A DNA stretch of 64,000 nt from Candidatus Thiodictyon syntrophicum (GTDB lineage Bacteria > Pseudomonadota > Gammaproteobacteria > Chromatiales > Chromatiaceae): NCBI RefSeq assembly GCF_002813775.1, contig NZ_CP020370.1, forward strand, positions 3,001,501-3,065,500, given 5' to 3'. The position numbers and the translations under genes are program-made. Under the pieces are notes generated by a model. That model was not told the origin of the DNA, made no database searches, and saw only the letters and a list, made by a program, of their open reading frames with translations. The stretch's first letter is position 1; every line of letters begins with the position of its first letter. Positions 1 through 64,000 of the stretch are shown here, one piece after another.

Positions 1-117
1 CGCTGGAACGACCCACTCGTGCGGTACGGCGTACTCTACGTCGCCGATACTCCCGAGACCGCCTTCGCCGAGACCTTCGGCCACGACCTCGACGCGCAAG
101 GCTGGGGCTTGGTCTGA
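1..117 (+). CDS. RES-domain protein, 3' end only
   Basis: The first 38 codons run in frame from the window edge to a TGA. The peptide begins RWNDPLVRYGVLYVADTPE and continues TAFAETFG, which matches the core of RES toxins (R-W-N near the NAD site, then the A-x-x-E helix). Only about 14 residues follow the conserved Glu, whereas RES domains normally continue for some 80 more, so the protein is probably truncated or degenerate at its C-terminus. It lies about 90 bp upstream of a complete Xre/RES pair. NAD-degrading activity is unlikely in this form. The start is outside the window. Confidence 0.6.
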   Translation, partial: RWNDPLVRYGVLYVADTPETAFAETFGHDLDAQGWGLV

Positions 118-207
118 TCCGGTCCTCAAGTGTACGCCGGTTTGCGTGCGAGCCATCTGGCGCATATAATTTTGCCATGTGGCGTCATTCACTTAAGAGG
201 TGTGTCT

Positions 208-654
208 ATGGCACAGGCCGCGCTGCGCAAAGAAACCCCCGACGGGGCCGACCCGCTCGCCGACTACCTCGGTGTGCTGCAGATGCCGACTGAACGCTTG
301 GTCGAGCGGGTCCGTGCCGGGTTTCCCTTCCCCGAGTTGGAGGCGTTACGGGTGCGACTGGGGATGACGCTGCAAGAGGCCGCCGACCTGGCCGGGATAC
401 CAGGGCGGACCCTGGCGCGCCGCCGACAGGCCGGGCGGTTGGACCCAGGCGAGTCGGAGCGGGTCTTAAGGATCGAGCGGTTGTTCGCTCTCGCGACCCA
501 AATGCTGCGCGATGGCGATCGGGCGCGTGACTGGTTGAAGTCGCCCAAGGCCGCGCTGGCGGGACAGACGCCCTTAGACTATGCAGACACGGAAGTGGGT
601 GCGCGCGAGGTCGAGCACCTGATCGGTCGGCTGCGCCACGGGGTCTTCGCTTGA
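208..654 (+). CDS. Xre/MbcA/ParS-type antitoxin (DUF2384 family)
   Basis: A 148-residue protein with a central helix-turn-helix (residues about 45-75, including the LQEAADLAGIPGRTLARRR stretch) and a C-terminal toxin-binding segment ending in GAREVEHLIGRLRHGVF, the hallmark of Xre antitoxins partnered with RES toxins. The ATG at 208 is preceded by AAGAGG at 195-200; an upstream in-frame start at 130 would add a non-conserved leader. The stop overlaps the start of the RES gene (TTGA), so the pair is translationally coupled. It should neutralise the toxin and repress the shared promoter. A truncated relative lies at 53.4 kb. Confidence 0.85.
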   Translation: MAQAALRKETPDGADPLADYLGVLQMPTERLVERVRAGFPFPELEALRVRLGMTLQEAADLAGIPGRTLARRRQAGRLDPGESERVLRIERLFALATQMLRDGDRARDWLKSPKAALAGQTPLDYADTEVGAREVEHLIGRLRHGVFA

Positions 655-1121
655 CGAGTTTCCGTCTGGTCGATGAGGACTATCTGGAGTCGGCCTTCAG
701 CGGAGACGGGGCGCGTCTCTATGGTGGACGGTGGAACACACCGGGCGTGGCGGTGATCTACACGGCGCAGTCGCTCTCTCTGGCGCAGTTGGAACTGCTG
801 GTCCATCTGGAGGCGGACGATGTGCTGCGTCGGCATTGGCGGTATTTTGCCGTGGAGGTGGATTCGCGGGCCATCCTCGTGTGTGAGTCCTGGGCGGATC
901 TGCCCCCGGATTATGCCGCTTGGCCGGCACCGGCCTCCACGCGGGCGCTCGGGGAGCGCTGGATCGCGGAGTCCGTCTCGGTGGGCCTGTCCGTTCCGAG
1001 CGCGGTGACGCCGGGTGAACACAACATCTTGTTGAACCCGGCCCATCCCGGGTACGCCGCCGCCGTGGTCGTTGGTGCCCCGCGGCCGTTGCGGTTGGAC
1101 CGGCGGCTGGTCAAGGGCTGA
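651..1121 (+). CDS. RES-domain toxin (NAD+ glycohydrolase/phosphorylase type)
   Basis: A 156-residue RES protein starting at TTG that overlaps the antitoxin stop. Conserved features are visible: FRLVDEDY-x-x-SAFSGDGA near the N-terminus, GGRWNTPG with the conserved Arg, and the LAQLELLVHLE helix carrying the conserved Glu; a late LLNPAHP motif closes the fold. Characterised RES toxins deplete cellular NAD+ and cause stasis. The intact Glu contrasts with the Gly at the same place in the paralogue at 53.6 kb. The antitoxin-then-toxin order with a short overlap is standard for this family. Function is inferred from the family. Confidence 0.88.
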   Translation: MTSFRLVDEDYLESAFSGDGARLYGGRWNTPGVAVIYTAQSLSLAQLELLVHLEADDVLRRHWRYFAVEVDSRAILVCESWADLPPDYAAWPAPASTRALGERWIAESVSVGLSVPSAVTPGEHNILLNPAHPGYAAAVVVGAPRPLRLDRRLVKG

Positions 1122-1277
1122 GGCAACATCGTCGCCGATGCCGCTCGGCGGAAGCCGCGATCCTGGGTAGCCGAAATCTTCCCCCGATGCGGTACATTCC
1201 CCTGAAAGACTGGGAAAGATAGTTCGTTCGCCGAAGTCTCGTTAACTGGACAAGTCCACTAATCTAAGGTATTAGTA

Positions 1278-2621
1278 ATGATTAACTTAGAAAAATGCCC
1301 CTATATACTTGATAAAAAAATGGAAGATCGTCTGTTAGAGGACATTAAGAAACTTGAGGAGCGCGTGAATCTGCTTCGGCTTCAAGGTATTCTCACTCAA
1401 GAAACATTGCAAAGATATTATGGACAGAAGCGATTCGAACACGTTGCTGAGTCAAACGCCATCGAAGGAAGTACGTTGTCAGCCGGTGAAACGGAGTTGG
1501 CGGTCTTAAAAGGGATAACTATTACTGGACATGACCCTGCTTACATTAGAGATGCTATTGCGCTTGATCGAGCTTTGCAGCGCTTAACTGAACTGGCAAA
1601 AGATCATAATCCAACTGATTTAAGACAAGTGAGGGAGATACATGAGTTAATCATGGGCGACCGCCCTTCCGCCGGTATTTTCAGAAACGAAAGAGTACGA
1701 ATTACAGGCTCGAAACATACCCCCCCAAAGACATGGGAGCAAGTGATGGAAGGCATGGAGAATTGGGAACGATGGTCCAGTGAAAATAGAGATTTACCAG
1801 CGGTAATAAGAGCAACGGTCCTGCATGCTTGGTTTGTTCATGTTCATCCCTTTATTGATGGTAACGGAAGAACAGCTCGCGCGATAACCAATCTTGAGCT
1901 TGTAAGAGCTGGCTATCCTTCAATCATAATTAAGAAAAAAGAAAGAGTTCGTTATATTGATGCCTTGGGAATTTCTGACGAAGGCGGGGATTTAAGTGAA
2001 TTTTTTGAGTTAATTATTGCGAGGGCAAATGATGCGTTGCGCGGCCTTGAACAGGCGGCAAAGCAAGAGCAGGGATATGATCCGGCCATTGAGAGAATAC
2101 GTATTGCACAAGAGCGACGGCTTAATATTTGGAATACTAGCGTCTCGTTGTTAGCTCAAATCATAGAGCACGAACTTAATGCTATGATTGAGCCAATTAA
2201 GGGCCAGTGTAACATCAAGACATTTGATAACTCACTAGAACTGGATGACTATATTGAGTTATGTGCGAGGCATTCTGTGTCGAAAACCTGGTCTTTTATA
2301 GTTAATTTAGATATCCCAGGGATGCCAAGCATTTCTCGCTTAGCCTGGTTTGGATATAGATCATCTCAAATGTACAAGCAGATGGAGAGCATAGAAAACG
2401 GTGGGCCTTCAATTTTCTGGTCGGAAAAAAATCCAGACGGCTATCCAGCATGGATACAAAAGGAAAACTCCGCTCCTGCGTACATCGAGCTTACTACAGT
2501 GCAAGGCTCTGGCGATGAGTGGTATGTTATGGATCAGAACCACTCTATAACAAAGAAGAGCACAACAAGAGTTGCATCCGATATTGCTAAGGCATTCATT
2601 CAGCAGCTAACAAACACATAA
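1278..2621 (+). CDS. Fic-domain protein (class II, N-terminal inhibitory helix)
   Basis: A 447-residue Fic protein. The core motif HPFIDGNGR at residues 190-198 has the catalytic His and the phosphate-binding loop, so AMP transfer to hydroxyl side chains is expected. Residues 59-64 (SNAIEG) match the S/T-x-x-x-E-G/N inhibitory helix, placing it in the class whose auto-inhibition is built into the N-terminus. The last ~170 residues are a domain I do not recognise. Base composition is far more AT-rich than the neighbours, with many AAA, ATA and TTA codons, which points to horizontal transfer. It stands alone, with about 150 bp of non-coding sequence before it and no antitoxin gene. Confidence 0.88.
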   Translation: MINLEKCPYILDKKMEDRLLEDIKKLEERVNLLRLQGILTQETLQRYYGQKRFEHVAESNAIEGSTLSAGETELAVLKGITITGHDPAYIRDAIALDRALQRLTELAKDHNPTDLRQVREIHELIMGDRPSAGIFRNERVRITGSKHTPPKTWEQVMEGMENWERWSSENRDLPAVIRATVLHAWFVHVHPFIDGNGRTARAITNLELVRAGYPSIIIKKKERVRYIDALGISDEGGDLSEFFELIIARANDALRGLEQAAKQEQGYDPAIERIRIAQERRLNIWNTSVSLLAQIIEHELNAMIEPIKGQCNIKTFDNSLELDDYIELCARHSVSKTWSFIVNLDIPGMPSISRLAWFGYRSSQMYKQMESIENGGPSIFWSEKNPDGYPAWIQKENSAPAYIELTTVQGSGDEWYVMDQNHSITKKSTTRVASDIAKAFIQQLTNT

Positions 2622-2717
2622 ATTTGGCCATCGACGATGGGTTGGCCTCGTCACAGGCCGACACTGGATAGTGCTAACTTGCCCAGCGCGGACACCTGAA
2701 AATGACGCCGACGCAGC

Positions 2718-3578
2718 TTACCCTTCCGTCACGGCTTCGTAGGCGCGAATCGTCAGCGCAAATCCCATCCGCGAGGACGCGCCCCCGAAATAGCTCCCTT
2801 CGACCGGCAGGGTTCCGGCCGGGTCGAGCGCGGCGGCGAGTGCGACATGCCCGTTCGATACCGCCATCCCACGGGTCGGATCATAGCCGTACCAGCCCGC
2901 CCCCGGCAGATAGACCTCCGGCCAGGCGTGCAGATAGCGCCGGTCGGTCTCCATGGCCGAGCGGTCCTGGTAGCCGCTCACAAAGCGGGCGGCGAGCCCC
3001 GCGGTGCGGCACAGGGCGACGAACAGCACGGTCTGGTCGCGGCAGGCACCGCGGCCCCGGGCCAGGGTCTCGGCCGGGGTCTGGGGGGCGCCGGTGGGGC
3101 GGATCTCGCGGGTGATGCGCTCGTAGATCCAGCGGTTCAGGCGCTCCAGGAAGACCAGCAGATCTGCGCCTGCCTGACCCTGGAGGCGCCCGGCCAGGTT
3201 CGCGACGGCGGGCTCGGCGGGCGGTCCGGCCAGATAGGGGGTGAGTGCCGCGGACTCCGCCGCCGGATAGTCGGGGGGCAGTCGCGCCTGCCCGGGCTCC
3301 AGGAACGGGACATAGTCCGCGGGCGCGCCGGTCTCCACCGCGAGACGGATGGCCAGACGCAGGTGCCTGGTTTCGTCCGCGAAGCGCAGCCGCACGATCC
3401 GATTGCCCATCAGGTCCAGACACTCCAGGCGGAGCGCCGACGCCGGGTCGACAGCGAGGGCGAAGTCCAGTTCCCGCAGGGTCCCGCCGGGGCGGGGCCG
3501 CAGTCGCACCGTCTGGGGGCCGAGCCGTACCGGTTCGCTGTAGTCGTAGGTCGTCTCGTGCTCGATTTCGATACGCAA
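2718..3578 (-). CDS. Transglutaminase-like cysteine protease family protein
   Basis: A 286-residue protein with the bacterial transglutaminase N-terminal beta domain (begins MRIEIEHETTYDYSEPVRLG) and a papain-like transglutaminase core. The Cys of GRGACRDQT, the His of YLHAWPEVYLPG and the Asp of WYGYDPTRG form the expected triad. Such proteins are usually cytoplasmic peptidases or amidases of unknown substrate, often near circularly permuted ATP-grasp genes, which are absent here. No signal peptide is visible. It converges with nothing nearby; a 21-bp inverted repeat lies beyond its 5' side at 3664-3754. Confidence 0.85.
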   Translation of the reverse strand: MRIEIEHETTYDYSEPVRLGPQTVRLRPRPGGTLRELDFALAVDPASALRLECLDLMGNRIVRLRFADETRHLRLAIRLAVETGAPADYVPFLEPGQARLPPDYPAAESAALTPYLAGPPAEPAVANLAGRLQGQAGADLLVFLERLNRWIYERITREIRPTGAPQTPAETLARGRGACRDQTVLFVALCRTAGLAARFVSGYQDRSAMETDRRYLHAWPEVYLPGAGWYGYDPTRGMAVSNGHVALAAALDPAGTLPVEGSYFGGASSRMGFALTIRAYEAVTEG

Positions 3579-3663
3579 TTAAAAACTCCAGGGCTCCTGG
3601 GGTGCCAAGGATCGGCGGGCGATCGGACGAGTACCACCAGACGCAATTGCTCGGACCATGGGC

Positions 3664-3754
3664 GTAGGGTGCGCCGTGCGCACCTTGCGAGGCTGCGGTT
3701 GATCGCCGCCGCCAGGGTTTCGGTCGGCGTCATGGTGCGCACGGCGCACCCTAC
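3664..3754. repeat. Inverted repeat, GTAGGGTGCGC family
   Basis: Two perfect 21-bp arms (3664-3684 and 3734-3754) beginning GTAGGGTGCGCC and ending the same in reverse complement. Similar arms occur at 38067-38090 (single) and 48706-48778 (pair). It fills the gap between the transglutaminase-like gene and purC. It could act as a terminator or be a REP-like mobile palindrome. Confidence 0.75.
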
Positions 3755-3789
3755 GGTCGCGGTGCGGTCATCAGCCTGCGCCGCGTGCG

Positions 3790-4674
3790 TCAGGCGCCGG
3801 TCAGCCGCTCCTCCGCCTCGCGGTACTTGGCGGCGGTGCGCGCGATGATGTCCGGGGGCAGTTCGGGGCCGGGGGCGGTCTTGTCCCAGTCGAGCGTCTC
3901 CAGATAGTCGCGCACGAACTGTTTGTCGAAGCTCGGCGGGCTCTGGCCCGGTTGGTATTGGTCCGCCGGCCAGAAGCGCGAGGAGTCAGGGGTCAGTACC
4001 TCGTCGATCAGGTGCAGGCGCCCGTCCTGGTCCAGGCCGAACTCGAACTTGGTGTCGGCGATGATGATGCCGCGGCGCAGGGCGAAGGCGGCGCTTTCCT
4101 CGTAGATGCGCAGGCTCGCATCCCGCACCTGGGCCGCCAGTTCGGCGCCTAAGAGGCCGCTGATGTGGGCAAAATCGACGTTTTCGTCGTGGGTGCCGGC
4201 GGCCGCCTTGGTGGAGGGGGTGAAGATGGGGCGGGGGAGGGGGTCCGCCTGGCGCAGCCCGGCCGGCAGTGCGATGCCGCAGACGGCGCCGCTGCCCTGA
4301 TAGTCCTTCCAGCCGGAACCGATCAGGTAGCCGCGCACGATGGCCTCCACCGGCAGCGGCGCGAGCCGGCGCACGACCAGGCCGCGTGCGCCGAGTTGGG
4401 CCAGTTCGTCGGGGTCGGTGACGACTTGGGAGACCGGGATGCCGCTCAACTGATTGGGGATCAGGGCCGCGGTGCGGGCGAACCAGAAGTTGGAGACGCG
4501 GGTCAGGACCTCACCCTTGCCGGGGATGGGCTGGGGCAGCACCACGTCGAAGGCGGACAGGCGGTCGCTCGTCACCACCAGCAGGTGGTCGGGGCCGACC
4601 GCATAGAGGTCCCGGACCTTGCCGCGCCCGAGCAGGGGCAGGCCCCGGAGGTTGGATTCAAAGAGTGCGGACAT
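3790..4674 (-). CDS. purC: Phosphoribosylaminoimidazole-succinocarboxamide synthase (SAICAR synthetase)
   Basis: A 294-residue PurC that joins aspartate to CAIR in purine synthesis. Recognisable family segments are [22 protein letters not shown] with the nucleotide-binding SDRLSAFD motif, [18 protein letters not shown] and [13 protein letters not shown]. The ATG at 4674 is chosen because conservation begins at MSALFESNL and GGGGAG lies just upstream; the open frame continues for 79 codons further through low-complexity Arg/Cys repeats encoded by a hexanucleotide element, which are not coding. The length is that of the longer PurC type found in many proteobacteria. It appears to be a single-gene unit. 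Confidence 0.95.
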
Positions 4675-4783
4675 GGCTTGCTCCCCGGTCGTGTGGGCTG
4701 ACAGTATATCGGCTTGCGCAGCGGCCCGGGGCCTGCGCGAGGGTGCGCTCGGAACTGATGTGGTGACCGAGATCCCGGGTACC

Positions 4784-4852
<69 letters not shown>

Positions 4853-4998
4853 CGCCCGGTCCGTGAGAACGTCTGGTAGCTGTAACTTGTAGGGTACCCG
4901 GTGCGTACCATACGATAGCTGCGTTAATACATCGGTTCTGATCGCATTCCCGCGCGATGGCCTTGGTTGTGGCCCGGCGAGCGAACCCGGACGTCGTC

Positions 4999-5023
4999 GG
5001 TCCGCGCAGCGGACCCTACGGGG
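4999..5023. repeat. GGTCCGC-GCGGACC palindrome, single copy
   Basis: The element reads GGTCCGCGCAGCGGACC followed by CTACGGGG. The same element occurs as facing pairs at 18410-18467 and 20091-20149. It sits about 65 bp upstream of ridA. Apart from this and the hexanucleotide element, nothing gene-like is seen in 4675-5086. Confidence 0.6.
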
Positions 5024-5086
5024 ACCGACTGAGCGGCGCGCGACAATCTCAAGCCCAACACCCATAACCCAACGCGGAGTCACCAA

Positions 5087-5473
5087 ATGCCCAGACAGAT
5101 CATCAACACCGAGGCGGCGCCGGCGGCGATCGGGACCTACTCCCAGGCCGTCCGCGTGGGGGATACCGTCTATCTTTCGGGTCAGATCCCGCTGGTGCCG
5201 CAGACCATGGCCCTGGTGGAGGGGGACATGCAGGCGCAGATCCGGCAGGTGTTGCGCAATCTCGCGGCGGTGGCGGGGGCGGCGGGCGGGAGCCTGGGCG
5301 AGGTGGTCAAGCTCAACGTCTTCCTGACGGATCTCACCCACTTTCCCCTTGTCAATCAGGTCATGGCGGAGTTCTTCAGCGAGCCCTACCCGGCGCGGGC
5401 GGCGGTGGGCGTGGCGGCCCTGCCCAGGGGTGCGGCGGTGGAGATGGATGCGATCCTGGTGCTGGGTGGCTGA
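5087..5473 (+). CDS. ridA: RidA family 2-iminobutanoate/2-iminopropanoate deaminase
   Basis: A 128-residue protein, the typical RidA length. The [19 protein letters not shown] segment and the C-terminal [22 protein letters not shown] block, which carries the catalytic Arg and Glu, are conserved. RidA trimers hydrolyse reactive enamines and imines released by PLP enzymes such as threonine dehydratase, protecting other PLP enzymes from damage. The start ATG follows a GCGGAG-like site. It is monocistronic and bounded on both sides by palindromic repeats. Confidence 0.93.
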
Positions 5474-5543
5474 GGCGTCGCCCGGAGCGCTGGCGGGTGT
5501 GCCATTCTGACCGTGACCCCCTGATCCTGGAAAGAGCAGTTTG

Positions 5544-5673
5544 GCCGCAAATGAACGCAAAAGGACGCAAATAAACAAGAACCTGGGCGGTGTTGCCCGT
5601 TCACCGGCCGGGTGCAGTGGACGATCATCGCAACTTGTAGATTTATTTGCGCTTATTTGCGTTCATTTGCGGC
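5544..5673. repeat. GCAAATGAACGC palindromic element, copy 1
   Basis: The left arm at 5544-5576 has CCGCAAATGAACGC and further GCAAATRAAC-like units; the right arm at 5641-5673 is its near reverse complement, ending GTTCATTTGCGGC. A second two-armed copy is at 6926-7046 and a half copy at 20219-20249. It occupies most of the gap between ridA and the lytic transglycosylase gene. Confidence 0.75.
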
Positions 5674-5817
5674 TGATCATTCTTCGTTGGCTGATGGCGA
5701 TCGGGGATGGTCAAGGCGGCGCTGAAGCCCTGCGAAAATGCGGCCTTGGCTTGCATTCCTCAGAAGATGGTTTACCATCGCGACCTGGCCTGTCTGACCC
5801 ATTATGCGGGGTATTTC

Positions 5818-6909
5818 GTGCGCGTCATCCTGTCCCTGTTCTCGTTTCTGCTGTTCCTCACGCTCGCCGGTTGCGGCTCCAATCCTGCGCGGGAGGGTGC
5901 CGGCCGCGCGCCCGAGGGGTCGGCCTACGGGGGCGGCGGCGGTTCAGGCAACTTCGCCAACAACCCGGCCGCGCTGCGCTTCGCCCAGACCATGCAGCAG
6001 CGCCACGGCTACGATGCTACGGCGGTCATGAGTATCCTCGCGCGCGCGCAACGCCAGAATTGGATCATCGCGCAGATGAACAAGCCCCTGCGCAAGGGCA
6101 GCGGTCCGAGCGTCCCCACCGGGGCCTGGAACCGCTACCGGGCCAAGTTCATCACGAGCGACAACATCGACAAGGGCGTGGCCTTCTGGAACCAACACCG
6201 TGCGGAGTTGCAGCGCGCCTCCGCCACCTATGGGGTGCCGCCGGAGATCATCGTCGGCATCATCGGGGTCGAGACCCGCTGGGGCCGGATCATGGGCAAG
6301 ACCCGCATCATCGATGCGCTCGCGACCCTGTCCTTCGCCTACCCGCGACGTTCCGCGTACTTTACCGGTGAGTTGGAGGCCTTCCTGCTCATGACCCGGG
6401 AGGAGGGCATCGACCCCTTCAAACCTACCGGCTCCTTCGCCGGGGCCATGGGCTATGGTCAGTTCATGCCCTCGAACATTCGCCGCTACGGGGTGGATTT
6501 CAACGGGGACAGGCATCGCAGCCTGTGGCATCCGGTGGATGCCATCGGCAGTGTCGCCAACTATTTCAAGGGTCACGGCTGGCGCACCGGGGAGCCGGTG
6601 GTGGTGCGGGCGACGGTGAGCGGCCCGGGCGCCGGGTCCCTCAAGGCCGGGTTCGATACCAACTATTCGCTCGCCACCCTGGCCGGCGCCGGGATCACCC
6701 CGGCCGGGTCCTTAGGCGGGGCGAAATCGGCGAGCCTGCTCAAGTTCGACGTCGGCAGCGGCTACGAGTATTGGCTGGGCCTGCACAATTTCTATGTGAT
6801 CACCCGCTACAACCACCTCACCTACTATGCGATGGCCGTGTACCAACTCGGCAACGCCGTCAAGGCGCGCATCGGCGGCGGCGCGCCCCGGATGGCCGCA
6901 GTGCGGTAA
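5818..6909 (+). CDS. mltB: Membrane-bound lytic murein transglycosylase B-like lipoprotein
   Basis: A 363-residue protein when started at the GTG at 5818, giving a short lipoprotein signal (ILSLFSFLLFLTLAGC, lipidated Cys at about residue 19). An in-frame ATG at 5767 would add an unlikely leader. The catalytic domain shows GVETRWGR with the catalytic Glu at about residue 152 and the substrate-groove motif GAMGYGQFMPSN, both typical of MltB (family GH103). It cleaves peptidoglycan glycan strands to 1,6-anhydro ends, anchored on the periplasmic face of the outer membrane. A low-complexity Gly/Ala/Ser linker (residues 25-45) joins anchor and domain. It is flanked by two copies of the GCAAATGAACGC element. 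Confidence 0.9.
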   Translation: MRVILSLFSFLLFLTLAGCGSNPAREGAGRAPEGSAYGGGGGSGNFANNPAALRFAQTMQQRHGYDATAVMSILARAQRQNWIIAQMNKPLRKGSGPSVPTGAWNRYRAKFITSDNIDKGVAFWNQHRAELQRASATYGVPPEIIVGIIGVETRWGRIMGKTRIIDALATLSFAYPRRSAYFTGELEAFLLMTREEGIDPFKPTGSFAGAMGYGQFMPSNIRRYGVDFNGDRHRSLWHPVDAIGSVANYFKGHGWRTGEPVVVRATVSGPGAGSLKAGFDTNYSLATLAGAGITPAGSLGGAKSASLLKFDVGSGYEYWLGLHNFYVITRYNHLTYYAMAVYQLGNAVKARIGGGAPRMAAVR

Positions 6910-6925
6910 GCTCGGAAAACGATTT

Positions 6926-7046
6926 GTCCGCAAATGAACGCAATTGAACGCAAATAAGAAGGGAACCTGGATGCTTGGCGGTCGTCGTTCCGGGTGCGAC
7001 GGCCGGATCGCCAAGTCATTGTCCTGATTTGCGTTTATTTGCGGAC
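6926..7046. repeat. GCAAATGAACGC palindromic element, copy 2
   Basis: Left arm from 6926 (GTCCGCAAATGAACGC and a second unit) and right arm 7027-7046 (ATTTGCGTTTATTTGCGGAC) are near reverse complements with about 70 bp between them. It lies between the convergent transglycosylase gene and the hypothetical gene at 7092, so it may serve as a bidirectional terminator. Confidence 0.75.
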
Positions 7047-7091
7047 GACTCTTCTTCATTCTTCGGCGGGGGACGCGACTGCCCGAGCCGT

Positions 7092-8012
7092 TCACCGGCC
7101 CTCGCCGTTGGATTTGCAGACGGCCTGGCGGAAGCGGTTGCAGCGGTCGAGGAACTCCCGGGTGCTCTTGGGCATGGGGACCCGGGCGCGCACGATGTGG
7201 GTGACGAGCTCGGTCCCCTCGCGCAGCAGCCGCGCCCCCTCCAACACCTCGCGGATGGCCGCCGCGTCCGGGATCGTCGGTAACTGGGGCGCAATGTTGC
7301 AGAGCTGTTCGCGGGCGACCACATAGTCGGGCCAGACTACGAAGATGCACGGATCGGTGCGCAGGATCTCGCACTTGCGTTTGGCCGCCCGCACCAGGTG
7401 GTCGATGCGCGGATCGATGTCGGAGAACCGGGTGCTGGTGGAGAAGGCGTCCTTGAGACCGGTTCCGAGGCGGTCGATGTCGCGCATGGCCATGGCCATC
7501 TTCAGATAACGGCCCTCGTAGAAGTCTTCGATGGGGATCGAGAAGGCCTTGAAGGGCTCCCCCCACAACTCGTCGATGCCCTCGTCGCCGCCGCGGTGGC
7601 GCACCATCTTGCCCAGATCCAGGGCCTCCATCAGGCATTGACCGCACTCGCGCATCAGGGTGTTGTCGGGCGCGATCTCGACCCCCGCGGACTGTAAGTC
7701 CACGAGCGAGGTGAAGATATCCGCGGCGCGGTTGAACAGCGCACCGGCCAGCATGGCCCCGTTGACCCGCTTGCGCTCGATATGGGTCTCGGACTGGTAG
7801 GCCTCGCGCGCCTCGTCCAGGCGGGCCCCGGGGATGTTGATCCCGTGCTCGACATGGTTGAAGAGGCGCCGCGTCAGGGCCTGAATCAGGCGCTTGCGGG
7901 TCTCCTCCGAGTTGGGCGGGGGGTCATAGTGCTTGATCCAGTACCCGTCGTAGTAGACGCGCAACTCGCCGTCGATCTCGCGGCGGGTGCCGTTGGCGGT
8001 GGACTCGGACAT
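7092..8012 (-). CDS. Conserved-looking hypothetical protein
   Basis: A 306-residue soluble protein that I do not recognise. It begins MSESTANGTRREIDGELRVYYDG and is rich in charged helices; no signal peptide or membrane segment is seen. There are seven or so cysteines, including the CGQC pair around residue 125, but no classical metal motif. The ATG at 8012 is preferred over an in-frame TTG at 8045, which lies in the divergent promoter region. It is divergent from the membrane protein at 8195 and shares about 180 bp of upstream sequence with it. Strong codon bias and an uninterrupted frame support a real gene. Confidence 0.75.
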   Translation of the reverse strand: MSESTANGTRREIDGELRVYYDGYWIKHYDPPPNSEETRKRLIQALTRRLFNHVEHGINIPGARLDEAREAYQSETHIERKRVNGAMLAGALFNRAADIFTSLVDLQSAGVEIAPDNTLMRECGQCLMEALDLGKMVRHRGGDEGIDELWGEPFKAFSIPIEDFYEGRYLKMAMAMRDIDRLGTGLKDAFSTSTRFSDIDPRIDHLVRAAKRKCEILRTDPCIFVVWPDYVVAREQLCNIAPQLPTIPDAAAIREVLEGARLLREGTELVTHIVRARVPMPKSTREFLDRCNRFRQAVCKSNGEGR

Positions 8013-8194
8013 GGGGCGTTTGGGCTTGTTGGTTGAGTGGCGCAAGTGTATCGGACCCGGGTGCCGGTCAGGGGGCGAAGATTGAGTTGAGAGCGGACGG
8101 CGCCCGGCGTGGTCCGGCGGCGGTTGCGGGGCCCGGTGCGCTGCCTGATCCTGTTAGACTATCAAAGGTTACCACCAGTGGGGCAGGGCCCGAG

Positions 8195-8962
8195 ATGATA
8201 AACAAAGACAAGCTCACCGCGCTGGTGATGACACTCCTGGTGTGGGGTCTGGCGGGGGGGCTCTGCGGCGCCCTGTTCGCGGGTCTGCAGCAGGTGCTCA
8301 TGGCGCTCGGACTCACCGCCTGGCAGTCGCCGCTGGTGGCCGCCGCGGCGGCGGCGATGGCTACGGCCGCCTTCTACAGTGCCATGCCGGTGGCCCTGAG
8401 CGGCGCCATGGCCGGGGTCCTGGCGTCTGTCGGGTCCCTGATCCTGGCCGGTCCGCAGCTCGGGCTCGGCACCATCGCCGGGACCGCCGCGCTGGTCGGT
8501 CTGGGGCTCGGCAGCTTCTATGCCTGGATGACGGACGCCGCCGGGCGGCCCCTGTCCCGGACCCTGGCCGGGCTGCTTGGGGGGCTGGTCGCGGGGGCGG
8601 TGGTGGCCGCACTGGTCGCCTCCGGCCGGTCGGCGGGGACCTTTGTCTTCGCCGCCCTCCTGGTCATCCTGGTCGGCACCCTGTTCGAGGTCGCGGAACG
8701 CTGGCTGATCGGCCGCGGACGGCGACTGGTCCCGGTCGACCTGGCGGCGGCGTTGGTGGCCGGTCTGATCGCCTCTATGGTCGCCGCCGGCATCTGGCTG
8801 CTCGGGGGGACCCCGACGCTGGCCCCGGACGGGACCAGTCACGACCTGCTGGGGCAGGTCCACCGCGAACTGCCGTCCGGTTTCCTGGGCGGGCTCCTGG
8901 GCGGCGCCGGCATTGCGCTGGTCCTGGAACTGCTCGGGTTCCGGCTGGAGGAACATCGCTGA
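8195..8962 (+). CDS. Hypothetical multi-pass membrane protein
   Basis: A 255-residue, Gly/Ala/Leu-rich protein with about six to seven hydrophobic helices, starting with a short charged tail (MINKDK) and a first membrane helix at about residues 8-35. One loop reads ERWLIGRGRRLVPVD. I do not recognise the family. The ATG at 8195 is chosen because the upstream extension is not hydrophobic and looks non-coding. Its 3' neighbour is a TerB-like protein about 125 bp away in the same direction, so co-transcription is possible. Confidence 0.7.
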   Translation: MINKDKLTALVMTLLVWGLAGGLCGALFAGLQQVLMALGLTAWQSPLVAAAAAAMATAAFYSAMPVALSGAMAGVLASVGSLILAGPQLGLGTIAGTAALVGLGLGSFYAWMTDAAGRPLSRTLAGLLGGLVAGAVVAALVASGRSAGTFVFAALLVILVGTLFEVAERWLIGRGRRLVPVDLAAALVAGLIASMVAAGIWLLGGTPTLAPDGTSHDLLGQVHRELPSGFLGGLLGGAGIALVLELLGFRLEEHR

Positions 8963-9087
8963 CCGGCCGGTTCGCCCGGGTATCCCCGGAGCCCCCGGCG
9001 CTGTAACATCCGCGGGCGGGCGGCGGGTATCCTGTTCCCGGCACCGCCGGCCGCCGATCAACCTTTCAAGCGCATTGGAGAACGCTG

Positions 9088-10020
9088 ATGAATCCCCTTG
9101 ATATGCTTGGTGCGGTGATGCAGTCCGGAATGGCCCCCGCGGCGGACAACCGGATGGGCGATGTGCTCGGCAAGATGATGGGCCAGATGACGGGCGGTGC
9201 CGCCGCGGGTGCGGCGCCGACGGCCGCCGGCGGTGGTCTCTACGAGGTCCTGTCCAAGGCCGCGGGGGCCATGCTCGGCGGCGGTGCGTCCGGTGCGGCG
9301 CCTGGCGCCGCGGGTGGGGGTCTCTCCGACCTGTTGGCCAAGGCCGCCGGGGCCATGCTCGGCGGCGGTGCAGCCGGGGCCGGCGGCGGGGCGGCGGCGC
9401 CGGGTGGGACCGGCGGTCTTTCCGCCGAGGTCCTCCAGCAGGTGGCCGGCGCCATCTTCGGCGGGTCCGGGTCCCAGGGCAATGCCGCTGCCGGTCTGGG
9501 CTCTATGGCGGTGTTCGGTACCCTGGCGGCCAAGGCCCTGGAGTTGGCCAAGGGCATGTTCGCCGGCGCCCCGGCCCAGGCGGGCGGGCCCCCGGCGGGC
9601 GGCAGGGACGGCCTGACCGCGATCCTGACCGGGCTGCGTGCCCCCGCGAATCCGCAGGAGCAGCAGCAGTTGATGGACGTGGCGATGCTGACCCTCAAGG
9701 CCATGATCAGCGCCGCCAAGGCCGACGGCCGGGTGGACGAACAGGAGCAGGCGCGCCTCCTCGGTAAGCTCGACGAGGGCGGCATCACCGACGAGGAGCA
9801 GCGCTTCGTGGCCGCGGAGATGCAAAAGCCCATCGACCTGGACGCCCTGGTCCGTGGGATACCGAACCAGCAGGTGGCGGCCCAGATATATACCGCCTCG
9901 CTCATGACGATCACCGTAGACTCGGAGGCGGAGCGGCGCTACCTGGCCGATCTGGCGGCCAAGCTCGGGCTGGACCAACAGGTGGTGTCCTATCTGCACC
10001 AGGCGGTCGGTCTCTCCTGA
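9088..10020 (+). CDS. DUF533/TerB-like domain protein
   Basis: A 310-residue protein. The first 170 residues are Gly/Ala-rich and include repeated blocks of the form KAAGAMLGGGA (three times with variation). The C-terminal ~130 residues match the TerB-like fold of the DUF533 family: LMDVAMLTLKAMISAAKADGRVDEQEQ and YLADLAAKLGLDQQVVSYLHQ. Members are membrane-associated in enterobacteria (YebE) and of unknown function; TerB relatives bind metals. The start ATG follows GGAGAACGCTG. The repeats make the N-terminal part variable by nature. Confidence 0.8.
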   Translation: MNPLDMLGAVMQSGMAPAADNRMGDVLGKMMGQMTGGAAAGAAPTAAGGGLYEVLSKAAGAMLGGGASGAAPGAAGGGLSDLLAKAAGAMLGGGAAGAGGGAAAPGGTGGLSAEVLQQVAGAIFGGSGSQGNAAAGLGSMAVFGTLAAKALELAKGMFAGAPAQAGGPPAGGRDGLTAILTGLRAPANPQEQQQLMDVAMLTLKAMISAAKADGRVDEQEQARLLGKLDEGGITDEEQRFVAAEMQKPIDLDALVRGIPNQQVAAQIYTASLMTITVDSEAERRYLADLAAKLGLDQQVVSYLHQAVGLS

Positions 10021-10187
10021 GCGGCGGCGCAACGCCGGTCCCGGGTGCCAACCGGGGCTGGTGCAGCGTCGCCGCCGGGTCGGCCGGCCCGCCCGGTGAC
10101 GCACCCGGCAAGGCCCCGCACCGGTGCGCGGTCGGGTCTACCCCCGGCCGACCCCATGATCCAATCTCAAGCCCAGGAGTTCTCTCT

Positions 10188-10322
10188 ATGTTCACCATGC
10201 TCATATTCATCGCCATCGGGATCGTGATCGGCTGGAACCTGCCCCAACCCCCGTGGGCCAGAGAGTGGCAGCAGAAGGCCGTGGATGCGGTCCGTTCGCT
10301 CACCAACAAGCAGGGCCACTGA
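10188..10322 (+). CDS. Small single-pass membrane protein, 44 aa
   Basis: A short gene with AGGAG at 10175-10179 and ATG at 10188. The peptide starts MFTMLIFIAIGIVIGWNLPQ, one membrane helix, followed by a 24-residue amphipathic and charged tail ending LTNKQGH. The helix-then-basic-tail layout and a well-placed ribosome binding site support translation. It lies between the TerB-like gene and gltA. Its function is unknown; such peptides often associate with larger membrane complexes. Confidence 0.6.
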   Translation: MFTMLIFIAIGIVIGWNLPQPPWAREWQQKAVDAVRSLTNKQGH

Positions 10323-10489
10323 GTCCCGCCCCGCCGGGGTCCGAGGACCCTGGCGTAGTTCATGCAGTTGTAGAAGTGCACCCGTCCTGCCCTTGGTCGG
10401 CGCGCTGGGCCAGGTCTTGATCTCGAACGCGCCCCTGCGCCCGGCAACGGCCGGGGCGGTCCTTTGCAGTTACTCCGGAGACCCATCCC

Positions 10490-11791
10490 ATGTCCACACT
10501 CTGTTCTGACCAGGCAATCCTTACCCTGGGCGGCAACGAATACAAGTTCCCCATCGTCGAAGGCAGCGAGGCCGAGCGCGGCATCGATATCAGCGACCTG
10601 CGCGCCAAGACCGGCCACATCACCCTGGACAAGGGGTACGGCAATACCGGCAGTTGTGAGAGCGCCATCACCTACATCGACGGCGAAAAGGGTATCCTGC
10701 GCTACCGCGGGATCCCCATCGAACAGTTCGCGATGGGCCCCACCTTCACCGACGTCGCCTGGCTCCTGATCAACGGGCGGCTGCCCACCACGGCGGAATA
10801 CGATGAATTTTCCGCGGATCTCACCCGCTATGCCAACCTCGACGAGAGCATGCGGCACCAGTTCGAGGGCTTCCCCCGGGTCGCGCCCCCCATGGCCATC
10901 CTCTCGGCCATGATCAACGCCCTATCCTGCTTCCACCCGGAACTGCACGAGCTGGAAGACGAGAGTCAATTCCGGCACGCCGCCGCGCGCCTGATCAGCA
11001 AGATACGCACGATTGCCGCCTACGCCTTCCGGCACTCACGGGGCCTGCCCAACATCTACCCGGACCCGGCGCTGCGCTATGTGCCGAACTTCATGCACAT
11101 GATGTTCTCCCAGCCCTACAAGCAGTATATCTGCCCCCAATTGGTGCGCGATGCACTCAACCTGATCCTGATCCTGCACGCGGACCACGAGCAGAATTGC
11201 TCCACCTCCACCGTGCGCATGGTCGGTTCCAGCGGGGCCAACCTGTTCGCCTCCTGTGCCGCCGGGGTCTGCGCCCTGTGGGGGCCGCTGCACGGCGGGG
11301 CCAATGTGGAGGTGCTGACCATGCTGGAGCAGATCCACCAGGGCAACATCACCCCGGAGGAGTATGTGAAGCAGGCCAAGAGCAAGGACAGCAAGGTGCG
11401 TCTCATGGGGTTCGGCCACCGGGTCTACAAGAACTTCGACCCGCGCGCCAAGATGCTCGGCGCCATCGCCGAGAAGCTGCTGCCCCAGTTGAGCGCGGGC
11501 GACCCGCTCTTGGAAATCGCCCGGCGACTGGAGGAGATCGCACTGTCGGATCCCTATTTCATCGAGCGCCAGCTTTATCCGAACGTGGACTTCTACAGCG
11601 GTATCCTGTTGCGCGCCATCGGCATCCCGACCAACATGTTCACCGTCATCTTCGCCATCGGCCGCCTGCCCGGCTGGATCGCCCACTGGTGGGAACAGAA
11701 CCAGACCCAGGCCAACCGGATCGCGCGGCCCCGCCAGATCTATGTCGGCGAGACCCACCGCGACTTCGTCCTGAGGGACAACCGGAGGTAG
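10490..11791 (+). CDS. gltA: Citrate synthase, type II
   Basis: A 433-residue hexameric-type citrate synthase that condenses acetyl-CoA and oxaloacetate at the TCA entry. The family blocks ILRYRGIPIEQFA, LHGGANVEVL, GFGHRVYKNFDPRA (active-site His) and YPNVDFYSGI (active-site Asp) are all intact. The start at MSTLCSDQA follows a CGGAG site. The hemF gene begins 10 bp after its stop, so the two are very probably one transcript, linking a TCA enzyme to heme synthesis. Confidence 0.96.
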   Translation: MSTLCSDQAILTLGGNEYKFPIVEGSEAERGIDISDLRAKTGHITLDKGYGNTGSCESAITYIDGEKGILRYRGIPIEQFAMGPTFTDVAWLLINGRLPTTAEYDEFSADLTRYANLDESMRHQFEGFPRVAPPMAILSAMINALSCFHPELHELEDESQFRHAAARLISKIRTIAAYAFRHSRGLPNIYPDPALRYVPNFMHMMFSQPYKQYICPQLVRDALNLILILHADHEQNCSTSTVRMVGSSGANLFASCAAGVCALWGPLHGGANVEVLTMLEQIHQGNITPEEYVKQAKSKDSKVRLMGFGHRVYKNFDPRAKMLGAIAEKLLPQLSAGDPLLEIARRLEEIALSDPYFIERQLYPNVDFYSGILLRAIGIPTNMFTVIFAIGRLPGWIAHWWEQNQTQANRIARPRQIYVGETHRDFVLRDNRR

Positions 11792-12787
<996 letters not shown>

Positions 12788-12947
12788 CCCATTCCTTTAT
12801 CACCAAAGACCGATCAGCAGATTATTCCGGCAGCCTGTTTTTTTCTTGCTACACTGATTCGCGAGTGTTGATGCCGCCACGCCCATTCGTGCGTCATGCC
12901 GTCAGTGTGGCTGTCCAGTAAATCCAGGTGTCACCGGGAGGCATGGT

Positions 12948-14861
12948 ATGTTGGATCGGACAACGACCGCACGACGCCCGCACCGGGCGCGTCGCGTCGC
13001 GTTTCGCGCACTGCTCGCACTGGCGGCCGGCCTCGTGCTTTCCGCTGCGGCGGCGCTCGCGGATACGGTCAGCCAGACCGCAAGCGACGCGGTCGGGGAG
13101 AGTTCGCTCACGCAAGGGGCACGGTGGGGCGCCGGTGAGCCTAGCGGCGCGCCGGTGGCGGGGACACCGCCGACCGCCGGGTACGACTACGCCAACGCGG
13201 TTGCCGGCCGCCTGACCCGCACCCCGACGGCCGGTGACCTCAGCTTCGCTGGCGACTCGCTCAGCTTCTCGAACGCGGCGCAGTTGCAGTTGCTCAACGT
13301 GAATGCGACGACGACTATCAATGACTTACGTCTGGACAACGGCATCGTTGAGGCCGACGCCGCGGTTGGCGCCAACTCCGTCACGCTGGCGGGCACGGTC
13401 ACGGTCGCGGCGGGCGGCGGCACCTTCCGGGTGGCCGACCCCGACAGCACGCTGGCCATCGCCGCGGCGCTGGTCGACCCCGCCGTCGACACCGCGGGTG
13501 ACCTGACCTTCACCGGCACCGCGACGGGCGGGACCATCAGGCTCGATGCGGCCGCCAACACCTACACCGGGGCCACCACCGTCACCTCCGGACGCCTGAC
13601 GATCTGGCACGACAACGCGCTCGGTGCCACCGCTACCGGGACCACCATCGACGGGACCGGGGCCCTCGTGCTCTCCGGCGGTATCTCCACCGCCGAGCCG
13701 CTGACCCTCCTCAGTCGTGCGGTCGACCCGGACACCGGGGAGCCGGCCCACGTCTATAGTGTCGGCAACAACACCCTGGCCGGCCCCATAACCCTGTCGG
13801 CGGGGAGCGACCCGTTCCTGTATGACACCTTCGCCTTCGGGTCCCTGGTCGGTACCCTGACGGTGGCGGGCGACCTGACGGCCGATGCCACGAACGACTA
13901 TGGCTACCTCGGGTTCGGGGGTCCTGGTGCGGTGCGGGTGACGGGCGACATCGATCTCAGCGCCGTCGCGTTGGATGCCCAGGTGCTTGGGACCGGCCCC
14001 GGGCCATTGACGATCGACGGTGACGTGAATCTGTCGGGCGGCCCGGTCGACTTCGTCGCGCTCGGCGCCTTGGGCGGCGATATGACCGTCAACGGCAAGA
14101 TCGATATGACCAACACCCCGGGCGGCGCCGCCGTTGCGAATCTGGGTTCGGGGACCCTGCTGCTCAACGGCGACATCGACATGTCCCCCCTCACGGATTA
14201 CTACCGTGACGTGTACAATGCCGGGTCCGGGACTACGGTCGTCAATGGCCGTATCACGGGGGCCGACTCGGTTGGGGCCTACGCGGGTAAGATGGTACTT
14301 GGGGCCGGGGCCGACGTGAGCGGTACCGCCTGGATCTTTGCCGACCTGGACGCCATCGTCGATGCCACCGCGGTCGTCGGCGGACTCCTGCTGGGTGCCG
14401 ATCAGGAACTCTTCGGTGACGGTACCCTGGAGGGCGATGTGGTGGCGCTGGACGGCTCGATGGTGGACGCCGGCTGGAATTGGGGCGATCCACCCGGACA
14501 TTTCACCATCACGGGTGACCTCGACCTGAAGACCGGCAGCCGGGTCTTGGTGGACCTCGACCCGACCGGGTCCGGGAGCGCCGACTTACTGACGATCCTG
14601 GGCGAACTGATCCTGGACACCGACGTCTTGTTCGACTTCAATCTGCTCGGCGCGCTGGACGACCCGGTCTATATCTTCATGACCTATGGCTCCTGGGATG
14701 GCAGCGGCAATTTCGACGCGACCAATGTACCCAGCGGCTACGAGATCCGTTACGGTTATCAGGGCAACACGATGGCCCTGGTGCCGGGCCCTGCACCTTG
14801 GGCCCTGGTCGGACTCGGTGCCCTGGGGCTTGCCGGGCGTCGTCGGTTAGGCACCGGGTAA
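12948..14861 (+). CDS. Secreted beta-repeat protein with PEP-CTERM-like sorting signal
   Basis: A 637-residue exported protein. Residues 1-38 form a long signal peptide (ALLALAAGLVLSAAAALA). The body is rich in Gly, Thr, Asp and Val, with autotransporter-associated beta-strand-like repeats such as NTYTGATTVTSGRLTI and a series of GDIDLS/GDVNLS/GKIDMT turns. The end, VPGPAPWALVGLGALGLAGRRRL, has the Pro-rich motif, hydrophobic helix and Arg cluster of PEP-CTERM proteins, which are sorted by exosortase and processed at the surface. No translocator barrel is present, so it is not a classical autotransporter. A remnant of its 3' region lies at 15252-15386. Confidence 0.8.
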   Translation: MLDRTTTARRPHRARRVAFRALLALAAGLVLSAAAALADTVSQTASDAVGESSLTQGARWGAGEPSGAPVAGTPPTAGYDYANAVAGRLTRTPTAGDLSFAGDSLSFSNAAQLQLLNVNATTTINDLRLDNGIVEADAAVGANSVTLAGTVTVAAGGGTFRVADPDSTLAIAAALVDPAVDTAGDLTFTGTATGGTIRLDAAANTYTGATTVTSGRLTIWHDNALGATATGTTIDGTGALVLSGGISTAEPLTLLSRAVDPDTGEPAHVYSVGNNTLAGPITLSAGSDPFLYDTFAFGSLVGTLTVAGDLTADATNDYGYLGFGGPGAVRVTGDIDLSAVALDAQVLGTGPGPLTIDGDVNLSGGPVDFVALGALGGDMTVNGKIDMTNTPGGAAVANLGSGTLLLNGDIDMSPLTDYYRDVYNAGSGTTVVNGRITGADSVGAYAGKMVLGAGADVSGTAWIFADLDAIVDATAVVGGLLLGADQELFGDGTLEGDVVALDGSMVDAGWNWGDPPGHFTITGDLDLKTGSRVLVDLDPTGSGSADLLTILGELILDTDVLFDFNLLGALDDPVYIFMTYGSWDGSGNFDATNVPSGYEIRYGYQGNTMALVPGPAPWALVGLGALGLAGRRRLGTG

Positions 14862-14942
14862 CAGGTAGACCGGCGGGGCGCCCGCGCGGCGGTGCCCCGC
14901 GCGCGCTCCGGGCACGCCGGTCGTGACGGCGAGTGTGTCAGG

Positions 14943-15185
14943 CTAAGTGGGGTGCCCAGCCGGCTCCGATTCGAGGTTGAGGATATCCTGATCGGCCGGC
15001 ACCGAGGTCTCCGGGGCGCGGTCGATCTCTCGTGGAACAAAGGCCTCGGGAATCCCCTTTGGCTCTTCCGTATTCAACGTACATCTTATGCCCTCGCATT
15101 TGCCGACAATGGCATATCCCGCCTGCGGCAGTGCCAGGGCGATGCCGATCACCAGCAGTGCAGGTCTCATCGATCGGGTTCTCAT
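14943..15185 (-). CDS. Small exported protein, DLLNL family member 1
   Basis: An 80-residue protein with a signal peptide (LLVIGIALALPQAGYA). The mature part has two Cys (KCEGIRC), then PKGIPEAFVPRE and, near the end, DQDILNLE. The two other small proteins at 15383 and 17634 share the same plan: signal with LALPQA, early Cys, G-x-x-x-AF-x-P and a DLLNL-like end. The ATG at 15185 follows AGAGAAG; an upstream start at 15215 adds non-conserved residues. Function is unknown. Confidence 0.65.
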   Translation of the reverse strand: MRTRSMRPALLVIGIALALPQAGYAIVGKCEGIRCTLNTEEPKGIPEAFVPREIDRAPETSVPADQDILNLESEPAGHPT

Positions 15186-15251
15186 GTTACTTCTCTCTGT
15201 CGGTTGAAGGACCAAGGGCCAGGGGCCGATTGGGCAGCCCCGGATTTTCTC

Positions 15252-15386
15252 ATAACCGGTAGTGAGGTCTTGGTGGACCTCGACGCGACCGGGAGCGCCG
15301 ACCTCTTGACGATCCAGGGTCGACTGGCCTTAGGCGAGGACCTGTTGATCGGTTTCAACCCGCTCGGCGCGTTGGACGAGAGCTAG
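15252..15386 (+). pseudogene. Remnant of the PEP-CTERM protein's 3' region
   Basis: About 45 codons read ITGSEVLVDLDATGSADLLT and continue to FNPLGALDES before a stop. They are closely similar to residues 540-585 of the PEP-CTERM protein encoded at 12948 (KTGSRVLVDLDPTGSGSADL and onward to FNLLGALDD). No start or upstream body is present, so this is a duplicated fragment rather than a gene. It lies between two copies of the small exported gene, suggesting that a block of surface gene end plus small gene was duplicated. Confidence 0.65.
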
Positions 15387-15634
15387 GTGCGCTGTTCGGC
15401 CGGTTTCGGTTCGAGGTTCAGCAGGTCCTCGTCGGTCGGCACCGGTGCCGCCGGGGCACCTTCGGCCTCTTTCGGAACAAAGGCCTCGGGTATCCCCTTT
15501 GGCGCTTCCGTGCTTAATATAATACAATTAGGGTCATTATTGCGGCATTGCCTGCTAATGGCATTGGCCGCCTGCGGCAGGGCCAAGGCAACGCCGATCA
15601 CCAGCAGCGCGAGGCCCGTCGATCGTGTGTTCAT
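15383..15634 (-). CDS. Small exported protein, DLLNL family member 2
   Basis: An 83-residue protein: signal peptide (ALLVIGVALALPQAANA), mature part with CRNNDPNC, then PKGIPEAFVPKE, a Pro/Ala-rich stretch and DEDLLNLEPKPAEQ. It is the closest relative of member 1 and the two share upstream sequence (CCGAC-x-GAGA before the ATG), so they are a recent duplication. Its stop overlaps the end of the PEP-CTERM remnant on the other strand. Function is unknown. Confidence 0.68.
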   Translation of the reverse strand: MNTRSTGLALLVIGVALALPQAANAISRQCRNNDPNCIILSTEAPKGIPEAFVPKEAEGAPAAPVPTDEDLLNLEPKPAEQRT

Positions 15635-15870
15635 GTTGTTTCTCTGCGTCGGTGGAAGGACCCGGGGTCGCGGAATCAGTCCGTTAACCCTTGCTGATTA
15701 TATGGCAGCCTCCCCGTGGGAGCGCGATGTGGTTCCGCTTTTCCCGTGTTGCCGGACGGACGGCGCGGTTGCGCCGACAGACTCGGATTCCTCGGCAATC
15801 CTGCCGTCGACCCTTACCGGCGCGACCCGGGGTGCAGGGCGGCGCCGAGGCGGCCGGGCAAACCGGCGGC

Positions 15871-17475
15871 CTATGATGCTCTTGCGGCTCGGCCCATCCT
15901 GACCCAGGCCAGCAGCGCCCCCAGGACCGCCGCTCCCAGGCAGGCCGCCGGAAACAGATCGGGATAGCGGACATAGAGGCTCAGGTCGTTGCCCAAGGCG
16001 ACCGATCCCACCGCGACCTGTTCTTCCCAGCGGGGGACCGATCCATAGAGCCGTCCCAGGGGGTCGGCGAAGAGTGTCAACCCCGTGTTCGCGCAACGCG
16101 CGAGCGAGCGGCGGGTGCTGATGGCGAGGATGCGGCTGTAGGCGGCGAGCTGCAGGGTCGCAGTGGAACGACCGAAGGGGCCGTCATTCGAGATCACGGT
16201 CAGCATCGCAGCCCCGTCGGCGACCAGGCGGGCGGTGCCCGCGGGATAGAGCACCTCGTAGCAGATGCGCACCCCGGCCCAGCGCTTCACGCCTTGGTGA
16301 TCGCGGAAGGCGAAGCGGGTGGCGACCGGGTCACCCTTGAGGATCAGGCTCGTAGCGCCGTCGATCGGTAACGCGAGCGCCTCGAGCGCGGGGACGCGGT
16401 CGGCGAACGGCACCTGCTCGGCGAAGGGCACCAACTCCTGTTTCCGGTATACCTTGAGCCGCGGGGGCTGATCCCGGGGGAGATCGCGGGCATAGCGCGC
16501 CAGTTGCGGGGTCACGAGCAAGGCGGAGTTGTAAAGGTGCCGCTCATCCAACCGCTCCTGAAAGCCCAGGATGAGCGGCACATTCCAGCGCTCGACCACC
16601 AGCAACAGGTAGTCCCTGACGGCGGCTTGGGTGCTGACATCGAACGGCAGCGTCGCCTCCGGCCACACGACCAGGTCCGGGTGATGCGCGATGATGCTCT
16701 CGGTGCTGCGGATGACCATCTGCTCCATGGCCTTGACATAATCGCGCTGCGACTCCTGCTCCTTGCCCCCGTAACCGACGTTTGGCTGCACCAGGGCGAT
16801 CGTGATACGCGGTGCCTGTGCCAGCCGCGGTTCGAGTTCGCCGATGCGATACCACCCATAGCCGGCGGGCAGAGCGAGCATCGGCAGGGCGATGGCGATC
16901 AGTCGCGGAAGCAGGCGGCGGGTCATCCCGGTCCGGCCCTCCGCGGCTTGCGCCCAGGCCCGTGCGATCAGCACATTGAATAGGACCAGCCAGCAGGCGA
17001 TGCCCCAGACCCCGACCAGGTCGCAATATTGGATCAGTCCATACCAGTTGGCCTGACTGTAGCCGAAAAAGGCGAGCGGGGTATGCAAGGGCTGGCGGGT
17101 GAGTAGCCATTCCCACCCGGTCCAGAGCGGCGGCAGGACCCACAGTGCACGGCGCCAGCCGACCAGGCGCCGGACGGCGAAGAAGAGCAGCAGGATCGGC
17201 AGCATCAGGGCCGACTGCACGGTGAAGACGAAGAGACCCACGCCGGGCTGGACGACCAGCAGCCAGCGCGTGGCGATGGCCGTGCCGATCCAGAGCGCGA
17301 GCCAGCCGGAGCCGGCTGCCTGTCCCCAGGAGACGGGGCCGCGCAGCGCGAGCAACCAGGGCACCCAGCAGAACCAGGCGAGCGGTTCCAGGTGCAATTG
17401 GGTAAAGGACGGGAAGGACAGCCCGTAGAGCAGACCGCTGAGCGCGGCCCAGCGCCACGGGGAGGCCCGCTTCAT
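15871..17475 (-). CDS. lnt: Apolipoprotein N-acyltransferase
   Basis: A 534-residue inner-membrane enzyme that N-acylates the lipidated Cys of lipoproteins. The N-terminal ~200 residues contain six or so membrane helices; the periplasmic nitrilase domain follows. The triad is visible: Glu in VVWPEATLPF, Lys in YRKQELVPFAEQVPF and Cys in GVRICYEVLYP. The ATG at 17475 (MKRASPWRW) is favoured over an in-frame GTG at 17529 because the extra residues are polar and not family-like. It is more divergent than enterobacterial Lnt and may be a second copy with a particular substrate set. The usual neighbour corC is absent. Confidence 0.87.
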   Translation of the reverse strand: MKRASPWRWAALSGLLYGLSFPSFTQLHLEPLAWFCWVPWLLALRGPVSWGQAAGSGWLALWIGTAIATRWLLVVQPGVGLFVFTVQSALMLPILLLFFAVRRLVGWRRALWVLPPLWTGWEWLLTRQPLHTPLAFFGYSQANWYGLIQYCDLVGVWGIACWLVLFNVLIARAWAQAAEGRTGMTRRLLPRLIAIALPMLALPAGYGWYRIGELEPRLAQAPRITIALVQPNVGYGGKEQESQRDYVKAMEQMVIRSTESIIAHHPDLVVWPEATLPFDVSTQAAVRDYLLLVVERWNVPLILGFQERLDERHLYNSALLVTPQLARYARDLPRDQPPRLKVYRKQELVPFAEQVPFADRVPALEALALPIDGATSLILKGDPVATRFAFRDHQGVKRWAGVRICYEVLYPAGTARLVADGAAMLTVISNDGPFGRSTATLQLAAYSRILAISTRRSLARCANTGLTLFADPLGRLYGSVPRWEEQVAVGSVALGNDLSLYVRYPDLFPAACLGAAVLGALLAWVRMGRAARAS

Positions 17476-17633
17476 CGTCGCTGCGCCTTGGGGCGATGGT
17501 GTCGCGGACCAACTCGTGACCTCAGCCACGGCGCGGCTGCCTGGGGTTGAGGTCCGAGGCGCCGGTCGCGCAGCCTGATGGTGGGTGCGATCCTTTGCCT
17601 GATTGCGGGTCCGACTCCGGTACGCCCCGGGGC

Positions 17634-17873
17634 CTAGTCGGAGCCATCCAGCGCATCGACGACGAGATTCAAGAGGTCCTCGTCGATCAGCGTGACCACC
17701 GCTTGGACTGTCTCCACCGCCGTCGGGATGAAGGCCATCTCGACGCCCTGGGGCGGGCCCGACACGTTGCGGCCGTCACATTCGCTGATAGCGACGGCAT
17801 TCGCCGCCTGCGGCAGGGCCAGGATCACCCCAAGCGCGGCCACTGCGAGCGTCGTCATTAACTGCTTCTTCAT
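17634..17873 (-). CDS. Small exported protein, DLLNL family member 3
   Basis: A 79-residue protein starting MKKQLMTTLAVAALGVILAL with cleavage expected after PQAANA. The mature part has one Cys, GVEMAFIPTAVE and LIDEDLLNLVVDALDGSD. It shares LALPQAANA and DEDLLNL with member 2 but is more divergent, with a different N-terminus. GAGGT lies 8-9 bp upstream of the ATG at 17873. It lies upstream of lnt on the same strand, about 160 bp away. Function is unknown. Confidence 0.65.
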   Translation of the reverse strand: MKKQLMTTLAVAALGVILALPQAANAVAISECDGRNVSGPPQGVEMAFIPTAVETVQAVVTLIDEDLLNLVVDALDGSD

Positions 17874-18184
17874 GTGACACCTCATCTGTTCGGAAGGTAC
17901 AACGGCACCAAGTACGCGATCATCGCGACCCTATGTCCTGGTAATTGTAGTGGACTTCCCTAAGAAAACGGTGAAGCCCATCCCAGTTTCCCGATCCGCC
18001 GCCATGACAACCCCATCCCCGCCCCGGGACGGGCCGATCCGGTTCTGGCCGGCACTGCGCGGCGCCCGCCACGCATCCAGTGCGATCCCCGGCCGCGGAG
18101 TCGCCGAGTTCCGGGAAAAGGCATGGGAAAAGGCGGGAAAAAGGGCCAACGGGATAAAGGGGCCAGTGCGGCTTGGCAATGTCG

Positions 18185-18345
18185 CATAGTCTAGTGGGTG
18201 CAAATCCCACCTGGGTAATCGTGAGCCGCGAGCCCAGTATCGAGCCTTGCGGCGCGAACGGTAACGGGCGCGTCGATGCGTAGGCACGAAAGCAGGCGAG
18301 GTGTAAAGGTAACGGGTGGAGGCGACCTTGAAGGTGTTGAGCCCC
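18185..18345 (+). other. Possible group II intron 5'-domain remnant
   Basis: Within a 740-bp gene-free gap (17874-18613), the stretch starting GTGGGTGCAAATCCCAC, then GGGTAATCGTGAGCCGCGAG, and later GAAAGCAGG and GGTAACGGGTGGAGGCGACC resembles domain I of bacterial group II introns. No reverse transcriptase frame or domain V is seen, so it would be a fragment. The rest of the gap holds a GGTCCGC palindrome pair (18410-18467) and nothing else recognised. Confidence 0.35.
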
Positions 18346-18409
18346 GAAAATTGTAACCGTTTAGCCCCCCCTGTTCTTAGCCCCCTCGCGGATCCGGCCA
18401 GCAACGCCC

Positions 18410-18467
18410 GGTCCGCACAGCGGACCTTGCGGGAAGGCTCCGCGCCCGCAGGGTCCGCGGTGCGGAC
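18410..18467. repeat. GGTCCGC-GCGGACC palindrome pair
   Basis: GGTCCGCACAGCGGACC (18410 onward) faces CCGCAGGGTCCGCGG and TGCGGAC (to 18467). It is the same family as at 4999 and 20091 and sits about 150 bp upstream of the membrane protein gene at 18614. Confidence 0.65.
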
Positions 18468-18613
18468 GACCTCAGACAATTCAAGGAGATCCGAGTATCG
18501 GCTCGCCGGAGGCGGGCACCCGCGAACAAGTCTAAAACTTATCGACGACCCGTTGCCAAGTGCTATTATGTTCCCAATTCCGCTTTGGTCATCAAGACAC
18601 ATGATGGTACGCG

Positions 18614-19219
18614 ATGCCTGAACCGCTGACAGCTGCTGCACTCCTCACGATCAGTGATCAGTTCGTCCATGTGCGAATGATGCTGAGTATCTTGGTCGGA
18701 CTCAGCATTGCCCGCCTGTTGACCGGACTGGCGCGCTTCGTACAGCATCCGTCCCGGGAACAGGTGTACGGGCCGCACTTGGCCTGGGCGCTGTTCATGC
18801 TCCTGACCGTGATTCACTATTGGTGGGCGGAGTTCAATCTCGCCCAGATCCATACCTGGTCATTCGCGCATTATCTGCTGCTCATCGTCTACGCCTCGCT
18901 TCTGTTCCTGATCTCCACGCTCCTTTTTCCTGACAGGATGGATGAATATAACGGTTTCAAAGACTATTTTCATGCCCGTCAGCGGTGGTTTTTCGGGTTG
19001 CTGATCGCCATGTTGCTCACCGACCTCGCCGACACGCTGCTCAAAGGCCGCGACTACTTCATTTCCCTCGGCCTCGCTTACGATGTGTGGCTCGCGCTGC
19101 TGGTCTCACTGTCCGGGGCGGCCCTGTTCATCGCGAGCCGCCGATTTCACATGATCTTTGCGATCGTTGCGGTTGTCTCAAGTATGGGCCTGATCTTCTA
19201 TCGATTCGACTCACTCTGA
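18614..19219 (+). CDS. Hypothetical membrane protein
   Basis: A 201-residue protein with about five to six membrane helices: residues 20-45, 55-75, 85-105, 125-145, 155-175 and 178-195. Conserved-looking polar patches are HYWWAEFNLAQIH and FPDRMDEYNGFKDYF. I do not recognise the family, though its size and helix spacing resemble small integral membrane proteins of unknown role. Composition is less GC-rich than the neighbours. It converges with the small subunit gene of the Ehr-like operon. Confidence 0.7.
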   Translation: MPEPLTAAALLTISDQFVHVRMMLSILVGLSIARLLTGLARFVQHPSREQVYGPHLAWALFMLLTVIHYWWAEFNLAQIHTWSFAHYLLLIVYASLLFLISTLLFPDRMDEYNGFKDYFHARQRWFFGLLIAMLLTDLADTLLKGRDYFISLGLAYDVWLALLVSLSGAALFIASRRFHMIFAIVAVVSSMGLIFYRFDSL

Positions 19220-19297
19220 TTCAAGGGAAAAGCAAAGCTTGATCGAGGCCCGAAAACGTTTCGGCTGAGTCAGGCGAAGTACTCGGGCCTGGTCACT

Positions 19298-19837
19298 TTA
19301 CCTGTCCCGAGCGGCGGCCGGTGCCGCCTCCGGCGCAATGGCCGCCAAAAGTCCCCGCAGCAGGTCCAGGGGTGCAGGTGGGCAACCGGGGATCTTCACA
19401 TCCACCGGGATGACATTCTCCACCGCCCCGCAACTCGCGTAGGACTCGCCGAATTCCCCGCCATCGCAGGCGCAGGTGCCGGCGGCGATGACGAGCTTCG
19501 GGATCGGGGTTGCGGCCCAAGTGCGGCGCAGGGCCGTCTCCATGTGGCGCGAGACGGGGCCCGTGACCAACAGTGCGTCGGCGTGGCGCGGGGAGGCGAC
19601 GAAGTGCAGGCCAAAGCGTTCCAGGTCGTAATAGGGATTATTGAGCGCGTGGATCTCCAGTTCGCAGCCGTTGCAGGAGCCGGCATCGACCTGGCGGATG
19701 GCGAGGCTGCGCCCGAGGCGGGCGTGGACGTGCCGCAGCAGTTCGATCCCCAGCCGCTCCAATTCCGCATCATCCGCCGCGGGCGCGGGTTCGGTGATGA
19801 CGCCGGTTTTCAGGGATTGCTTCAGGATGCGGAACAT
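19298..19837 (-). CDS. Ehr/hydrogenase-4-like small subunit (NuoB/HyfI family)
   Basis: A 179-residue Fe-S subunit. Cys55 and Cys58 (SCNGCE), Cys122 (GTCACDGG) and Cys152 (PGCPP) provide the ligands of the proximal [4Fe-4S] cluster of NuoB and hydrogenase small subunits. It should sit at the cytoplasmic membrane face against the large subunit. It is shorter than E. coli HyfI. It is the last gene of the operon but is separated from the large-subunit gene by about 450 bp of repeats, unlike the other junctions, which overlap by 4 bp. No HyfH/NuoI-type ferredoxin gene is present. Confidence 0.85.
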   Translation of the reverse strand: MFRILKQSLKTGVITEPAPAADDAELERLGIELLRHVHARLGRSLAIRQVDAGSCNGCELEIHALNNPYYDLERFGLHFVASPRHADALLVTGPVSRHMETALRRTWAATPIPKLVIAAGTCACDGGEFGESYASCGAVENVIPVDVKIPGCPPAPLDLLRGLLAAIAPEAAPAAARDR

Positions 19838-19943
19838 GGGGCGTTACCCTCGGGGAGAATGAGTCGTGCGGCAAAGGAAGACGGGGCCAAGGATTTCAAT
19901 GTGGGCGGCGAGTCGCGTCAATACCCGGCATTCATTCGTCGCT

Positions 19944-20032
19944 GTATGTCACGCCCTTTCAGGGCTGGGCATTCCCATACACGGCACCCAGGGCGTTGCC
20001 CTGGGCTGGTATGTCAGGCCCCTTTGGGGCTT
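19944..20032. repeat. ~90-bp repeat, copy 1 (between small and large subunit genes)
   Basis: Contains GTCACGCCCTTTCAGGGCTGGG and GCGTTGCCCTGGGCTGGTATG. An inverted copy is at 27820-27908, upstream of the operon's regulator. Several short hairpins (CCCTTTCAGGG, CAGGGCGTTGCCCTG) lie within it. Confidence 0.75.
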
Positions 20033-20090
20033 GGGATGCGCCGCGGGTCTTGATAATGATCTTGACGATTGTGCGCGCAGCGAGATCGTT

Positions 20091-20149
20091 GGTCCGCACA
20101 GCGGACCCTACGGGTTCGCTGCGTCCCCGTAGGGTCCGCTGTGCGGACC
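20091..20149. repeat. GGTCCGC-GCGGACC palindrome pair
   Basis: GGTCCGCACAGCGGACCCTA at 20091 faces its near-perfect reverse complement ending at 20149. Together with the ~90-bp repeat at 19944 and a GCGTTCATTTGC half element at 20219-20249 it fills the 447-bp gap inside the Ehr-like operon, where no gene is seen. Confidence 0.7.
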
Positions 20150-20284
20150 GCTCGCCGCGTGCCTAGCGAACGTCCCGACCCGAGGGATGATGGGTATAAC
20201 GGCAAACTGGATTGAATTCGCGTTCATTTGCGTTCATTTGCGGCTGATCTTCTTCTTGAATCGCGTCAATCCAGAGCGACCGCG

Positions 20285-21886
20285 TTAAAGATCGACCCCG
20301 GAATAAGACCCATTGACCGACTTGTTGCACACCGGAAAGTCGGGCACGATGTTGTCCAGGACCAATTGCTCCAGGCCCGGCCAGATGAACCAGCTCGGGT
20401 CGCGCGGGAAGAAGCGGGCGATGCGCCCCTCGGCGGCGAAGCGCACGAAGCTCAATACCTCGCCGCGCCAGCCCTCCACCAGGCCCAGGCCGACCGCCCC
20501 GGGCGTCGCCGCGGGCAGGGGCGTGGCGATGGGGCCGTCCGGCAGGGTCTCGAGTAGTCGTTCCATCAGGGCCAGGCTGCCGCGGACCTCCGCCATGCGC
20601 ACCCGCACCCGGGCGGCCACATCGCCGTCGGCCTCGGTATGGACCTTGACCTCGAGGGTGTCGTAGGGCGGGTAGGGGTAGTCGTGGCGCAGGTCGAAGG
20701 GCAGGCCGCTCGCCTTGCCGACGTAGCCGGTGCAGCCCAGGGCCCGCGCCTGCTCGGTGGTCAGGCGCCCGGTGGTGATCAGGCGGTCGTTCAGGGACGG
20801 GTGGTCGTCGATGACATTGAAAAGCGGTTTGACGGCCTTGCGCAGGGCACTGTGGTCGGCGTGCAGGGTTTGCCGCGCGTCGGCCGCCAGGTCGTGAACG
20901 ACGCCGCCGGGGACGATGGCGTCCATCATCAGGCGGTGTCCGAAGAGGGTGCGGCTGCGCCGCTGCCAGGCCTCGCGCAGGCGCGCGCACTGGACGAGCG
21001 CGAAGGTGAAGCCCACGTCGTTGCAGATGGCCCCGATATCGCCCAAGTGGTTGGCGACGCGCTCGCGCTCGGCCATCAGGGCGCGCAGCCACAGGGCGCG
21101 GGGCGGGACCTCGCACCCGGCGGCGCGCTCCATGGCCTGGCAGGCGGCCCAGGTGTGGGCGACCGTGGAGTCGCCGCTGACCCGCCCCGCCAGCCGGGCC
21201 AACCCGGCGGGGTCCCGGCCCACGGCGATCTTCTCGATGCCCTTGTGGACATAGCCCAGGCGCTCCTCCAGGCGCAGGACATCCTCACCCATGGCGTGGA
21301 AGCGAAAGTGACCGGGCTCGATGATGCCGGCGTGCACCGGGCCCACCGGGATCTCGTAGACGCCGCTGCCGTGGACCGGGACGAAGGGGTAGCCCGCGTC
21401 CGCCGGGGTGCGGGCATCGGAGCGACCGGCCGCCGGGAACTCGGCGCGCAGCGGAAACTCGTCCGCCGCCCAGGCCTGGTGACGGGTCCAGCGGCGTGTC
21501 TCGCCGCTGAAGGAGACGCCGGTCAGGTCGTGGCAGTGACGCTCCAGGCGCTCCAGGCCCGGGTAGTAGGGCGTCTGGGACGGCAGCACCGGCTGTTGCA
21601 GCGCGACCGGTGTCTCCAGCAGCAGATAACCGCCCTGGTGCTCCAGGGCCGCGCGCACCACGATGAGGCTCGCGCCGGGCGCGTCGCTCGCGGTGTCCGG
21701 CGGATCGGCCCAGACCCCCGCGTGGCGCAACCCCATCCGCGCCCCGATCTTGGCCGCGCTGCCCCAGTCGTGGGGGTTGAGCACCAGCCGCCGCGCCGGG
21801 GGCAGGGACTGCAGGTCGTCGGCGTGGGCGAGCAGGCGCTTGTCCGCCAGCCGGGTGAGGAACTCGAACAGCCAGTCGATCTTCAC
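20285..21886 (-). CDS. Ehr/hydrogenase-4-like large subunit lacking NiFe-site cysteines
   Basis: A 533-residue protein with an N-terminal NuoC-like part (to about residue 150) and a NuoD/hydrogenase-large-subunit part containing GPVHAGIIEPGHFRF and LGYVHKGIEK. The first nickel motif (R-x-C-G-x-C in hydrogenases) reads RVSGDS, with Ser at about residues 237 and 240. The C-terminal motif (D-P-C-x-x-C) is replaced by VPDFPVCNKS, leaving a single Cys. A Ni-Fe centre is therefore not expected. The GTG start at 21886 overlaps the preceding gene by 4 bp. The set fits Ehr-type complexes between complex I and group 4 hydrogenases; the electron partner is unknown. Confidence 0.87.
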   Translation of the reverse strand: MKIDWLFEFLTRLADKRLLAHADDLQSLPPARRLVLNPHDWGSAAKIGARMGLRHAGVWADPPDTASDAPGASLIVVRAALEHQGGYLLLETPVALQQPVLPSQTPYYPGLERLERHCHDLTGVSFSGETRRWTRHQAWAADEFPLRAEFPAAGRSDARTPADAGYPFVPVHGSGVYEIPVGPVHAGIIEPGHFRFHAMGEDVLRLEERLGYVHKGIEKIAVGRDPAGLARLAGRVSGDSTVAHTWAACQAMERAAGCEVPPRALWLRALMAERERVANHLGDIGAICNDVGFTFALVQCARLREAWQRRSRTLFGHRLMMDAIVPGGVVHDLAADARQTLHADHSALRKAVKPLFNVIDDHPSLNDRLITTGRLTTEQARALGCTGYVGKASGLPFDLRHDYPYPPYDTLEVKVHTEADGDVAARVRVRMAEVRGSLALMERLLETLPDGPIATPLPAATPGAVGLGLVEGWRGEVLSFVRFAAEGRIARFFPRDPSWFIWPGLEQLVLDNIVPDFPVCNKSVNGSYSGVDL

Positions 21887-23409
21887 AGCAGGCGCGTCCC
21901 CGTAATCAGCCCGGTCGCCCGGTCCAGCCAGTTGGCCAGGAAGGCGGGGATCGCAAGCCCGAGCCACAGCACCAGCGTCAGGTGGACGGCGACCGGGATC
22001 ATGTTGGCCGCGACCGGCTGCTGGCCCTCCGGCGGGGTGCCGTAGACCATGGGGTGCAGGTGCCGGAAGAGTCCCGCAAAGGCGACCGCGAGCCCCGAGA
22101 GCAGGGCGAGCGTGAACCAGGGGGCGGTCTTCATGGTGGCCGTGAGCAGCAGGAACTCGCTCATGAAGACGCCGAAGGGCGGGAAGCCGGCGATCGCCGC
22201 AACCCCGATCAGGAGCGACCAGCCCACCGTCGGCTGGGTGCGGATCAGGCCGCGGATCTGCTCGATGGCCTGGGTGCCGGCGATATGGGTGGCATGACCG
22301 ACGGTGACGAAGATCGCGGACTTGGTCAGCGAGTGCACCAGCATGTGCAGCAGGGCGCCGAAGGTGGCGAGCGGCCCGCCCAGGCCGAAGCCGAAGGTCA
22401 TGAGCCCCATGTGCTCGATGGAGGAGTAGCTGAACATGCGCTTGATGTCACGCTGGCGGTGCAGGAAGAGCCCGGCCACCAGGAAGGACACGAGGCCGAA
22501 GCCCATCAGCAGGTAGCCCGCCAGGTGTGGGTTGCTGGTGTGCGCCAGCGACCCGTCCACCAGCATCTTGAGCCGCACCACGGCATAGAGTGCGACATTG
22601 AGCAGGAGCCCGGAGAGCACCGCGGACATGGGGGTCGGGCCCTCCGAATGGGCATCCGGCAGCCATTGATGCATGGGCACCAGGCCGACCTTGGTCCCGT
22701 AGCCCACCAGCAGGAAGACGAAGGCGAGCCGCATCACCGCCGGCTCCAGGCGCCCGGCCTCGGTATAGAGGGTGCTCCAGTTGAGCCCGGCGGCGGGGTC
22801 ACTGATCACCTGTTGGGCGGCGAAATAGGTCAGCACGGTGCCGAACAGGGCGAGCGCGATCCCCACGCCGCAGAGAATGAAATATTTCCAGGCCGCCTCC
22901 ACCGCCTCCGGGGTCCGGTACAGGGAGACCAGGAGGACCGTGGCCAGGGTGGCACCCTCCACCGCCACCCACATCACGCCCAGGTTGTCGGTGGTGAGCG
23001 CGACCAGCATGGTGAACATGAAGAGCTGGTACATGGAGTGATAGGTGCGCAGCCGCCGCGGCCCGATGCGGCCGATCGCCAGCACATAGCGCATGTAGGG
23101 GCGCGAGAAGATGCTGGTGGTCAGCGCGACGAAGGCGGTCAGTACCACCAGATAGACGTTGAAGGCATCGACCCGGAAGGGCATGCCGAAGATGTCCCCC
23201 GCGAGCGAGCCGGCGATCGGCCCAGGCCCGCCCAGGTCGCCGGGCAGGTCGCTGACCTGGGCCACCGACCAGGCGAGCCAAAGCGCCGCGGCGAGCGAGA
23301 GCGCCGAGACGCCCAGATTGAACCAGCCGGCGAGCGGCGGCGGGCGGATCAGGCCGAGGATCAGGGCGCCCAGGAGCGGCGTCAGCAACACCAGGGTGAG
23401 TGCGTTCAC
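21883..23409 (-). CDS. Ehr/HyfF-like proton-pumping membrane subunit (NuoL/M/N family)
   Basis: A 508-residue antiporter-like subunit with about 14 membrane helices. Family residues are visible in AVEGATLATVLLVS (Glu on TM5), YGTKVGLVPMHQWLPDAHSEGPTP (Lys on TM7, and the discontinuous helix) and LHMLVHSLTKSAIF (Lys on TM12 region). These form the proton channel in complex I homologues. The GTG start at 23409 overlaps the previous gene by 4 bp, and its end overlaps the large subunit gene in the same way. Its role would be ion translocation driven by electron transfer in the peripheral arm. Confidence 0.88.
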   Translation of the reverse strand: MNALTLVLLTPLLGALILGLIRPPPLAGWFNLGVSALSLAAALWLAWSVAQVSDLPGDLGGPGPIAGSLAGDIFGMPFRVDAFNVYLVVLTAFVALTTSIFSRPYMRYVLAIGRIGPRRLRTYHSMYQLFMFTMLVALTTDNLGVMWVAVEGATLATVLLVSLYRTPEAVEAAWKYFILCGVGIALALFGTVLTYFAAQQVISDPAAGLNWSTLYTEAGRLEPAVMRLAFVFLLVGYGTKVGLVPMHQWLPDAHSEGPTPMSAVLSGLLLNVALYAVVRLKMLVDGSLAHTSNPHLAGYLLMGFGLVSFLVAGLFLHRQRDIKRMFSYSSIEHMGLMTFGFGLGGPLATFGALLHMLVHSLTKSAIFVTVGHATHIAGTQAIEQIRGLIRTQPTVGWSLLIGVAAIAGFPPFGVFMSEFLLLTATMKTAPWFTLALLSGLAVAFAGLFRHLHPMVYGTPPEGQQPVAANMIPVAVHLTLVLWLGLAIPAFLANWLDRATGLITGTRLL

Positions 23410-24089
23410 TGGTCGCCCCCCGTCTCGCGCAGCCGATTGAGTCGGTCCACGTCGAGCGAATCGATGCTCTCGCGGATCTGCAGGAAGAAGACGCCGAACA
23501 GCACCATGGCCACCAACACGTCGAAGGCGACCCCCAGTTCCACCACCAGCGGCATGCCGCCGGTGGCCGAGACGGCGGCCAGGAAGAGCCCGTTCTCCAT
23601 CGACATGAAGCCCAGCACCTGCGCCACCGCCTGGGTGCGGAAGACCATCATCAGGAGCCCGATCAGGACCACCGCCAGGCTGATGGCGACGATGTTGCGG
23701 GTAAAGGCCAGTTCCTCCTGGATCATGGGCAGCACCAGCCAATAACTGAAGATCACCAGCGCGACCGCGGCCATGGTCACGAGCGTGGGGCTTTGCAGGG
23801 ACTCGGTGTGCCGCTCCAACTCCAGGCGCCGCACCAGCCGATGCAGCATCCAGGGGATCAGCAAGGCCTTGAGCGCCAGCGTCAGGGCAGCCGAGAAGTA
23901 CAGGTGATGGATGTGCCCGGTCGCCGCCACCACCGTGGTCACGGCCGCCACCAGGGCGCCCTGCCAGGCGAAGGCATGGATCGCCGAGATCAGCCGGTTC
24001 TGCGCCAGCAGCACGAAGGACAGGAACAGCACGATCGCCGCCAGCACCAGCACCAATTGCTGGAGGAGCGGCAGCAGGCCCAGGTTCAT
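23406..24089 (-). CDS. Ehr/HyfE-like membrane subunit
   Basis: A 227-residue protein, close to the length of E. coli HyfE. The N-terminal half has three to four helices including LLAQNRLISAIHAFAWQGAL; the C-terminal half resembles NuoK with VLGFMSMENGLFLAAVSATGGMP, carrying the buried Glu of the proton path. The ATG at 24089 overlaps the HyfC-like gene stop by 4 bp (ATGA). It should bridge the NuoH-like and antiporter-like subunits. Regulation is through the operon. Confidence 0.87.
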   Translation of the reverse strand: MNLGLLPLLQQLVLVLAAIVLFLSFVLLAQNRLISAIHAFAWQGALVAAVTTVVAATGHIHHLYFSAALTLALKALLIPWMLHRLVRRLELERHTESLQSPTLVTMAAVALVIFSYWLVLPMIQEELAFTRNIVAISLAVVLIGLLMMVFRTQAVAQVLGFMSMENGLFLAAVSATGGMPLVVELGVAFDVLVAMVLFGVFFLQIRESIDSLDVDRLNRLRETGGDQ

Positions 24090-25051
24090 GCCCCCACCTC
24101 CAGGATCACATGGCTCAGGAGCCCCAGCAGCGACAGCAGCAGGGCCAGATTGAGAAATTCCGGGGCGCGGAACAGCCGCATCTTGGCCAGTACCGTCTCC
24201 CCGACCGCCAGGACCGCCCCGAGTGCGGCGAGCTTGGCCAGCACCGCGGCCAGCCCGAGCCCCAGGGCGGCGGCGCCGAACCCGCGCCCGATCCCCCAGG
24301 GGAAGAAGACATTGGCGATCAGGGTTCCATAGAGCAGCAGCTTGATCTGCGCCGACCACTCCATCAGGGCCAGGTGGCGGCCCGAGTATTCGAGCAACAT
24401 GGCCTCGTGGATCATCGTCAGTTCCAGGTGGGTGGTCGGGTTGTCGATGGGGATGCGGCCGGATTCGGCGACCGCCACCAGGACCAGGCCGCCCAGGGCG
24501 AACAGATAGGATGGCCGCAGGACGAAGCCGTCGACCAGGTGATAATCGATGACGCTCGACAGGTTGGTCGAGTGTGCGGTCATGGCCAGGGTGAAGACCG
24601 CCATCAGCATGGCCGGCTCGGCCAGGGCCCCGATCAGCATCTCGCGCGAGGCCCCCATGCCGCCGAAGGCGGTGCCCACGTCCATGCCCGCCAGGGCCAG
24701 AAACACCCGCGCGAGCGCCAGGAGCCCCACCAGCACGATGATGTCGGCGATGGCCGCGGTCGGGAGATCCACCACCAGCAGCGGCACGGTTGCCGCCGCC
24801 ATCCAGGTGGCCGTAAAGACGATATAGGGCGCGGCGCGGAACAGGGGGGAGGCGGTATGGGCGACCCGCGCCTCCTTGGCCAGCAGCTTATAGAGATCCC
24901 GATAGGCCTGGAGCAGGGGCGCGCCGCGGCGGTTCTGCAGCCGCGCCTTGACCTTGCGCACCCACCCGACCAGGAGCGGTGCCAGGGCGATGTACAGGCA
25001 CGACTGAAAGACCGCGAGGACCCAGCCGGGCAGGGTGAGGTAATTATCCAC
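24086..25051 (-). CDS. Ehr/HyfC-like membrane subunit (NuoH family)
   Basis: A 321-residue NuoH relative with about eight helices. KARLQNRRGAPLLQAYRDLYKLLAKE is the cytoplasmic loop typical of NuoH/HyfC, and DNPTTHLELTMIHEAMLLEYSG carries the conserved acidic residues at the quinone or junction site. It connects the peripheral Fe-S arm to the membrane pumps. The gene is separated from the HyfB-like gene by about 190 bp containing a hexanucleotide palindrome, the only gap in the upstream part of the operon. Confidence 0.9.
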   Translation of the reverse strand: MDNYLTLPGWVLAVFQSCLYIALAPLLVGWVRKVKARLQNRRGAPLLQAYRDLYKLLAKEARVAHTASPLFRAAPYIVFTATWMAAATVPLLVVDLPTAAIADIIVLVGLLALARVFLALAGMDVGTAFGGMGASREMLIGALAEPAMLMAVFTLAMTAHSTNLSSVIDYHLVDGFVLRPSYLFALGGLVLVAVAESGRIPIDNPTTHLELTMIHEAMLLEYSGRHLALMEWSAQIKLLLYGTLIANVFFPWGIGRGFGAAALGLGLAAVLAKLAALGAVLAVGETVLAKMRLFRAPEFLNLALLLSLLGLLSHVILEVGA

Positions 25052-25088
25052 GGCCGTGGGTTTCTCTGATAGCGAGTGCCTTTTGCGC

Positions 25089-25206
25089 CGTTGTCGTTGT
25101 CGTTGTCGTAATCGTAATCGAGGTTATCGTGGTGACTCGGATTCTCGCACCCCAAATTGCATCGCTTCTCCGATTACGACAACGATTACGACAACGACAA
25201 CGATTG
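25089..25206. repeat. Hexanucleotide palindromic element, copy B
   Basis: Outer GTTGTC and GACAAC tracts flank a ~60-bp core that, on the minus strand, reads GGAGAAGCGATGCAATTT then GGGGTGCGAGAATCCGAG. Copies C (27722) and D (28462) carry the same core. It sits between the HyfB-like and HyfC-like genes and could attenuate or process the transcript there. Confidence 0.8.
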
Positions 25207-25237
25207 TGCGTAACTTGTTCTTGGCCCGTTACTAGGT

Positions 25238-27277
25238 TCATGTGATGATCCATAAGAGCCCCACCAGGGTCGCCAGCGTCCAGCCGAGATAGACCCGGAC
25301 ACTGCCCGATTGCAGCAGCACCACCCGTCTGGCCGCCGACTCCACCGCCCGGGCGATCGGCAGATAGAGGAGCCCCCAGAAGCGGTCGCCGATATGCAGC
25401 CGATGGCGCAGCGTGCCGTCCTCTTGCCGGGTCATCGTTTCATCGATCTGGAACAGGAGCCCGAAGACCCGCCGGATCGGTTGGGCAAAGGCGGTGGCGG
25501 TGTACTGCATCCGCGGCGAGGGCGGCGCGAAACCGCAGTCCCAAGCATCGCTGCGGCGTATCCAGCGCACCGGTGCGCCGCGCGACCACAGATAGTTCAG
25601 GCCCCAAAAGACCGTGAGGCCGATCCCGGCGAGCATCAGCACGATCAGTGGGCCGCTATAGCTCGCGGTCTGCGGCGACACGGGGGTCAGCCACAGCCAA
25701 CCGTAGGCGCTGGCCTGGGGCAGTCCGCCGCCCAGGATCGCCCGCGGCACGGCGTCGATCAGCCCGATGACCCAGGTCGGGAAGACCCCGAGCAGCAGGC
25801 ACAGGAGCGCCAGGAAACCCTGACCGGCCTGCATCCCCCAGGGTCCCGGGCGGGCGCGCCGCACATGGCGCGAGCGCGCCTGACCGAGGAAGGCGACGCC
25901 ATAGACCTTGACGAAGGTCACCGCCACCAGTGCCCCGGTCAGGGCCAGCACGGCGGAGGCGATGGGGATGAGGCTGCGCAGGACCCCGCTCTGGAGTTGC
26001 CAGGCCTGCAGCGCCGCCTGGAAGGTCAGCCACTCCGAGACGAAGCCGTTGAAGGGGGGTAGGGCGGAGATGGACAGGACCCCGACCAGGAAGAAGAGCC
26101 CGGTCCAGGGCTTGCGGCGCAAGAGCCCGCCCATCTGGTCCAGGTCGCGCTCGTGGGTGCTGTGCAGGATGGCCCCGGCACCCAGGAACAGGAGACCCTT
26201 GAACAGGGCATGGTTCAGGCAGTGATACAGGGCCGCGACGAAGGCGAGGGCGCCGAGCGAGCGGTAGCCGGTGCTGAGGAACACGAGGCTCAGGCCCAGC
26301 CCGATGAAGATGATCCCCAGGTTCTCGACCGAAGAATAGGCGAGCAGGCGTTTGAGATCGGTCTGCAGCAGGGCCGCGAGCACCCCGAACAGGGCCGAGA
26401 GGCAGCCGATGATCAGGACCACCACCCCCCACTGCCAGGGGAACTGCCCGATCAGGTCGAAGACGAAGCGGATGAACCCATAGACGGCGACCTTCAGCAT
26501 CACCCCGGACATCAGGGCCGAGATGTGCGACGGGGCCACCGGGTGCGCCTCCGGCAGCCAGGCGTGTAGCGGCACCAACCCCGCCTTCATGCCGAAGCCC
26601 ATGAAGGCGAGGGCGAAGGCGACCCCGGCCCAGATCGGCGGCAGTTCGGCGGCGCGCAGTTCGCTGAAGGAAAAGCCGGTGCCGAAGGCCGCCAGCACCC
26701 CGTAGCCGAGCAGGATCATGAGCCCGCCCACGTGGGCCATCAGCAGATAGAGGAAGGCGGCGCGCCGGTTGGCGCTGTGCTCGTGGTGATAGGCGACCAG
26801 GAAATACGACGAGAGCGACATCAGCTCCCAGGCGACCATGAACAGGAAGGCGTCGTCCGCCAGTACCACCATCAACATGCCGGTCAGGAAGAGCCCGCTG
26901 AAGCCGCCCAGGGCCGCCAGCGAATCGTGCCCGTGCTCGAAGCCGCGGACATAGGCCGGCGCATAGAGCCCGACCGCGCAGGTAACGACCCCGATCAGCA
27001 GCAGAAAGAACCCGGCCAGGGCATCGAGCCGCACATGCCAGGGCAGCCAGGGCAGGCCGAGCGGCAGGGTCGTCTGAATCGTGCCGCCCAGCACCAGGGC
27101 GATCAGCCCCGCCGCCAGTGCCGCGAGCCCGGCCAGCCCGAGCAGCGGGGTGGCCGCCAGCCGCAGGGTCGCGGGCACCCGCCTGGCGAGCAGCGACACC
27201 AGCGCGGAGGCCAGGGCCAGGACCACCGCGAGCCCGGCCAGGGCCAGGGCCTGCTCCATGGTCACGGCGCCGCTCAT
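25238..27277 (-). CDS. Ehr/HyfB-like proton-pumping membrane subunit (NuoL/M family)
   Basis: A 679-residue subunit with about 15-16 membrane helices, similar in length to E. coli HyfB. Visible family segments are FMVAWELMSLSSYFLVAYHHE (TM5 Glu), GFGMKAGLVPLHAWLPEAHPVAPSH (TM7 Lys) and YHCLNHALFKGLLFLGAGAI (Lys on TM8). A C-terminal extension with WDCGFAPPSPRMQYTATAFAQPIRR is characteristic of the HyfB/HycC type. Its start overlaps the HTH regulator gene by 4 bp. It is the distal pump of the complex. A second ATG six codons in (MEQALA) is an alternative start. Confidence 0.9.
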   Translation of the reverse strand: MSGAVTMEQALALAGLAVVLALASALVSLLARRVPATLRLAATPLLGLAGLAALAAGLIALVLGGTIQTTLPLGLPWLPWHVRLDALAGFFLLLIGVVTCAVGLYAPAYVRGFEHGHDSLAALGGFSGLFLTGMLMVVLADDAFLFMVAWELMSLSSYFLVAYHHEHSANRRAAFLYLLMAHVGGLMILLGYGVLAAFGTGFSFSELRAAELPPIWAGVAFALAFMGFGMKAGLVPLHAWLPEAHPVAPSHISALMSGVMLKVAVYGFIRFVFDLIGQFPWQWGVVVLIIGCLSALFGVLAALLQTDLKRLLAYSSVENLGIIFIGLGLSLVFLSTGYRSLGALAFVAALYHCLNHALFKGLLFLGAGAILHSTHERDLDQMGGLLRRKPWTGLFFLVGVLSISALPPFNGFVSEWLTFQAALQAWQLQSGVLRSLIPIASAVLALTGALVAVTFVKVYGVAFLGQARSRHVRRARPGPWGMQAGQGFLALLCLLLGVFPTWVIGLIDAVPRAILGGGLPQASAYGWLWLTPVSPQTASYSGPLIVLMLAGIGLTVFWGLNYLWSRGAPVRWIRRSDAWDCGFAPPSPRMQYTATAFAQPIRRVFGLLFQIDETMTRQEDGTLRHRLHIGDRFWGLLYLPIARAVESAARRVVLLQSGSVRVYLGWTLATLVGLLWIIT

Positions 27278-27582
27278 TGGCCGGACTCCGCCGGGGGCAT
27301 CGGCAGCGGTTCGGCGATCGGCGGAGGCGTGCTCGCCGCCGCCCTGAGCCGCACCCCGCGCCCGCCGCCGCCGCTCGGTGAGCCCTCGGCGATGAACTCG
27401 ACCCCGACCCGCTCCAATGCCTCCACCAGCTTTACCAGCGAGTCCACGTTCCCGCGCACCGTGCCCTCGCTCGCCTCCATGCGCTGGATCGTCGGCAGCG
27501 ACAGCCCCGCCGCCTCGGCGAGGCGGCGTTGGTCGAGACCCAGCAAGGCGCGGGCGGCTCGGAGTTGGGCGGCGGTGAGCAT
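27274..27582 (-). CDS. XRE-family transcriptional regulator coupled to the Ehr-like operon
   Basis: A 102-residue protein whose N-terminal half is a Cro/CI-type helix-turn-helix: LRAARALLGLDQRRLAEAAG, then LSLPTIQRME. The middle part (VDSLVKLVEALERVGVEFI) is typical of small XRE proteins, and the tail is Pro/Ala-rich. The ATG at 27582 is preferred because conservation starts at MLTAAQLRAA. Its stop overlaps the HyfB-like start by 4 bp (ATGA), so it is translated with the operon and is a candidate autoregulator. Confidence 0.85.
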   Translation of the reverse strand: MLTAAQLRAARALLGLDQRRLAEAAGLSLPTIQRMEASEGTVRGNVDSLVKLVEALERVGVEFIAEGSPSGGGGRGVRLRAAASTPPPIAEPLPMPPAESGQ

Positions 27583-27721
27583 GTGCAGAACATCGGTTGT
27601 GATGCGTGGGGCCTTAGAATAGCCAGTTTTGGCTTGAGGGGGCAAGGGCAAAACGTCGGGGGCGGGGGAACGGCCCCGTGCGGGGGGCCGCTGGCCGAAG
27701 CCCGGACCTCGCAGCCTGGCC

Positions 27722-27785
27722 CTCGTTGTCGTTGTCGTAATTGGAGAAGCGATGCACTTTGGGGTGCGAGAGAATCCGGGGCGCT
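27722..27785. repeat. Hexanucleotide palindromic element, copy C
   Basis: One GTTGTC tract followed by the core TTGGAGAAGCGATGCAC and TTTGGGGTGCGAG; the second tract is missing. It lies in the 389-bp gap upstream of the XRE gene. Confidence 0.75.
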
Positions 27786-27819
27786 AGTAGGGCGTTTCGT
27801 CTTATCTTGCGATTCGTCG

Positions 27820-27908
27820 GAGCCCCGAAGGGGCGTGACATACCAGCCCAGGGCAACGCCCTGGGTATGAGGCATATAGCGGGGCCCAGCCCTGAAAGGC
27901 CGTGACAC
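27820..27908. repeat. ~90-bp repeat, copy 2 (inverted relative to 19944)
   Basis: Reverse-complement relative of 19944-20032, with CATACCAGCCCAGGGCAACG and CCCAGCCCTGAAAGGCCGTG. With copy C of the hexanucleotide element it accounts for most of 27583-27971; no gene is seen there. Confidence 0.75.
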
Positions 27909-27971
27909 AAGGAATTCCAGCCTACGGAGACGTTCAGGCTCCGGGATGGCGAGTGGGGGCTGCCCCGAGCC

Positions 27972-28421
27972 TCAGCCGCATGGCGGTCTTGGGGCCGCGT
28001 GCTCGGTATTTGCACTCTCGTCGCGCTCCGGCTCGTCGCAGTGATAACGCTGACTGAAGCGAATGACGAGGATGGCGACGCTGACCAACAGGATGGCGCC
28101 GCCCTCGAACAACAGATTCTCCATTGCGACGTTCTTGCCTTGCAGCACGATCAGCCGCGACAGGGCGGTCACGGCGATGAACATGGGATAGGTGAAGGGC
28201 ACGCTGTGGCGGATGAAATAGACGTTCGCCATCGCCATGATCTCCAGAAAGATGAAGATCAGGAGTACGTCTTCCAGTTTCACCTGGCCATTACCGACAA
28301 CCCCCATCACCAGTTGCCCGATCGCGAGCAGGGCCAAGCCGCCGACCAGCAGCAGGACGGCCTTCTCGACATAGCGGAAGAGAGTGGAGAGGAAGCGGTC
28401 GAGTTGTTGTTCTGGTTTCAT
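27972..28421 (-). CDS. PsiE-family membrane protein
   Basis: A 149-residue protein with four membrane helices: residues 18-40, 48-70, 78-98 and 105-125. The order and the segments DVLLIFIFLEIMAMANVYF and VPFTYPMFIAVTALSRLIVL resemble the phosphate-starvation-inducible PsiE family. The last 25 residues are hydrophilic and acidic. The molecular role of PsiE is unknown. It has hexanucleotide repeats on both sides (copies C and D) and no evident operon partner. Confidence 0.75.
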   Translation of the reverse strand: MKPEQQLDRFLSTLFRYVEKAVLLLVGGLALLAIGQLVMGVVGNGQVKLEDVLLIFIFLEIMAMANVYFIRHSVPFTYPMFIAVTALSRLIVLQGKNVAMENLLFEGGAILLVSVAILVIRFSQRYHCDEPERDESANTEHAAPRPPCG

Positions 28422-28461
28422 GATCAGCCTTTAAGTAACGAGTCAATAACACGATAAACAC

Positions 28462-28578
28462 AATCGTTGTCATTGTTAATCGAAATCGGAGAGGTGATGG
28501 ATCTTAGGGTGCCACAGAATCCGAGGCGCTACGATGACCTCGATTACGACAACGACAACGACAACGATAACGATAACC
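28462..28578. repeat. Hexanucleotide palindromic element, copy D
   Basis: A short degenerate GTTGTC tract, the core ATCGGAGAGGTGATGGATC and TTAGGGTGCCACAGAATCCG, then a longer ACGACA tract. It lies between the convergent-to-tandem psiE-like and thioesterase genes. Confidence 0.75.
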
Positions 28579-28605
28579 GCAATAGCCAGTCCCTAATCGA
28601 ATTTT

Positions 28606-29151
28606 TTAACTTGTGGGTCGCGTTGCCGACAGGTCAGTTGCCGGGGGCGGCGCGCCGGTCGCCGCCTGGTGCAGTTGGCGTATCTCATTGTGGCGTTTTT
28701 CGATCTCGCGGCGGAATTCGCGCCGCAGGGCGGCGGTTTCATAGCGTCGCCGCTCGTTCGGCGTCTCGATCTGGAGCGGCGGCACCCGGACCGGGCGGCC
28801 CTCGTCATCGACCGCGACCATCGTGAAATAGCAGGTCATCGCGTGCCGGGTGGTCTTGTGAATGATATCCTCGGTCATGACCCGGATGCCGATCTCCATG
28901 GAGGTGGTGCCCGTATAATTCACCGAGGCGAGGAAGGTCAGCAACTCCCCCACCCGCACCGGCTGCCGAAAAAACACCTGATCCACGGACAGCGTGACCA
29001 CATAATGATTGCAGTAGCGCGAGGCGCAGGCATAGGCCGCCTGATCGAGCAGGCGCAGGGTGGCTCCGCCGTGGACGTGGCCCGAGAAATTGGCCATATC
29101 CGGCGTCATCAGCAGGGTCATGGTCAGGGTCTTGTGCTGCATTTCCGTCAT
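28606..29151 (-). CDS. Acyl-CoA thioesterase, hotdog fold
   Basis: A 181-residue protein with one hotdog domain. NFSGHVHGGATLRLLDQAAYACASRY is the catalytic turn and long helix of YciA/BACH-type acyl-CoA hydrolases, and VTLSVDQVFFRQPVRVGELL with TTSMEIGIRVMTED matches the following strands. The C-terminal ~45 residues are charged and predicted helical. It hydrolyses acyl-CoA to fatty acid and CoA in the cytoplasm. The ATG at 29151 has AAAGAGGT upstream; a longer frame to 29283 covers a repeat and is not coding. Confidence 0.87.
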   Translation of the reverse strand: MTEMQHKTLTMTLLMTPDMANFSGHVHGGATLRLLDQAAYACASRYCNHYVVTLSVDQVFFRQPVRVGELLTFLASVNYTGTTSMEIGIRVMTEDIIHKTTRHAMTCYFTMVAVDDEGRPVRVPPLQIETPNERRRYETAALRREFRREIEKRHNEIRQLHQAATGAPPPATDLSATRPTS

Positions 29152-29430
29152 CAAGTTTACCTCTTTCTCGTTGCCCCGCGCCGCGACTGTGCAAGTATCC
29201 CCGTAGGATGGGTAGAGCGCAGCGAAACCCATCGCTTGCGTCGGTATGTCATGCCCTGCCCATATAATCAGGAAAACAAGCACGGACGCACCGTCGCTCG
29301 CATTCTTCCCAACTCGCCTAGATTACAGTCGAGTTCCTGCTGACTCCAGGTCGTCATGGTATCGGCTACACAATCTGCCGATTGGCGTCATCCTCCGGCA
29401 GTACCAGAACATGCGGACCCCAACGATTTA

Positions 29431-30245
29431 TCATGGAATGATGTCGCCGGTGATCAAGGCCTCGGCAAGATTACCGTGGGGCTTAATGTCGTCGAGCCTG
29501 GTCAGCAGGGTCGGCTCGAGGTGGCTCTTGCGATGGAGCACAAAGGTGTTTTCGTCGGAAAACCGGAGAATGGCCTCGGGATTGTGCGAGGTCACCATCA
29601 GTTGCCCCGAGTCACCGAATTCGCTGCGCAGTTCTGTCACGAACCGTCCGACTTCCGAGATCGAGAGGTAGTTGTCCGGCTCGTCCCAGAAGCAGAACAG
29701 AGGTCCGTAGACGCGATTGGCGGAGAGCACTAATGCCCCCAAGAGAAAACACTTCTCACCGTCAGATAAATTGATAAAGGGGACGGTCAGCCGGGCTTGG
29801 TCTTTCTTGAACGAAATATTTATGCGCGTGATGTTGGGTCCGATCTGGACGTGTTCTATTTCCCCGAAGTCCGCCATAATGTCCCTGAGGTGTCGGTCGA
29901 TCTGCGCGTAAGCGGCCGGCTTTCTCCCAAGAACCCCGGAGAACCAATCCCCGATGTCGGCACCGTCGACCCGGGGCTCAAGGGTGCCGTCCGTCGCGTC
30001 GCCGGTCATTTGCGCGGGAATCGGCGCCAAAATGATCATTTGCGCCAGCCAGCGTTTGAAGGTGCAAAAAGATCGCCGACCCGACTGATGCCGCGGCCGA
30101 TTTTCTGGAGGTTGGTCAACGCCAAGCGAACGGTCGATTTGCCGGTGCCATTTTCTCCGAATAGCGGCGCCGTCGGTAACTCCCTCGTGACGATCTCGAA
30201 ATTTTCCAGACATCTGAAATTATGAACATATAATCGTTCGATCAT
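29431..30245 (-). pseudogene. RecF/OLD-like AAA ATPase with internal deletion and frameshift
   Basis: The N-terminus (30245 to about 30045) encodes MIERLYVHNFRCLENFEIV and Walker A GENGTGKST. The frame then stops at 30036, while the C-terminal part continues in another frame from about 30060 with FKRWLAQMIILAPIPAQMTG, the signature LSDGEK, Walker B FCFWDEPDN and TSHNPEA. By memory of the family, about 100 residues between these parts are missing, so this is a deletion plus frameshift, not a single-base error. The ATPase is expected to be inactive. Confidence 0.75.
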
Positions 30246-30308
30246 GTCGCGTCCTCCGCTCGCAGTTGCTCGGTATCCGGTGATGCGCCTTGTCGGTGCC
30301 CAGCGACG

Positions 30309-32489
30309 CTACCCCGCAGGTTCCAGTCGCGCATAAGCGAGCACCAGCCATTTCGAGCCGACCCCCTGGAAGTTGACCTGGATCCGCGCCTGAGCCCCGC
30401 GCCCCTCGCTATTGAGCACCACGCCCTCCCCGAACTTGGGGTGCGTGACCCGCTGACCAAGGTGGAAGCCGCCGGTATCGCCGCCCCCCATGACCCCGGC
30501 CGCGGCGGGCACTGGCGCGCGGGCCGCCGCCGGGCGGGAGACCCCGCGCCCGCGCACCTCCTCCATCAATTCCGGCGGGACCTCGCGCAGGAAGCGCGAG
30601 GGTTGCGGGTAGGACTCCTTGCCATAGAGCCGCCGCGATTCGGCGTGCGTCACATAGAGCCGGTGCATGGCGCGGGTCATGCCGACATAGCAGAGTCGGC
30701 GCTCTTCTTCCAGCCGCGCCGGGTCCTGCGCCGACATGCTGTGGGGGAAGAGCCCTTCCTCCAGACCGACCAGGAAGACGTTGGGGAACTCCAGGCCCTT
30801 GGCACTGTGCAGGGTCATGAGTTGGACGGCGTCGCTGAATGGATCGGCCTGGGCCTCGCCCGCCTCCAGGGCGGCATGTGACAGAAAGGCACCGAGCGGG
30901 TCGGCCTCGTCGTCCTCGACCTCCTGGCGGAAGCGCCCGGCGGTCTCCACGAACTGGCCCAGGTTCTCGACCCGGTCCTCGCCCTTGCCGTCCTTCGCCT
31001 TCATATAGAAGTCCGCAAGGGCCGCGGCCTCGATCACATGGGTGGCGGTTTCGGCCAGGTCCAGGTCCCGGGTCGCCGCTTGGGCGTTGCGGATCAGGTC
31101 GACGAAGTGGACCAGGGTGGCGGTGCCGCGGGGGCCCAGGGCGCCCGCGGCGATCAGGTCCTGCGCCGCCTGCCACAGTGAGACCGCCGAGCCGCGCGCC
31201 CGCTCGCGCAGCAGATCCAGGGTCCGCTCCCCGATGCCGCGCGTAGGGGTGTTGATGACGCGCTCGAAGGCGCCGTCGTCGTCCGGGTTGTTCAGCAGGC
31301 GCAGATAGGCGAGCGCGTCGCGCACCTCCGCGCGCTCGAAGAAGCGCAGTCCGCCGTAGACCCGGAAGGGGACCTGGGCGTTCATCAGGGCCTCCTCGAA
31401 CAGTCGCGACTGGGCGGTGGTGCGGTAGAGGATGGCGCACTCGGCGCGCCGGTAGCCCTCCTCGGTGCTGTACTTGCGGATGCGCTCGACCACGAAGCGC
31501 GCCTCGTCCACCTCGTTGAAGGCGGCATAGCGGCGGATCGGCTCACCCTCGCCGTCCGCCGTCCACAGATTCTTGCCGAGCCGGCCCGGGTTGCGGGCGA
31601 TCAGTGCATTGGCGGCCTTGAGGATGGTGCCGGTGGAGCGGTAGTTCTGCTCGAGGCGGACCACCTGGCTGCCGGGAAAGTGCCGCTGCAGGGACTGGAT
31701 ATTCTCCACCCGCGCCCCGCGCCAGCCGTAGATCGACTGGTCGTCGTCGCCGACCGCGAACAGGTTGTCGTTGGGGCCGACCAGGAGCCGCAACCAGGCG
31801 TACTGGATGGCGTTGGTGTCCTGGAACTCGTCCACCAGGACGTGGCGGAAGCGCTCCCGGTAGTGATGGAGGATGTCCGCGCGCTCGCGCAGGAGTTCGT
31901 GGGCGCACAGCAGCAGATCCGCGAAGTCCAGGAGCCCGCCGCGCGTGCGCGCCGCCTCGTACTCCCGGTAGACGGCGACCATCTGTGTTAGATAGCGATC
32001 ACCGGCCGCGTCCACATGGTCCGGGCGCAGCCCCTCGTCCTTCTGCTTGTTGATGAAACTCTGGACCTGGCGGGGCGGCCAGTTGGACTCGTCCAGTTCC
32101 AGGGCCTTCAGGATGCGCTTGATCAGCCGGAACTGGTCGTCGCCGTCCAGGATCTGGAAGTGCTGGGGCAGGCCCGCGTCCTGCCAGTGGGCGCGCAGGA
32201 AACGGTGGGTGAGCCCGTGAAAGGTGCCCACCCACATGCCGCCCACCGGGTGGCCCAGCATCTCCTCAATGCGGGTGCGCATCTCGCGCGCCGCCTTGTT
32301 GGTGAAGGTGACCGCCAGCAGCGACCAGGGCGGTACATTTTCCACCTGGATCAGCCAGGCGATGCGGTGCACCAGCACGCGCGTCTTGCCGCTGCCGGCA
32401 CCGGCCAGCACCAGGCGGGTACCCATCGCGGCGGTGACCGCCTCGCGCTGGGCATCGTTCAAGGGATCGAGAATGTGGGAAACGTCCAT
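30309..32489 (-). CDS. uvrD: DNA helicase II (UvrD)
   Basis: A 726-residue SF1A 3'-5' helicase used in mismatch and nucleotide excision repair. Motifs in order: Q-motif LNDAQREAVTA, Walker A AGAGSGKT (residues 29-36), Ia AVTFTNKAAREM, II VDEFQDTN, III VGDDDQSIYGWRGA, IV VRLEQNYRS, V LMTLHSAKGLEFPNVFLVG and VI YVGMTRA. The C-terminal Tudor-like region (VTHPKFGEGVVLNSEGRG) that binds RNA polymerase is present. The length and motif order are standard. It is transcribed alone, divergent from the TacA-like gene. Confidence 0.96.
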   Translation of the reverse strand: MDVSHILDPLNDAQREAVTAAMGTRLVLAGAGSGKTRVLVHRIAWLIQVENVPPWSLLAVTFTNKAAREMRTRIEEMLGHPVGGMWVGTFHGLTHRFLRAHWQDAGLPQHFQILDGDDQFRLIKRILKALELDESNWPPRQVQSFINKQKDEGLRPDHVDAAGDRYLTQMVAVYREYEAARTRGGLLDFADLLLCAHELLRERADILHHYRERFRHVLVDEFQDTNAIQYAWLRLLVGPNDNLFAVGDDDQSIYGWRGARVENIQSLQRHFPGSQVVRLEQNYRSTGTILKAANALIARNPGRLGKNLWTADGEGEPIRRYAAFNEVDEARFVVERIRKYSTEEGYRRAECAILYRTTAQSRLFEEALMNAQVPFRVYGGLRFFERAEVRDALAYLRLLNNPDDDGAFERVINTPTRGIGERTLDLLRERARGSAVSLWQAAQDLIAAGALGPRGTATLVHFVDLIRNAQAATRDLDLAETATHVIEAAALADFYMKAKDGKGEDRVENLGQFVETAGRFRQEVEDDEADPLGAFLSHAALEAGEAQADPFSDAVQLMTLHSAKGLEFPNVFLVGLEEGLFPHSMSAQDPARLEEERRLCYVGMTRAMHRLYVTHAESRRLYGKESYPQPSRFLREVPPELMEEVRGRGVSRPAAARAPVPAAAGVMGGGDTGGFHLGQRVTHPKFGEGVVLNSEGRGAQARIQVNFQGVGSKWLVLAYARLEPAG

Positions 32490-32669
32490 GGCGGCATTCT
32501 ACGCGACCGCGCGGGTCCCGCGCGCGGGCGCGCCGGTTGGGTCCGGGGGTGCCATCAGGCGGAACCAGCGGTTTGACGCGGCCTACGGCTCCGATGTCGG
32601 TTTCCTGGGAAAGTGAGTACAATCGGAGTACACTTTGTTCGGCTTCAGTGGCAACTTCCGGAGTTTTGC

Positions 32670-32951
32670 ATGAGTACCACCACGACCAAAGACGGCCGCC
32701 TCAACATCCGCTGCGACTCCCGTGCCCGGCAACTGCTCGACCGGGCGGCGGCCTACGCGCAGACCAGCGTGTCCGATTTTGTGCTGACACACGCCTTGGC
32801 CAGCGCCGAGGAGGTGGTGCAGGCCAATGAGTCGATTACCCTGCGTGCGTCTGATTTTCAGGCATTTCTCGCCGCCCTCGACGCGCCCGCCGAGCCCAAC
32901 GCCGCGCTCGGGCGTGCCTTCGACCGTCATGCGGAGCAAGTCAAACAATGA
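32670..32951 (+). CDS. DUF1778-type antitoxin (TacA-like)
   Basis: A 93-residue ribbon-helix-helix protein: RLNIRCDSRARQLLDRAAAY forms the strand and first helix, followed by TSVSDFVLTHALASAEEVV. The acidic C-terminal tail should block the acetyltransferase. The ATG at 32670 is chosen because the family starts near there; the frame is open from 32613. The stop overlaps the toxin start (ATGA). Just upstream, 32612-32634 contains an imperfect dyad (AGTGAGTAC and GAGTACACT), a candidate operator for self-repression. Confidence 0.88.
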   Translation: MSTTTTKDGRLNIRCDSRARQLLDRAAAYAQTSVSDFVLTHALASAEEVVQANESITLRASDFQAFLAALDAPAEPNAALGRAFDRHAEQVKQ

Positions 32952-33475
32952 CCGGCTACCGCATCCGCCCGCTGGATGCGGCGCTGGACGCGGCGGCCTT
33001 TCGTTGCGGACAACCCGCTCTCGATGACTACATTCGCCGCTATGCCTCGCAGGATGTTCGCCGCGGTGTCGCACGGGTCTTCGTCGCCGCGCCCGACGCC
33101 GATTCGCACCGTTTGGCGGGGTTCTTTGCGCTCAGTGCCGGCAGTGTGAATTGTTCAGACCTTCCGCCGAATCTGGCGCGCACGTTGCCCCGCTATCCAG
33201 TACCCGTGGCCTTGCTGGGTCGACTCGCAGTCGATGCGGCTTTTCAGGGCCGCGGCCTGGGCTCGATCCTGCTTGCGGATGCCTGCGGCAAGGTCGCGGG
33301 CGCCAGCGCGGTCCTGGCGGTCGTCGGTATTGTCGTCGATGCCAAGGATGAGCCGGCGGCGGCCTTCTATCGGCACTTCGGCTTTACGCCGTTACCGGGG
33401 CGGTCCGAGCGACTGTTCCTGCCCGCCAAGGCCTATTCGTCTCAGCGAGTCGGAATGAGTCTGTTAAAATCCTGA
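32948..33475 (+). CDS. GNAT-family toxin (TacT-like tRNA acetyltransferase)
   Basis: A 175-residue GNAT protein overlapping the antitoxin by 4 bp. The acetyl-CoA loop is FQGRGLGSILL and the late FYRHFGFTPL carries the Tyr used by TacT-type toxins. Such enzymes acetylate the amino acid on charged tRNA and stop translation. The N-terminal FRCGQPALDDYIRRYASQD segment is typical of DUF1778-linked toxins. Pairing with a TacA-like protein supports the assignment over a general acetyltransferase. Confidence 0.88.
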   Translation: MTGYRIRPLDAALDAAAFRCGQPALDDYIRRYASQDVRRGVARVFVAAPDADSHRLAGFFALSAGSVNCSDLPPNLARTLPRYPVPVALLGRLAVDAAFQGRGLGSILLADACGKVAGASAVLAVVGIVVDAKDEPAAAFYRHFGFTPLPGRSERLFLPAKAYSSQRVGMSLLKS

Positions 33476-33631
33476 TCGGTCATGCCCGACGATTCCACCG
33501 ATAATGCCGCCGGCCATTGTCCCTACGATCGGAACGGCGCTACCGATAGTGGCGCCGGTAGCGGCGCCCGCCATCCAGCCGCCTGCCCCAGCCGCTACAC
33601 CTCCGGCATTGACAATGAGATTCTTGCTGAA
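33464..33631 (-). pseudogene. C-terminal remnant of a glycine-zipper protein
   Basis: On the minus strand a 55-residue frame without a start reads NLIVNAGGVAAGAGGWMAGA, continues with TMAGGIIGGIVG and ends at 33464. The Gly/Ala small-residue repeat is typical of glycine-zipper membrane segments. It begins directly after a TAG and overlaps the toxin's 3' end. It is probably the tail of a gene whose 5' part was lost. Confidence 0.4.
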
Positions 33632-33713
33632 CTATGCAAAACAACGACGCGACAAGCATTCTCTAGTGGTTTGTTGAACTGAAGCCGTTAAGTTAAACGC
33701 CGCAGCCCAAGCG

Positions 33714-33771
33714 CCTGGAGTCCAAGGCTTCAGCCTTGGCGCGCGCCAAGGCTGAAGCCTTGGACTCCAGG
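33714..33771. repeat. 58-bp perfect palindrome (AGTCCAAGGCT family)
   Basis: Arms 33714-33740 and 33745-33771 are exact reverse complements, and the central GCGC is itself symmetric. Each arm contains GGAGTCCAAGGCTTCAGCC. Partial relatives are at 55924-55940, 56096-56160 and 59309-59330. The rest of 33632-34023 holds GGGGGCGGGACGCCCCC at 33790-33810 and no gene. Confidence 0.85.
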
Positions 33772-34023
33772 CAGAGGCGACCATGCACGGGGGCGGGACG
33801 CCCCCGCTCTTTTCCCAACCCGGCACCGCTCCCCACCCTTCGGGCGGCTCGGCTCAGTCGTTCGCGGCCGTCCCGCCGCCCGGCCCGCGGTGCCACGCCG
33901 CGCCACGCGCTGTCTGCCCCGGTCGCGCACATGAATCTCGCCCAACTCTGTGGCAACATGGGGTCCGGGTCTGATCCCGAGGAGAGGTTGCAAGTGAACG
34001 CCCGCTAGCCCGCCATCCCCACC

Positions 34024-35463
34024 ATGTCATTGAAACGCCGCATCCTCCTGTTGACCATCCTGCCCCTGCTGCTGATGGCGGGGGTCATCGGCCTGGCCTG
34101 GTGGAAGTCCGCGGAGATGGCGCAGACTCAAAGCCGCCTGTTCCGGGAACGCCTGGTCGAGGCGTGGCAGGACGAACTGCGCCGCCTGCTCGACCTGGCC
34201 GGCAGCACCATAGCCCCGATCCTGACGCAGGCCGCGTTGCACCCGGAGAAGGACCCGGCGTCCGCCCAGGCCGAGGTCAAACGCATCCTCACCGACTTGC
34301 ACTTCGGGGCCGACGGCTATTTCTTTCTCTACGACGCGATCGGGGTCTGCCTGGCCCACCGTCTCAAGCCGGACCTGGTGGGCAAGACCCTCCTGGACCA
34401 CCGCGACGGCCGCGGCTGCTATCTCGTGCGCGAACTGCTGGCGGTCGCCGCCCACGGCGGGGGGCGCATCTATGAGGATCAGGACACGCTCGGCTGCTAT
34501 GTGCTCGCGGCACTGCAACCGGGCGACCCGGGCGGCGGCTTTCTGCGCTATCGGTAGGAACACCCCCTGACCGGGCGGGAGGAGGAGAAGCTGGGGTTGG
34601 TCGAACTGCTCCCGGTCTGGGGCTGGATGCTTGGTACCGGGCTGCATTACGACACCATCAATCAGGGCGTCGCCAGGGAGCGGGCCCGGCTGAAGGCCGG
34701 CATCGGCTCCACCTTCGGCGCCATCGTGGCGGTCCTGGCGCTGATTACCCTGGTTGCCGCCGTGCTGGTCCTGCTGACCAACCTGCACCAGGGCCGGCTC
34801 GCCAGCCGGCACCTGCAGTCCCTGGTTCACCACTACATCAGCCAGCAGATCGCCGAGCGCCGCGGGTTCGCCCGCGAGTTGCACGACGGCATCAACCAGT
34901 TGATCGCGGCCGCCAAGTACCGTATCGAGGCGGCCCTGACCCAGGCCGCGCAAGGCCAGGCCGAGTAACGCGAGACCCTCGCGGGCGCCCTGGGGACCCT
35001 GGACGCGGCGATTGCGCAAGTGCGCAGCGTCTCGCACAATCTGCGCCCCGCGGAGCTCGACGACCTGGAACTGGAGCCGGCGCTCAAGGAACTGCTCGCT
35101 GGGTTCAGCGCGGGTACCGGCATCGCCGCCGACCTGGTCTTTGCGTGGGACGGCCCGCCGCTGGGCGAGATCGTGGAGACCCAGCTCTACCGGGTGGTCC
35201 AGGAGGCCCTGATGAATATCGAAAAGCACGCACGGGCGTCGCACGTCAGGGTGGAACTGGGCGGCGTCGGCCGGTCGGTCCGGCTGGCGGTCACGGACGA
35301 CGGCCGTGGCTTCGATGTGGCCGGCGCGGCGGCGGCCCCCGGCATCGGTCTGCGCAACATGCGCGAGCGCTTCGAGCTGCTGGGCGGTCAGTGGCGGATC
35401 GACAGCGCACCGGGGCAGGGGACCCGCATCGAGGGCGAAATCCCGGTCCCCATCACCCGCTGA
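34024..35463 (+). pseudogene. Cache-domain sensor histidine kinase with two in-frame stops
   Basis: One continuous frame encodes a whole kinase but is broken by TAG at 34555-34557 and TAA at 34966-34968. Part 1: N-terminal membrane helix (ILLLTILPLLLMAGVIGLAW) and a periplasmic single Cache domain (GADGYFFLYDAIGVCLAH). Part 2: second membrane helix and HisKA_3 box with the phospho-His in FARELHDGINQLI. Part 3: ATPase domain with QEALMNIEKHA, DDGRGFD and GIGLRNMRER. Both stops lie in variable linkers, and no frameshift is present. It is probably a recently inactivated gene; readthrough is the alternative. Confidence 0.85.
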
Positions 35464-35473
35464 AGGAGGCAAC

Positions 35474-36061
35474 ATGAGCGAGCCTGTCGTCGCGCCCATC
35501 CGGGTCCTGATCGTCGATGACCACCCGCTGTTGCGCGACGGTGTCGGCGCCTGCCTGCGCCAAGACCCCGGGATCGCGCTGGTCGGGCAGGCGGGCAACG
35601 GCGAGGAGGCCTTGCAGGAGGCGGCGCGTCTGCGCCCGGACCTGATCCTGATGGACATCGGCATGGGGGGCATGGACGGGATCGAGGCGACCCGTCGGCT
35701 CTGCGCCGCGCTGCCGCAGACCCGTATCCTGATCCTGACCATGCACGACAAGCCCCACTATGTGACGCAGAGCCTCGCGGCCGGGGCGCGCGGCTATGTG
35801 CTCAAGAGCGCCGGCGGCGCCGAACTGCTGTGCGGCATCCGCGCTCTGCACCAGGGCGCGCTCTATTTCAGCAAGGGGGTCGACTATCCGCCCAAGCGGG
35901 ACGTCCCGAACCTCCTGACCAGGCGCGAGATCGAGGTCCTGTGTCTCACCGCCCAAGGCCTGTCCGCCCTGCGAGGCGCTGGGCGCGCTGTTCCCGTGCA
36001 GCCCCCTGGAGACCAAGGGGTCGCAGGACAACGTCGAGCGGCTGAAGGTGCCGCTGGATGA
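35474..36061 (+). pseudogene. NarL/FixJ-type response regulator truncated in its HTH domain
   Basis: GAAGGAGG precedes the ATG at 35474. The receiver domain is intact: VLIVDDHPLLRDGV (acidic pair), LILMDIGMGGMDGI (phospho-Asp), LTMHDK and VLKSAG (Lys). The LuxR-type HTH begins LLTRREIEVLCLTAQGLS and then loses homology at about 35962; the remaining ~32 codons are Gly/Ala/Arg-rich and out of frame with a different gene fragment. DNA binding is therefore unlikely. It was the partner of the kinase just upstream, 10 bp away. Confidence 0.78.
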
Positions 36062-36305
36062 TCCGGGCGCGGTCGACCTGGGCTTCGTCCAAGGCGACGT
36101 GGCCGACCAGCTCCAGCAGGAGCCCGGGTTCAATGACCGCTTCGTCGTCGTGCGCAGTATCGCCGGCGAGGCCGTGCTGCTGGTCATGACCCCGGAGACC
36201 GCGGCGGTCAGAAACTGGGCCGGGTCAAGGACGCCGCATTCCTGCTGTCACGATCGCGGCGTACGGCCTCCAACGTATGACAGTGGAGCGAGCGATAAGG
36301 CTTGA
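35973..36305 (+). pseudogene. Fragment resembling a TAXI-type solute-binding protein
   Basis: In a frame different from the regulator, codons from about 35973 read EALGALFPCSPLETKGSQDN, then AVDLGFVQGDVADQL and [18 protein letters not shown]. The T-x-GS-x-x-N and D-x-G-x-VQ-x-D pattern is like TRAP-TAXI or related periplasmic binding proteins. Homology appears to slip frame again near 36210 ([12 protein letters not shown]). It has no start of its own and is joined to the truncated regulator, indicating a deletion junction. Confidence 0.4.
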
Positions 36306-36414
36306 TCTCTGGTTTCAGGGACACTTTGCCAGTGCCCGGTGCACATGGTCGAGGACGCCTCCGGCGCACGCGACGGCTTCGCACGCCTCCGCCGCTTGCG
36401 GCTCGGAGGCGTGG

Positions 36415-36735
36415 TCATCCATAGAGGACGATACCCCGCGTCAGCACGTCGCGATCCAGCGTCGAGGCGACGGCGGCATTGCGTACGGATTCGGCCCGGG
36501 TGCGCACGACCAAGTCCACCGGCGCCTTGACGCCATGCAGTGCATGGTAGGCCCTGCGGGCCAGGCGGTAGGGCGGCTCCGCCTGATCGGGCACGATGAT
36601 ATAGAAGTCCAGATCGCTCTCCGCATGGGGCGACCCCCAGGCATAGGAACCGAACAGCAGGATGCGCTCGGGCGCCAGCGCCGCGACGATCCGTGCGGTG
36701 ATGTCTCGTATCTTGGCGTCGTCGGCCGGCTGCAT
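36415..36735 (-). CDS. MNT-type nucleotidyltransferase domain protein
   Basis: A 106-residue minimal nucleotidyltransferase. The motif [22 protein letters not shown] contains the G-S and D-x-D residues that bind nucleotide and Mg2+. Such MntA-like proteins act as antitoxins that AMPylate a HEPN RNase. The expected HEPN gene downstream (below 36415) is not visible; only a ~35-codon frame without clear HEPN motifs follows. This may be an orphan left after loss of its toxin. Confidence 0.8.
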
Positions 36736-36930
36736 GGGGGACCTCTGGGTTCACCTGACGGGGATTTCGATCGTCTACGCCGTGGATTCAGGGCTCAGGG
36801 CAGTCCCCGACGCCGCGCCGCGCCTTCCCTGCGGCCTGATGCCCCGCCCTGGTGTATCCTTGGCACCTACTCAGCGACCGATCCCGACCGATCCGTCGCG
36901 CCCAACCCCAGCCCTGGAAGCCCCTGCACC

Positions 36931-38001
36931 GTGACCCAGCTCAAGAACGATACCTTCCTGCGCGCGCTGCTGCGCGAGCCCGTGGACTACACCCCCGTCT
37001 GGATGATGCGCCAGGCCGGGCGCTACCTGCCCGAGTACCGCGCCACCCGCACCCGGGCGGGCAGCTTCATGGATCTCTGCATGAACCCGGAACTGGCCTG
37101 CGAGGTCACGCTCCAGCCGCTGGAGCGCTTTCCGCTCGACGCGGCCATCCTGTTCTCCGACATCCTGACGATCCCGGACGCCATGGGCCTGGGGCTCTAT
37201 TTTGCAGAGGGGGAGGGGCCGCACTTCGACACCCCGGTACGCACCGAGGCCGACGTGGCGCGGATCGCGGTGCCGGACCCCGAGGTCGAGTTGCGCTATG
37301 TGATGGACGCGGTGAGCCTGATCCGGCGGGAACTTAAGGGGCGGGTGCCGCTGATCGGCTTCTCGGGCAGCCCCTGGACGCTCGCGACCTACATGGTGGA
37401 GGGGGGCGGCAGCAAGACCTATGCTCACACCAAGGCGATGATGTACGACCGCCCGCAACTGCTCCACGCCCTGCTGACAAAGGTCGCAGACGCCGTGGCC
37501 GTCTATCTCAACGCCCAGATCGCCCGCGGCGCCCAGGCGGTGATGGTCTTCGATACCTGGGGCGGCGCCCTGACCCCGGCCAAGTACCAGGAGTTCTCGC
37601 TCGCCTACATGCAGCGCGTGGTGGCGGGCCTGACCCGGGAGGCCGAGGGACGGCGGGTGCCGGCGGTGCTGTTCACCAAGAACGGCGGTCAGTGGCTGGA
37701 CCGGATGGCCGACACCGGCTGCGACGCCCTGGGCGTGGACTGGACCACGGACCTGGCCGACGCCCGCCGCATGGTGAAGGATCGGGTGGCCCTCCAGGGC
37801 AACCTGGACCCCTGCGTCCTCTACGCCTCCCCCGAGCGGATTCGCGAGGAGGTGGCGGCGGTGCTCGCGAGCTTCGGCCACGGCAGCGGCCATGTGTTCA
37901 ACCTGGGGCACGGCATCACGCCGGATGTCGACCCGGACCATGCGGGGGCCATGGTGGCCGCGGTCCATGAGCTGAGCCCGGCCTACCACCGGGGGGGTTG
38001 A
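36931..38001 (+). CDS. hemE: Uroporphyrinogen decarboxylase
   Basis: A 356-residue HemE, the usual length, starting at GTG 36931 ([17 protein letters not shown]). It removes four carboxyl groups from uroporphyrinogen III to give coproporphyrinogen III, the substrate of HemF encoded at 11.8 kb. Conserved segments are [52 protein letters not shown] and [10 protein letters not shown]. The long in-frame extension upstream to 36277 overlaps the MNT gene and is not coding. It is apparently monocistronic. Confidence 0.96.
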
Positions 38002-38116
38002 GTCCGCTCCGGCGGCACCGCGGCGCTGCCGCCTGGTTTCCTCCAGCAGCGTTGCCCGGACCACTGACGTAGGGTGCGCCGCGCGCACCCACAGAGGCCG
38101 CGGTCGGTCGCAGGGA

Positions 38117-38196
38117 GACCGGAGGTCGAGGCTTTAGCCGGTCGCTATCGCATCGGCTTGGCCCTGGTCCGGCTAAGCCTCGACCTCCAGTGCGCA
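38117..38196. repeat. Inverted repeat, GGAGGTCGAGGCT family
   Basis: GGAGGTCGAGGCTTTAGCCG and its facing copy CGGCTAAGCCTCGACCTCC surround about 35 bp. A related pair is at 49834-49894. With a single GTAGGGTGCGC arm at 38067-38090 it makes up most of 38002-38281, which holds no gene. Confidence 0.7.
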
Positions 38197-38281
38197 ACGG
38201 CGGACCCTCCCGGTAGCGGCCGGTTGTGTCTGCGCTCGATGATCGGCGCGTTTCGCGCCAAGGTCTACCAGGAGCCCCAGG

Positions 38282-40321
38282 ATGCCAACATCAGATCGCC
38301 CGCTGGTCGCCCATGATGAGCGCGACACCGGCCCCGCGGTTCCTCAGGTGGAACTGTTGTCGCGGGCGCCGGGTCCCGCGACGGTGCGCGAGCCGCTGCG
38401 CCAGGCGGCCCGTTTCAGGCTCTTCGCGGTGGTCTTCACCCTGGTCCTGGTCGGCGGGTCCCTGTGGAATTTCACCCGCCCAGCCCAGTACCGGGCGACG
38501 GCGACCGTGCTGATCGAGGTCCCCGAGGGGATCGGCTTCACTGCCGGGACGCTCGGTGCCGACCCCCAGAACGTCGCGGTCCAGGGCCGTATCCTGCTGG
38601 CCCAGGACCTCCTGGCGGACACCCTGGCGCGGGCGCTGTCCATTGACCCGGGGCTCAGCGCCCTGGACCCGGACGGCCTGCGGCGGCTCTTGGACGTCCA
38701 GCCGACCGCGGGGACCAATCTGGTCGAGTTGAGCGCCGTCGGCCCGGCCCCGGCGCAACTCGCGGTCCTGGTGAACGCCTGGATCGAGGCCTATCTGGCC
38801 CGGCGACAGACCCAGATCGAGGGCGACGTCGGGGCGGTCCAGGCGCGGCTCCAAGAGGAATACGACCGCCTCGACGCCCAGAAGCGGGAGAAGGCCGCGG
38901 CGCTCGACCGTTACCGCCAGGAACACAGCATCGACACCATGGAGCAGGCGGGCAACCAGGCCCCGGCGCGGCTCGACGCCCTGACCAAGGATCTCAACAC
39001 CGCGCGGGCCGATGAGGTGAAGGCGCAGTCCCAACTCACGGCCTTGGACGAGGCGATCGCCCGCGGAGAGCAGGTCGTGCCGCCCGCCGAGCAGGGCGCC
39101 GTGCAGCAGATGGAGCAGGAGGCGGCCAAGCGCCGCGCCGATCTCGCGGTCCTCTCCCAGCGTTACACCAAGGTCTACCTGGACAGCGAGCCGAGCCTGA
39201 AGGAACTGCCCGGCGAGTTGGCCCGGTTGGAGGCACGGATCAAAGAGCAACTGACCAAGGGGCAGAACTATTTGCGTTCCGGGCTGACCCGGGAGTTGGA
39301 CCGGGCGCGCCGCCAGACCCGCCTCCTGGAGCAACAGCTCGGCGTGCAGCGCTCCGAGGCGTCGCGTTTCACCGCCCGCTTTGCCCGCTACGAGACCCTG
39401 AAACAGGACCTGGCGCGGGTCGATGAACAGCATCGCGACCTGGAAAAGCGCCTGCTCGAGGTCAAGACCAAGGCCCCGGCCCGGTATGCCCAGGTCAAGG
39501 TGGTGGAGCCCGCCTTTGCCCCCCGCCGCCCCTTCCAGCCCGATTATTGGCGGGACTTCCTCTACAACCTGGTCGCCGCGGGGGTGACGGCGCTCCTGGC
39601 CATCCTGCTCCTGGAGTTCCTGACCAGGCGCGAACGCTCGCAGGAGGAACAGCAGCCGGTCACCGGGGTGCGGGTCTTTGCACCACAGCCGACGGCCCAG
39701 GCCCTGACCGAGCCTGCCGTCGACCAGGCCTTCGCCGCCCGGCGGGCCCCCGAGGCCCTGGACGCGGATGAGGTGCGGCGCCTGCCGGGTGCCATCGAGC
39801 GCGAGTTGCTGGCGGCCGAGGTCCGCGCCCTGACCGAGCTCGCGGACCCGGCGACCCGGCAATTGATCGGCCTGCTCCTGTCCGGGCTCACTCCGCGGGA
39901 GTGCGCGGACCTGGACGAGACGGACATCGATCTCGCGGGCGGGCAGGTACGGGTGCCCGGTGACGGGCGCGTGCTCGCCCTGAGCCCGGCCCTGGCCGCG
40001 CTGCTGGCCGGGCATCAGCCCGTCCCCCTGTGGTCCGGAGACCCGGCGGCCGGGGGGGCCCCGGGGCTCATGGCGCGCATCGGGCTCCTGGCCCACGACG
40101 CGGGTCTGTCACACCCCGCGGAGGTGGACGCCGCCGCGCTGCGCCACACCTACATCTGCTACCTGGTGCGCCAGGGCGCCCGCCTGACCGAGATCGAACG
40201 GATCATCGGCCGCCTCCCGGCCGCGGAACTGGCCCGCTACGGCGTCTACAGCCCGGCCGGCGCGGCCAAGCCGCTGGGGCAGGTCGCGCTGGACTATCCG
40301 GGCTTTGCCGACCGTAGCTGA
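38282..40321 (+). CDS. Wzz/GumC chain-length protein fused to tyrosine-recombinase-like domain
   Basis: A 679-residue protein in one unbroken frame. Residues 45-63 are membrane helix 1, 64-180 the Wzz periplasmic base (YRATATVLIEVPEG), 180-400 a long coiled coil, and 427-447 membrane helix 2, preceded by the Pro-rich APRRPFQPDY. This is the plan of polysaccharide co-polymerases. The cytoplasmic tail, where Wzc carries a tyrosine kinase, instead resembles a phage-integrase domain (about 515-660): LLLSGLTPRECADLDETDID, AALRHTYICYLVRQGARLTE and RYGVYSP. Arg539, Arg621 and a Tyr (653 or 656) are kept; two usual His positions are changed (Ala, Arg). It may therefore bind rather than cut DNA, or serve as a scaffold. 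Confidence 0.82.
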   Translation: MPTSDRPLVAHDERDTGPAVPQVELLSRAPGPATVREPLRQAARFRLFAVVFTLVLVGGSLWNFTRPAQYRATATVLIEVPEGIGFTAGTLGADPQNVAVQGRILLAQDLLADTLARALSIDPGLSALDPDGLRRLLDVQPTAGTNLVELSAVGPAPAQLAVLVNAWIEAYLARRQTQIEGDVGAVQARLQEEYDRLDAQKREKAAALDRYRQEHSIDTMEQAGNQAPARLDALTKDLNTARADEVKAQSQLTALDEAIARGEQVVPPAEQGAVQQMEQEAAKRRADLAVLSQRYTKVYLDSEPSLKELPGELARLEARIKEQLTKGQNYLRSGLTRELDRARRQTRLLEQQLGVQRSEASRFTARFARYETLKQDLARVDEQHRDLEKRLLEVKTKAPARYAQVKVVEPAFAPRRPFQPDYWRDFLYNLVAAGVTALLAILLLEFLTRRERSQEEQQPVTGVRVFAPQPTAQALTEPAVDQAFAARRAPEALDADEVRRLPGAIERELLAAEVRALTELADPATRQLIGLLLSGLTPRECADLDETDIDLAGGQVRVPGDGRVLALSPALAALLAGHQPVPLWSGDPAAGGAPGLMARIGLLAHDAGLSHPAEVDAAALRHTYICYLVRQGARLTEIERIIGRLPAAELARYGVYSPAGAAKPLGQVALDYPGFADRS

Positions 40322-40380
40322 TCCTGCGGGTCAGCGGCGGGTCTTGACCATAACGCCGGCCAAGCGCCCTTGCGGTAACC

Positions 40381-40435
40381 CGTCGCGGCCTGGGGGCCGC
40401 TCCTACGTCGTAGGAGCGGCCCCCAGGCCGCGACG
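40381..40435. terminator. Perfect 26-bp inverted repeat between convergent genes
   Basis: Arms 40381-40406 and 40410-40435 are exact reverse complements (starting CGTCGCGGCCTGGGGGCC) with a 3-nt loop. It lies 60 bp after the Wzz-fusion stop and 50 bp after the end of the ERCC4 gene on the other strand, so a bidirectional terminator role is plausible. No U-tract follows; a dispersed palindrome is the alternative. Confidence 0.6.
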
Positions 40436-40484
40436 GATATCACCACGATTCGGGACGCAGCATGGTCAAGGTTGGTTTGGCGGG

Positions 40485-41183
40485 TCACAGCGGCCAATCG
40501 GGATCCGACACCTCAGCCGGACCATAGGTCGCCGCGTGCTCCGCCACCGCCCAGCGGATCAACTTGGCGGTCCGCTCGCCGATCCCGGGCACGGTGGCCA
40601 GGTCGGCGGCTGGGGCGGCCATCACCGCCTCGATGGTCCCGAAGCGCTCCAGCAGCCCTTTGGCGCGCGCCGGGCCGATGCCGGGCAGGCCCTGGAGGAT
40701 GCGCTGCTGCACCCGGGCCTTGCCGCGCGGACGCAGACCCTTGCGGGGCAGGGCGCCGGTCGCGAAGGTACGTGCCTGACGCGCGGCGAACAGCATGAGC
40801 CCGGCGGTTTCCTGCGCGTCCATGGAGCGCAGCAGCGGGATGCCGAGGAACAGGGTCAGGGCGATCAGGGCACCCTGGATCGCCTCGCGGTGCATCCGGC
40901 ACTCGCCCAGGTCGCGCGTGGTGCCTTCCAGGATCAAGGCCGTGCGCAGCGGCGCATTCGCCAGCCGCAGCCCCTGTGAAAAGAGCCGGCCGTCCTTGAT
41001 GGAGGCGACGAGATCCGGCAGGGTCTTGCGCTCGAAGAGCAGCGCCTCGTCCACCAGATAGTCGCCGAGCGGCAGCCGCTCCACCCGGGTGACCACGTCA
41101 GCGCGGCGGCGCAATGTCTCCAAGACCGCACCGGCGGCCTCGCGGTCATCGACGATGACGGCAAAAATCTGGCTGGCGGCCAT
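40485..41183 (-). CDS. ERCC4-type nuclease with helix-hairpin-helix domain
   Basis: A 232-residue XPF/Mus81-like nuclease. The N-terminal ERCC4 domain shows AVIVDDREAAGAVLETLRRR, RLPLGDYLVDEALLFERKTL and DLVASIKDGR, giving the G-D-x(n)-E-R-K-x-x-x-D catalytic motif. The C-terminal two helix-hairpin-helix motifs (LPGIGPARAKGLLERFG and TVPGIGERTAKLI) should bind branched DNA. This architecture is standard in archaea and eukaryotes and sporadic in bacteria. The ATG at 41183 is selected because the upstream frame overlaps the carbonic anhydrase gene's end. It is 35 bp downstream of that gene and probably co-transcribed. Confidence 0.87.
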   Translation of the reverse strand: MAASQIFAVIVDDREAAGAVLETLRRRADVVTRVERLPLGDYLVDEALLFERKTLPDLVASIKDGRLFSQGLRLANAPLRTALILEGTTRDLGECRMHREAIQGALIALTLFLGIPLLRSMDAQETAGLMLFAARQARTFATGALPRKGLRPRGKARVQQRILQGLPGIGPARAKGLLERFGTIEAVMAAPAADLATVPGIGERTAKLIRWAVAEHAATYGPAEVSDPDWPL

Positions 41184-41217
41184 CGGCTGGCACCCGGATG
41201 CGCGAAGCGGTGGCCGG

Positions 41218-41856
41218 TCAGGGCGCGTGCGCGTCGGCCGGAACCCCATCGAAGAATTCCACGACCCCGGTCGCCAGCGAATACTCGGCACCGACGACCA
41301 TCAATCCCTCATGTTCGGTCAGTTGCTCCAGGATCTCCGAGCCGTGCCGCAGATGGCTGACCGAGACGCCGACGTTGGCCCGCACCGCATGTCGTACCAG
41401 GGCCTCCATGTCGTGCCGCAGTTCGGTCTTCAGCAAGCCCTCGACGGACGGGCGAACCCGGTCCACGATCGAGCGCAGGTTGCGCGATTGGCTCGCCGTC
41501 GGCCGCTGCAACTCCTCCAGGGTGGCGAGTACCGCTCCGCATTGCGAGTGCCCGAGCACCACGACCAGCCGGGTGCCATAGCGCTCGGCCGCGAACTCGA
41601 CGCTGCCCACCTGGGATGGCGCCACGATGTTCCCGGCCACCCGGATGACAAACAGGTCGCCGAGCCCCTGGTCGAAGACGATCTCCGCCGGCACCCGCGA
41701 GTCCGAACAGCCCAGCACGATCGCGAAGGGCCGTTGTCCTTGCGCCAATTCGGCGCGCCGCGCATGACTCAGGAGTGGATCGCGGCGCTGCTCGCCCGCG
41801 ACAAAGCGCCGGTTTCCCGCGCGCAGGCGCCCGAGTGCCTCAAGTGCCGAAACCAT
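41218..41856 (-). CDS. Beta-class carbonic anhydrase
   Basis: A 212-residue enzyme interconverting CO2 and bicarbonate. Zinc ligands Cys50 (CSDSR), His103 and Cys106 (GHSQCGAV) and the Asp52/Arg54 dyad are present. The N-terminus lacks a signal peptide, so it is cytoplasmic. In a CO2-fixing organism it would supply bicarbonate or CO2 to carboxylases, which is an inference. The ERCC4 nuclease gene follows after 35 bp. Confidence 0.94.
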   Translation of the reverse strand: MVSALEALGRLRAGNRRFVAGEQRRDPLLSHARRAELAQGQRPFAIVLGCSDSRVPAEIVFDQGLGDLFVIRVAGNIVAPSQVGSVEFAAERYGTRLVVVLGHSQCGAVLATLEELQRPTASQSRNLRSIVDRVRPSVEGLLKTELRHDMEALVRHAVRANVGVSVSHLRHGSEILEQLTEHEGLMVVGAEYSLATGVVEFFDGVPADAHAP

Positions 41857-41984
41857 CGCTGCCTCGCATCTTTAGTTCCCCCACCTCTAAGATTCAACGA
41901 CGATTCGCCCGGGCCCCGCTGTGCGTCCAATCCATCGGCTGGATAAAGCGCAGCGAGACCACGTAATCAGGGTAGGGGAAATGC

Positions 41985-44075
41985 TCATTTGAGAATCTGA
42001 AACAGGTTGTTGAAATCATCCGTCCAGGCGACCAGCCCGGGGATGGGAGCGACCGGGGTCGCCGCCGCGCGGATGCCGGCCTGCTCCAGCACTGCCGGGT
42101 TTCGGGCAACCAGCATCCAGTCGGTGCGGCGCTGGCCGGGGCCGGTGGGGTCGTCGCGGATCAGGGCGGTGGCGAGCCCCGTGGTGCGGGCGATCTCCTG
42201 CACCACCGGCGGCAGCCACAGGAAGCGGTTGGTGACGTGGAAGGCGATGATGCCGTCGGGGTTCAGGTGGCGCAGATAGAGGTCCATGGCCTGCGCCGTG
42301 ATCAAGTGGACCGGCACCGAGTCGCCGGAGAAGGCGTCCACGGCCAGTACGTCGAAGCCCTGGGGCGCCTCGCGCTCCAGCGTGAGACGGGCGTCGCCGA
42401 GCGCGGTCTCGATCTGCGCCTGGCTGTCGTTCATGAAGCTGAACTCGCTGCGGGCAAGATCCAGCACCTGCGGGTTGATCTCGTAGAAGCGGTAGACATC
42501 GCCCGGGCGCCCGTAGACGGCCAGGGTCCCGGTGCCCAACCCGATCAGGCCCACCTTCTTGGCCGCCGTGGCGGCGATGGCCCGCCCGATCCCGGACGTC
42601 TGGCCATAGTAGGTGGTCGGCAACCGCTGCCGGTCGGGGTCCAGGAACTGCTCACCGTGCTTGATGGAGCCGTGATAGAGCTGGCGCACGTCGTCGTGCG
42701 GGTCCTGGCGATGCACATCCACACTCTGCAGGTTGCCGTAGAAGTTGCGTGTGATGCGGCGGGTGTCGGCCAGGTCGTCGGCCACCTGCACGTAGAGGAA
42801 ATAGCCGCACAGCATCGCCAGGACCCCGGCGGTGCCGCTCGCTAGCGCACTGGTCAGCGCACGGGTCGGCGCCGTGGCCGCCCCCTGGGACTGTCCGCGA
42901 CCCGGCTTGGCCGGGCGCAGCACGAGCATCGCCAAGAGTGCGGTGATGATGAGGCCAATCCCCAACTCGTAGTAGGCCGGCAGGACGCGTGGGGCGATCA
43001 GCCCGACCGTGATCCCGCCGAGCGCCCCGCCCAGCGAGAGCATCAGATAGAAGCGGGTGAGATAACGCGGCCCGGGGCGCAGGCGGGCCAACTCACCGTG
43101 CAGGAACATGCAGAAGAAGAAGAGCCCCGCGGCATAGAGCGGGATGGCGACCTTGATGTTGACGCCGATGGCGCTGTCCTGGAGCCCATAGGCGCAGACC
43201 AGCAGCAGGAGCGCCGTCACCGGCAGGACGATGGCGCGCCGGTACCAGCGGTCGCTCTCGAAACAGAGCACGAAGGTCAATAGATAGAGCGAGAGCGGCA
43301 GCAGCCACAGGAAGGGGATGGCCGCGACGTTTTGGGTGATGTGGTTGGTGATGGCCAGCAGCAGCCAGGAGCCCATGGCCGCGAGGCCGAGCCACAGCAG
43401 GTAGTCCCGGGGCCGCGGGTCCCAATCGCCCTCGGGTTCATGGGTAGGGGCATGGGACGCGGGCGGCAGCCGGTGGATGTGGTGCAGGAAGTACCAGGCC
43501 GAGCCGGCGCAGGACAGCGCGAACAGGACGAAGACCCCGGACCAGGCATAGGCCTGGGTGAGGATGCGCGCGTGCGGCTCGATCAGGAAGGGGTAGCTCA
43601 TCAGGGCCAACAGGGAGGCCAGGTTCGAGAGCGAAAAATAGCGGTAGACATGGGTCCCGATCAGGCTGCGCGCGACCCAGGACTGGAGCAGCGGCCCGGT
43701 GGTCGAGAGCATGAAGTAGGGCAGCCCGATGGTGGCGATCAGGAGGCCCAGGATCCACAGAGTCGGGTCCGCCTCACCGGTCGGTTGCCACTGGGGTCCG
43801 GCCAGGATCGGCAGCACCAGCAGGCTCGCCGCCAGCAGGGTCACATGGACCTGTACCTGGCGGCGTGGCCTCAGGTGGCGCGACACCCAGTCCGCATAGG
43901 CATAGCCGCCGAGCAGCGTCACCTGGAAGAAGACCATGCAGACCGACCAGACCGCCGCCGAGCCGCCGAACCAGGGCAGGATCTGCTTGGCGATCAGGGG
44001 CTGGACCAGGAACAGCAGGAAGGAGCTGGAGAAGATGGTCCCCGCGAAGAGGAGCTTTGAGCCTGGGCTGTGCAT
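41985..44075 (-). CDS. Fused multi-pass membrane and spermidine-synthase-like protein
   Basis: A 696-residue protein. Residues 1-440 contain about 12 membrane helices beginning FAGTIFSSSFLLFLVQPLIAKQ, characteristic of the membrane-anchored spermine/spermidine synthase-like family. Residues 450-690 are a Rossmann methyltransferase-like domain with GLIGLGTGTLAVYGRPGD, YEINPQVLDLA and VLAVDAFSGDSVPVHL. True aminopropyl transfer has not been shown for this architecture. Conserved QTSGIGRA precedes the nucleotide site. It starts divergently from a repeat-poor 630-bp gap. Confidence 0.87.
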   Translation of the reverse strand: MHSPGSKLLFAGTIFSSSFLLFLVQPLIAKQILPWFGGSAAVWSVCMVFFQVTLLGGYAYADWVSRHLRPRRQVQVHVTLLAASLLVLPILAGPQWQPTGEADPTLWILGLLIATIGLPYFMLSTTGPLLQSWVARSLIGTHVYRYFSLSNLASLLALMSYPFLIEPHARILTQAYAWSGVFVLFALSCAGSAWYFLHHIHRLPPASHAPTHEPEGDWDPRPRDYLLWLGLAAMGSWLLLAITNHITQNVAAIPFLWLLPLSLYLLTFVLCFESDRWYRRAIVLPVTALLLLVCAYGLQDSAIGVNIKVAIPLYAAGLFFFCMFLHGELARLRPGPRYLTRFYLMLSLGGALGGITVGLIAPRVLPAYYELGIGLIITALLAMLVLRPAKPGRGQSQGAATAPTRALTSALASGTAGVLAMLCGYFLYVQVADDLADTRRITRNFYGNLQSVDVHRQDPHDDVRQLYHGSIKHGEQFLDPDRQRLPTTYYGQTSGIGRAIAATAAKKVGLIGLGTGTLAVYGRPGDVYRFYEINPQVLDLARSEFSFMNDSQAQIETALGDARLTLEREAPQGFDVLAVDAFSGDSVPVHLITAQAMDLYLRHLNPDGIIAFHVTNRFLWLPPVVQEIARTTGLATALIRDDPTGPGQRRTDWMLVARNPAVLEQAGIRAAATPVAPIPGLVAWTDDFNNLFQILK

Positions 44076-44153
44076 GGGGGTCGGTGCTTCCTGTGGGCTG
44101 GGGCAGGGCGGGGGGGCGCCAAGGGGGCGCGCTCGCCCGCGCCGGGCGGTCGG

Positions 44154-44450
44154 TCAGCCTAGCCTATCGGCGGCGGGGCGGCAAACGGCGCCTGCCTCAA
44201 GACCTGTTGGTCCGAGACTCGCGCTGTCGTCAATACTGACCATTTGCTTTTCCGGGAGGAAGACACTAAGATTCTCCCCATCGCGACCCGCCTGGCCCGC
44301 AGCCTTGATCGGAGTCGGGAAAAGCAGAGGGTGACACGGCGCTGATCCCACCGGGTCCAGGCCACAGGCCCCGCATCCAAGCCCGATGAAAAGGGCGAGG
44401 AGGACATTTAAGAAAAACCTGCCGACCCAAACCCTACGGCAGGCCCGCAA
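44154..44450 (-). CDS. Possible small lipoprotein
   Basis: A 98-residue frame starting at TTG. Residues 8-30 (VGRFFLNVLLALFIGLGCGACG) look like a signal with Cys residues at a lipobox-like place. The rest has no recognised motif. The gap 44076-44704 is otherwise empty, and no good ribosome binding site supports the start, so this is tentative. Confidence 0.35.
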   Translation of the reverse strand: MRACRRVWVGRFFLNVLLALFIGLGCGACGLDPVGSAPCHPLLFPTPIKAAGQAGRDGENLSVFLPEKQMVSIDDSASLGPTGLEAGAVCRPAADRLG

Positions 44451-44704
44451 CTATTCGGTCGCCGGGGTCTTCAAGACCCCGGCGACTGCTTCTCGGGCAT
44501 GACCCCGCACAACCCTTGTCCCGTTCAGGCGGCCTCGCTCGTCCTTTCAGCGACTGGCGGCCGACCCGGGGCATTGGCCCCGTCCGCCACGCTTTCGGCA
44601 GTCGCGCGGGCTCGCGGCACCGGCCGGCGACGGAGCAACATGCGGGACGGGGCGAATGTCCCGTACCGCCCGGACTTAAGAGGCGCGATGCGCGCCGAGC
44701 GGCC

Positions 44705-46942
44705 TCACCGCACACAATCCACATAATAGCGCACATGCCCATTGAGTCCCTCCTTGACCAACCCATGGATGTCGGTCTCGAATCCCGGGAACTTGTCGTT
44801 GAAGGCGCGCGCGAACTTGAGATACCGCACGATGGTGGCATTGAAGCGCTCGCCGGGGATCAGCAGCGGGATGCCGGGCGGGTAGGGGGTCAGCAGGATG
44901 GCGGTGATACGGCCTTCGAGGTGGTCGATCTCGACCCGGTCGATCTCGCGGTGGGCCATGCGCGCGAAGGCGTCGGCCGGGCGCATGGCGGGGGCCATCT
45001 CGGAGAGATACATCTCGGTGGTGAGGCGCGGGATGTCGTGTTCCTGATAGACGGCATGGATCTGGTCGCACAGGTCCTTGAGGCCAATGCGCTCATAGCG
45101 CGGCTGGCGGGCGACGAAGTCGGGCATGATGCGCCACAGGGGGCGGTTGTGGTCATAGTCGTCCTTGAATTGCTGAAGCTCCGTGACCATGGTGTTCCAG
45201 CGGCCCTTGGTGATGCCGATGGTGAACATGATGAAGAATGAATACAGCCCCGTCTTCTCCACGATGATGCCGTGCTCGACCAGGTAGCGGGTGACGATGG
45301 CGGCCGGGATGCCCCAGTCCGCCACATCGCCGTCCACATCGACCCCGGGGGTGATCACCGTCGCCTTGATGGGGTCGAGCATATTGAAGCCGGGGGCGAG
45401 CTCCCCGAAGCCGTGCCAGCGCTCGTCGGCCCGCAGGACCCAGTCCTCGCGCTCGCCGATGCCTTCCTCGGCCAGTTCGTCCGGCCCCCAGACCTTGAAC
45501 CACCAGGACTCTTCCAGCTCCGCGTCGACCTTGCGCATGGCGCGGCGGAAGTCGAGTGCCTCCAGGATGGATTCCTCGACCAGGGCGGGGCCGCCGGGGG
45601 GCTCCATCATGGCGGCGGCCACGTCGCAGGAGGCGATGATGGCGTATTGGGGGCTGGTGGACATGTGCATGAGGAAGGCCTCGTTGAACACGTCGCGGTC
45701 GAGTTTGCGGCTGTCGCTCTCCTGGACCAGGATTTGCGATGCCTGCGAGAGCCCCGCCAGCATCTTATGGGTGGACTGGGTGGAGAAGATCATGGAATCG
45801 GCGCAGGGGGCGCGGCCCTCGCCGATGGCGTGATAGTTGCGGTAGAAGTCGTGGAAGGGGGCGTGGGGCAGCCAGGCCTCGTCGAAATGGAGCCGGCCGA
45901 TGTGCCCGTCGAGCATCTCCTTGATGGTCTCGACGTTATAGAGCACGCCGTCATAGGTGCTCTGGGTGATGGTCAGGATACGCGGGCGGGCGCCGGTTTC
46001 GGCGAAGGGGTTGGCGGCGATCTTGCGCTCGATGTTCTCCCAACTGAATTCGGAGAGCGGGATAGGCCCGATAATCCCGTAGTGATTGCGGGTGGGCATC
46101 AGAAAGACCGGGATGGCCCCGGTGATGGTGATGGCGTGCAGGATGGACTTGTGGCAGTTGCGGTCCACCACGACCACATCCCCGGGGGCGACGCTGGACT
46201 GCCAGACGATCTTGTTCGAGGTCGAGGTTCCGTTGGTGACGAAGAACAGGTGGTCGGCATGGAAGATGCGCGCGGCGTTGCGCTCCGCCGCCACCACCGG
46301 CCCCGTGTGGTCGAGCAGTTGTCCAAGCTCCTCCACCGCGTTGCAGACGTCGGCGCGCAGCAGGTTCTCGCCGAAGAACTGGTGGAACATCTGGCCTACC
46401 GGGCTCTTGAGGAAGGCGACACCGCCGGAATGCCCCGGGCAGTGCCAGGAGTAGGAACTGTCCGCCGCGTAGTGGATCAGGGCGCGGAAGAAGGGCGGGG
46501 CCAGCGAGTCCAGGTAGTTGCGCGCCTCGCGCGCGATGTAGCGGGCGACGAACTCCGGGGTGTCCTCGAACATGTGGATGAAGCCGTGCAGTTCGCGCAG
46601 GACATCGTTGGGGATGTGCCGCGAGGTGCGGGTCTCGCCGTAGAGGAAGATCGGGATGTCGGTGTTGCGGAAGCGGATCTCCTCCACGAAGGCGCGCAAC
46701 TGGGCGACCGCCTTCTCCGCTTCCTCCGGGGAGGAGAACTGCTCGTCGTCGATCGACAGGATAAAGGCCGAGGCGCGGGACTGCTGCTGGGCGAAGGAGG
46801 CGACGTCGCCGAAGCTGGTGACGCCCAGGGCCTCGATGCCCTCCTCCTCGATCGCCTTGGCGAGCACCCGCACGCCGGTGCCGCTGGCGTTCTCGGAGCG
46901 GAAGTCCTCGTCGACGATGACCACGGGGAAACGAAAGCGCAT
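44705..46942 (-). CDS. Orn/Lys/Arg decarboxylase, fold type I
   Basis: A 745-residue PLP enzyme. The N-terminal wing domain (FRFPVVIVDEDFRSENA) is receiver-like; the core has SWHCPGHSGGVAFLKSP, FVTNGTSTSNKIV, DEAWLPHAPFH and the PLP Lys in STQSTHKMLAGLSQASQI. The C-terminal domain ends with TPYPPGIPLLIPGERF. It decarboxylates lysine, arginine or ornithine; the sequence alone does not settle which. Its length is like proteobacterial LdcA/AdiA. AAGG precedes the ATG at 46942. It may serve polyamine synthesis or acid resistance. Confidence 0.9.
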   Translation of the reverse strand: MRFRFPVVIVDEDFRSENASGTGVRVLAKAIEEEGIEALGVTSFGDVASFAQQQSRASAFILSIDDEQFSSPEEAEKAVAQLRAFVEEIRFRNTDIPIFLYGETRTSRHIPNDVLRELHGFIHMFEDTPEFVARYIAREARNYLDSLAPPFFRALIHYAADSSYSWHCPGHSGGVAFLKSPVGQMFHQFFGENLLRADVCNAVEELGQLLDHTGPVVAAERNAARIFHADHLFFVTNGTSTSNKIVWQSSVAPGDVVVVDRNCHKSILHAITITGAIPVFLMPTRNHYGIIGPIPLSEFSWENIERKIAANPFAETGARPRILTITQSTYDGVLYNVETIKEMLDGHIGRLHFDEAWLPHAPFHDFYRNYHAIGEGRAPCADSMIFSTQSTHKMLAGLSQASQILVQESDSRKLDRDVFNEAFLMHMSTSPQYAIIASCDVAAAMMEPPGGPALVEESILEALDFRRAMRKVDAELEESWWFKVWGPDELAEEGIGEREDWVLRADERWHGFGELAPGFNMLDPIKATVITPGVDVDGDVADWGIPAAIVTRYLVEHGIIVEKTGLYSFFIMFTIGITKGRWNTMVTELQQFKDDYDHNRPLWRIMPDFVARQPRYERIGLKDLCDQIHAVYQEHDIPRLTTEMYLSEMAPAMRPADAFARMAHREIDRVEIDHLEGRITAILLTPYPPGIPLLIPGERFNATIVRYLKFARAFNDKFPGFETDIHGLVKEGLNGHVRYYVDCVR

Positions 46943-47059
46943 GGGGGGACCTTCTTGGGGGGCGGCGGGAAAGGCGCGGCAGTATAGGGCCAACGGGGGC
47001 GGCTGCGCGTTACCGTAGACGGTTATAATTTCCCGCCTGATCCGAGTGGAGCCGACGCC

Positions 47060-47671
47060 ATGCCCAAACCCCTGCCCGCGACCCAAGAGCACGCCTACCG
47101 GCTCGAAGAGTCCATCGACCGCTTCGTGGCCGACGTCGGCGTCGAGTTCAACAAACTCTACAATCTTCAGACGCGCAACGAGGCTGAAATGCGCGCCTAC
47201 AAGGAAGAAAGCCGTGCCGAGCGGCGGGAAATGAACCGCCAGTGGGGTGAACTGGCCAACAAGCTCGGGACCCTGGTGGAGGATCTCGTCTACCCCAGTC
47301 TGCAACGGGTCTTGTGCGAGACTTTCGGTCACGATTTCGACAGCATCTTCGCCCGGATCTGGCACCGCCTGCCGGACGGTCGCAGCAAGGAGTTCGACGC
47401 CTACGCGATTTCCGCTGATTTGGCGGTGGTCAACAGCACCAAGGCCACCCTGCGCAGCGCGGACGTGGACCGGATGGTGGACGAGATCGCTGCCTTCCGG
47501 GAGTTCGTACCCGCCCAGGCCCACCTGCCCGTGGTCGGCATCCTGGCCACCTTGTCGGTGCACGAGAGCGTACTCAACTACGCGGAGCGCATGGGCTTTC
47601 TGGTCCTGGCCGTCGGCGATCAGGTGCTGGAGGTCAAGAACCGGCCGGGCTTCGTGCCCAAACGCTGGTAA
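47060..47671 (+). CDS. DUF3782-like coiled-coil PD-(D/E)XK-type protein
   Basis: A 203-residue protein. Residues 10-80 form a charged coiled coil ([20 protein letters not shown]), followed by a nuclease-like fold: [23 protein letters not shown]. In relatives, as I recall them, the last motif reads VVNETK; here Ser replaces the Glu, so catalysis is doubtful. Such proteins are often numerous in filamentous or phototrophic bacteria. It is followed after 40 bp by the DUF808 gene in the same direction. Confidence 0.7.
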
Positions 47672-47714
47672 TCTCCCCGCAGTCCGTCAACCCAAGGTCG
47701 CGGAGAGCAAACCC

Positions 47715-48698
47715 ATGGCCGGCAGCAGCCTACTCGCACTGATCGACGATATCGCGACCGTCCTGGACGACATCTCGGTGATGACCAAGGTGGCGGCCAA
47801 GAAGACCGCCGGGGTCCTGGGGGACGACCTGGCCCTGAACGCCGAGCAGGTGGCCGGGGTGCGGGCGGAGCGGGAACTCCCGGTGGTCTGGGCGGTGGCC
47901 AAGGGGTCCCTGGTCAACAAGGCGATCCTGGTGCCGGCGGCGCTGGCGGTCAGCGCCATCGCCCCCTGGGCCATCCTGCCGCTGCTGATGCTGGGCGGGG
48001 CCTATCTGTCCTTTGAGGGGTTCGAGAAGCTGGCCCACCGGTTCCTGCACGCCAAGTCAGCGGACGCCAACCACCACGCCGCACTGACGCGCGCCCTCCA
48101 GGACCCGGCGGTCGATCTGGTGACCCTGGAGCGGGCCAAGATCAAGGGTGCGGTGCGCACCGATTTCGTCCTCTCCGCGGAGATTATCGTCATCACCCTG
48201 GGGATCGTGGCCGCCGCGCCCTTCCTCAGTCAGGTGACGGTGCTGGCGGGGATCGCGGTCATCATGACGCTGGGGGTCTATGGGCTGGTCGCCGTGATCG
48301 TCAAGCTGGACGATGCGGGGCTGTTCCTCAGCCGGTTGACCGGGGCGGGGCACTGGAGCGGATTCCTGCGGGGTCTGGGCCGGGGGCTCCTGGCCGCCGC
48401 CCCGCAATTGATGAAGGTGCTGTCGGTCGTCGGCACCGCGGCCATGTTTCTGGTGGGCGGCGGGATCATCACCCACGGCATCCCGGCCGCCCATCACCTG
48501 ATCGAGGGGGTCACCCATGCGGCGGCCGCCGCACCGACGCTGGGCGCCGTGTTGAGGCCAATCACGCCGCTGCTGGTGGATGTCCTGGTCGGCGTGCTGA
48601 CCGGGGCCCTGGTCCTTCTGGGCGTCACCCTGGCCGGTCGGCTGTGGGCGGTCATCCGGCGCTGGGGTGGGTCCGCGATGCGGTCCGAAAAAACCTGA
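47715..48698 (+). CDS. DUF808 (YedI-like) membrane protein
   Basis: A 327-residue inner-membrane protein. It begins [20 protein letters not shown], the recognisable start of the DUF808 family, and continues with [22 protein letters not shown]. Six to seven helices follow, including [21 protein letters not shown] and a KLAHRFLH loop. Family function is unknown. GGAGAG lies upstream of the ATG at 47715; the longer frame from 47247 overlaps the previous gene out of frame. Confidence 0.87.
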
Positions 48699-48705
48699 GC
48701 CCCCA

Positions 48706-48778
48706 GGGTGCGCCGCGCCCACCCGTGCGACCCCGATGCCGCTGCGTCTCTGCGCAAGCTGCGCGCGGCGCACCCTAC
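48706..48778. repeat. GTAGGGTGCGC family inverted repeat
   Basis: AGGGTGCGCCGCGCCCACC faces GCGCGCGGCGCACCCTACG after about 35 bp. It follows the DUF808 stop closely and may act as its terminator. Confidence 0.65.
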
Positions 48779-48904
48779 GCCGATCGCCGGTCGCCGTGGA
48801 TCACAGGCCGCGGGTGCTGGTCAGCGCGGCGGCGGCTCGATTACCATCGGCGATTCGGCCCACGCCGCACCAGCGGCATCCCACCACCTTGACGAAGCAC
48901 CAGC

Positions 48905-49771
48905 ATGAAGTTCACCGTCGATGAATTCCGCGCCTGGCCCCACAAGTGCGTGACCCTGCTCGGCATGTCCGGGGTCGGCAAGACCTGGCTGTCCGACCTG
49001 CTGCGCCGCAGTGACTGGTTCCACTACTCCGGTGACTACCGCATCGGCACCCGTTATCTGGACGAGCCGATCCTGGACCTGGTGAAGGCCCACGCCATGC
49101 GCGACCCCTTCCTGCGCGACCTGCTGCGCAGTGACTGGATCTTTATTCGCAACAACATCAAGGTGATGGACCTGGGGCCCGTGTTGAGCTTCGTCGGCAA
49201 GCTCGGCAATCCGGAGTCGGGCGGGCTGCCGTTGCCGGAGTTCAGCCGTCGTCAGGCGCTCTACCGGGAGGCGGAGATCGCGGCCATGGGCGATGTGCCG
49301 GACTTCATCCGCAAGGCCAAGGAGATCTACGGCTACGCCAATCTGGTGAACGACGTGGGCGGGAGCCTGTGCGAACTGGAGGAGCCGCGCGTCATCTCGC
49401 TCCTGGCCCAGCACAGCCTGATCCTGTATATCCGGGTCCCGGAGGCGGACGAGATCAAGCTGATCAAGCGCGCCCAGGCCGATCCCAAGCCGCTCTATTA
49501 TCGGCCGGAATTCCTCACGACCGCGGTCGCGGATTATCTGGCGGCGCGGGGGCTGGAGTATGTGGCGGAGATCGAGCCCGACGACTTCACCCGCTGGGTC
49601 TTTCCGCGGCTCTTTCACTCGCGCGTCCCCCGCTACGAGGCCATCGCCCGGCCCCATGGCTACACGGTGTCATCGCAGGAGGTGGCCCTGATCCGGGACG
49701 AACGGGACTTCCTGGAACTGTTGGAGACCGCCATCGCCCGCGCGGGGACGCGACCGGAAGGGGCACCGTAA
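48905..49771 (+). CDS. P-loop NTPase of unknown function
   Basis: A 288-residue protein with Walker A GMSGVGKTW at about residues 20-28 followed by LSDLLRRSDWFHYSGDYRIG, similar in layout to shikimate or adenylate-type kinases. RVPEADEIKLIKRAQADPKP could form a lid. Length and C-terminal half (VFPRLFHSRVPRYEAIARPHGY) differ from those kinases. I do not know its substrate. It is between two repeat-filled gaps and is apparently monocistronic. Confidence 0.78.
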   Translation: MKFTVDEFRAWPHKCVTLLGMSGVGKTWLSDLLRRSDWFHYSGDYRIGTRYLDEPILDLVKAHAMRDPFLRDLLRSDWIFIRNNIKVMDLGPVLSFVGKLGNPESGGLPLPEFSRRQALYREAEIAAMGDVPDFIRKAKEIYGYANLVNDVGGSLCELEEPRVISLLAQHSLILYIRVPEADEIKLIKRAQADPKPLYYRPEFLTTAVADYLAARGLEYVAEIEPDDFTRWVFPRLFHSRVPRYEAIARPHGYTVSSQEVALIRDERDFLELLETAIARAGTRPEGAP

Positions 49772-49833
49772 GGCGATTTCCGAAAAACTCCGTACCACGA
49801 AGGCTCGACCTGTCGATGGCCGGAGCGACTCAA

Positions 49834-49894
49834 CCGGAGGCCGACGCTTTAGCGGGCAGCGACGCCGCATCCGGCTGAAGCCTCGACCTCCGGT
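49834..49894. repeat. Inverted repeat, GGAGGTCGAGGCT family
   Basis: CCGGAGGCCGACGCTTTAGC faces GGCTGAAGCCTCGACCTCCGG. It is related to 38117-38196 and lies in the 208-bp gap before metA. Confidence 0.65.
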
Positions 49895-49979
49895 TTGTTG
49901 TACGGGTACAAAGTTATCCCGAATTCACCTAACCGTTATACCGGTTTTTCTGCGGCATCGCTTTACCAGGGTCGCTCTC

Positions 49980-51062
49980 ATGCCTATCGTCGCCCACAAC
50001 CCCCTGCCCACCTTCGCCCACCTGCGCGCCGCGGGCCAGCAGATCCTGGACCCGGACCGGGCCCGCCATCAGGACATCCGGGAACTGCACATCGGGCTGC
50101 TGAACATGATGCCGGACGCCGCCCTGGAGGCCACCGAGCGCCAGTTCTTCCGGCTCATCGGCCAGAGCAACCAGATCGCCCAATTCTACGTCCACCCCTT
50201 CACCCTGGACTCACTCCCGCGCTCGGAATCGGCGCGCGCGCACATCCGCCGCTACTATCAGCCCTTCGCGCGCATCCGTGAGGACGGGTTGGACGCGCTC
50301 ATCATCACGGGGGCCAATGTGACCGGCCCGGACCTGTCCGGTGAGCCCTTCTGGAAACCGCTGATCGAGGTGGTGGACTGGGCCTGGGACAACGTCAGTT
50401 CCACCCTCTGCTCCTGCCTCGCGACCCATGCCGTGCTCCAGTTCCGCTATGGTCAGCGGCGCCGCCACCTGGGTGAGAAGCGCTGGGGGGTCTTCCCGCA
50501 CCGGGTGGTGGACCGGGCGCACCCCTTGGTGGGCACGGTCAACACCCTGTTCGATGTGCCCCATTCGCGGTTCAACGAGATCAGTCGCCCCCAGTTCGAT
50601 ACGGCCGGACTCCCGGTCCTGGTGGAGAGCCCGGAGGCCGGGGTCCACCTGGCGGTGAGTGCGGACGGGTTCCGGCAGGTGTTCTTCCAGGGCCACCCGG
50701 AGTACGACACCATCTCGCTGCTCAAGGAGTATAAACGCGAGGTCAAGCGCTATGCGGCGGCGGAGCGACCCGATTATCCGCCCTTCCCCGAGGGCTATTT
50801 CACCGTGCAATCGCGCGCCATCCTCGACGAGCACGCCGCACGCCTGCGCGCGGCCATGGCCCAGGGCCGCGAGCCACCACCCCTGCCGGAGGAGCATATC
50901 GTCTTCCGCCTGGACAACACCTGGCACGACACCGCCGAGGGGGTGGTGGGCAACTGGATGGGACTGATCTATCAGGTGACCCACAGCGACCGCAAACTGC
51001 CCTTCATGGACCAGATCGACCCGGCGGACCCCCTGGGGTTGCGGCGGCGGCCCGCGCCCTGA
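49980..51062 (+). CDS. metA: Homoserine O-acyltransferase (MetA family)
   Basis: A 360-residue MetA-type enzyme activating homoserine for methionine synthesis with succinyl- or acetyl-CoA. The glutamine-amidotransferase-like fold shows the nucleophile Cys in LCSCLATHAVLQF, the His in FFQGHPEYDT and LNMMPDAALEATERQFFR near the N-terminus. The family cannot be split into succinyl and acetyl types by eye. The C-terminus is somewhat longer than that of E. coli MetA. The start ATG has a weak AGGGT site. Confidence 0.9.
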   Translation: MPIVAHNPLPTFAHLRAAGQQILDPDRARHQDIRELHIGLLNMMPDAALEATERQFFRLIGQSNQIAQFYVHPFTLDSLPRSESARAHIRRYYQPFARIREDGLDALIITGANVTGPDLSGEPFWKPLIEVVDWAWDNVSSTLCSCLATHAVLQFRYGQRRRHLGEKRWGVFPHRVVDRAHPLVGTVNTLFDVPHSRFNEISRPQFDTAGLPVLVESPEAGVHLAVSADGFRQVFFQGHPEYDTISLLKEYKREVKRYAAAERPDYPPFPEGYFTVQSRAILDEHAARLRAAMAQGREPPPLPEEHIVFRLDNTWHDTAEGVVGNWMGLIYQVTHSDRKLPFMDQIDPADPLGLRRRPAP

Positions 51063-51201
51063 GAGGGACGGCGCGCGCAGCCTCAGGCGCGGATGGCCGC
51101 AATGAGCCGACCCTGGGGGGCTGTGCGCCTCGCGGCGCTCGGGGTTGAAAAAGCGCATAGTGCGTCTCCGGCACTTTCACCCGGTACGTTCAGGACCCTT
51201 G

Positions 51202-51756
51202 ATGAAAACCGAAAAAGACAAAATGCTGGCCGGCGAGCCCTATGACCCGCGCGACCCGCGGCTCTGTGCCGAGCGCCGCCGGGCGCGGCTGCTGTTCAAG
51301 GCGCTGAATGACAGCCGCGACGATGAGGAGGCACAGCGCGCGCGCCTGATCGCGGAGTTGATCCCGGACGCGGGACCCGGCATCTGGATCGAGCCGCCCT
51401 TCTACTGCGACTATGGCAGCAACATCAGGCTCGGCGCCCGGGTTTACTTCAACTTCAACTGTGTGATCCTCGATGTCGCGCCGGTGCGGATCGGATCGGG
51501 CGTGCTCTTCGGCCCTGTCGTGCAGGTCTACACGGCGACCCACCCGCTCGACGCCGCGCAGCGTCGGGCGGGGGTCGAGTCGGGGCGGGCGATCAGCATC
51601 GGCGACGACGTTTGGGTCGGCGGCGGGGCCATCATCTGTCCCGGTGTCGACATCGGTGCCGGGTCTGTGATCGGGGCCGGCAGCGTGGTGACGGGGGACA
51701 TTCCGGCGGGCGTGCTGGCGGTGGGCAACCCCTGTCGGGTCATTCGCGAACTCTGA
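51202..51756 (+). CDS. maa: Maltose/galactoside O-acetyltransferase-like protein
   Basis: A 184-residue left-handed beta-helix acetyltransferase. The N-terminal cap MKTEKDKMLAGEPYDPRDPRL is typical of Maa/LacA/NodL, and hexapeptide repeats follow (ISIGDDVWVGGGAIICPGVD, IGAGSVIGAGSVVTGD). The catalytic His lies in YTATHPLDA. It transfers acetyl groups from acetyl-CoA to sugars. The ATG at 51202 is used because the family starts there. Its 3' end converges with mqo, 2 bp apart. Confidence 0.9.
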   Translation: MKTEKDKMLAGEPYDPRDPRLCAERRRARLLFKALNDSRDDEEAQRARLIAELIPDAGPGIWIEPPFYCDYGSNIRLGARVYFNFNCVILDVAPVRIGSGVLFGPVVQVYTATHPLDAAQRRAGVESGRAISIGDDVWVGGGAIICPGVDIGAGSVIGAGSVVTGDIPAGVLAVGNPCRVIREL

Positions 51757-51758
51757 GC

Positions 51759-53189
51759 TCAGACGGCCCGGGCCAACGCCCGTTGCTCCTCCTCCTGCGC
51801 GACCGCGGCGCCGTCGGAGTCCCCGCGCGTGTCCTCGTACCCCATCAGCAGGCCCCGTGCGAAGGCGTCTTCGTCGATGTGCGCCCCCAGGTGGCACGCC
51901 AGGGTGCGCATGTCGGTCTCGGCGTTGCCCAGGCAACTGGTGCCGCCGGGGGAGGGAACCAGGTTGAAGATGATCCCGTCGCCGTTGGTGATCTTGGCCT
52001 CGCCCAGGTGCAGGGTGCCGGCCGCCCGGTCGATCAGCAGGGGCCGCACCCCGCCGAATCCCTCCGCATAGGTGATGTCGGCGGCGGTGAGGGAGGGGAC
52101 GATCTTGCGGATCTCGCGCACGAAGAGCCGCCGGTTGAGCCCGGGGACCTCGGACAGGACGTTGCGCAGCAGGTGGTGGCGCAGGTCCGGGACCCGCAGT
52201 AGGTGGCGCAGCGTGGGGAGGACCTGATGGTCGAGGCGCAGCACCTCGAAGAACTCTTTGACGGTCTCGCGGTTGCGGCGTTCCAGGAGCGGCAGCATGA
52301 GCGCGGTGGGTCCGAAGCGGGTCTTGCCGCGCTCCTTGATGTCGTGGTCGCCGTGCACGGCGGCGAAGGGCAGCCGTGGGTTCTGGACCGTATAGACCTT
52401 GCCGTTCAGGGCCTCGGGGGCGAAGTAGAAGGAGCCGGCCATGGGCAGGCAGGCGCAGTCGTGGCCCAGGCCCAGTTGCTGGGCCATCAGGAGCGAGTGC
52501 CCGCCCGCGCACACCACTACCGAGCGCGCCTGCAGGAGGCCGCGGTTGGTCTCCAGCACATAGTCCGGGCCGGCGCGGTGGATGCGCCCCACGGTGGTGG
52601 AGAACAGTTGCGTGATCTGCCGGTCCGTGGTGCGGTCCAGGCGCACACAGGCGTGCGAGAAGGACTGCGCGAGGGCGGCGAAGTCGACCGCGCTGTAGTC
52701 GTCCGGGGTGCCGGTGGCGAGGATCTCCTCGCGCCGCCAGGTCCCGTCGATCAGGGCGACATTGGGCTCCAGGTCGGCGATGGCGCGGCGCTCCAGGAGC
52801 CGCATGCGCGGGTACAGGTCCTTGAAGACCTCGTAGCGGCGGCGGATGTAGGCGCACTCCTGAGGGCCCACGCCCAGCACCATCTTGGGCATCGTAAAGA
52901 GGATGCGGTCGCGCTCCCGGGCGGGCAGGGCGCTTGCGTAGTTGACCACCATCGAGGCGGTGCGCCGCACCGCCCCCGCCTTCTCCAGGCTGTAGTTGGT
53001 CTCGATGTCGCCGCAGTGGATGGTCTGGCTGTTGTGCTGGGCGTGGGAGTTGACCTGCGCCGCGCCGTCGCATTTTTCCAGCAGACCCAGGCGTTTCAGG
53101 TCAGTGAAGCGGGCAAGTTCATAGAGCAGGGCCAGACCGGTCACGCCGGCGCCCACGATCAGACAGTCATACTTCGTCGAAGGGGTCAT
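51759..53189 (-). CDS. mqo: Malate:quinone oxidoreductase-like FAD enzyme
   Basis: A 476-residue flavoprotein. The dinucleotide motif YDCLIVGAGVTGLALLYEL is at residues 7-25, and SQTIHCGDIETNY with LPFAAVHGDHDI and ERGKTRFGPTA matches the Mqo family. Mqo oxidises malate to oxaloacetate and passes electrons to quinone at the membrane, feeding citrate synthase. The C-terminal SPGGTSCLGNAETDM resembles the conserved end. The ATG at 53189 is preferred over a GTG/ATG at 53279. A related L-2-hydroxyglutarate oxidase role is possible but less likely. Confidence 0.85.
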   Translation of the reverse strand: MTPSTKYDCLIVGAGVTGLALLYELARFTDLKRLGLLEKCDGAAQVNSHAQHNSQTIHCGDIETNYSLEKAGAVRRTASMVVNYASALPARERDRILFTMPKMVLGVGPQECAYIRRRYEVFKDLYPRMRLLERRAIADLEPNVALIDGTWRREEILATGTPDDYSAVDFAALAQSFSHACVRLDRTTDRQITQLFSTTVGRIHRAGPDYVLETNRGLLQARSVVVCAGGHSLLMAQQLGLGHDCACLPMAGSFYFAPEALNGKVYTVQNPRLPFAAVHGDHDIKERGKTRFGPTALMLPLLERRNRETVKEFFEVLRLDHQVLPTLRHLLRVPDLRHHLLRNVLSEVPGLNRRLFVREIRKIVPSLTAADITYAEGFGGVRPLLIDRAAGTLHLGEAKITNGDGIIFNLVPSPGGTSCLGNAETDMRTLACHLGAHIDEDAFARGLLMGYEDTRGDSDGAAVAQEEEQRALARAV

Positions 53190-53356
53190 GTCGCGGACTC
53201 CGGAGGCTACCGAACGGTGTCTCGTCAGAGCGGCGCCGCCGCGGTCGCGGCGTTTTGTGCAGCGCAGCAATGTCGACACCTTAGCCTAAGCGGGGACGCG
53301 GGGAAATCAGGGGAAACTGATTTGTAGTATTGGAGAAACAAATTTAATGCGGCTAA

Positions 53357-53638
53357 GCTGCTTTTTCGGCCATCGCCCCGGCAACCCTGACGCGGCGGCG
53401 GCGGGCCGCGCCGATGCGGCTGTCCGCGGCCGAGAGCGATCGGGTCTATCGCATTGCCGCCGCCTTTGAAGATGCCGTGCGGCTGTTCGAGGGCGACCAA
53501 GCCGCGGCCCGTGCCTGGCTCAAGGCGCCGGCCAAGGCCCTGGGGGGACAGCCGCCGCTTGAGTACCTGCGTACCGAAACCGGAGCGGCCGAGGTGCGCC
53601 GTCTGATCGGCCGACTGGAGCAGGGTGTCTACACCTGA
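53357..53638 (+). pseudogene. Xre/MbcA/ParS antitoxin, N-terminally truncated
   Basis: After a stop at 53354 the frame reads AIAPATLTRRRRAAPMRLSA and continues to a normal C-terminus (EVRRLIGRLEQGVYT). It aligns with the second half of the antitoxin at 208-654, from the recognition helix onward, but the N-terminal ~70 residues are gone. The first ATG is at 53414, inside the family region. Upstream sequence in other frames shows no good match. The toxin-binding part remains, so it may still be translated as a fragment. Confidence 0.75.
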
Positions 53639-54126
53639 TGCGGGTCTATCGCCTGGTTAAGGAGCGCTATGCCGCGTCCGCCCTGGACGGCAGCGGCGCC
53701 CGGACCTTCGGTGGGCGCTGGAACAGCCCCGGCACGGCCGTGATCTACGCCTCCGAGAGTGTTGCGCTTGCTGCCCTGGGGTTGCTGGTCCATCTGGGCC
53801 GCGGCGAGGTCTTGGACAGCTATCGCCTCTTCACGCTGACCCTGCCGGATCAGGCCATCCTGACCTTGGATGACGCCGCCCTGCCGGCCGACTGGCGCGC
53901 CGATCCCGCGCCGCGCGGCATCGCCGACATTGGCGACGGCTGGGTCGCGTCCGGCCGCTCGGCCGCGTTGCTGTTGCCGAGCGCCATCATCCCGCGAGAG
54001 CGCAATTGCCTGCTGAACCCAGCCCATCCGCAGTTTGCGGCCATCGCGGCCGCTGTCGCCGACGAGCCCTTCGGCCTCGATCCGCGCCTGGCCGGTGGGG
54101 CGGCGTCCGCGAGTGGTGTCGGTTAG
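53638..54126 (+). CDS. RES-domain protein with altered catalytic Glu
   Basis: A 162-residue RES protein overlapping the antitoxin stop by one base (TGATG). It has SALDGSGARTFGGRWNSPGT like active toxins, but LAALGLLVHLG replaces the LAQLELLVHLE of the paralogue at 651: Gly48 (GGG at 53779-53781) stands where the conserved Glu is found. A single A-to-G change explains it. Together with the truncated antitoxin this suggests loss of toxicity first or in parallel. The rest of the domain, including LLNPAHPQF, is intact. Confidence 0.82.
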   Translation: MRVYRLVKERYAASALDGSGARTFGGRWNSPGTAVIYASESVALAALGLLVHLGRGEVLDSYRLFTLTLPDQAILTLDDAALPADWRADPAPRGIADIGDGWVASGRSAALLLPSAIIPRERNCLLNPAHPQFAAIAAAVADEPFGLDPRLAGGAASASGVG

Positions 54127-54138
54127 CGCTAAAGGACT

Positions 54139-54177
54139 CGGGGCGTCCCGCCCTGACACGGGGGCGGGACGCCCCCG
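54139..54177. repeat. GGGGCGTCCCGCC inverted repeat
   Basis: GGGGCGTCCCGCC faces GGCGGGACGCCCC across a ~12-bp loop, just after the RES gene; a related GGGCGGGACGCCCCCGCTC is at 33793. It may terminate the RES transcript before prfC. Confidence 0.65.
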
Positions 54178-54263
54178 CTCCTTTCTGGTGCCGGTCCCGG
54201 CAGGCACCGCTATAATCCCAGGGTTTAGCCGCACCGCGGCTGCCCCACGCCAGTCTCCCCCTT

Positions 54264-55844
54264 ATGAGCGACCTTCTCGACCAACTGCGCCGCCGCCGCA
54301 CCTTCGCCATCATCTCGCACCCGGACGCGGGCAAGACGACACTCACCGAAAAGCTGCTGCTGTTCGGCGGCGCCATCCAGATGGCCGGCACGGTCAAGGG
54401 CCGCAAGGCGGCGCGCCATGCGACCTCCGACTGGATGGAACTGGAAAAACAGCGCGGGATCTCGGTGACCTCCTCGGTCATGCAGTTCCCCTACGGCGAC
54501 TGCCTCGTCAACCTGCTCGACACCCCCGGACACGAAGACTTCTCCGAGGACACCTACCGCACCCTGACCGCGGTGGACTCGGCCCTGATGGTGATCGACA
54601 TCGCCAAGGGCGTGGAGGAGCGCACCATCAAGCTGATGGACGTCTGCCGCCTGCGCGACACCCCGATCCTCACCTTCGTCAACAAGCTGGACCGCGAGGG
54701 GCGCGACGCGGTGGAGGTCCTGGACGAGGTGGAGTCGCTGCTCAAGATCCAGTGCGCCCCGGTCACCTGGCCGATCGGCATGGGCAAGCGCTTCAAGGGC
54801 GTCTATGACCTGCGCCACGACCGCACCCACCTGTTCAGCGCCCAGCACGGCGGGGGCATCCAGAGCGGCGAGGTGATCGAGGGGCTTCACCATCCGCGCA
54901 TGGACGAGCTCTTGGGCGACCAGGCGGACGAGTTGCGCCTCGAGATGGAACTGGTCCAGGGCGCCAGCCACCCCTTGGACCTGGACGCCTACCGGGCCGG
55001 CCGCCAGACCCCGGTCTTTTTCGGTTCTGCCATCAACAACTTCGGCGTCAAGGAACTGCTCGACGCCTTCGTCGACTATGCCCCGCCGCCGCGCGCCCGC
55101 TCGACCGTGCAGCGCCGCGTGGAGCCCGCCGAGACCGCCTTCAGCGGCTTCGTCTTCAAGATCCAGGCGAACATGGACCCGGCTCACCGTGACCGGATCG
55201 CCTTCCTGCGCGTCTGCTCCGGGGGCTACACCAAGGGTATGAAGATGTGCCATGTGCGCATCGGCAAGACCATCCAGGTCGCCAACGCCATCACCTTCCA
55301 GGCCGACGAGCGCCGCGCCGTGGAGGAGGCCTGGCCCGGTGACATCATCGGCCTGCACAACCACGGCACCATCCAGATCGGCGACACCTTCACCGAGGGC
55401 GAGGAACTCAAGTACGAGGGCGTCCCCTATTTCGCCCCGGAACTGTTCCGGCGCATCGTGCTGCGCGACCCGCTGCGCATGAAGGCCCTGCAGAAGGGCG
55501 TGGTGCAACTCTCCGAGGAGGGTGCCACCCAGGTCTTCCGGCCGCTCAAGAACAACGACATGATCCTGGGCGCCGTGGGCGTGCTGCAATTCGACGTGGC
55601 CGCCTTTCGCCTCAAGGACGAATACAGCGTGGACGCCGTGGTGGAACCGGTCTCGGTCCACACCGCCCGCTGGATCGGCTGCGATGACCCCAAGATGCTG
55701 GAGCGCTTCAAGGAAAAGGCCTACGAGCACCTGGCCCTGGACGGTGACGACCAACTGGTCTATCTGGCGCCCACCCGGGTCAACCTGGGGCTGACGATCG
55801 AGCGCTGGCCGGACATCCGGTTCCTCGCCACGCGGGAACTGTAG
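54264..55844 (+). CDS. prfC: Peptide chain release factor 3
   Basis: A 526-residue RF3 GTPase that recycles RF1/RF2 from the ribosome after termination. G1 [11 protein letters not shown] is at residues 17-27, the [12 protein letters not shown] switch follows, then [16 protein letters not shown] (G3) and FVNKLDREG (G4). The length equals that of E. coli RF3 within a few residues. The C-terminal domain ends [12 protein letters not shown] and beyond. The gene is flanked by palindromic gaps and has no operon partner. Confidence 0.96.
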
Positions 55845-56316
55845 CCGCGAGCGACAGATCGCGGTCCCAGGCTCCGCGTCACTGCCATTGAGTGAAGGCG
55901 CACCCGCCGGTCGCGGCGCCTCTGCCTGGAGTCCAAGGCTCTACCGTGAAAGTGCGTAGTCAGGCCATCCTGGCCTGACGGTGTCGGGGCTGGAACAGTC
56001 AGGGCTGGAAGCCCTGACTACGCCGCCCCGCACGCTGGCCATCGGCTAGCGGTCGAGAGGACTTTCATGTTCCGGGGTGGCGCGGGTGCCATGGCCGTTA
56101 GCCTTGACGCGCGCCAAGGCGCAAGCCGTGGACTCCTGGCGCTTGGGCTGCGGCGCTCAACTTGACGGCAGTGACGCTCCAGCCGAAGAAAATGACTGGT
56201 TAGCGAAAAGTTGCGGCGGTCGGGCAGCGCGACGCCCAGATAGGGTTTGCATCGGATCGAGTCCGGGTTTAGGATGCGAATAGTTCTCGTTAGCTAATGG
56301 TGTCTTACCTGCCATC
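55845..56316. repeat. Repeat-filled gap: GTAGTCAGG hairpins and AGTCCAAGGC element
   Basis: 55953-56023 holds TAGTCAGGCCATCCTGGCCTGA and GTCAGGGCTGGAAGCCCTGAC, each a hairpin and together an inverted pair. 55924-55940 and 56096-56160 are members of the AGTCCAAGGCT family. No gene is supported in this 472-bp region upstream of feoA. Confidence 0.6.
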
Positions 56317-56703
56317 ATGATCAACTCCACCGTCGCCTGCCCTGACTGCCCAGCCCCAAGCGCCCATCGCGCGGATGCGGCCAACCCCGGTCGCCTGGAG
56401 ACCTGGGTGCGGTCACTCTGGTCCGCGCGGCCGCTGACGCGTCCCGTCGAGCCCGCCGACACCGAGCGCTTGACGACCCTCAAGGCGATGCGGGTCGGGG
56501 AGCGCGGGCGGGTGCAGGGCTTCGCGGAGGGGGGCCGGGCCTATCGCCGCAAGCTGCTGTCCATGGGGCTGACCCCGGGGGTGCAGTTCCAGGTGTTGCG
56601 GGTCGCGCCCCTGGGCGACCCGGTGGAGGTGCGGGTGCGCGGCTCGAATCTCAGCCTCCGCAGGGACGAGGCGGCGACGCTGCGGGTCGAGCGTCTAACG
56701 TGA
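56317..56703 (+). CDS. feoA: Ferrous iron transport protein A
   Basis: A 128-residue protein; the SH3-like FeoA domain fills residues 52-128 (LKAMRVGERGRVQGFAEG, RRKLLSMGLTPGVQFQVLRV, LSLRRDEAATLRVE). The N-terminal 50 residues, with a CPDC pair, are not typical of FeoA and may be a real extension or a mis-chosen start; an ATG at 56488 would give a minimal form. Its stop overlaps the feoB GTG by 4 bp. It assists FeoB in Fe2+ uptake. Confidence 0.87.
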   Translation: MINSTVACPDCPAPSAHRADAANPGRLETWVRSLWSARPLTRPVEPADTERLTTLKAMRVGERGRVQGFAEGGRAYRRKLLSMGLTPGVQFQVLRVAPLGDPVEVRVRGSNLSLRRDEAATLRVERLT

Positions 56704-59060
56704 GTGCGCACCCCGAGTTCACTATCGGGGTGGTCGGCAACCCCAACTGCGGCAAGACGACGCTGTTTAATGCCCTGACCGGCGCCCGGCAGCGGGTGGG
56801 GAACTGGCCCGGGGTGACGGTCGAGCGCAAGACCGGGCGTTACCGCTTCGAGGGCGTGGATTTCAACCTGGTGGACCTGCCCGGGACCTACTCCCTGGAT
56901 GTCATCGCGGCCGGGACCGACCAGGACGTGTCGCTTGATGAGCGCATCGCCCGCGACTTCGTGCACGCGCGCGAGGCGGACCTTATCCTCAACATCCTGG
57001 ATGCCTCAAGCCTTGAGCGCAACCTCTATCTCACCACGCAGTTGATCGAGATGGGGCGCCCCCTGGTCTTGGCCCTCAACATGATCGACGTGGCCCGCGA
57101 CCACGGCCTGCGCATCGACGTGGATGAACTGGCCCGGCAGCTCGGCTGCCCGGTGGTCCCGGTCTCCGCGGCCGGCGGGGAGGGCCTGGACCACTTGAAG
57201 CAGGTGGTGCTGGCGGCCGTGCAGGCCCCGCCGGTCGCCACCGCGCAGGTCGTCTACGGCGAGACCCTGGAGTCCGCCATGGCCGTGCTCCTGCCGCGCC
57301 TCACCCCCATCGCGGCGGCCGCCGGGGACCCGCCGCGGTGGCTCGCCGCCCGGCTGCTAGAGGGCGACGATCTGGTGCGCGGCCTGGTGGGGGAGGCGGT
57401 CAGCCCCGCCGAGGTCCGCTCCCTGCTCGGGGAGCAGGCGGACGACGTGGACATCCTGCTGGCCGACGCCCGCTACGGCTTCGCCCACGGGCTCACCCAC
57501 GCGACCGTGGTCCAGACCGGGCAGGCGTCGCGCGATCTGTCCGACGCCATCGATCGGGTCATACTCAACCGGGTGTTGGGCATCCCGATCTTCCTCGCCG
57601 TGATGTACCTGCTGTTCATGTTCACCATCAACATCGGCGGGGCCTTCATCGACTTTTTCGACCAGGCGGCCGACACCCTCTTCGTCGCCGGCACCGCGCA
57701 TATCCTGACCGGTCTGGGGGCGCCCGCCTGGCTGACCCTGCTGCTGGCCGAGGGCCTGGGCGGCGGTCTGCGGGTGGTCGCCACCTTTATCCCGATCATC
57801 GGCTTTCTCTATATCTTCCTGTCCGCGCTGGAGGATTCCGGGTATATGGCGCGCGCCGCCTTCGTCATGGACCGCTTCATGCGCGCTATCGGTCTGCCCG
57901 GCAAGTCATTCGTACCGCTCCTGGTCGGCTTCGGCTGCAACGTGCCGGCCATCATGGCCACCCGTACCCTGGAGAACCATCGCGACCGGATCCTGACCAT
58001 CCTCATGGCCCCCTTCATGTCCTGCGGGGCGCGACTGCCGGTCTATGCGCTCTTCGCCGCCGCCTTCTTCCCGGTGGGCGGGCAAAACGTCGTCTTCGGG
58101 CTCTATCTCATCGGCATCGCGGTGGCGGTGCTGACCGGCTTCGTCATGAAGTTGACCCTGCTCAAGGGGGAGAGCACCCCCTTCGTCATGGAACTGCCGC
58201 CCTACCACCTGCCGCGGGTCAAGGGCGTGGTCATGCGGACCTGGGAGCGCACCCAGGGATTCGTGGTCGGGGCCGGGCGGGTCATAGTCCCGATGGTCCT
58301 GGTCATTACGGTGTTCAACAGCCTGGGCACGGACGGCAGTTATGGCAACCAGGGCAGCGACCGCTCCGTGCTGGCCGCGCTCGGCCGCACCGCGGCCCCG
58401 GCCTTCTCCCCCATGGGGCTCAACGCGGACAACTGGCCGGCGACCGTCGGCATCTTCACCGGCATCCTGGCCAAGGAGGCGGTGGTGGGAACGCTCGACG
58501 CCACCTACTCGGCCTTGGGCGCCGCGGCTGCCGGGGCCGCGCCGCCGCCGCCGCCGTTCAGCCTGTGGGGCGGCCTGCAGGCCGCAGTGGCGACCATCCC
58601 CGCGAACCTGGGTCAGGCCCTGGGGAACTGGGGCGACCCACTGGGGCTGGATCTGGGCAACCTGAACGACACCCAGGAGGCCGCCGCCCGCCAGTCGGTC
58701 AAGAGCGGCACCTTCGGGGCCATGGCCGCGCGCTTCGACGGGGCGGCCGGCGCCTTCGCCTACCTGCTGTTCATCCTCCTCTATGCCCCCTGCACCGCGG
58801 CCGTCGCCGCCATCTGGCGGGAAAGCAGCCCCGGCTGGACCCTCTTCGCCGTGGGCTGGACCACCGGCCTGGGCTACGCCATCGCCACCATCTTCTACCA
58901 GGGCGCCATCTTTGCCCGCAACCCGGCCAGCAGCGCCGCCTGGATCGCCGCCATGGTCGGACTCTTCATCGCCGCGGTCGTCCTGATGCGCGTGCTCGCC
59001 GACCGCGTCGGCCCGGGCCGGGGGCTAGACCCCGGACAACCGCTGATCAAAGGGGTTTGA
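56700..59060 (+). CDS. feoB: Ferrous iron transporter FeoB
   Basis: A 786-residue inner-membrane Fe2+ transporter. The cytosolic G-protein has GNPNCGKT at residues 13-20, LPGTYSLD (G3 region) and LNMIDVA (G4). The helical spacer follows, then two gate domains with VGFGCNVPAIMATRTLENHRDR and LYAPCTAAVAAIWRESS, each with the Cys typical of FeoB gates. The length is standard. Co-translation with feoA and a feoC 2 bp after the stop make a complete feoABC operon, usually under Fur/Fnr control, though no box was identified. Confidence 0.96.
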   Translation: MSAHPEFTIGVVGNPNCGKTTLFNALTGARQRVGNWPGVTVERKTGRYRFEGVDFNLVDLPGTYSLDVIAAGTDQDVSLDERIARDFVHAREADLILNILDASSLERNLYLTTQLIEMGRPLVLALNMIDVARDHGLRIDVDELARQLGCPVVPVSAAGGEGLDHLKQVVLAAVQAPPVATAQVVYGETLESAMAVLLPRLTPIAAAAGDPPRWLAARLLEGDDLVRGLVGEAVSPAEVRSLLGEQADDVDILLADARYGFAHGLTHATVVQTGQASRDLSDAIDRVILNRVLGIPIFLAVMYLLFMFTINIGGAFIDFFDQAADTLFVAGTAHILTGLGAPAWLTLLLAEGLGGGLRVVATFIPIIGFLYIFLSALEDSGYMARAAFVMDRFMRAIGLPGKSFVPLLVGFGCNVPAIMATRTLENHRDRILTILMAPFMSCGARLPVYALFAAAFFPVGGQNVVFGLYLIGIAVAVLTGFVMKLTLLKGESTPFVMELPPYHLPRVKGVVMRTWERTQGFVVGAGRVIVPMVLVITVFNSLGTDGSYGNQGSDRSVLAALGRTAAPAFSPMGLNADNWPATVGIFTGILAKEAVVGTLDATYSALGAAAAGAAPPPPPFSLWGGLQAAVATIPANLGQALGNWGDPLGLDLGNLNDTQEAAARQSVKSGTFGAMAARFDGAAGAFAYLLFILLYAPCTAAVAAIWRESSPGWTLFAVGWTTGLGYAIATIFYQGAIFARNPASSAAWIAAMVGLFIAAVVLMRVLADRVGPGRGLDPGQPLIKGV

Positions 59061-59062
59061 CC

Positions 59063-59302
59063 ATGATCCTATCCGAACTGACCGGTTACCTCGCCGAACA
59101 CCACCGCGCCCCCCTGATCGACCTGGCCACCCGCTTCGACGCCAGCCCCGATGCCGTGCGCGGCATGTTGGCGACGCTGGAGCGCCGCGGCCGGGTGCGG
59201 CGCATCGCCAACGGCGCGGCCTGCGGGAGCGGGTGCGGCAAGTGCGATCAGTCGAAGGTGGAGACCTATGAGTGGGTGGGTGCCGCGGTCCAGGCGGACT
59301 GA
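59063..59302 (+). CDS. feoC: FeoC-type small [Fe-S]/winged-helix regulator
   Basis: A 79-residue protein beginning 2 bp after the feoB stop. Residues 1-50 form a winged helix (LSELTGYLAEHHRAPLIDLA, AVRGMLATLERRGRVRRI), and the loop CGSGCGKCDQ holds three Cys that in FeoC relatives bind a [4Fe-4S] cluster. It may sense oxygen or iron and regulate FeoB stability. The ATG is preceded by GGGG-containing sequence within the feoB end. Confidence 0.85.
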   Translation: MILSELTGYLAEHHRAPLIDLATRFDASPDAVRGMLATLERRGRVRRIANGAACGSGCGKCDQSKVETYEWVGAAVQAD

Positions 59303-59750
59303 CGATCCGGAGTCCAAGGCTTCAGCCTTCGCGGCAGCGCGTGCCGCGGGCCTCGATCATAAATCCGCCCAGCCCACCCCCTCGTGACACCGCTCTAACG
59401 GTGTCACGCAGGTGTTGGGCGCTCTGCGCCCCGAGGCCGACGGGCGGAGTTATGACCAAGGCCCACTCGAAGAACGGGATCACTGCTTGCCTCCGTTTCG
59501 CGGTTGACTGTTCCCGGCGTGGTTGCGCCTGGTAGCCGTTGGGGTTCCTGCGTCACCCCACCAATTGGACGCGACGGTCCAGGCGGCACCAGCCCTCCGC
59601 AAAACGTTTTTGCGCGGCAACGTTGCCGCATAACGCACGAACGGTGCAGCGAGAGCATCCGTCCAACCCATTGAAGAACGGCGGATACTTTTCCCGGGAA
59701 CCCGAGCGACGCCGGTTTATGCGGCAGTTCGTCCGCCGAATTGCGGTTAA
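59303..59750. repeat. Gene-free region with degenerate copies of the island repeat
   Basis: 59309-59330 has an AGTCCAAGGCT element. 59605-59634 carries GCGCGGCAACGTTGCCGCATAA, and 59687-59745 resembles the last part of the 280-bp island repeat (CGGTTTATG, GTTCGTCCG). No frame with family features was found. Confidence 0.5.
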
Positions 59751-60030
59751 GGCGGCAAGGTTGCCGGATAACGCCCCGCCAGCGCCGCCCGTCGCCGCGC
59801 CAGCACATTGCTTTACTCAGTAATTTGCCCTTGACAGCCCCAGAATCGCCGGTTTGTGCGGAACGCATCTTGCCCCGCGGCGTGGTCTACGCGGTAAGAT
59901 TGCCGCATAAACCACTGATGGTGCAGGCTGTGGGTGCGCTCAGGGTCTTGACAGTCGCGCGGATTTTTGATCCACTGGCGAGGACCCGGCGGTTTATGAG
60001 GTAGTTCGTCCGTCGAAATCTAGCTAGGTT
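59751..60030 (+). repeat. ~280-bp direct repeat, copy 1 (island left boundary)
   Basis: Starts GGCGGCAAGGTTGCCGGATAA and ends ATCTAGCTAGG. By eye about 90 percent identical to 63094-63371 in the same orientation, including CCCAGAATCGCCGGTTTGTG and GTCGCGCGGATTTTTGAT. It contains hairpins of the type GCGGCAA-TTGCCGCATAA. Confidence 0.85.
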
Positions 60031-60036
60031 CACCTC

Positions 60037-60258
60037 GTGTACGATCAACGGGAGTTTTGCTGTCCGTATTGCAGCGCGATAATTGTGGCTGAAAAAATTC
60101 AGAATTCGTGCTATTTAGAGGAGCGAAGCCGCAACCGCATAACGAAGTTGATGCGGTTGCGGCTTCGCTCCGCTGAACGGAAAGAATTTTTTCAGCCGCC
60201 CTTGGTGCGCTGCTATTGGCTCGGCAGGCCTGAAGTTGTCTGGACGCCGGGAACCTAG
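60037..60258 (+). CDS. Doubtful zinc-ribbon-like small ORF
   Basis: A 73-codon frame starting at GTG whose first part (YDQREFCCPYCSAIIVAEKI) has a C-x-x-C as in zinc ribbons. The rest is read through a large nested inverted repeat (60087-60197), so the present C-terminus is not ancestral. It may be a remnant interrupted by the palindrome. Confidence 0.3.
   Translation: MYDQREFCCPYCSAIIVAEKIQNSCYLEERSRNRITKLMRLRLRSAERKEFFQPPLVRCYWLGRPEVVWTPGT
60087..60197. repeat. Nested perfect inverted repeat (MITE-like)
   Basis: Outer arms 60087-60100 and 60184-60197 (GGCTGAAAAAATTC and its complement) and inner arms 60120-60140 and 60151-60171 (GGAGCGAAGCCGCAACCGCA with one more base) are perfect, with a 10-nt loop. 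Confidence 0.8.
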
Positions 60259-60267
60259 CTATCGCTC

Positions 60268-60308
60268 AAGCTGAAATCGGTGTCGCTCTCGCTCCACCGA
60301 TTCAGCTT
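60268..60308. repeat. Hairpin AAGCTGAAATCGGTG / CACCGATTCAGCTT
   Basis: A 14-bp stem with one bulged A and a 12-nt loop, about 50 bp upstream of the PIN gene. It could be an operator, a terminator for upstream transcription or a recombination-site relic. Confidence 0.5.
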
Positions 60309-60356
60309 AGCTTCTTAGTTAGCTGCGTAAACCAGCGCACAGGTACCTATTGAACC

Positions 60357-60827
60357 ATGACTGCTACGGTCTACATAGAGTCTTCGGTCATCAGCTACTT
60401 GGCTTCAAGGCCAAGTCGCGATTTGGTTATAGCCGCGCGCCAAGCAATTACCGCCGAGTGGTGGGACGCACGTCGCCATCAGTACGACGTATTCATCTCC
60501 ACGCTTGTCGAAAATGAGATCTCCAAAGGAGACCCCAACGCAGCCCAGACGCGGCTTGCGCTTGTTGACGAAATCCCCGCGTTGGATATCACTGATCAAG
60601 CCAACGCCCTGGCTAAGGACTTGATCGCGCTCGGCGCGGTGCCAAAGAACAGCGAGGATGACGCGCTTCATATCGGCATCGCTGCGGCAGCAGGCATAGA
60701 CTACTTGCTAACGTGGAATTTCAAGCACATCAACAACGCTGAAACCAAACAAGCAATCGCTGCAGTCATTGAGCGCCATGGTTTCCTCTGTCCGGTTTTG
60801 TGTTCACCCGAAGAGTTAGGGCCTTAG
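60357..60827 (+). CDS. PIN-domain protein, probable toxin
   Basis: A 156-residue PIN-like protein. YIESSVISYLASRPSRDLVI is the N-terminal strand and helix; acidic residues follow in STLVENEISKGDP and in SEDDALHIGIAAAAGIDYLLTWNF-type sequence, where the last Asp/Asn of PIN nucleases lies. The first acidic residue is Glu rather than the usual Asp. Such proteins pair with a short antitoxin-like partner; here that gene starts 3 bp after the stop. RNA cleavage is inferred. Confidence 0.82.
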   Translation: MTATVYIESSVISYLASRPSRDLVIAARQAITAEWWDARRHQYDVFISTLVENEISKGDPNAAQTRLALVDEIPALDITDQANALAKDLIALGAVPKNSEDDALHIGIAAAAGIDYLLTWNFKHINNAETKQAIAAVIERHGFLCPVLCSPEELGP

Positions 60828-60830
60828 ATC

Positions 60831-61004
60831 ATGCATGAAGATCCAATCGTCGCAGAAATTCGGAAGTTCCGTGCAGAACATGCGGAAAAGTACGGTCATG
60901 ACCTTGATCGGATTTGCAACGCGCTGAGGGACCAGCAAGCGAAGTCTAAGCGTAAAGTGGTCACCCGCAGCCCCCGTTTGCTGCTCAAGCAAACCGGCCG
61001 CTAA
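60831..61004 (+). CDS. Small partner of the PIN protein (putative antitoxin)
   Basis: A 57-residue protein, MHEDPIVAEIRKFRAEHAEK followed by YGHDLDRICNALRDQQ, a basic stretch and a Leu-rich end. The D-P-I-V-x-E-x-R start and YD-like middle match a short protein family found directly downstream of PIN genes in many cyanobacteria and proteobacteria. The gap to the PIN stop is 3 bp, so it is co-translated. No DNA-binding fold is obvious. Confidence 0.7.
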   Translation: MHEDPIVAEIRKFRAEHAEKYGHDLDRICNALRDQQAKSKRKVVTRSPRLLLKQTGR

Positions 61005-61053
61005 CTTTCGCCTCAAAAGCGAGCGCGCGCCACAGGCGGGTTATGGTGGCGGG

Positions 61054-61190
61054 TTACGGTGACAGTTTACTAAATGCACTGAATGCAAACTGTCACCGTA
61101 ATTCCGCGTTGAACGCAACCCGTAATTACTGTATTTGGTAAACTGTCACCGTAATTTGTCACCGTAATTCTCAAACTATCACCGTAATTC
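61054..61190. repeat. Cluster of GTCACCGTAATT repeats
   Basis: Four direct copies of a TRTCACCGTAATT motif (about 61091, 61144, 61157 and 61178) and one inverted copy (GGTGACAGTTTAC at 61057). It looks like transposon-end sequence that has been rearranged; its last copy forms the end of the HEPN gene. Confidence 0.75.
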
Positions 61191-61497
61191 TCTCATCGAT
61201 CGGACTGCCGGTGTAATCCGCCAGCAACCGCAGGTCGGCGGCACGATTGAACGCCTTCCCCAAGGCCAGCGGCACGCGCCCGGATTTCACCCAGTGCAGG
61301 CTGAACGCGGTGATAAGACCGCTGTGACTCTTACCCGGCCTTGCATCGGCGCCGAGCGACAGCAAGCCGGCGCGCGTTGCGTCGAACATCGCGTAATAGG
61401 CCCGATTGCAGGCCCCTTCGGGATCGTCGCGCTCCGCTAGCACCTCAGCCGAGGCCAGTGCCCGGCGGGCCTTGGCGAGCAGCTCGTCGGGTGTCAC
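61171..61497 (-). CDS. HEPN-domain protein, C-terminally truncated
   Basis: A 108-residue HEPN protein: LLAKARRALASAEVLAERDD, then EGACNRAYYAMFDATRAGLL, with the RxxYYAxF-type helix. The final residues RITVIV are encoded by the GTCACCGTAATT repeat, and the usual last helix is missing, so an insertion has replaced its end. HEPN RNases of this type are toxins inhibited by MNT partners. Its start overlaps the MNT stop by 4 bp. The canonical R-x(4-6)-H motif is not clearly present, which may mean it is inactive. Confidence 0.8.
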   Translation of the reverse strand: MTPDELLAKARRALASAEVLAERDDPEGACNRAYYAMFDATRAGLLSLGADARPGKSHSGLITAFSLHWVKSGRVPLALGKAFNRAADLRLLADYTGSPIDERITVIV

Positions 61498-61829
61498 AAG
61501 GGCACTCCCTCGCGCCGGATGGCCGCGATCAACGCTGGATTCGGGAAGGTCTCAGGGAGGTCCCAATCGTCTTGCCACAGGGGCAGGGGCTGGATATGGA
61601 TACCGGTCTCCAACAAGACGTCATAAGCCAGATCGTCCAGCGCCAACTTGGCCGGTATGAAGGCCCCGCGCGGTCCTTTCAGCAGCAGCGCGATATCGAG
61701 ATCGCTGTCCGGGCGGGCGTCGCCCCGCGCCCGGCTGCCGAACAGCCAGGCCTGGCGGAAGGGGTAAAGGCTCGCTACCGTATCGAGAAAACGCCTTGCT
61801 GCATCGAGCGTCAGCGAGTCAGGGGTCAT
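61494..61829 (-). CDS. MNT nucleotidyltransferase, HEPN partner
   Basis: A 111-residue protein with AWLFGSRARGDARPDSDLDIALL, the G-S-x-A-R-G-x(n)-S-D-x-D motif of MntA antitoxins. Family members add AMP to the HEPN toxin. The ATG at 61829 starts the conserved region. It is first in the pair, overlapping HEPN by 4 bp. A stand-alone relative is at 36415. Confidence 0.88.
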   Translation of the reverse strand: MTPDSLTLDAARRFLDTVASLYPFRQAWLFGSRARGDARPDSDLDIALLLKGPRGAFIPAKLALDDLAYDVLLETGIHIQPLPLWQDDWDLPETFPNPALIAAIRREGVPL

Positions 61830-62187
61830 AGCGGCGCCCATTATTCGGCCACGTCGATCATGAATAGTCCTCGCTCGCAAAGGGATCGCCCTGTCGGGAT
61901 TGTCGCGACTTGGGTCGCGCCGGTGTTGGCCAATAGGCGAAGGGTCGGCACACACTGCGCCCGCAACGCGCTGTGCCTGCGCTCGCGCAGCACCCATGTC
62001 GGATCGCCTGAACACCACGGCTGGCATCGTTATAACACGTTGATACACAAGAGAACCACCTCGGCGCAGCATCTCGGCCGTCGACAGAACCGCGCCGATG
62101 CTGGGAGAATGCCCCCGGGATCGGGGCGATCCCGGCCCCAGGCCGACCTACAAACCCGTGGCCGGAATTATGATCAAGGCCCCGGTC

Positions 62188-62232
62188 ACCCTACGGCTGC
62201 GAGGACCTGTCGGGCAACGTCTGGACGCGCAA
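62188..62232 (+). pseudogene. Remnant of a formylglycine-generating-enzyme-like protein
   Basis: Codons read SPYGCEDLSGNVWTRN, matching the D-L-S-G-N-V-W motif of the FGE-sulfatase family, then diverge. No start or catalytic Cys pair is nearby. It is the only recognisable sequence in 61830-62427. Confidence 0.4.
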
Positions 62233-62427
62233 CGGGAGGCTATCCTCTGATCTCCATTCTGGAGACGGTTTACTCAATCGAGACTGGCCTCTCATACCAA
62301 ATCAAGTATCCTGTCCCCGGAACTGGTCGGCCCCGGAACTGGTCCGCATCCGCACCATCGCGGAGTTGTTCGCGAAGGATCGACGGGCTATATTGTAGCC
62401 CGATCGGCGATATAACCGGAGATTGCA

Positions 62428-62697
62428 GTGGTAGCCCTTTCCATCGAATTGCCCGAGGAGTTGGCGGCTGCAAGCCTGGATGTCGCCCGCGGGCTCGGCG
62501 TGTCCAGGTCCGAGTTGATCCGCCGGGCGTTGGAGCACGAGATTGCACAAGCCCGCGCGGCGGCGGAGCGCCGCACCATGGCCGAGGACTTGCGGGCCAT
62601 GGCTTGCGACCCCGTGGCCCGCCGTTTCGCGCAAGACCTCGACGCGGCGCTTGGCGAACCGCTGCCGCCGGAGCGAGAAGCCTGGTGGAAAGGCTGA
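62428..62697 (+). CDS. Ribbon-helix-helix antitoxin
   Basis: An 89-residue protein starting at GTG (GGAG at 62418-62421). ALSIELPEELAAASLDVARG with LGVSRSELIRRALEHEI is a CopG-type ribbon-helix-helix; the rest is an acidic helix ending PPEREAWWKG. It should bind and block the MazF-type toxin whose gene overlaps its last 13 bp, and repress the operon. Confidence 0.86.
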   Translation: MVALSIELPEELAAASLDVARGLGVSRSELIRRALEHEIAQARAAAERRTMAEDLRAMACDPVARRFAQDLDAALGEPLPPEREAWWKG

Positions 62698-63032
62698 TCC
62701 GCGGCGGCATCCACCTGGCGCGACTCGACCCGGCCAAGGGCGCGGAGATCGGGAAGCTCCGTCCGGTGGCCTTGCTGTCCGCGCCGGAGATCCTGGAGAT
62801 CGACTCCCCGCTGTTGTTCGTCTGCCCCTTAAGCAGCCGATCCGAGCCCCGCTATGCGTCCCTGCATGTCCCCTTGTCGCCGCGCGACGACCTGAAGGCA
62901 GAGAGTTTCGCGCTGGTGGAGCACTGCCGCGCCATCAGCCGTACCCGACTCTGCGGCCCCCCGATCGCTCGATTGACCGAGTCCGAGATCGAGGTCGTTC
63001 TGCACCGGCTTATGCGCCTCGTGGGGCTGTAG
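62685..63032 (+). CDS. MazF/PemK-type toxin
   Basis: A 115-residue protein starting at GTG inside the antitoxin gene. MERLIRGGIHLARLDPAKGA is followed by GKLRPVALLSA (the conserved Arg-Pro), LLFVCPLSS and ALVEHCRAISRTRL, the standard PemK/MazF strands, and ends LHRLMRLVGL. It is an mRNA interferase that cuts at short single-stranded sites. Overlapping order antitoxin-toxin supports pairing. Confidence 0.9.
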   Translation: MERLIRGGIHLARLDPAKGAEIGKLRPVALLSAPEILEIDSPLLFVCPLSSRSEPRYASLHVPLSPRDDLKAESFALVEHCRAISRTRLCGPPIARLTESEIEVVLHRLMRLVGL

Positions 63033-63093
63033 CGAGTAGTCGGACGTTTTGTTATTCCGTGGTCTGTCCCTGGTATCCCTGGTATCCCTTTTG

Positions 63094-63371
63094 CGCGGCA
63101 AAGTTGCCGCATAACGCCCGGCCAGCGCCGCCCGTCGCCGCGCCAGCACATTGAGTTAATAAGTAATTTTTCCTTGATAGCCCCCAGAATCGCCGGTTTG
63201 TGCGGAACGCTTTTGCCCCGCGGCGTGGTCTACGCGGCAAGATTGCCGCATAAACCACTAACGGTGCAGGGTGCGGGTGCTCTCAGGGTGTTGACAGTCG
63301 CGCGGATTTTTGATTCACTGGCGAGGACCCGGCGATTTATGAGGTAGTTCGCCCGCCGAAATCTAGTTAGG
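63094..63371 (+). repeat. ~280-bp direct repeat, copy 2 (island right boundary)
   Basis: Begins GCGCGGCAAAGTTGCCGCATAA and ends ATCTAGTTAGG, just before the zinc-ribbon gene. It matches 59751-60030 almost base for base in several 20-40-bp blocks. Confidence 0.85.
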
Positions 63372-63381
63372 CTCCAAAGGG

Positions 63382-63990
63382 ATGCAGATGGGAACGGTTT
63401 GTAAGAAATGCGGACACCAAAGAGCGCCAACGGACGTTGCTCCTGACTACCAATGTCCTAAGTGCGGCGCTGTATATGCGAAAGTAGAAGCGTACATCAA
63501 GAAGAAAGCTGAAGAAGAGCAGAGAAAGAAAGCGGAACAAGACAAAGCGGAACGCGATGCTCTTGCTCGTGCAAAAGAAGAAGAGCAGAAACAACTTAAG
63601 CGCGAGCAAGCTAAAAAAGCGAGAGATCGCATTGTTACACGGACCTACAGAGGAAGCCAAAAATCGGCCACCGCGGCATTTCAAGCAGACGCATTAAAGA
63701 TGGCGGAAGCCGGATATTTTCCTACATCACAGATGTGGGCGCCCGGATCTTATGGATGCGGTGCATTTGTGCTAGCGATTTTTCTTTTCGTGGCACTCAT
63801 CGGGATACTTGCCTTCATCTACATGCTGATTGTCAAACCGCGTGGGACACTTTCGGTGACATATGAACTCCGTGAACGGCCGGAAGATTTGCTAACACGC
63901 GGATCAGGTGATTTCAAAATCTGTCCAAGGTGCGCAGAGACTATCAAAGCCGCCGCTTTACTCTGCCGGTACTGTGGCAACGAGTTCTAA
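63382..63990 (+). CDS. Membrane protein with two zinc ribbons and coiled coil
   Basis: A 202-residue protein. Zinc ribbon 1: VCKKCGHQRA with YQCPKCGAVY (residues 7-32). A Lys/Glu/Ala-rich coiled coil spans about 38-85. A membrane helix (CGAFVLAIFLFVALIGILAFIYMLI) lies at about 126-151. Zinc ribbon 2: KICPRCAETIKAAALLCRYCG at the C-terminus. Composition is much more AT-rich than the rest, suggesting recent gain. Function is unknown; similar layouts occur in predicted membrane-linked sensors. Confidence 0.78.
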   Translation: MQMGTVCKKCGHQRAPTDVAPDYQCPKCGAVYAKVEAYIKKKAEEEQRKKAEQDKAERDALARAKEEEQKQLKREQAKKARDRIVTRTYRGSQKSATAAFQADALKMAEAGYFPTSQMWAPGSYGCGAFVLAIFLFVALIGILAFIYMLIVKPRGTLSVTYELRERPEDLLTRGSGDFKICPRCAETIKAAALLCRYCGNEF

Positions 63991-64000
63991 TGTGTGGGGG

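Follow-up and report, generated by a model that had tools for sequence, protein, structure and literature searches.

What is a fold from DNA enzymes doing at the foot of a polysaccharide co-polymerase (PCP)? PCP-2 proteins have been described with a fused kinase, a separate kinase, or a dead kinase that is either separate or fused (PMC12004946, in the part of that paper drawn on here). A gene of the purple sulfur bacterium Candidatus Thiodictyon syntrophicum appears to carry something else at the kinase site. It lies in a stretch of 64,000 nucleotides that we analysed as a whole (the window; contig NZ_CP020370.1, positions 3,001,501 to 3,065,500). A preliminary description had read the gene as a single frame in which a recombinase-like tail replaces the kinase of a PCP, and had suggested that the tail might bind DNA or another partner, linking capsule export to the chromosome or to protein-protein signalling. 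We found no description of a fusion between a PCP and a recombinase or integrase in the open-licence literature.

Layout of the gene and its protein

The open reading frame at 38282-40321 on the forward strand starts with ATG, is uninterrupted by stops and encodes 679 aa. The motifs LSGLTPRECADLDETDID, ALRHTYICYLVRQG and RYGVYSP are all found in this protein, whose features are as follows.

38282..40321, + strand: whole gene, PCP module and putative pseudo-recombinase tail (679 aa; 49 further tail-bearing homologues)
38420..38476, + strand: membrane helix 1, residues ~47-65 (hydropathy)
38477..39568, + strand: presumed periplasmic PCP module, residues ~66-429 (profile match to Wzc and PslE; NCBIfam EpsF 57.9 bits)
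39569..39625, + strand: membrane helix 2, residues ~430-448 (hydropathy)
39647..39772, + strand: variable linker, residues 456-497 (dN/dS 0.25-0.74 over ten pairs; in each pair it exceeds that of the PCP part and of the tail)
39773..40309, + strand: predicted dead tyrosine-recombinase catalytic-fold domain, residues 498-676 (sequence profiles)
39890..39892, + strand: Thr537 at the catalytic Arg I position (Arg in 0/50 members)
40133..40135, + strand: Ala618 at the first catalytic His position (His in 0/50)
40142..40144, + strand: Arg621 at the Arg II position (Arg in 32/50)
40211..40213, + strand: Arg644 at the second His position (His in 1/49, Trp in 0/49)
40238..40240, + strand: Tyr653 at the nucleophile position (Tyr in 24/49)
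40250..40300, + strand: family-specific C-terminal peptide SPAGAAKPLGQVALDYP, occupying the position of the recombinase C-terminal segment

The two hydrophobic segments agree with the pair of membrane helices described earlier. They flank a module homologous to Wzz and Wzc, which is the arrangement of PCP-2 (GumC-Wzc) proteins, and by analogy with Wzc this module is presumed to be periplasmic. The stretch between the helices also gave weak matches to coiled-coil proteins, for example Rad50 and SMC.

An assembly artefact is ruled out, and so is a frameshift, which the preliminary description named as what could undo its reading. The same fusion occurs in 50 genes from separate genomes, and the chromosome was sequenced by PacBio. 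The source genome has 7,738,984 bases in 3 contigs; the genome report for T. syntrophicum Cad16T gives, in the part drawn on here, PacBio RS II data at 200x and replicons of 6,837,296 (chromosome), 416,864 and 484,824 (plasmids) (PMC5944118). The fusion read in the preliminary description is confirmed.

A full-length family profile searched against solved structures matched Wzc (E 4.3e-13) together with IntI4 (1.3e-12), XerA (8e-11) and XerD (2.3e-10), and profile searching relates the PCP part to both Wzc and PslE. The query alone stays below the cut-offs of the Pfam Wzz family (17.5 bits against 25.5) and of NCBIfam EpsF (57.9 bits against 422.75). When 22 members were compared with Pfam at E <= 0.01, Wzz was found in 10 and Phage_integrase in 4. 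The BY-kinase domain that marks PCP-2a proteins was found neither in the query (Pfam and NCBIfam) nor among the eight families listed for the 22 members. We also considered the tail of PslE as a hidden relative of the recombinase-like tail; this is ruled out, as PslE is absent from the tail-profile matches even at E 10. Two members (L146 and L147, from genomes G844 and G848) have an insertion of ~70-100 aa within the PCP part.

A recombinase fold with a degenerate active site

Taken alone, the query matches the Pfam family Phage_integrase at E 0.21 (11.8 bits against a cut-off of 27.1) and an XerA-type NCBIfam model at E 1.2e-5, far under its cut-off. A profile built from 22 tails matched IntI4 (E 1.9e-14), an XerC-like protein (1e-13), XerD (3.4e-12) and XerA (4.5e-12) among solved structures. 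The profile-profile check suggested in the preliminary description recovered the recombinase fold: hhalign aligned the tail profile with eight recombinases at a probability of 98.5% (E 3.3e-15), against 0.1% for all five column-shuffled profiles and 0.1% for the PCP half. The shuffled controls rule out chance similarity. Over a small set of frames the same profile found the source genome’s own XerD-like, integron-integrase-like and mobile recombinases, labels assigned in this analysis, at E 1e-13 to 1e-15. The homology spans about 160-180 residues, and these comparisons indicate that the tail has the catalytic fold of a tyrosine recombinase. The core-binding domain is missing: the profile match begins near XerD residue 98, and the variable linker and a membrane helix lie upstream. 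Several types of recombinase score alike against the tail profile, and no one subfamily stands out as its source. The source genome itself carries one tyrosine recombinase, in a 321-aa frame, at 13 equal-scoring places (L080-L092, on contigs C1 and C3), probably a recently spread mobile element.

The catalytic columns were read from an alignment of 50 members and three recombinases of the source genome. We take the XerD counterparts to be R148 (Arg I), H244 (first His), R247 (Arg II), H270 (second His) and Y279 (Tyr). The earlier assignment of the integrase arginine to Arg539 was two residues off, because alignment on the conserved G535 and E540 puts Thr537 at the Arg I position; position 539 is Arg in 3/50 members and T, M and S in the three recombinases. 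At the Arg I position the members have T (19), S (16), D (6), Q (4), A (2), K (2) or E (1), and never Arg. Arg621 and Tyr653 had been placed correctly, and the degeneracy noted in the query, where the first His is replaced by Ala618 and the later one by Arg644, extends through the family, with His in 0/50 and 1/49 members. Arg II is kept more often (R 32, W 15, H 2, Q 1 of 50), as is the nucleophile (Y 24, L 18, F 4, C 3 of 49), while Lys is found in 2/48 members in a column where the alignment is gapped. Arg II and Tyr are kept jointly in 23/49 members, the query among them, which could mean that some residual function is left. A functional recombinase is ruled out by the losses at Arg I and at both histidines and, judged by these residues, the domain is catalytically dead in every member examined.

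What surrounds the active site has been kept. G535 (50/50), E540 (47/50), R563 (49/50), G632 (50/50) and G643 (49/49) form a conserved skeleton, and a new C-terminal motif has Pro658 in 44/49 members, Gly660 in 42/48, Tyr672 in 36/48 and Pro673 in 47/48. The net charge of the last 180 aa ranges from -17 to +1 over the 50 members (mean -7.3), a range in which L142 and L145 count more linker than the others, as they end early. Thirteen recombinase frames have charges of +4 to +16 (L078 +4, L093 +7, L094 +16, for example), and three others, L098, L099 and L100, of +3, +5 and +6. Nine of the 13 are from the source genome and four from others; they amount to 12 distinct frames, since L093 and L097 share one.

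Distribution, origin and selection

The search for other Wzz proteins with the same tail, likewise proposed at the outset, returned 49. The 50 tail-bearing proteins including the query (22 in alignment A5 and 28 more) comprise 44 from the same family and 6 from five other gammaproteobacterial families, the latter in genomes G141, G407, G334, G398, G177 and G772, all outside the order. L142 and L145 stop at or in the tail because their contigs end, and a further copy (G046:C65), broken off at a contig end, was left out of the 50. Near-full-length relatives share 71-95% identity within the genus and 31-50% in other genera of the family; those with names, Lamprocystis purpurea DSM 4197 among them, belong to Thiodictyon and Lamprocystis, and one further relative is listed as a Chromatiaceae bacterium.

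In the sample of the order, 46/210 genomes have a match at E <= 1e-40, every one of them in the same family, and 44 of these are tail-bearing. The remaining 164/210 have no match at this threshold, nor do 2/8 genomes of the genus (G001 and G004). Full-length matches occur in 6/369 genomes of the class sample and in 3/398 of the phylum sample, the query’s genome being counted in both. None of those in the phylum sample lies outside the class, where three genomes, from other classes, matched with the PCP part only. The distribution of the family is patchy.

One genome, G935, is a natural tail deletion. Both of its family genes (L148 and L149) are without the tail, one encoding a PCP of 482 aa and the other a fragment, and neither locus has a tail match. 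The tail has been lost from both genes, which means that it is not indispensable everywhere. In Ca. Thiodictyon intracellulare (G003; L008 1877-3125) the copy is split among three frames, and up to the end of the contig there is no tail match. A broken copy in this endosymbiont fits the loss of a surface function inside the host cell, or an error in a draft assembly.

In a FastTree phylogeny of 77 PCP modules, the 50 proteins with the tail group with the tail-less G935 protein on one side of a single split, opposite 26 other PCPs, with support of 0.92 and 1.0 at the two branches next to the midpoint root. The tree shows a single origin of the fusion within the sample, on modules in which nearer tail-less relatives could be missed because the 26 other PCPs are only those that the searches returned. 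Nei-Gojobori dN/dS over ten pairs was 0.22-0.33 for the tail, 0.10-0.44 for the PCP part and 0.25-0.74 for the linker. These ratios indicate that the tail is under purifying selection, and in 8/10 pairs constraint is weaker on the tail than on the PCP part.

Genomic neighbourhood

The gene lies directly downstream of hemE (URO-D, 486 bits). An ERCC4-type nuclease and a carbonic anhydrase are encoded on the opposite strand downstream. Across the 21 regions compared, hemE is directly upstream in 6 (G086 and the Thiodictyon- and Lamprocystis-like genomes), and 5 have a UvrD-type helicase nearby; similarities other than these two join at most 4 of the 21 regions. No partner gene keeps a fixed place across distant regions, which rules out an operon partner. 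A mobile gene was likewise considered and rejected, as the regions share no mobile context and transposases lie near two members only (L066 and L072) among 30 neighbours. Those 30 hand-picked neighbours, from 14 regions, include by Pfam two family-2 glycosyltransferases and four proteins without a Pfam family; known export proteins of the Wza, Wzx or Wzy kind were absent among them at E <= 1e-5.

We searched the source genome and 20 others for Poly_export (Wza-type) genes, and the fusion gene does not lie at a Wza locus as PCP-2 genes do. In the source genome, four of the five Poly_export genes have another Wzz-type gene at a distance of 0.3-0.7 kb, and the fusion gene has none of the five nearby. 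In the 20 other genomes the gene had no Poly_export match closer than 20 kb on the same contig; 14 of them have 20-kb flanks on both sides (G935 among them, with its tail-less gene) and six (G398, G019, G006, G086, G032 and G072) have shorter flanks; G032, which is 84% complete, has no Poly_export match at all. The nearest in any of the other genomes is 20.2 kb from the gene, in G925.

The window has several other elements. A perfect 28-nt inverted repeat lies just downstream of the gene (40380-40436). The pattern GTAGGAGCGGCCNNNNGGCCGCGAC (<=1 mismatch) has 162 copies across the genome, 83 of them forward and 79 reverse, against 0 for a control, and among the places listed it frequently forms head-to-head pairs, in the manner of REP/BIME elements. 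Between hemE and the gene (38118-38191) is a 17-nt inverted repeat (94%) with arms 40 nt apart, possibly a terminator or a small repeat. A group II intron D1-D4-6 match (60.8 bits) is found at 18201-18384 (+), and an Acido-Lenti-1 RNA match (39.8 bits; gathering score 37) at 27821-27865 (-).

Discussion

We consider it on balance probable that the dead recombinase tail is a protein-contact scaffold domain of the PCP, an estimate that overlaps with two alternatives weighed below, the recruitment of a partner and the loss of the co-polymerase role. A domesticated, catalytically dead tyrosine-recombinase fold would then make up the cytoplasmic part of an inner-membrane protein resembling PCP-2 proteins. 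This protein would form rings through its membrane and periplasmic part, as Wzc does, with the tail beneath the ring acting through protein-protein contact. In the most economical form neighbouring tails would touch, and the conserved C-terminal peptide would dock on its own domain or on that of a neighbour. The tail would thus stand in for the BY-kinase, either by setting the oligomeric state as a scaffold independent of phosphorylation or by recruiting a cytoplasmic partner. With its active site lost, the old DNA enzyme seems to have taken on a structural role on the inner side of the membrane.

Tyrosine recombinases form rings in which each subunit hands its C-terminal segment to the next. 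The Wzc octamer is held by a C-terminal tail placed in the neighbour’s kinase site, and phosphorylation loosens it (in the part of PMC8285477 used here). EcpK, a dead kinase put forward as a scaffold, serves the PCP EpsV of Myxococcus, which has no kinase domain, and other PCPs carry a fused pseudokinase (PMC12004946, same part as above). Together, the Wzc tail swap, the EcpK pseudokinase and the exchange of C-terminal segments between recombinases suggest that a dead recombinase under a PCP could hold a ring without chemistry. The boldest form of this idea, that the dead recombinase drives assembly of the membrane ring by reusing the donation of its C-terminal segment to close a cytoplasmic ring under the PCP, free of kinase and of phosphorylation, we regard as unlikely.

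The scaffold reading is favoured by the family-wide loss of catalysis beside a kept skeleton, by purifying selection, charge and the new C-terminal motif, by the single clade, by homology to Wzc and PslE and by the precedents. Against it stand the retained pairs of Arg II and Tyr, the patchy distribution, the tail loss in G935 and the weaker constraint on the tail than on the PCP part. We infer both the ring and the role in polysaccharide export, because the gene has no fixed partner and is unlinked to any Wza-type export gene.

Like Wzc, which the family profile matches at E 4.3e-13, and other PCP-2a proteins, the fusion protein has two membrane helices, a large module between them and a C-terminal domain. 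Unlike them it has no kinase family, appears to carry a dead recombinase fold instead and is not encoded beside a Wza-type gene. With EcpK/EpsV and the PCPs with fused BY-pseudokinases it would share a cytoplasmic partner domain that has lost catalysis and is proposed as a scaffold (PMC12004946, as above); there, however, catalysis was lost from a kinase fold, which PCPs usually have as their partner, whereas here the dead domain is the unrelated fold of a DNA enzyme. The catalytic-domain fold is homologous to that of XerC, XerD, XerA and the integron integrases, yet the tail lacks the core-binding domain, has lost the active site, is acidic or neutral and is anchored to the membrane. In eukaryotes, recombinase folds with a lost catalytic site have been reused in Cbf2/Ndc10, which binds centromere DNA, and in Crypton-derived genes, whose DUF3504 domains have been suggested to bind DNA (PMC3212892, in the portion drawn on here). 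These reused domains are eukaryotic and associated with DNA, whereas the tail is bacterial, membrane-bound and probably not DNA-binding.

Those eukaryotic examples (PMC3212892, same portion) are nevertheless an argument that the dead fold still binds DNA, specifically or not, and serves as a membrane tether, holding the chromosome at an envelope complex or controlling a gene; the retention of Arg II in 32/50 members points the same way. Against this, the tails of the 50 members range in charge from -17 to +1 and 16 recombinase frames from +3 to +16; Arg I and the first His are lost in 50/50; the profile match starts near XerD residue 98 and so lacks the core-binding domain; and the linker evolves fast. 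A tail that is acidic or neutral and has no core-binding domain makes such a tether distinctly improbable, and the proposed link to the chromosome fares poorly; of the options first put forward, protein-protein interaction is the one that these sequence features favour. A passenger tail, left over neutrally from a mobile-element recombinase that was joined by accident, can be set almost wholly aside. The 13 equal-scoring copies of one recombinase show that sources are abundant, and G935 has dispensed with the tail, but 50 proteins spread over six gammaproteobacterial families, a tail dN/dS of 0.22-0.33 and a conserved new C-terminal motif disfavour a passenger.

The remaining two alternatives are closer to the scaffold reading. 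The tail may recruit a specific cytoplasmic partner, such as a glycosyltransferase, a regulator or a cytoskeletal protein, rather than set the oligomeric state of the ring. The strongly conserved C-terminal motif would suit this, and, with the gene in an orphan position, the partner could be encoded anywhere in the genome. A family-2 glycosyltransferase gene lies nearby in 2/14 of the scanned regions (L068 and L073), yet distant regions show no partner gene at a fixed place. These two glycosyltransferases, 51% identical to each other, may be unrelated to export, because that of L068 (1.6 kb from the gene) adjoins what is presumably a selenodomain-associated transferase. Recruitment of this kind seems to us a minority prospect. 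Somewhat less improbable, and still doubtful, is that the protein has ceased to be a polysaccharide co-polymerase and become a PCP-derived envelope scaffold with an unrelated role, which is compatible with a scaffold role for the tail. In the source genome, four of the five Poly_export genes have another Wzz-type gene within 1 kb and none is near the fusion gene; in the 14 other genomes whose contigs extend 20 kb or more to either side there is none within 20 kb, the closest being the one at 20.2 kb in G925; and the PCP part falls under the Pfam and NCBIfam cut-offs. The PCP part is nevertheless still recognisable kin of Wzc and PslE, and an unlinked PCP could serve an unlinked pathway; linkage was scored with Wza-type genes.

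A conserved family, of single origin within the sample, with what appears to be a dead recombinase fold at the kinase site suggests that the kinase of a PCP can be replaced by a structural module. The family is thus a natural test of whether the essential job of the kinase is phosphorylation or control of the ring. It also offers a bacterial example of a recombinase fold probably reused outside DNA transactions. If a dead recombinase does drive the ring, it would be a second, kinase-free way of controlling PCP rings, built from a DNA enzyme.
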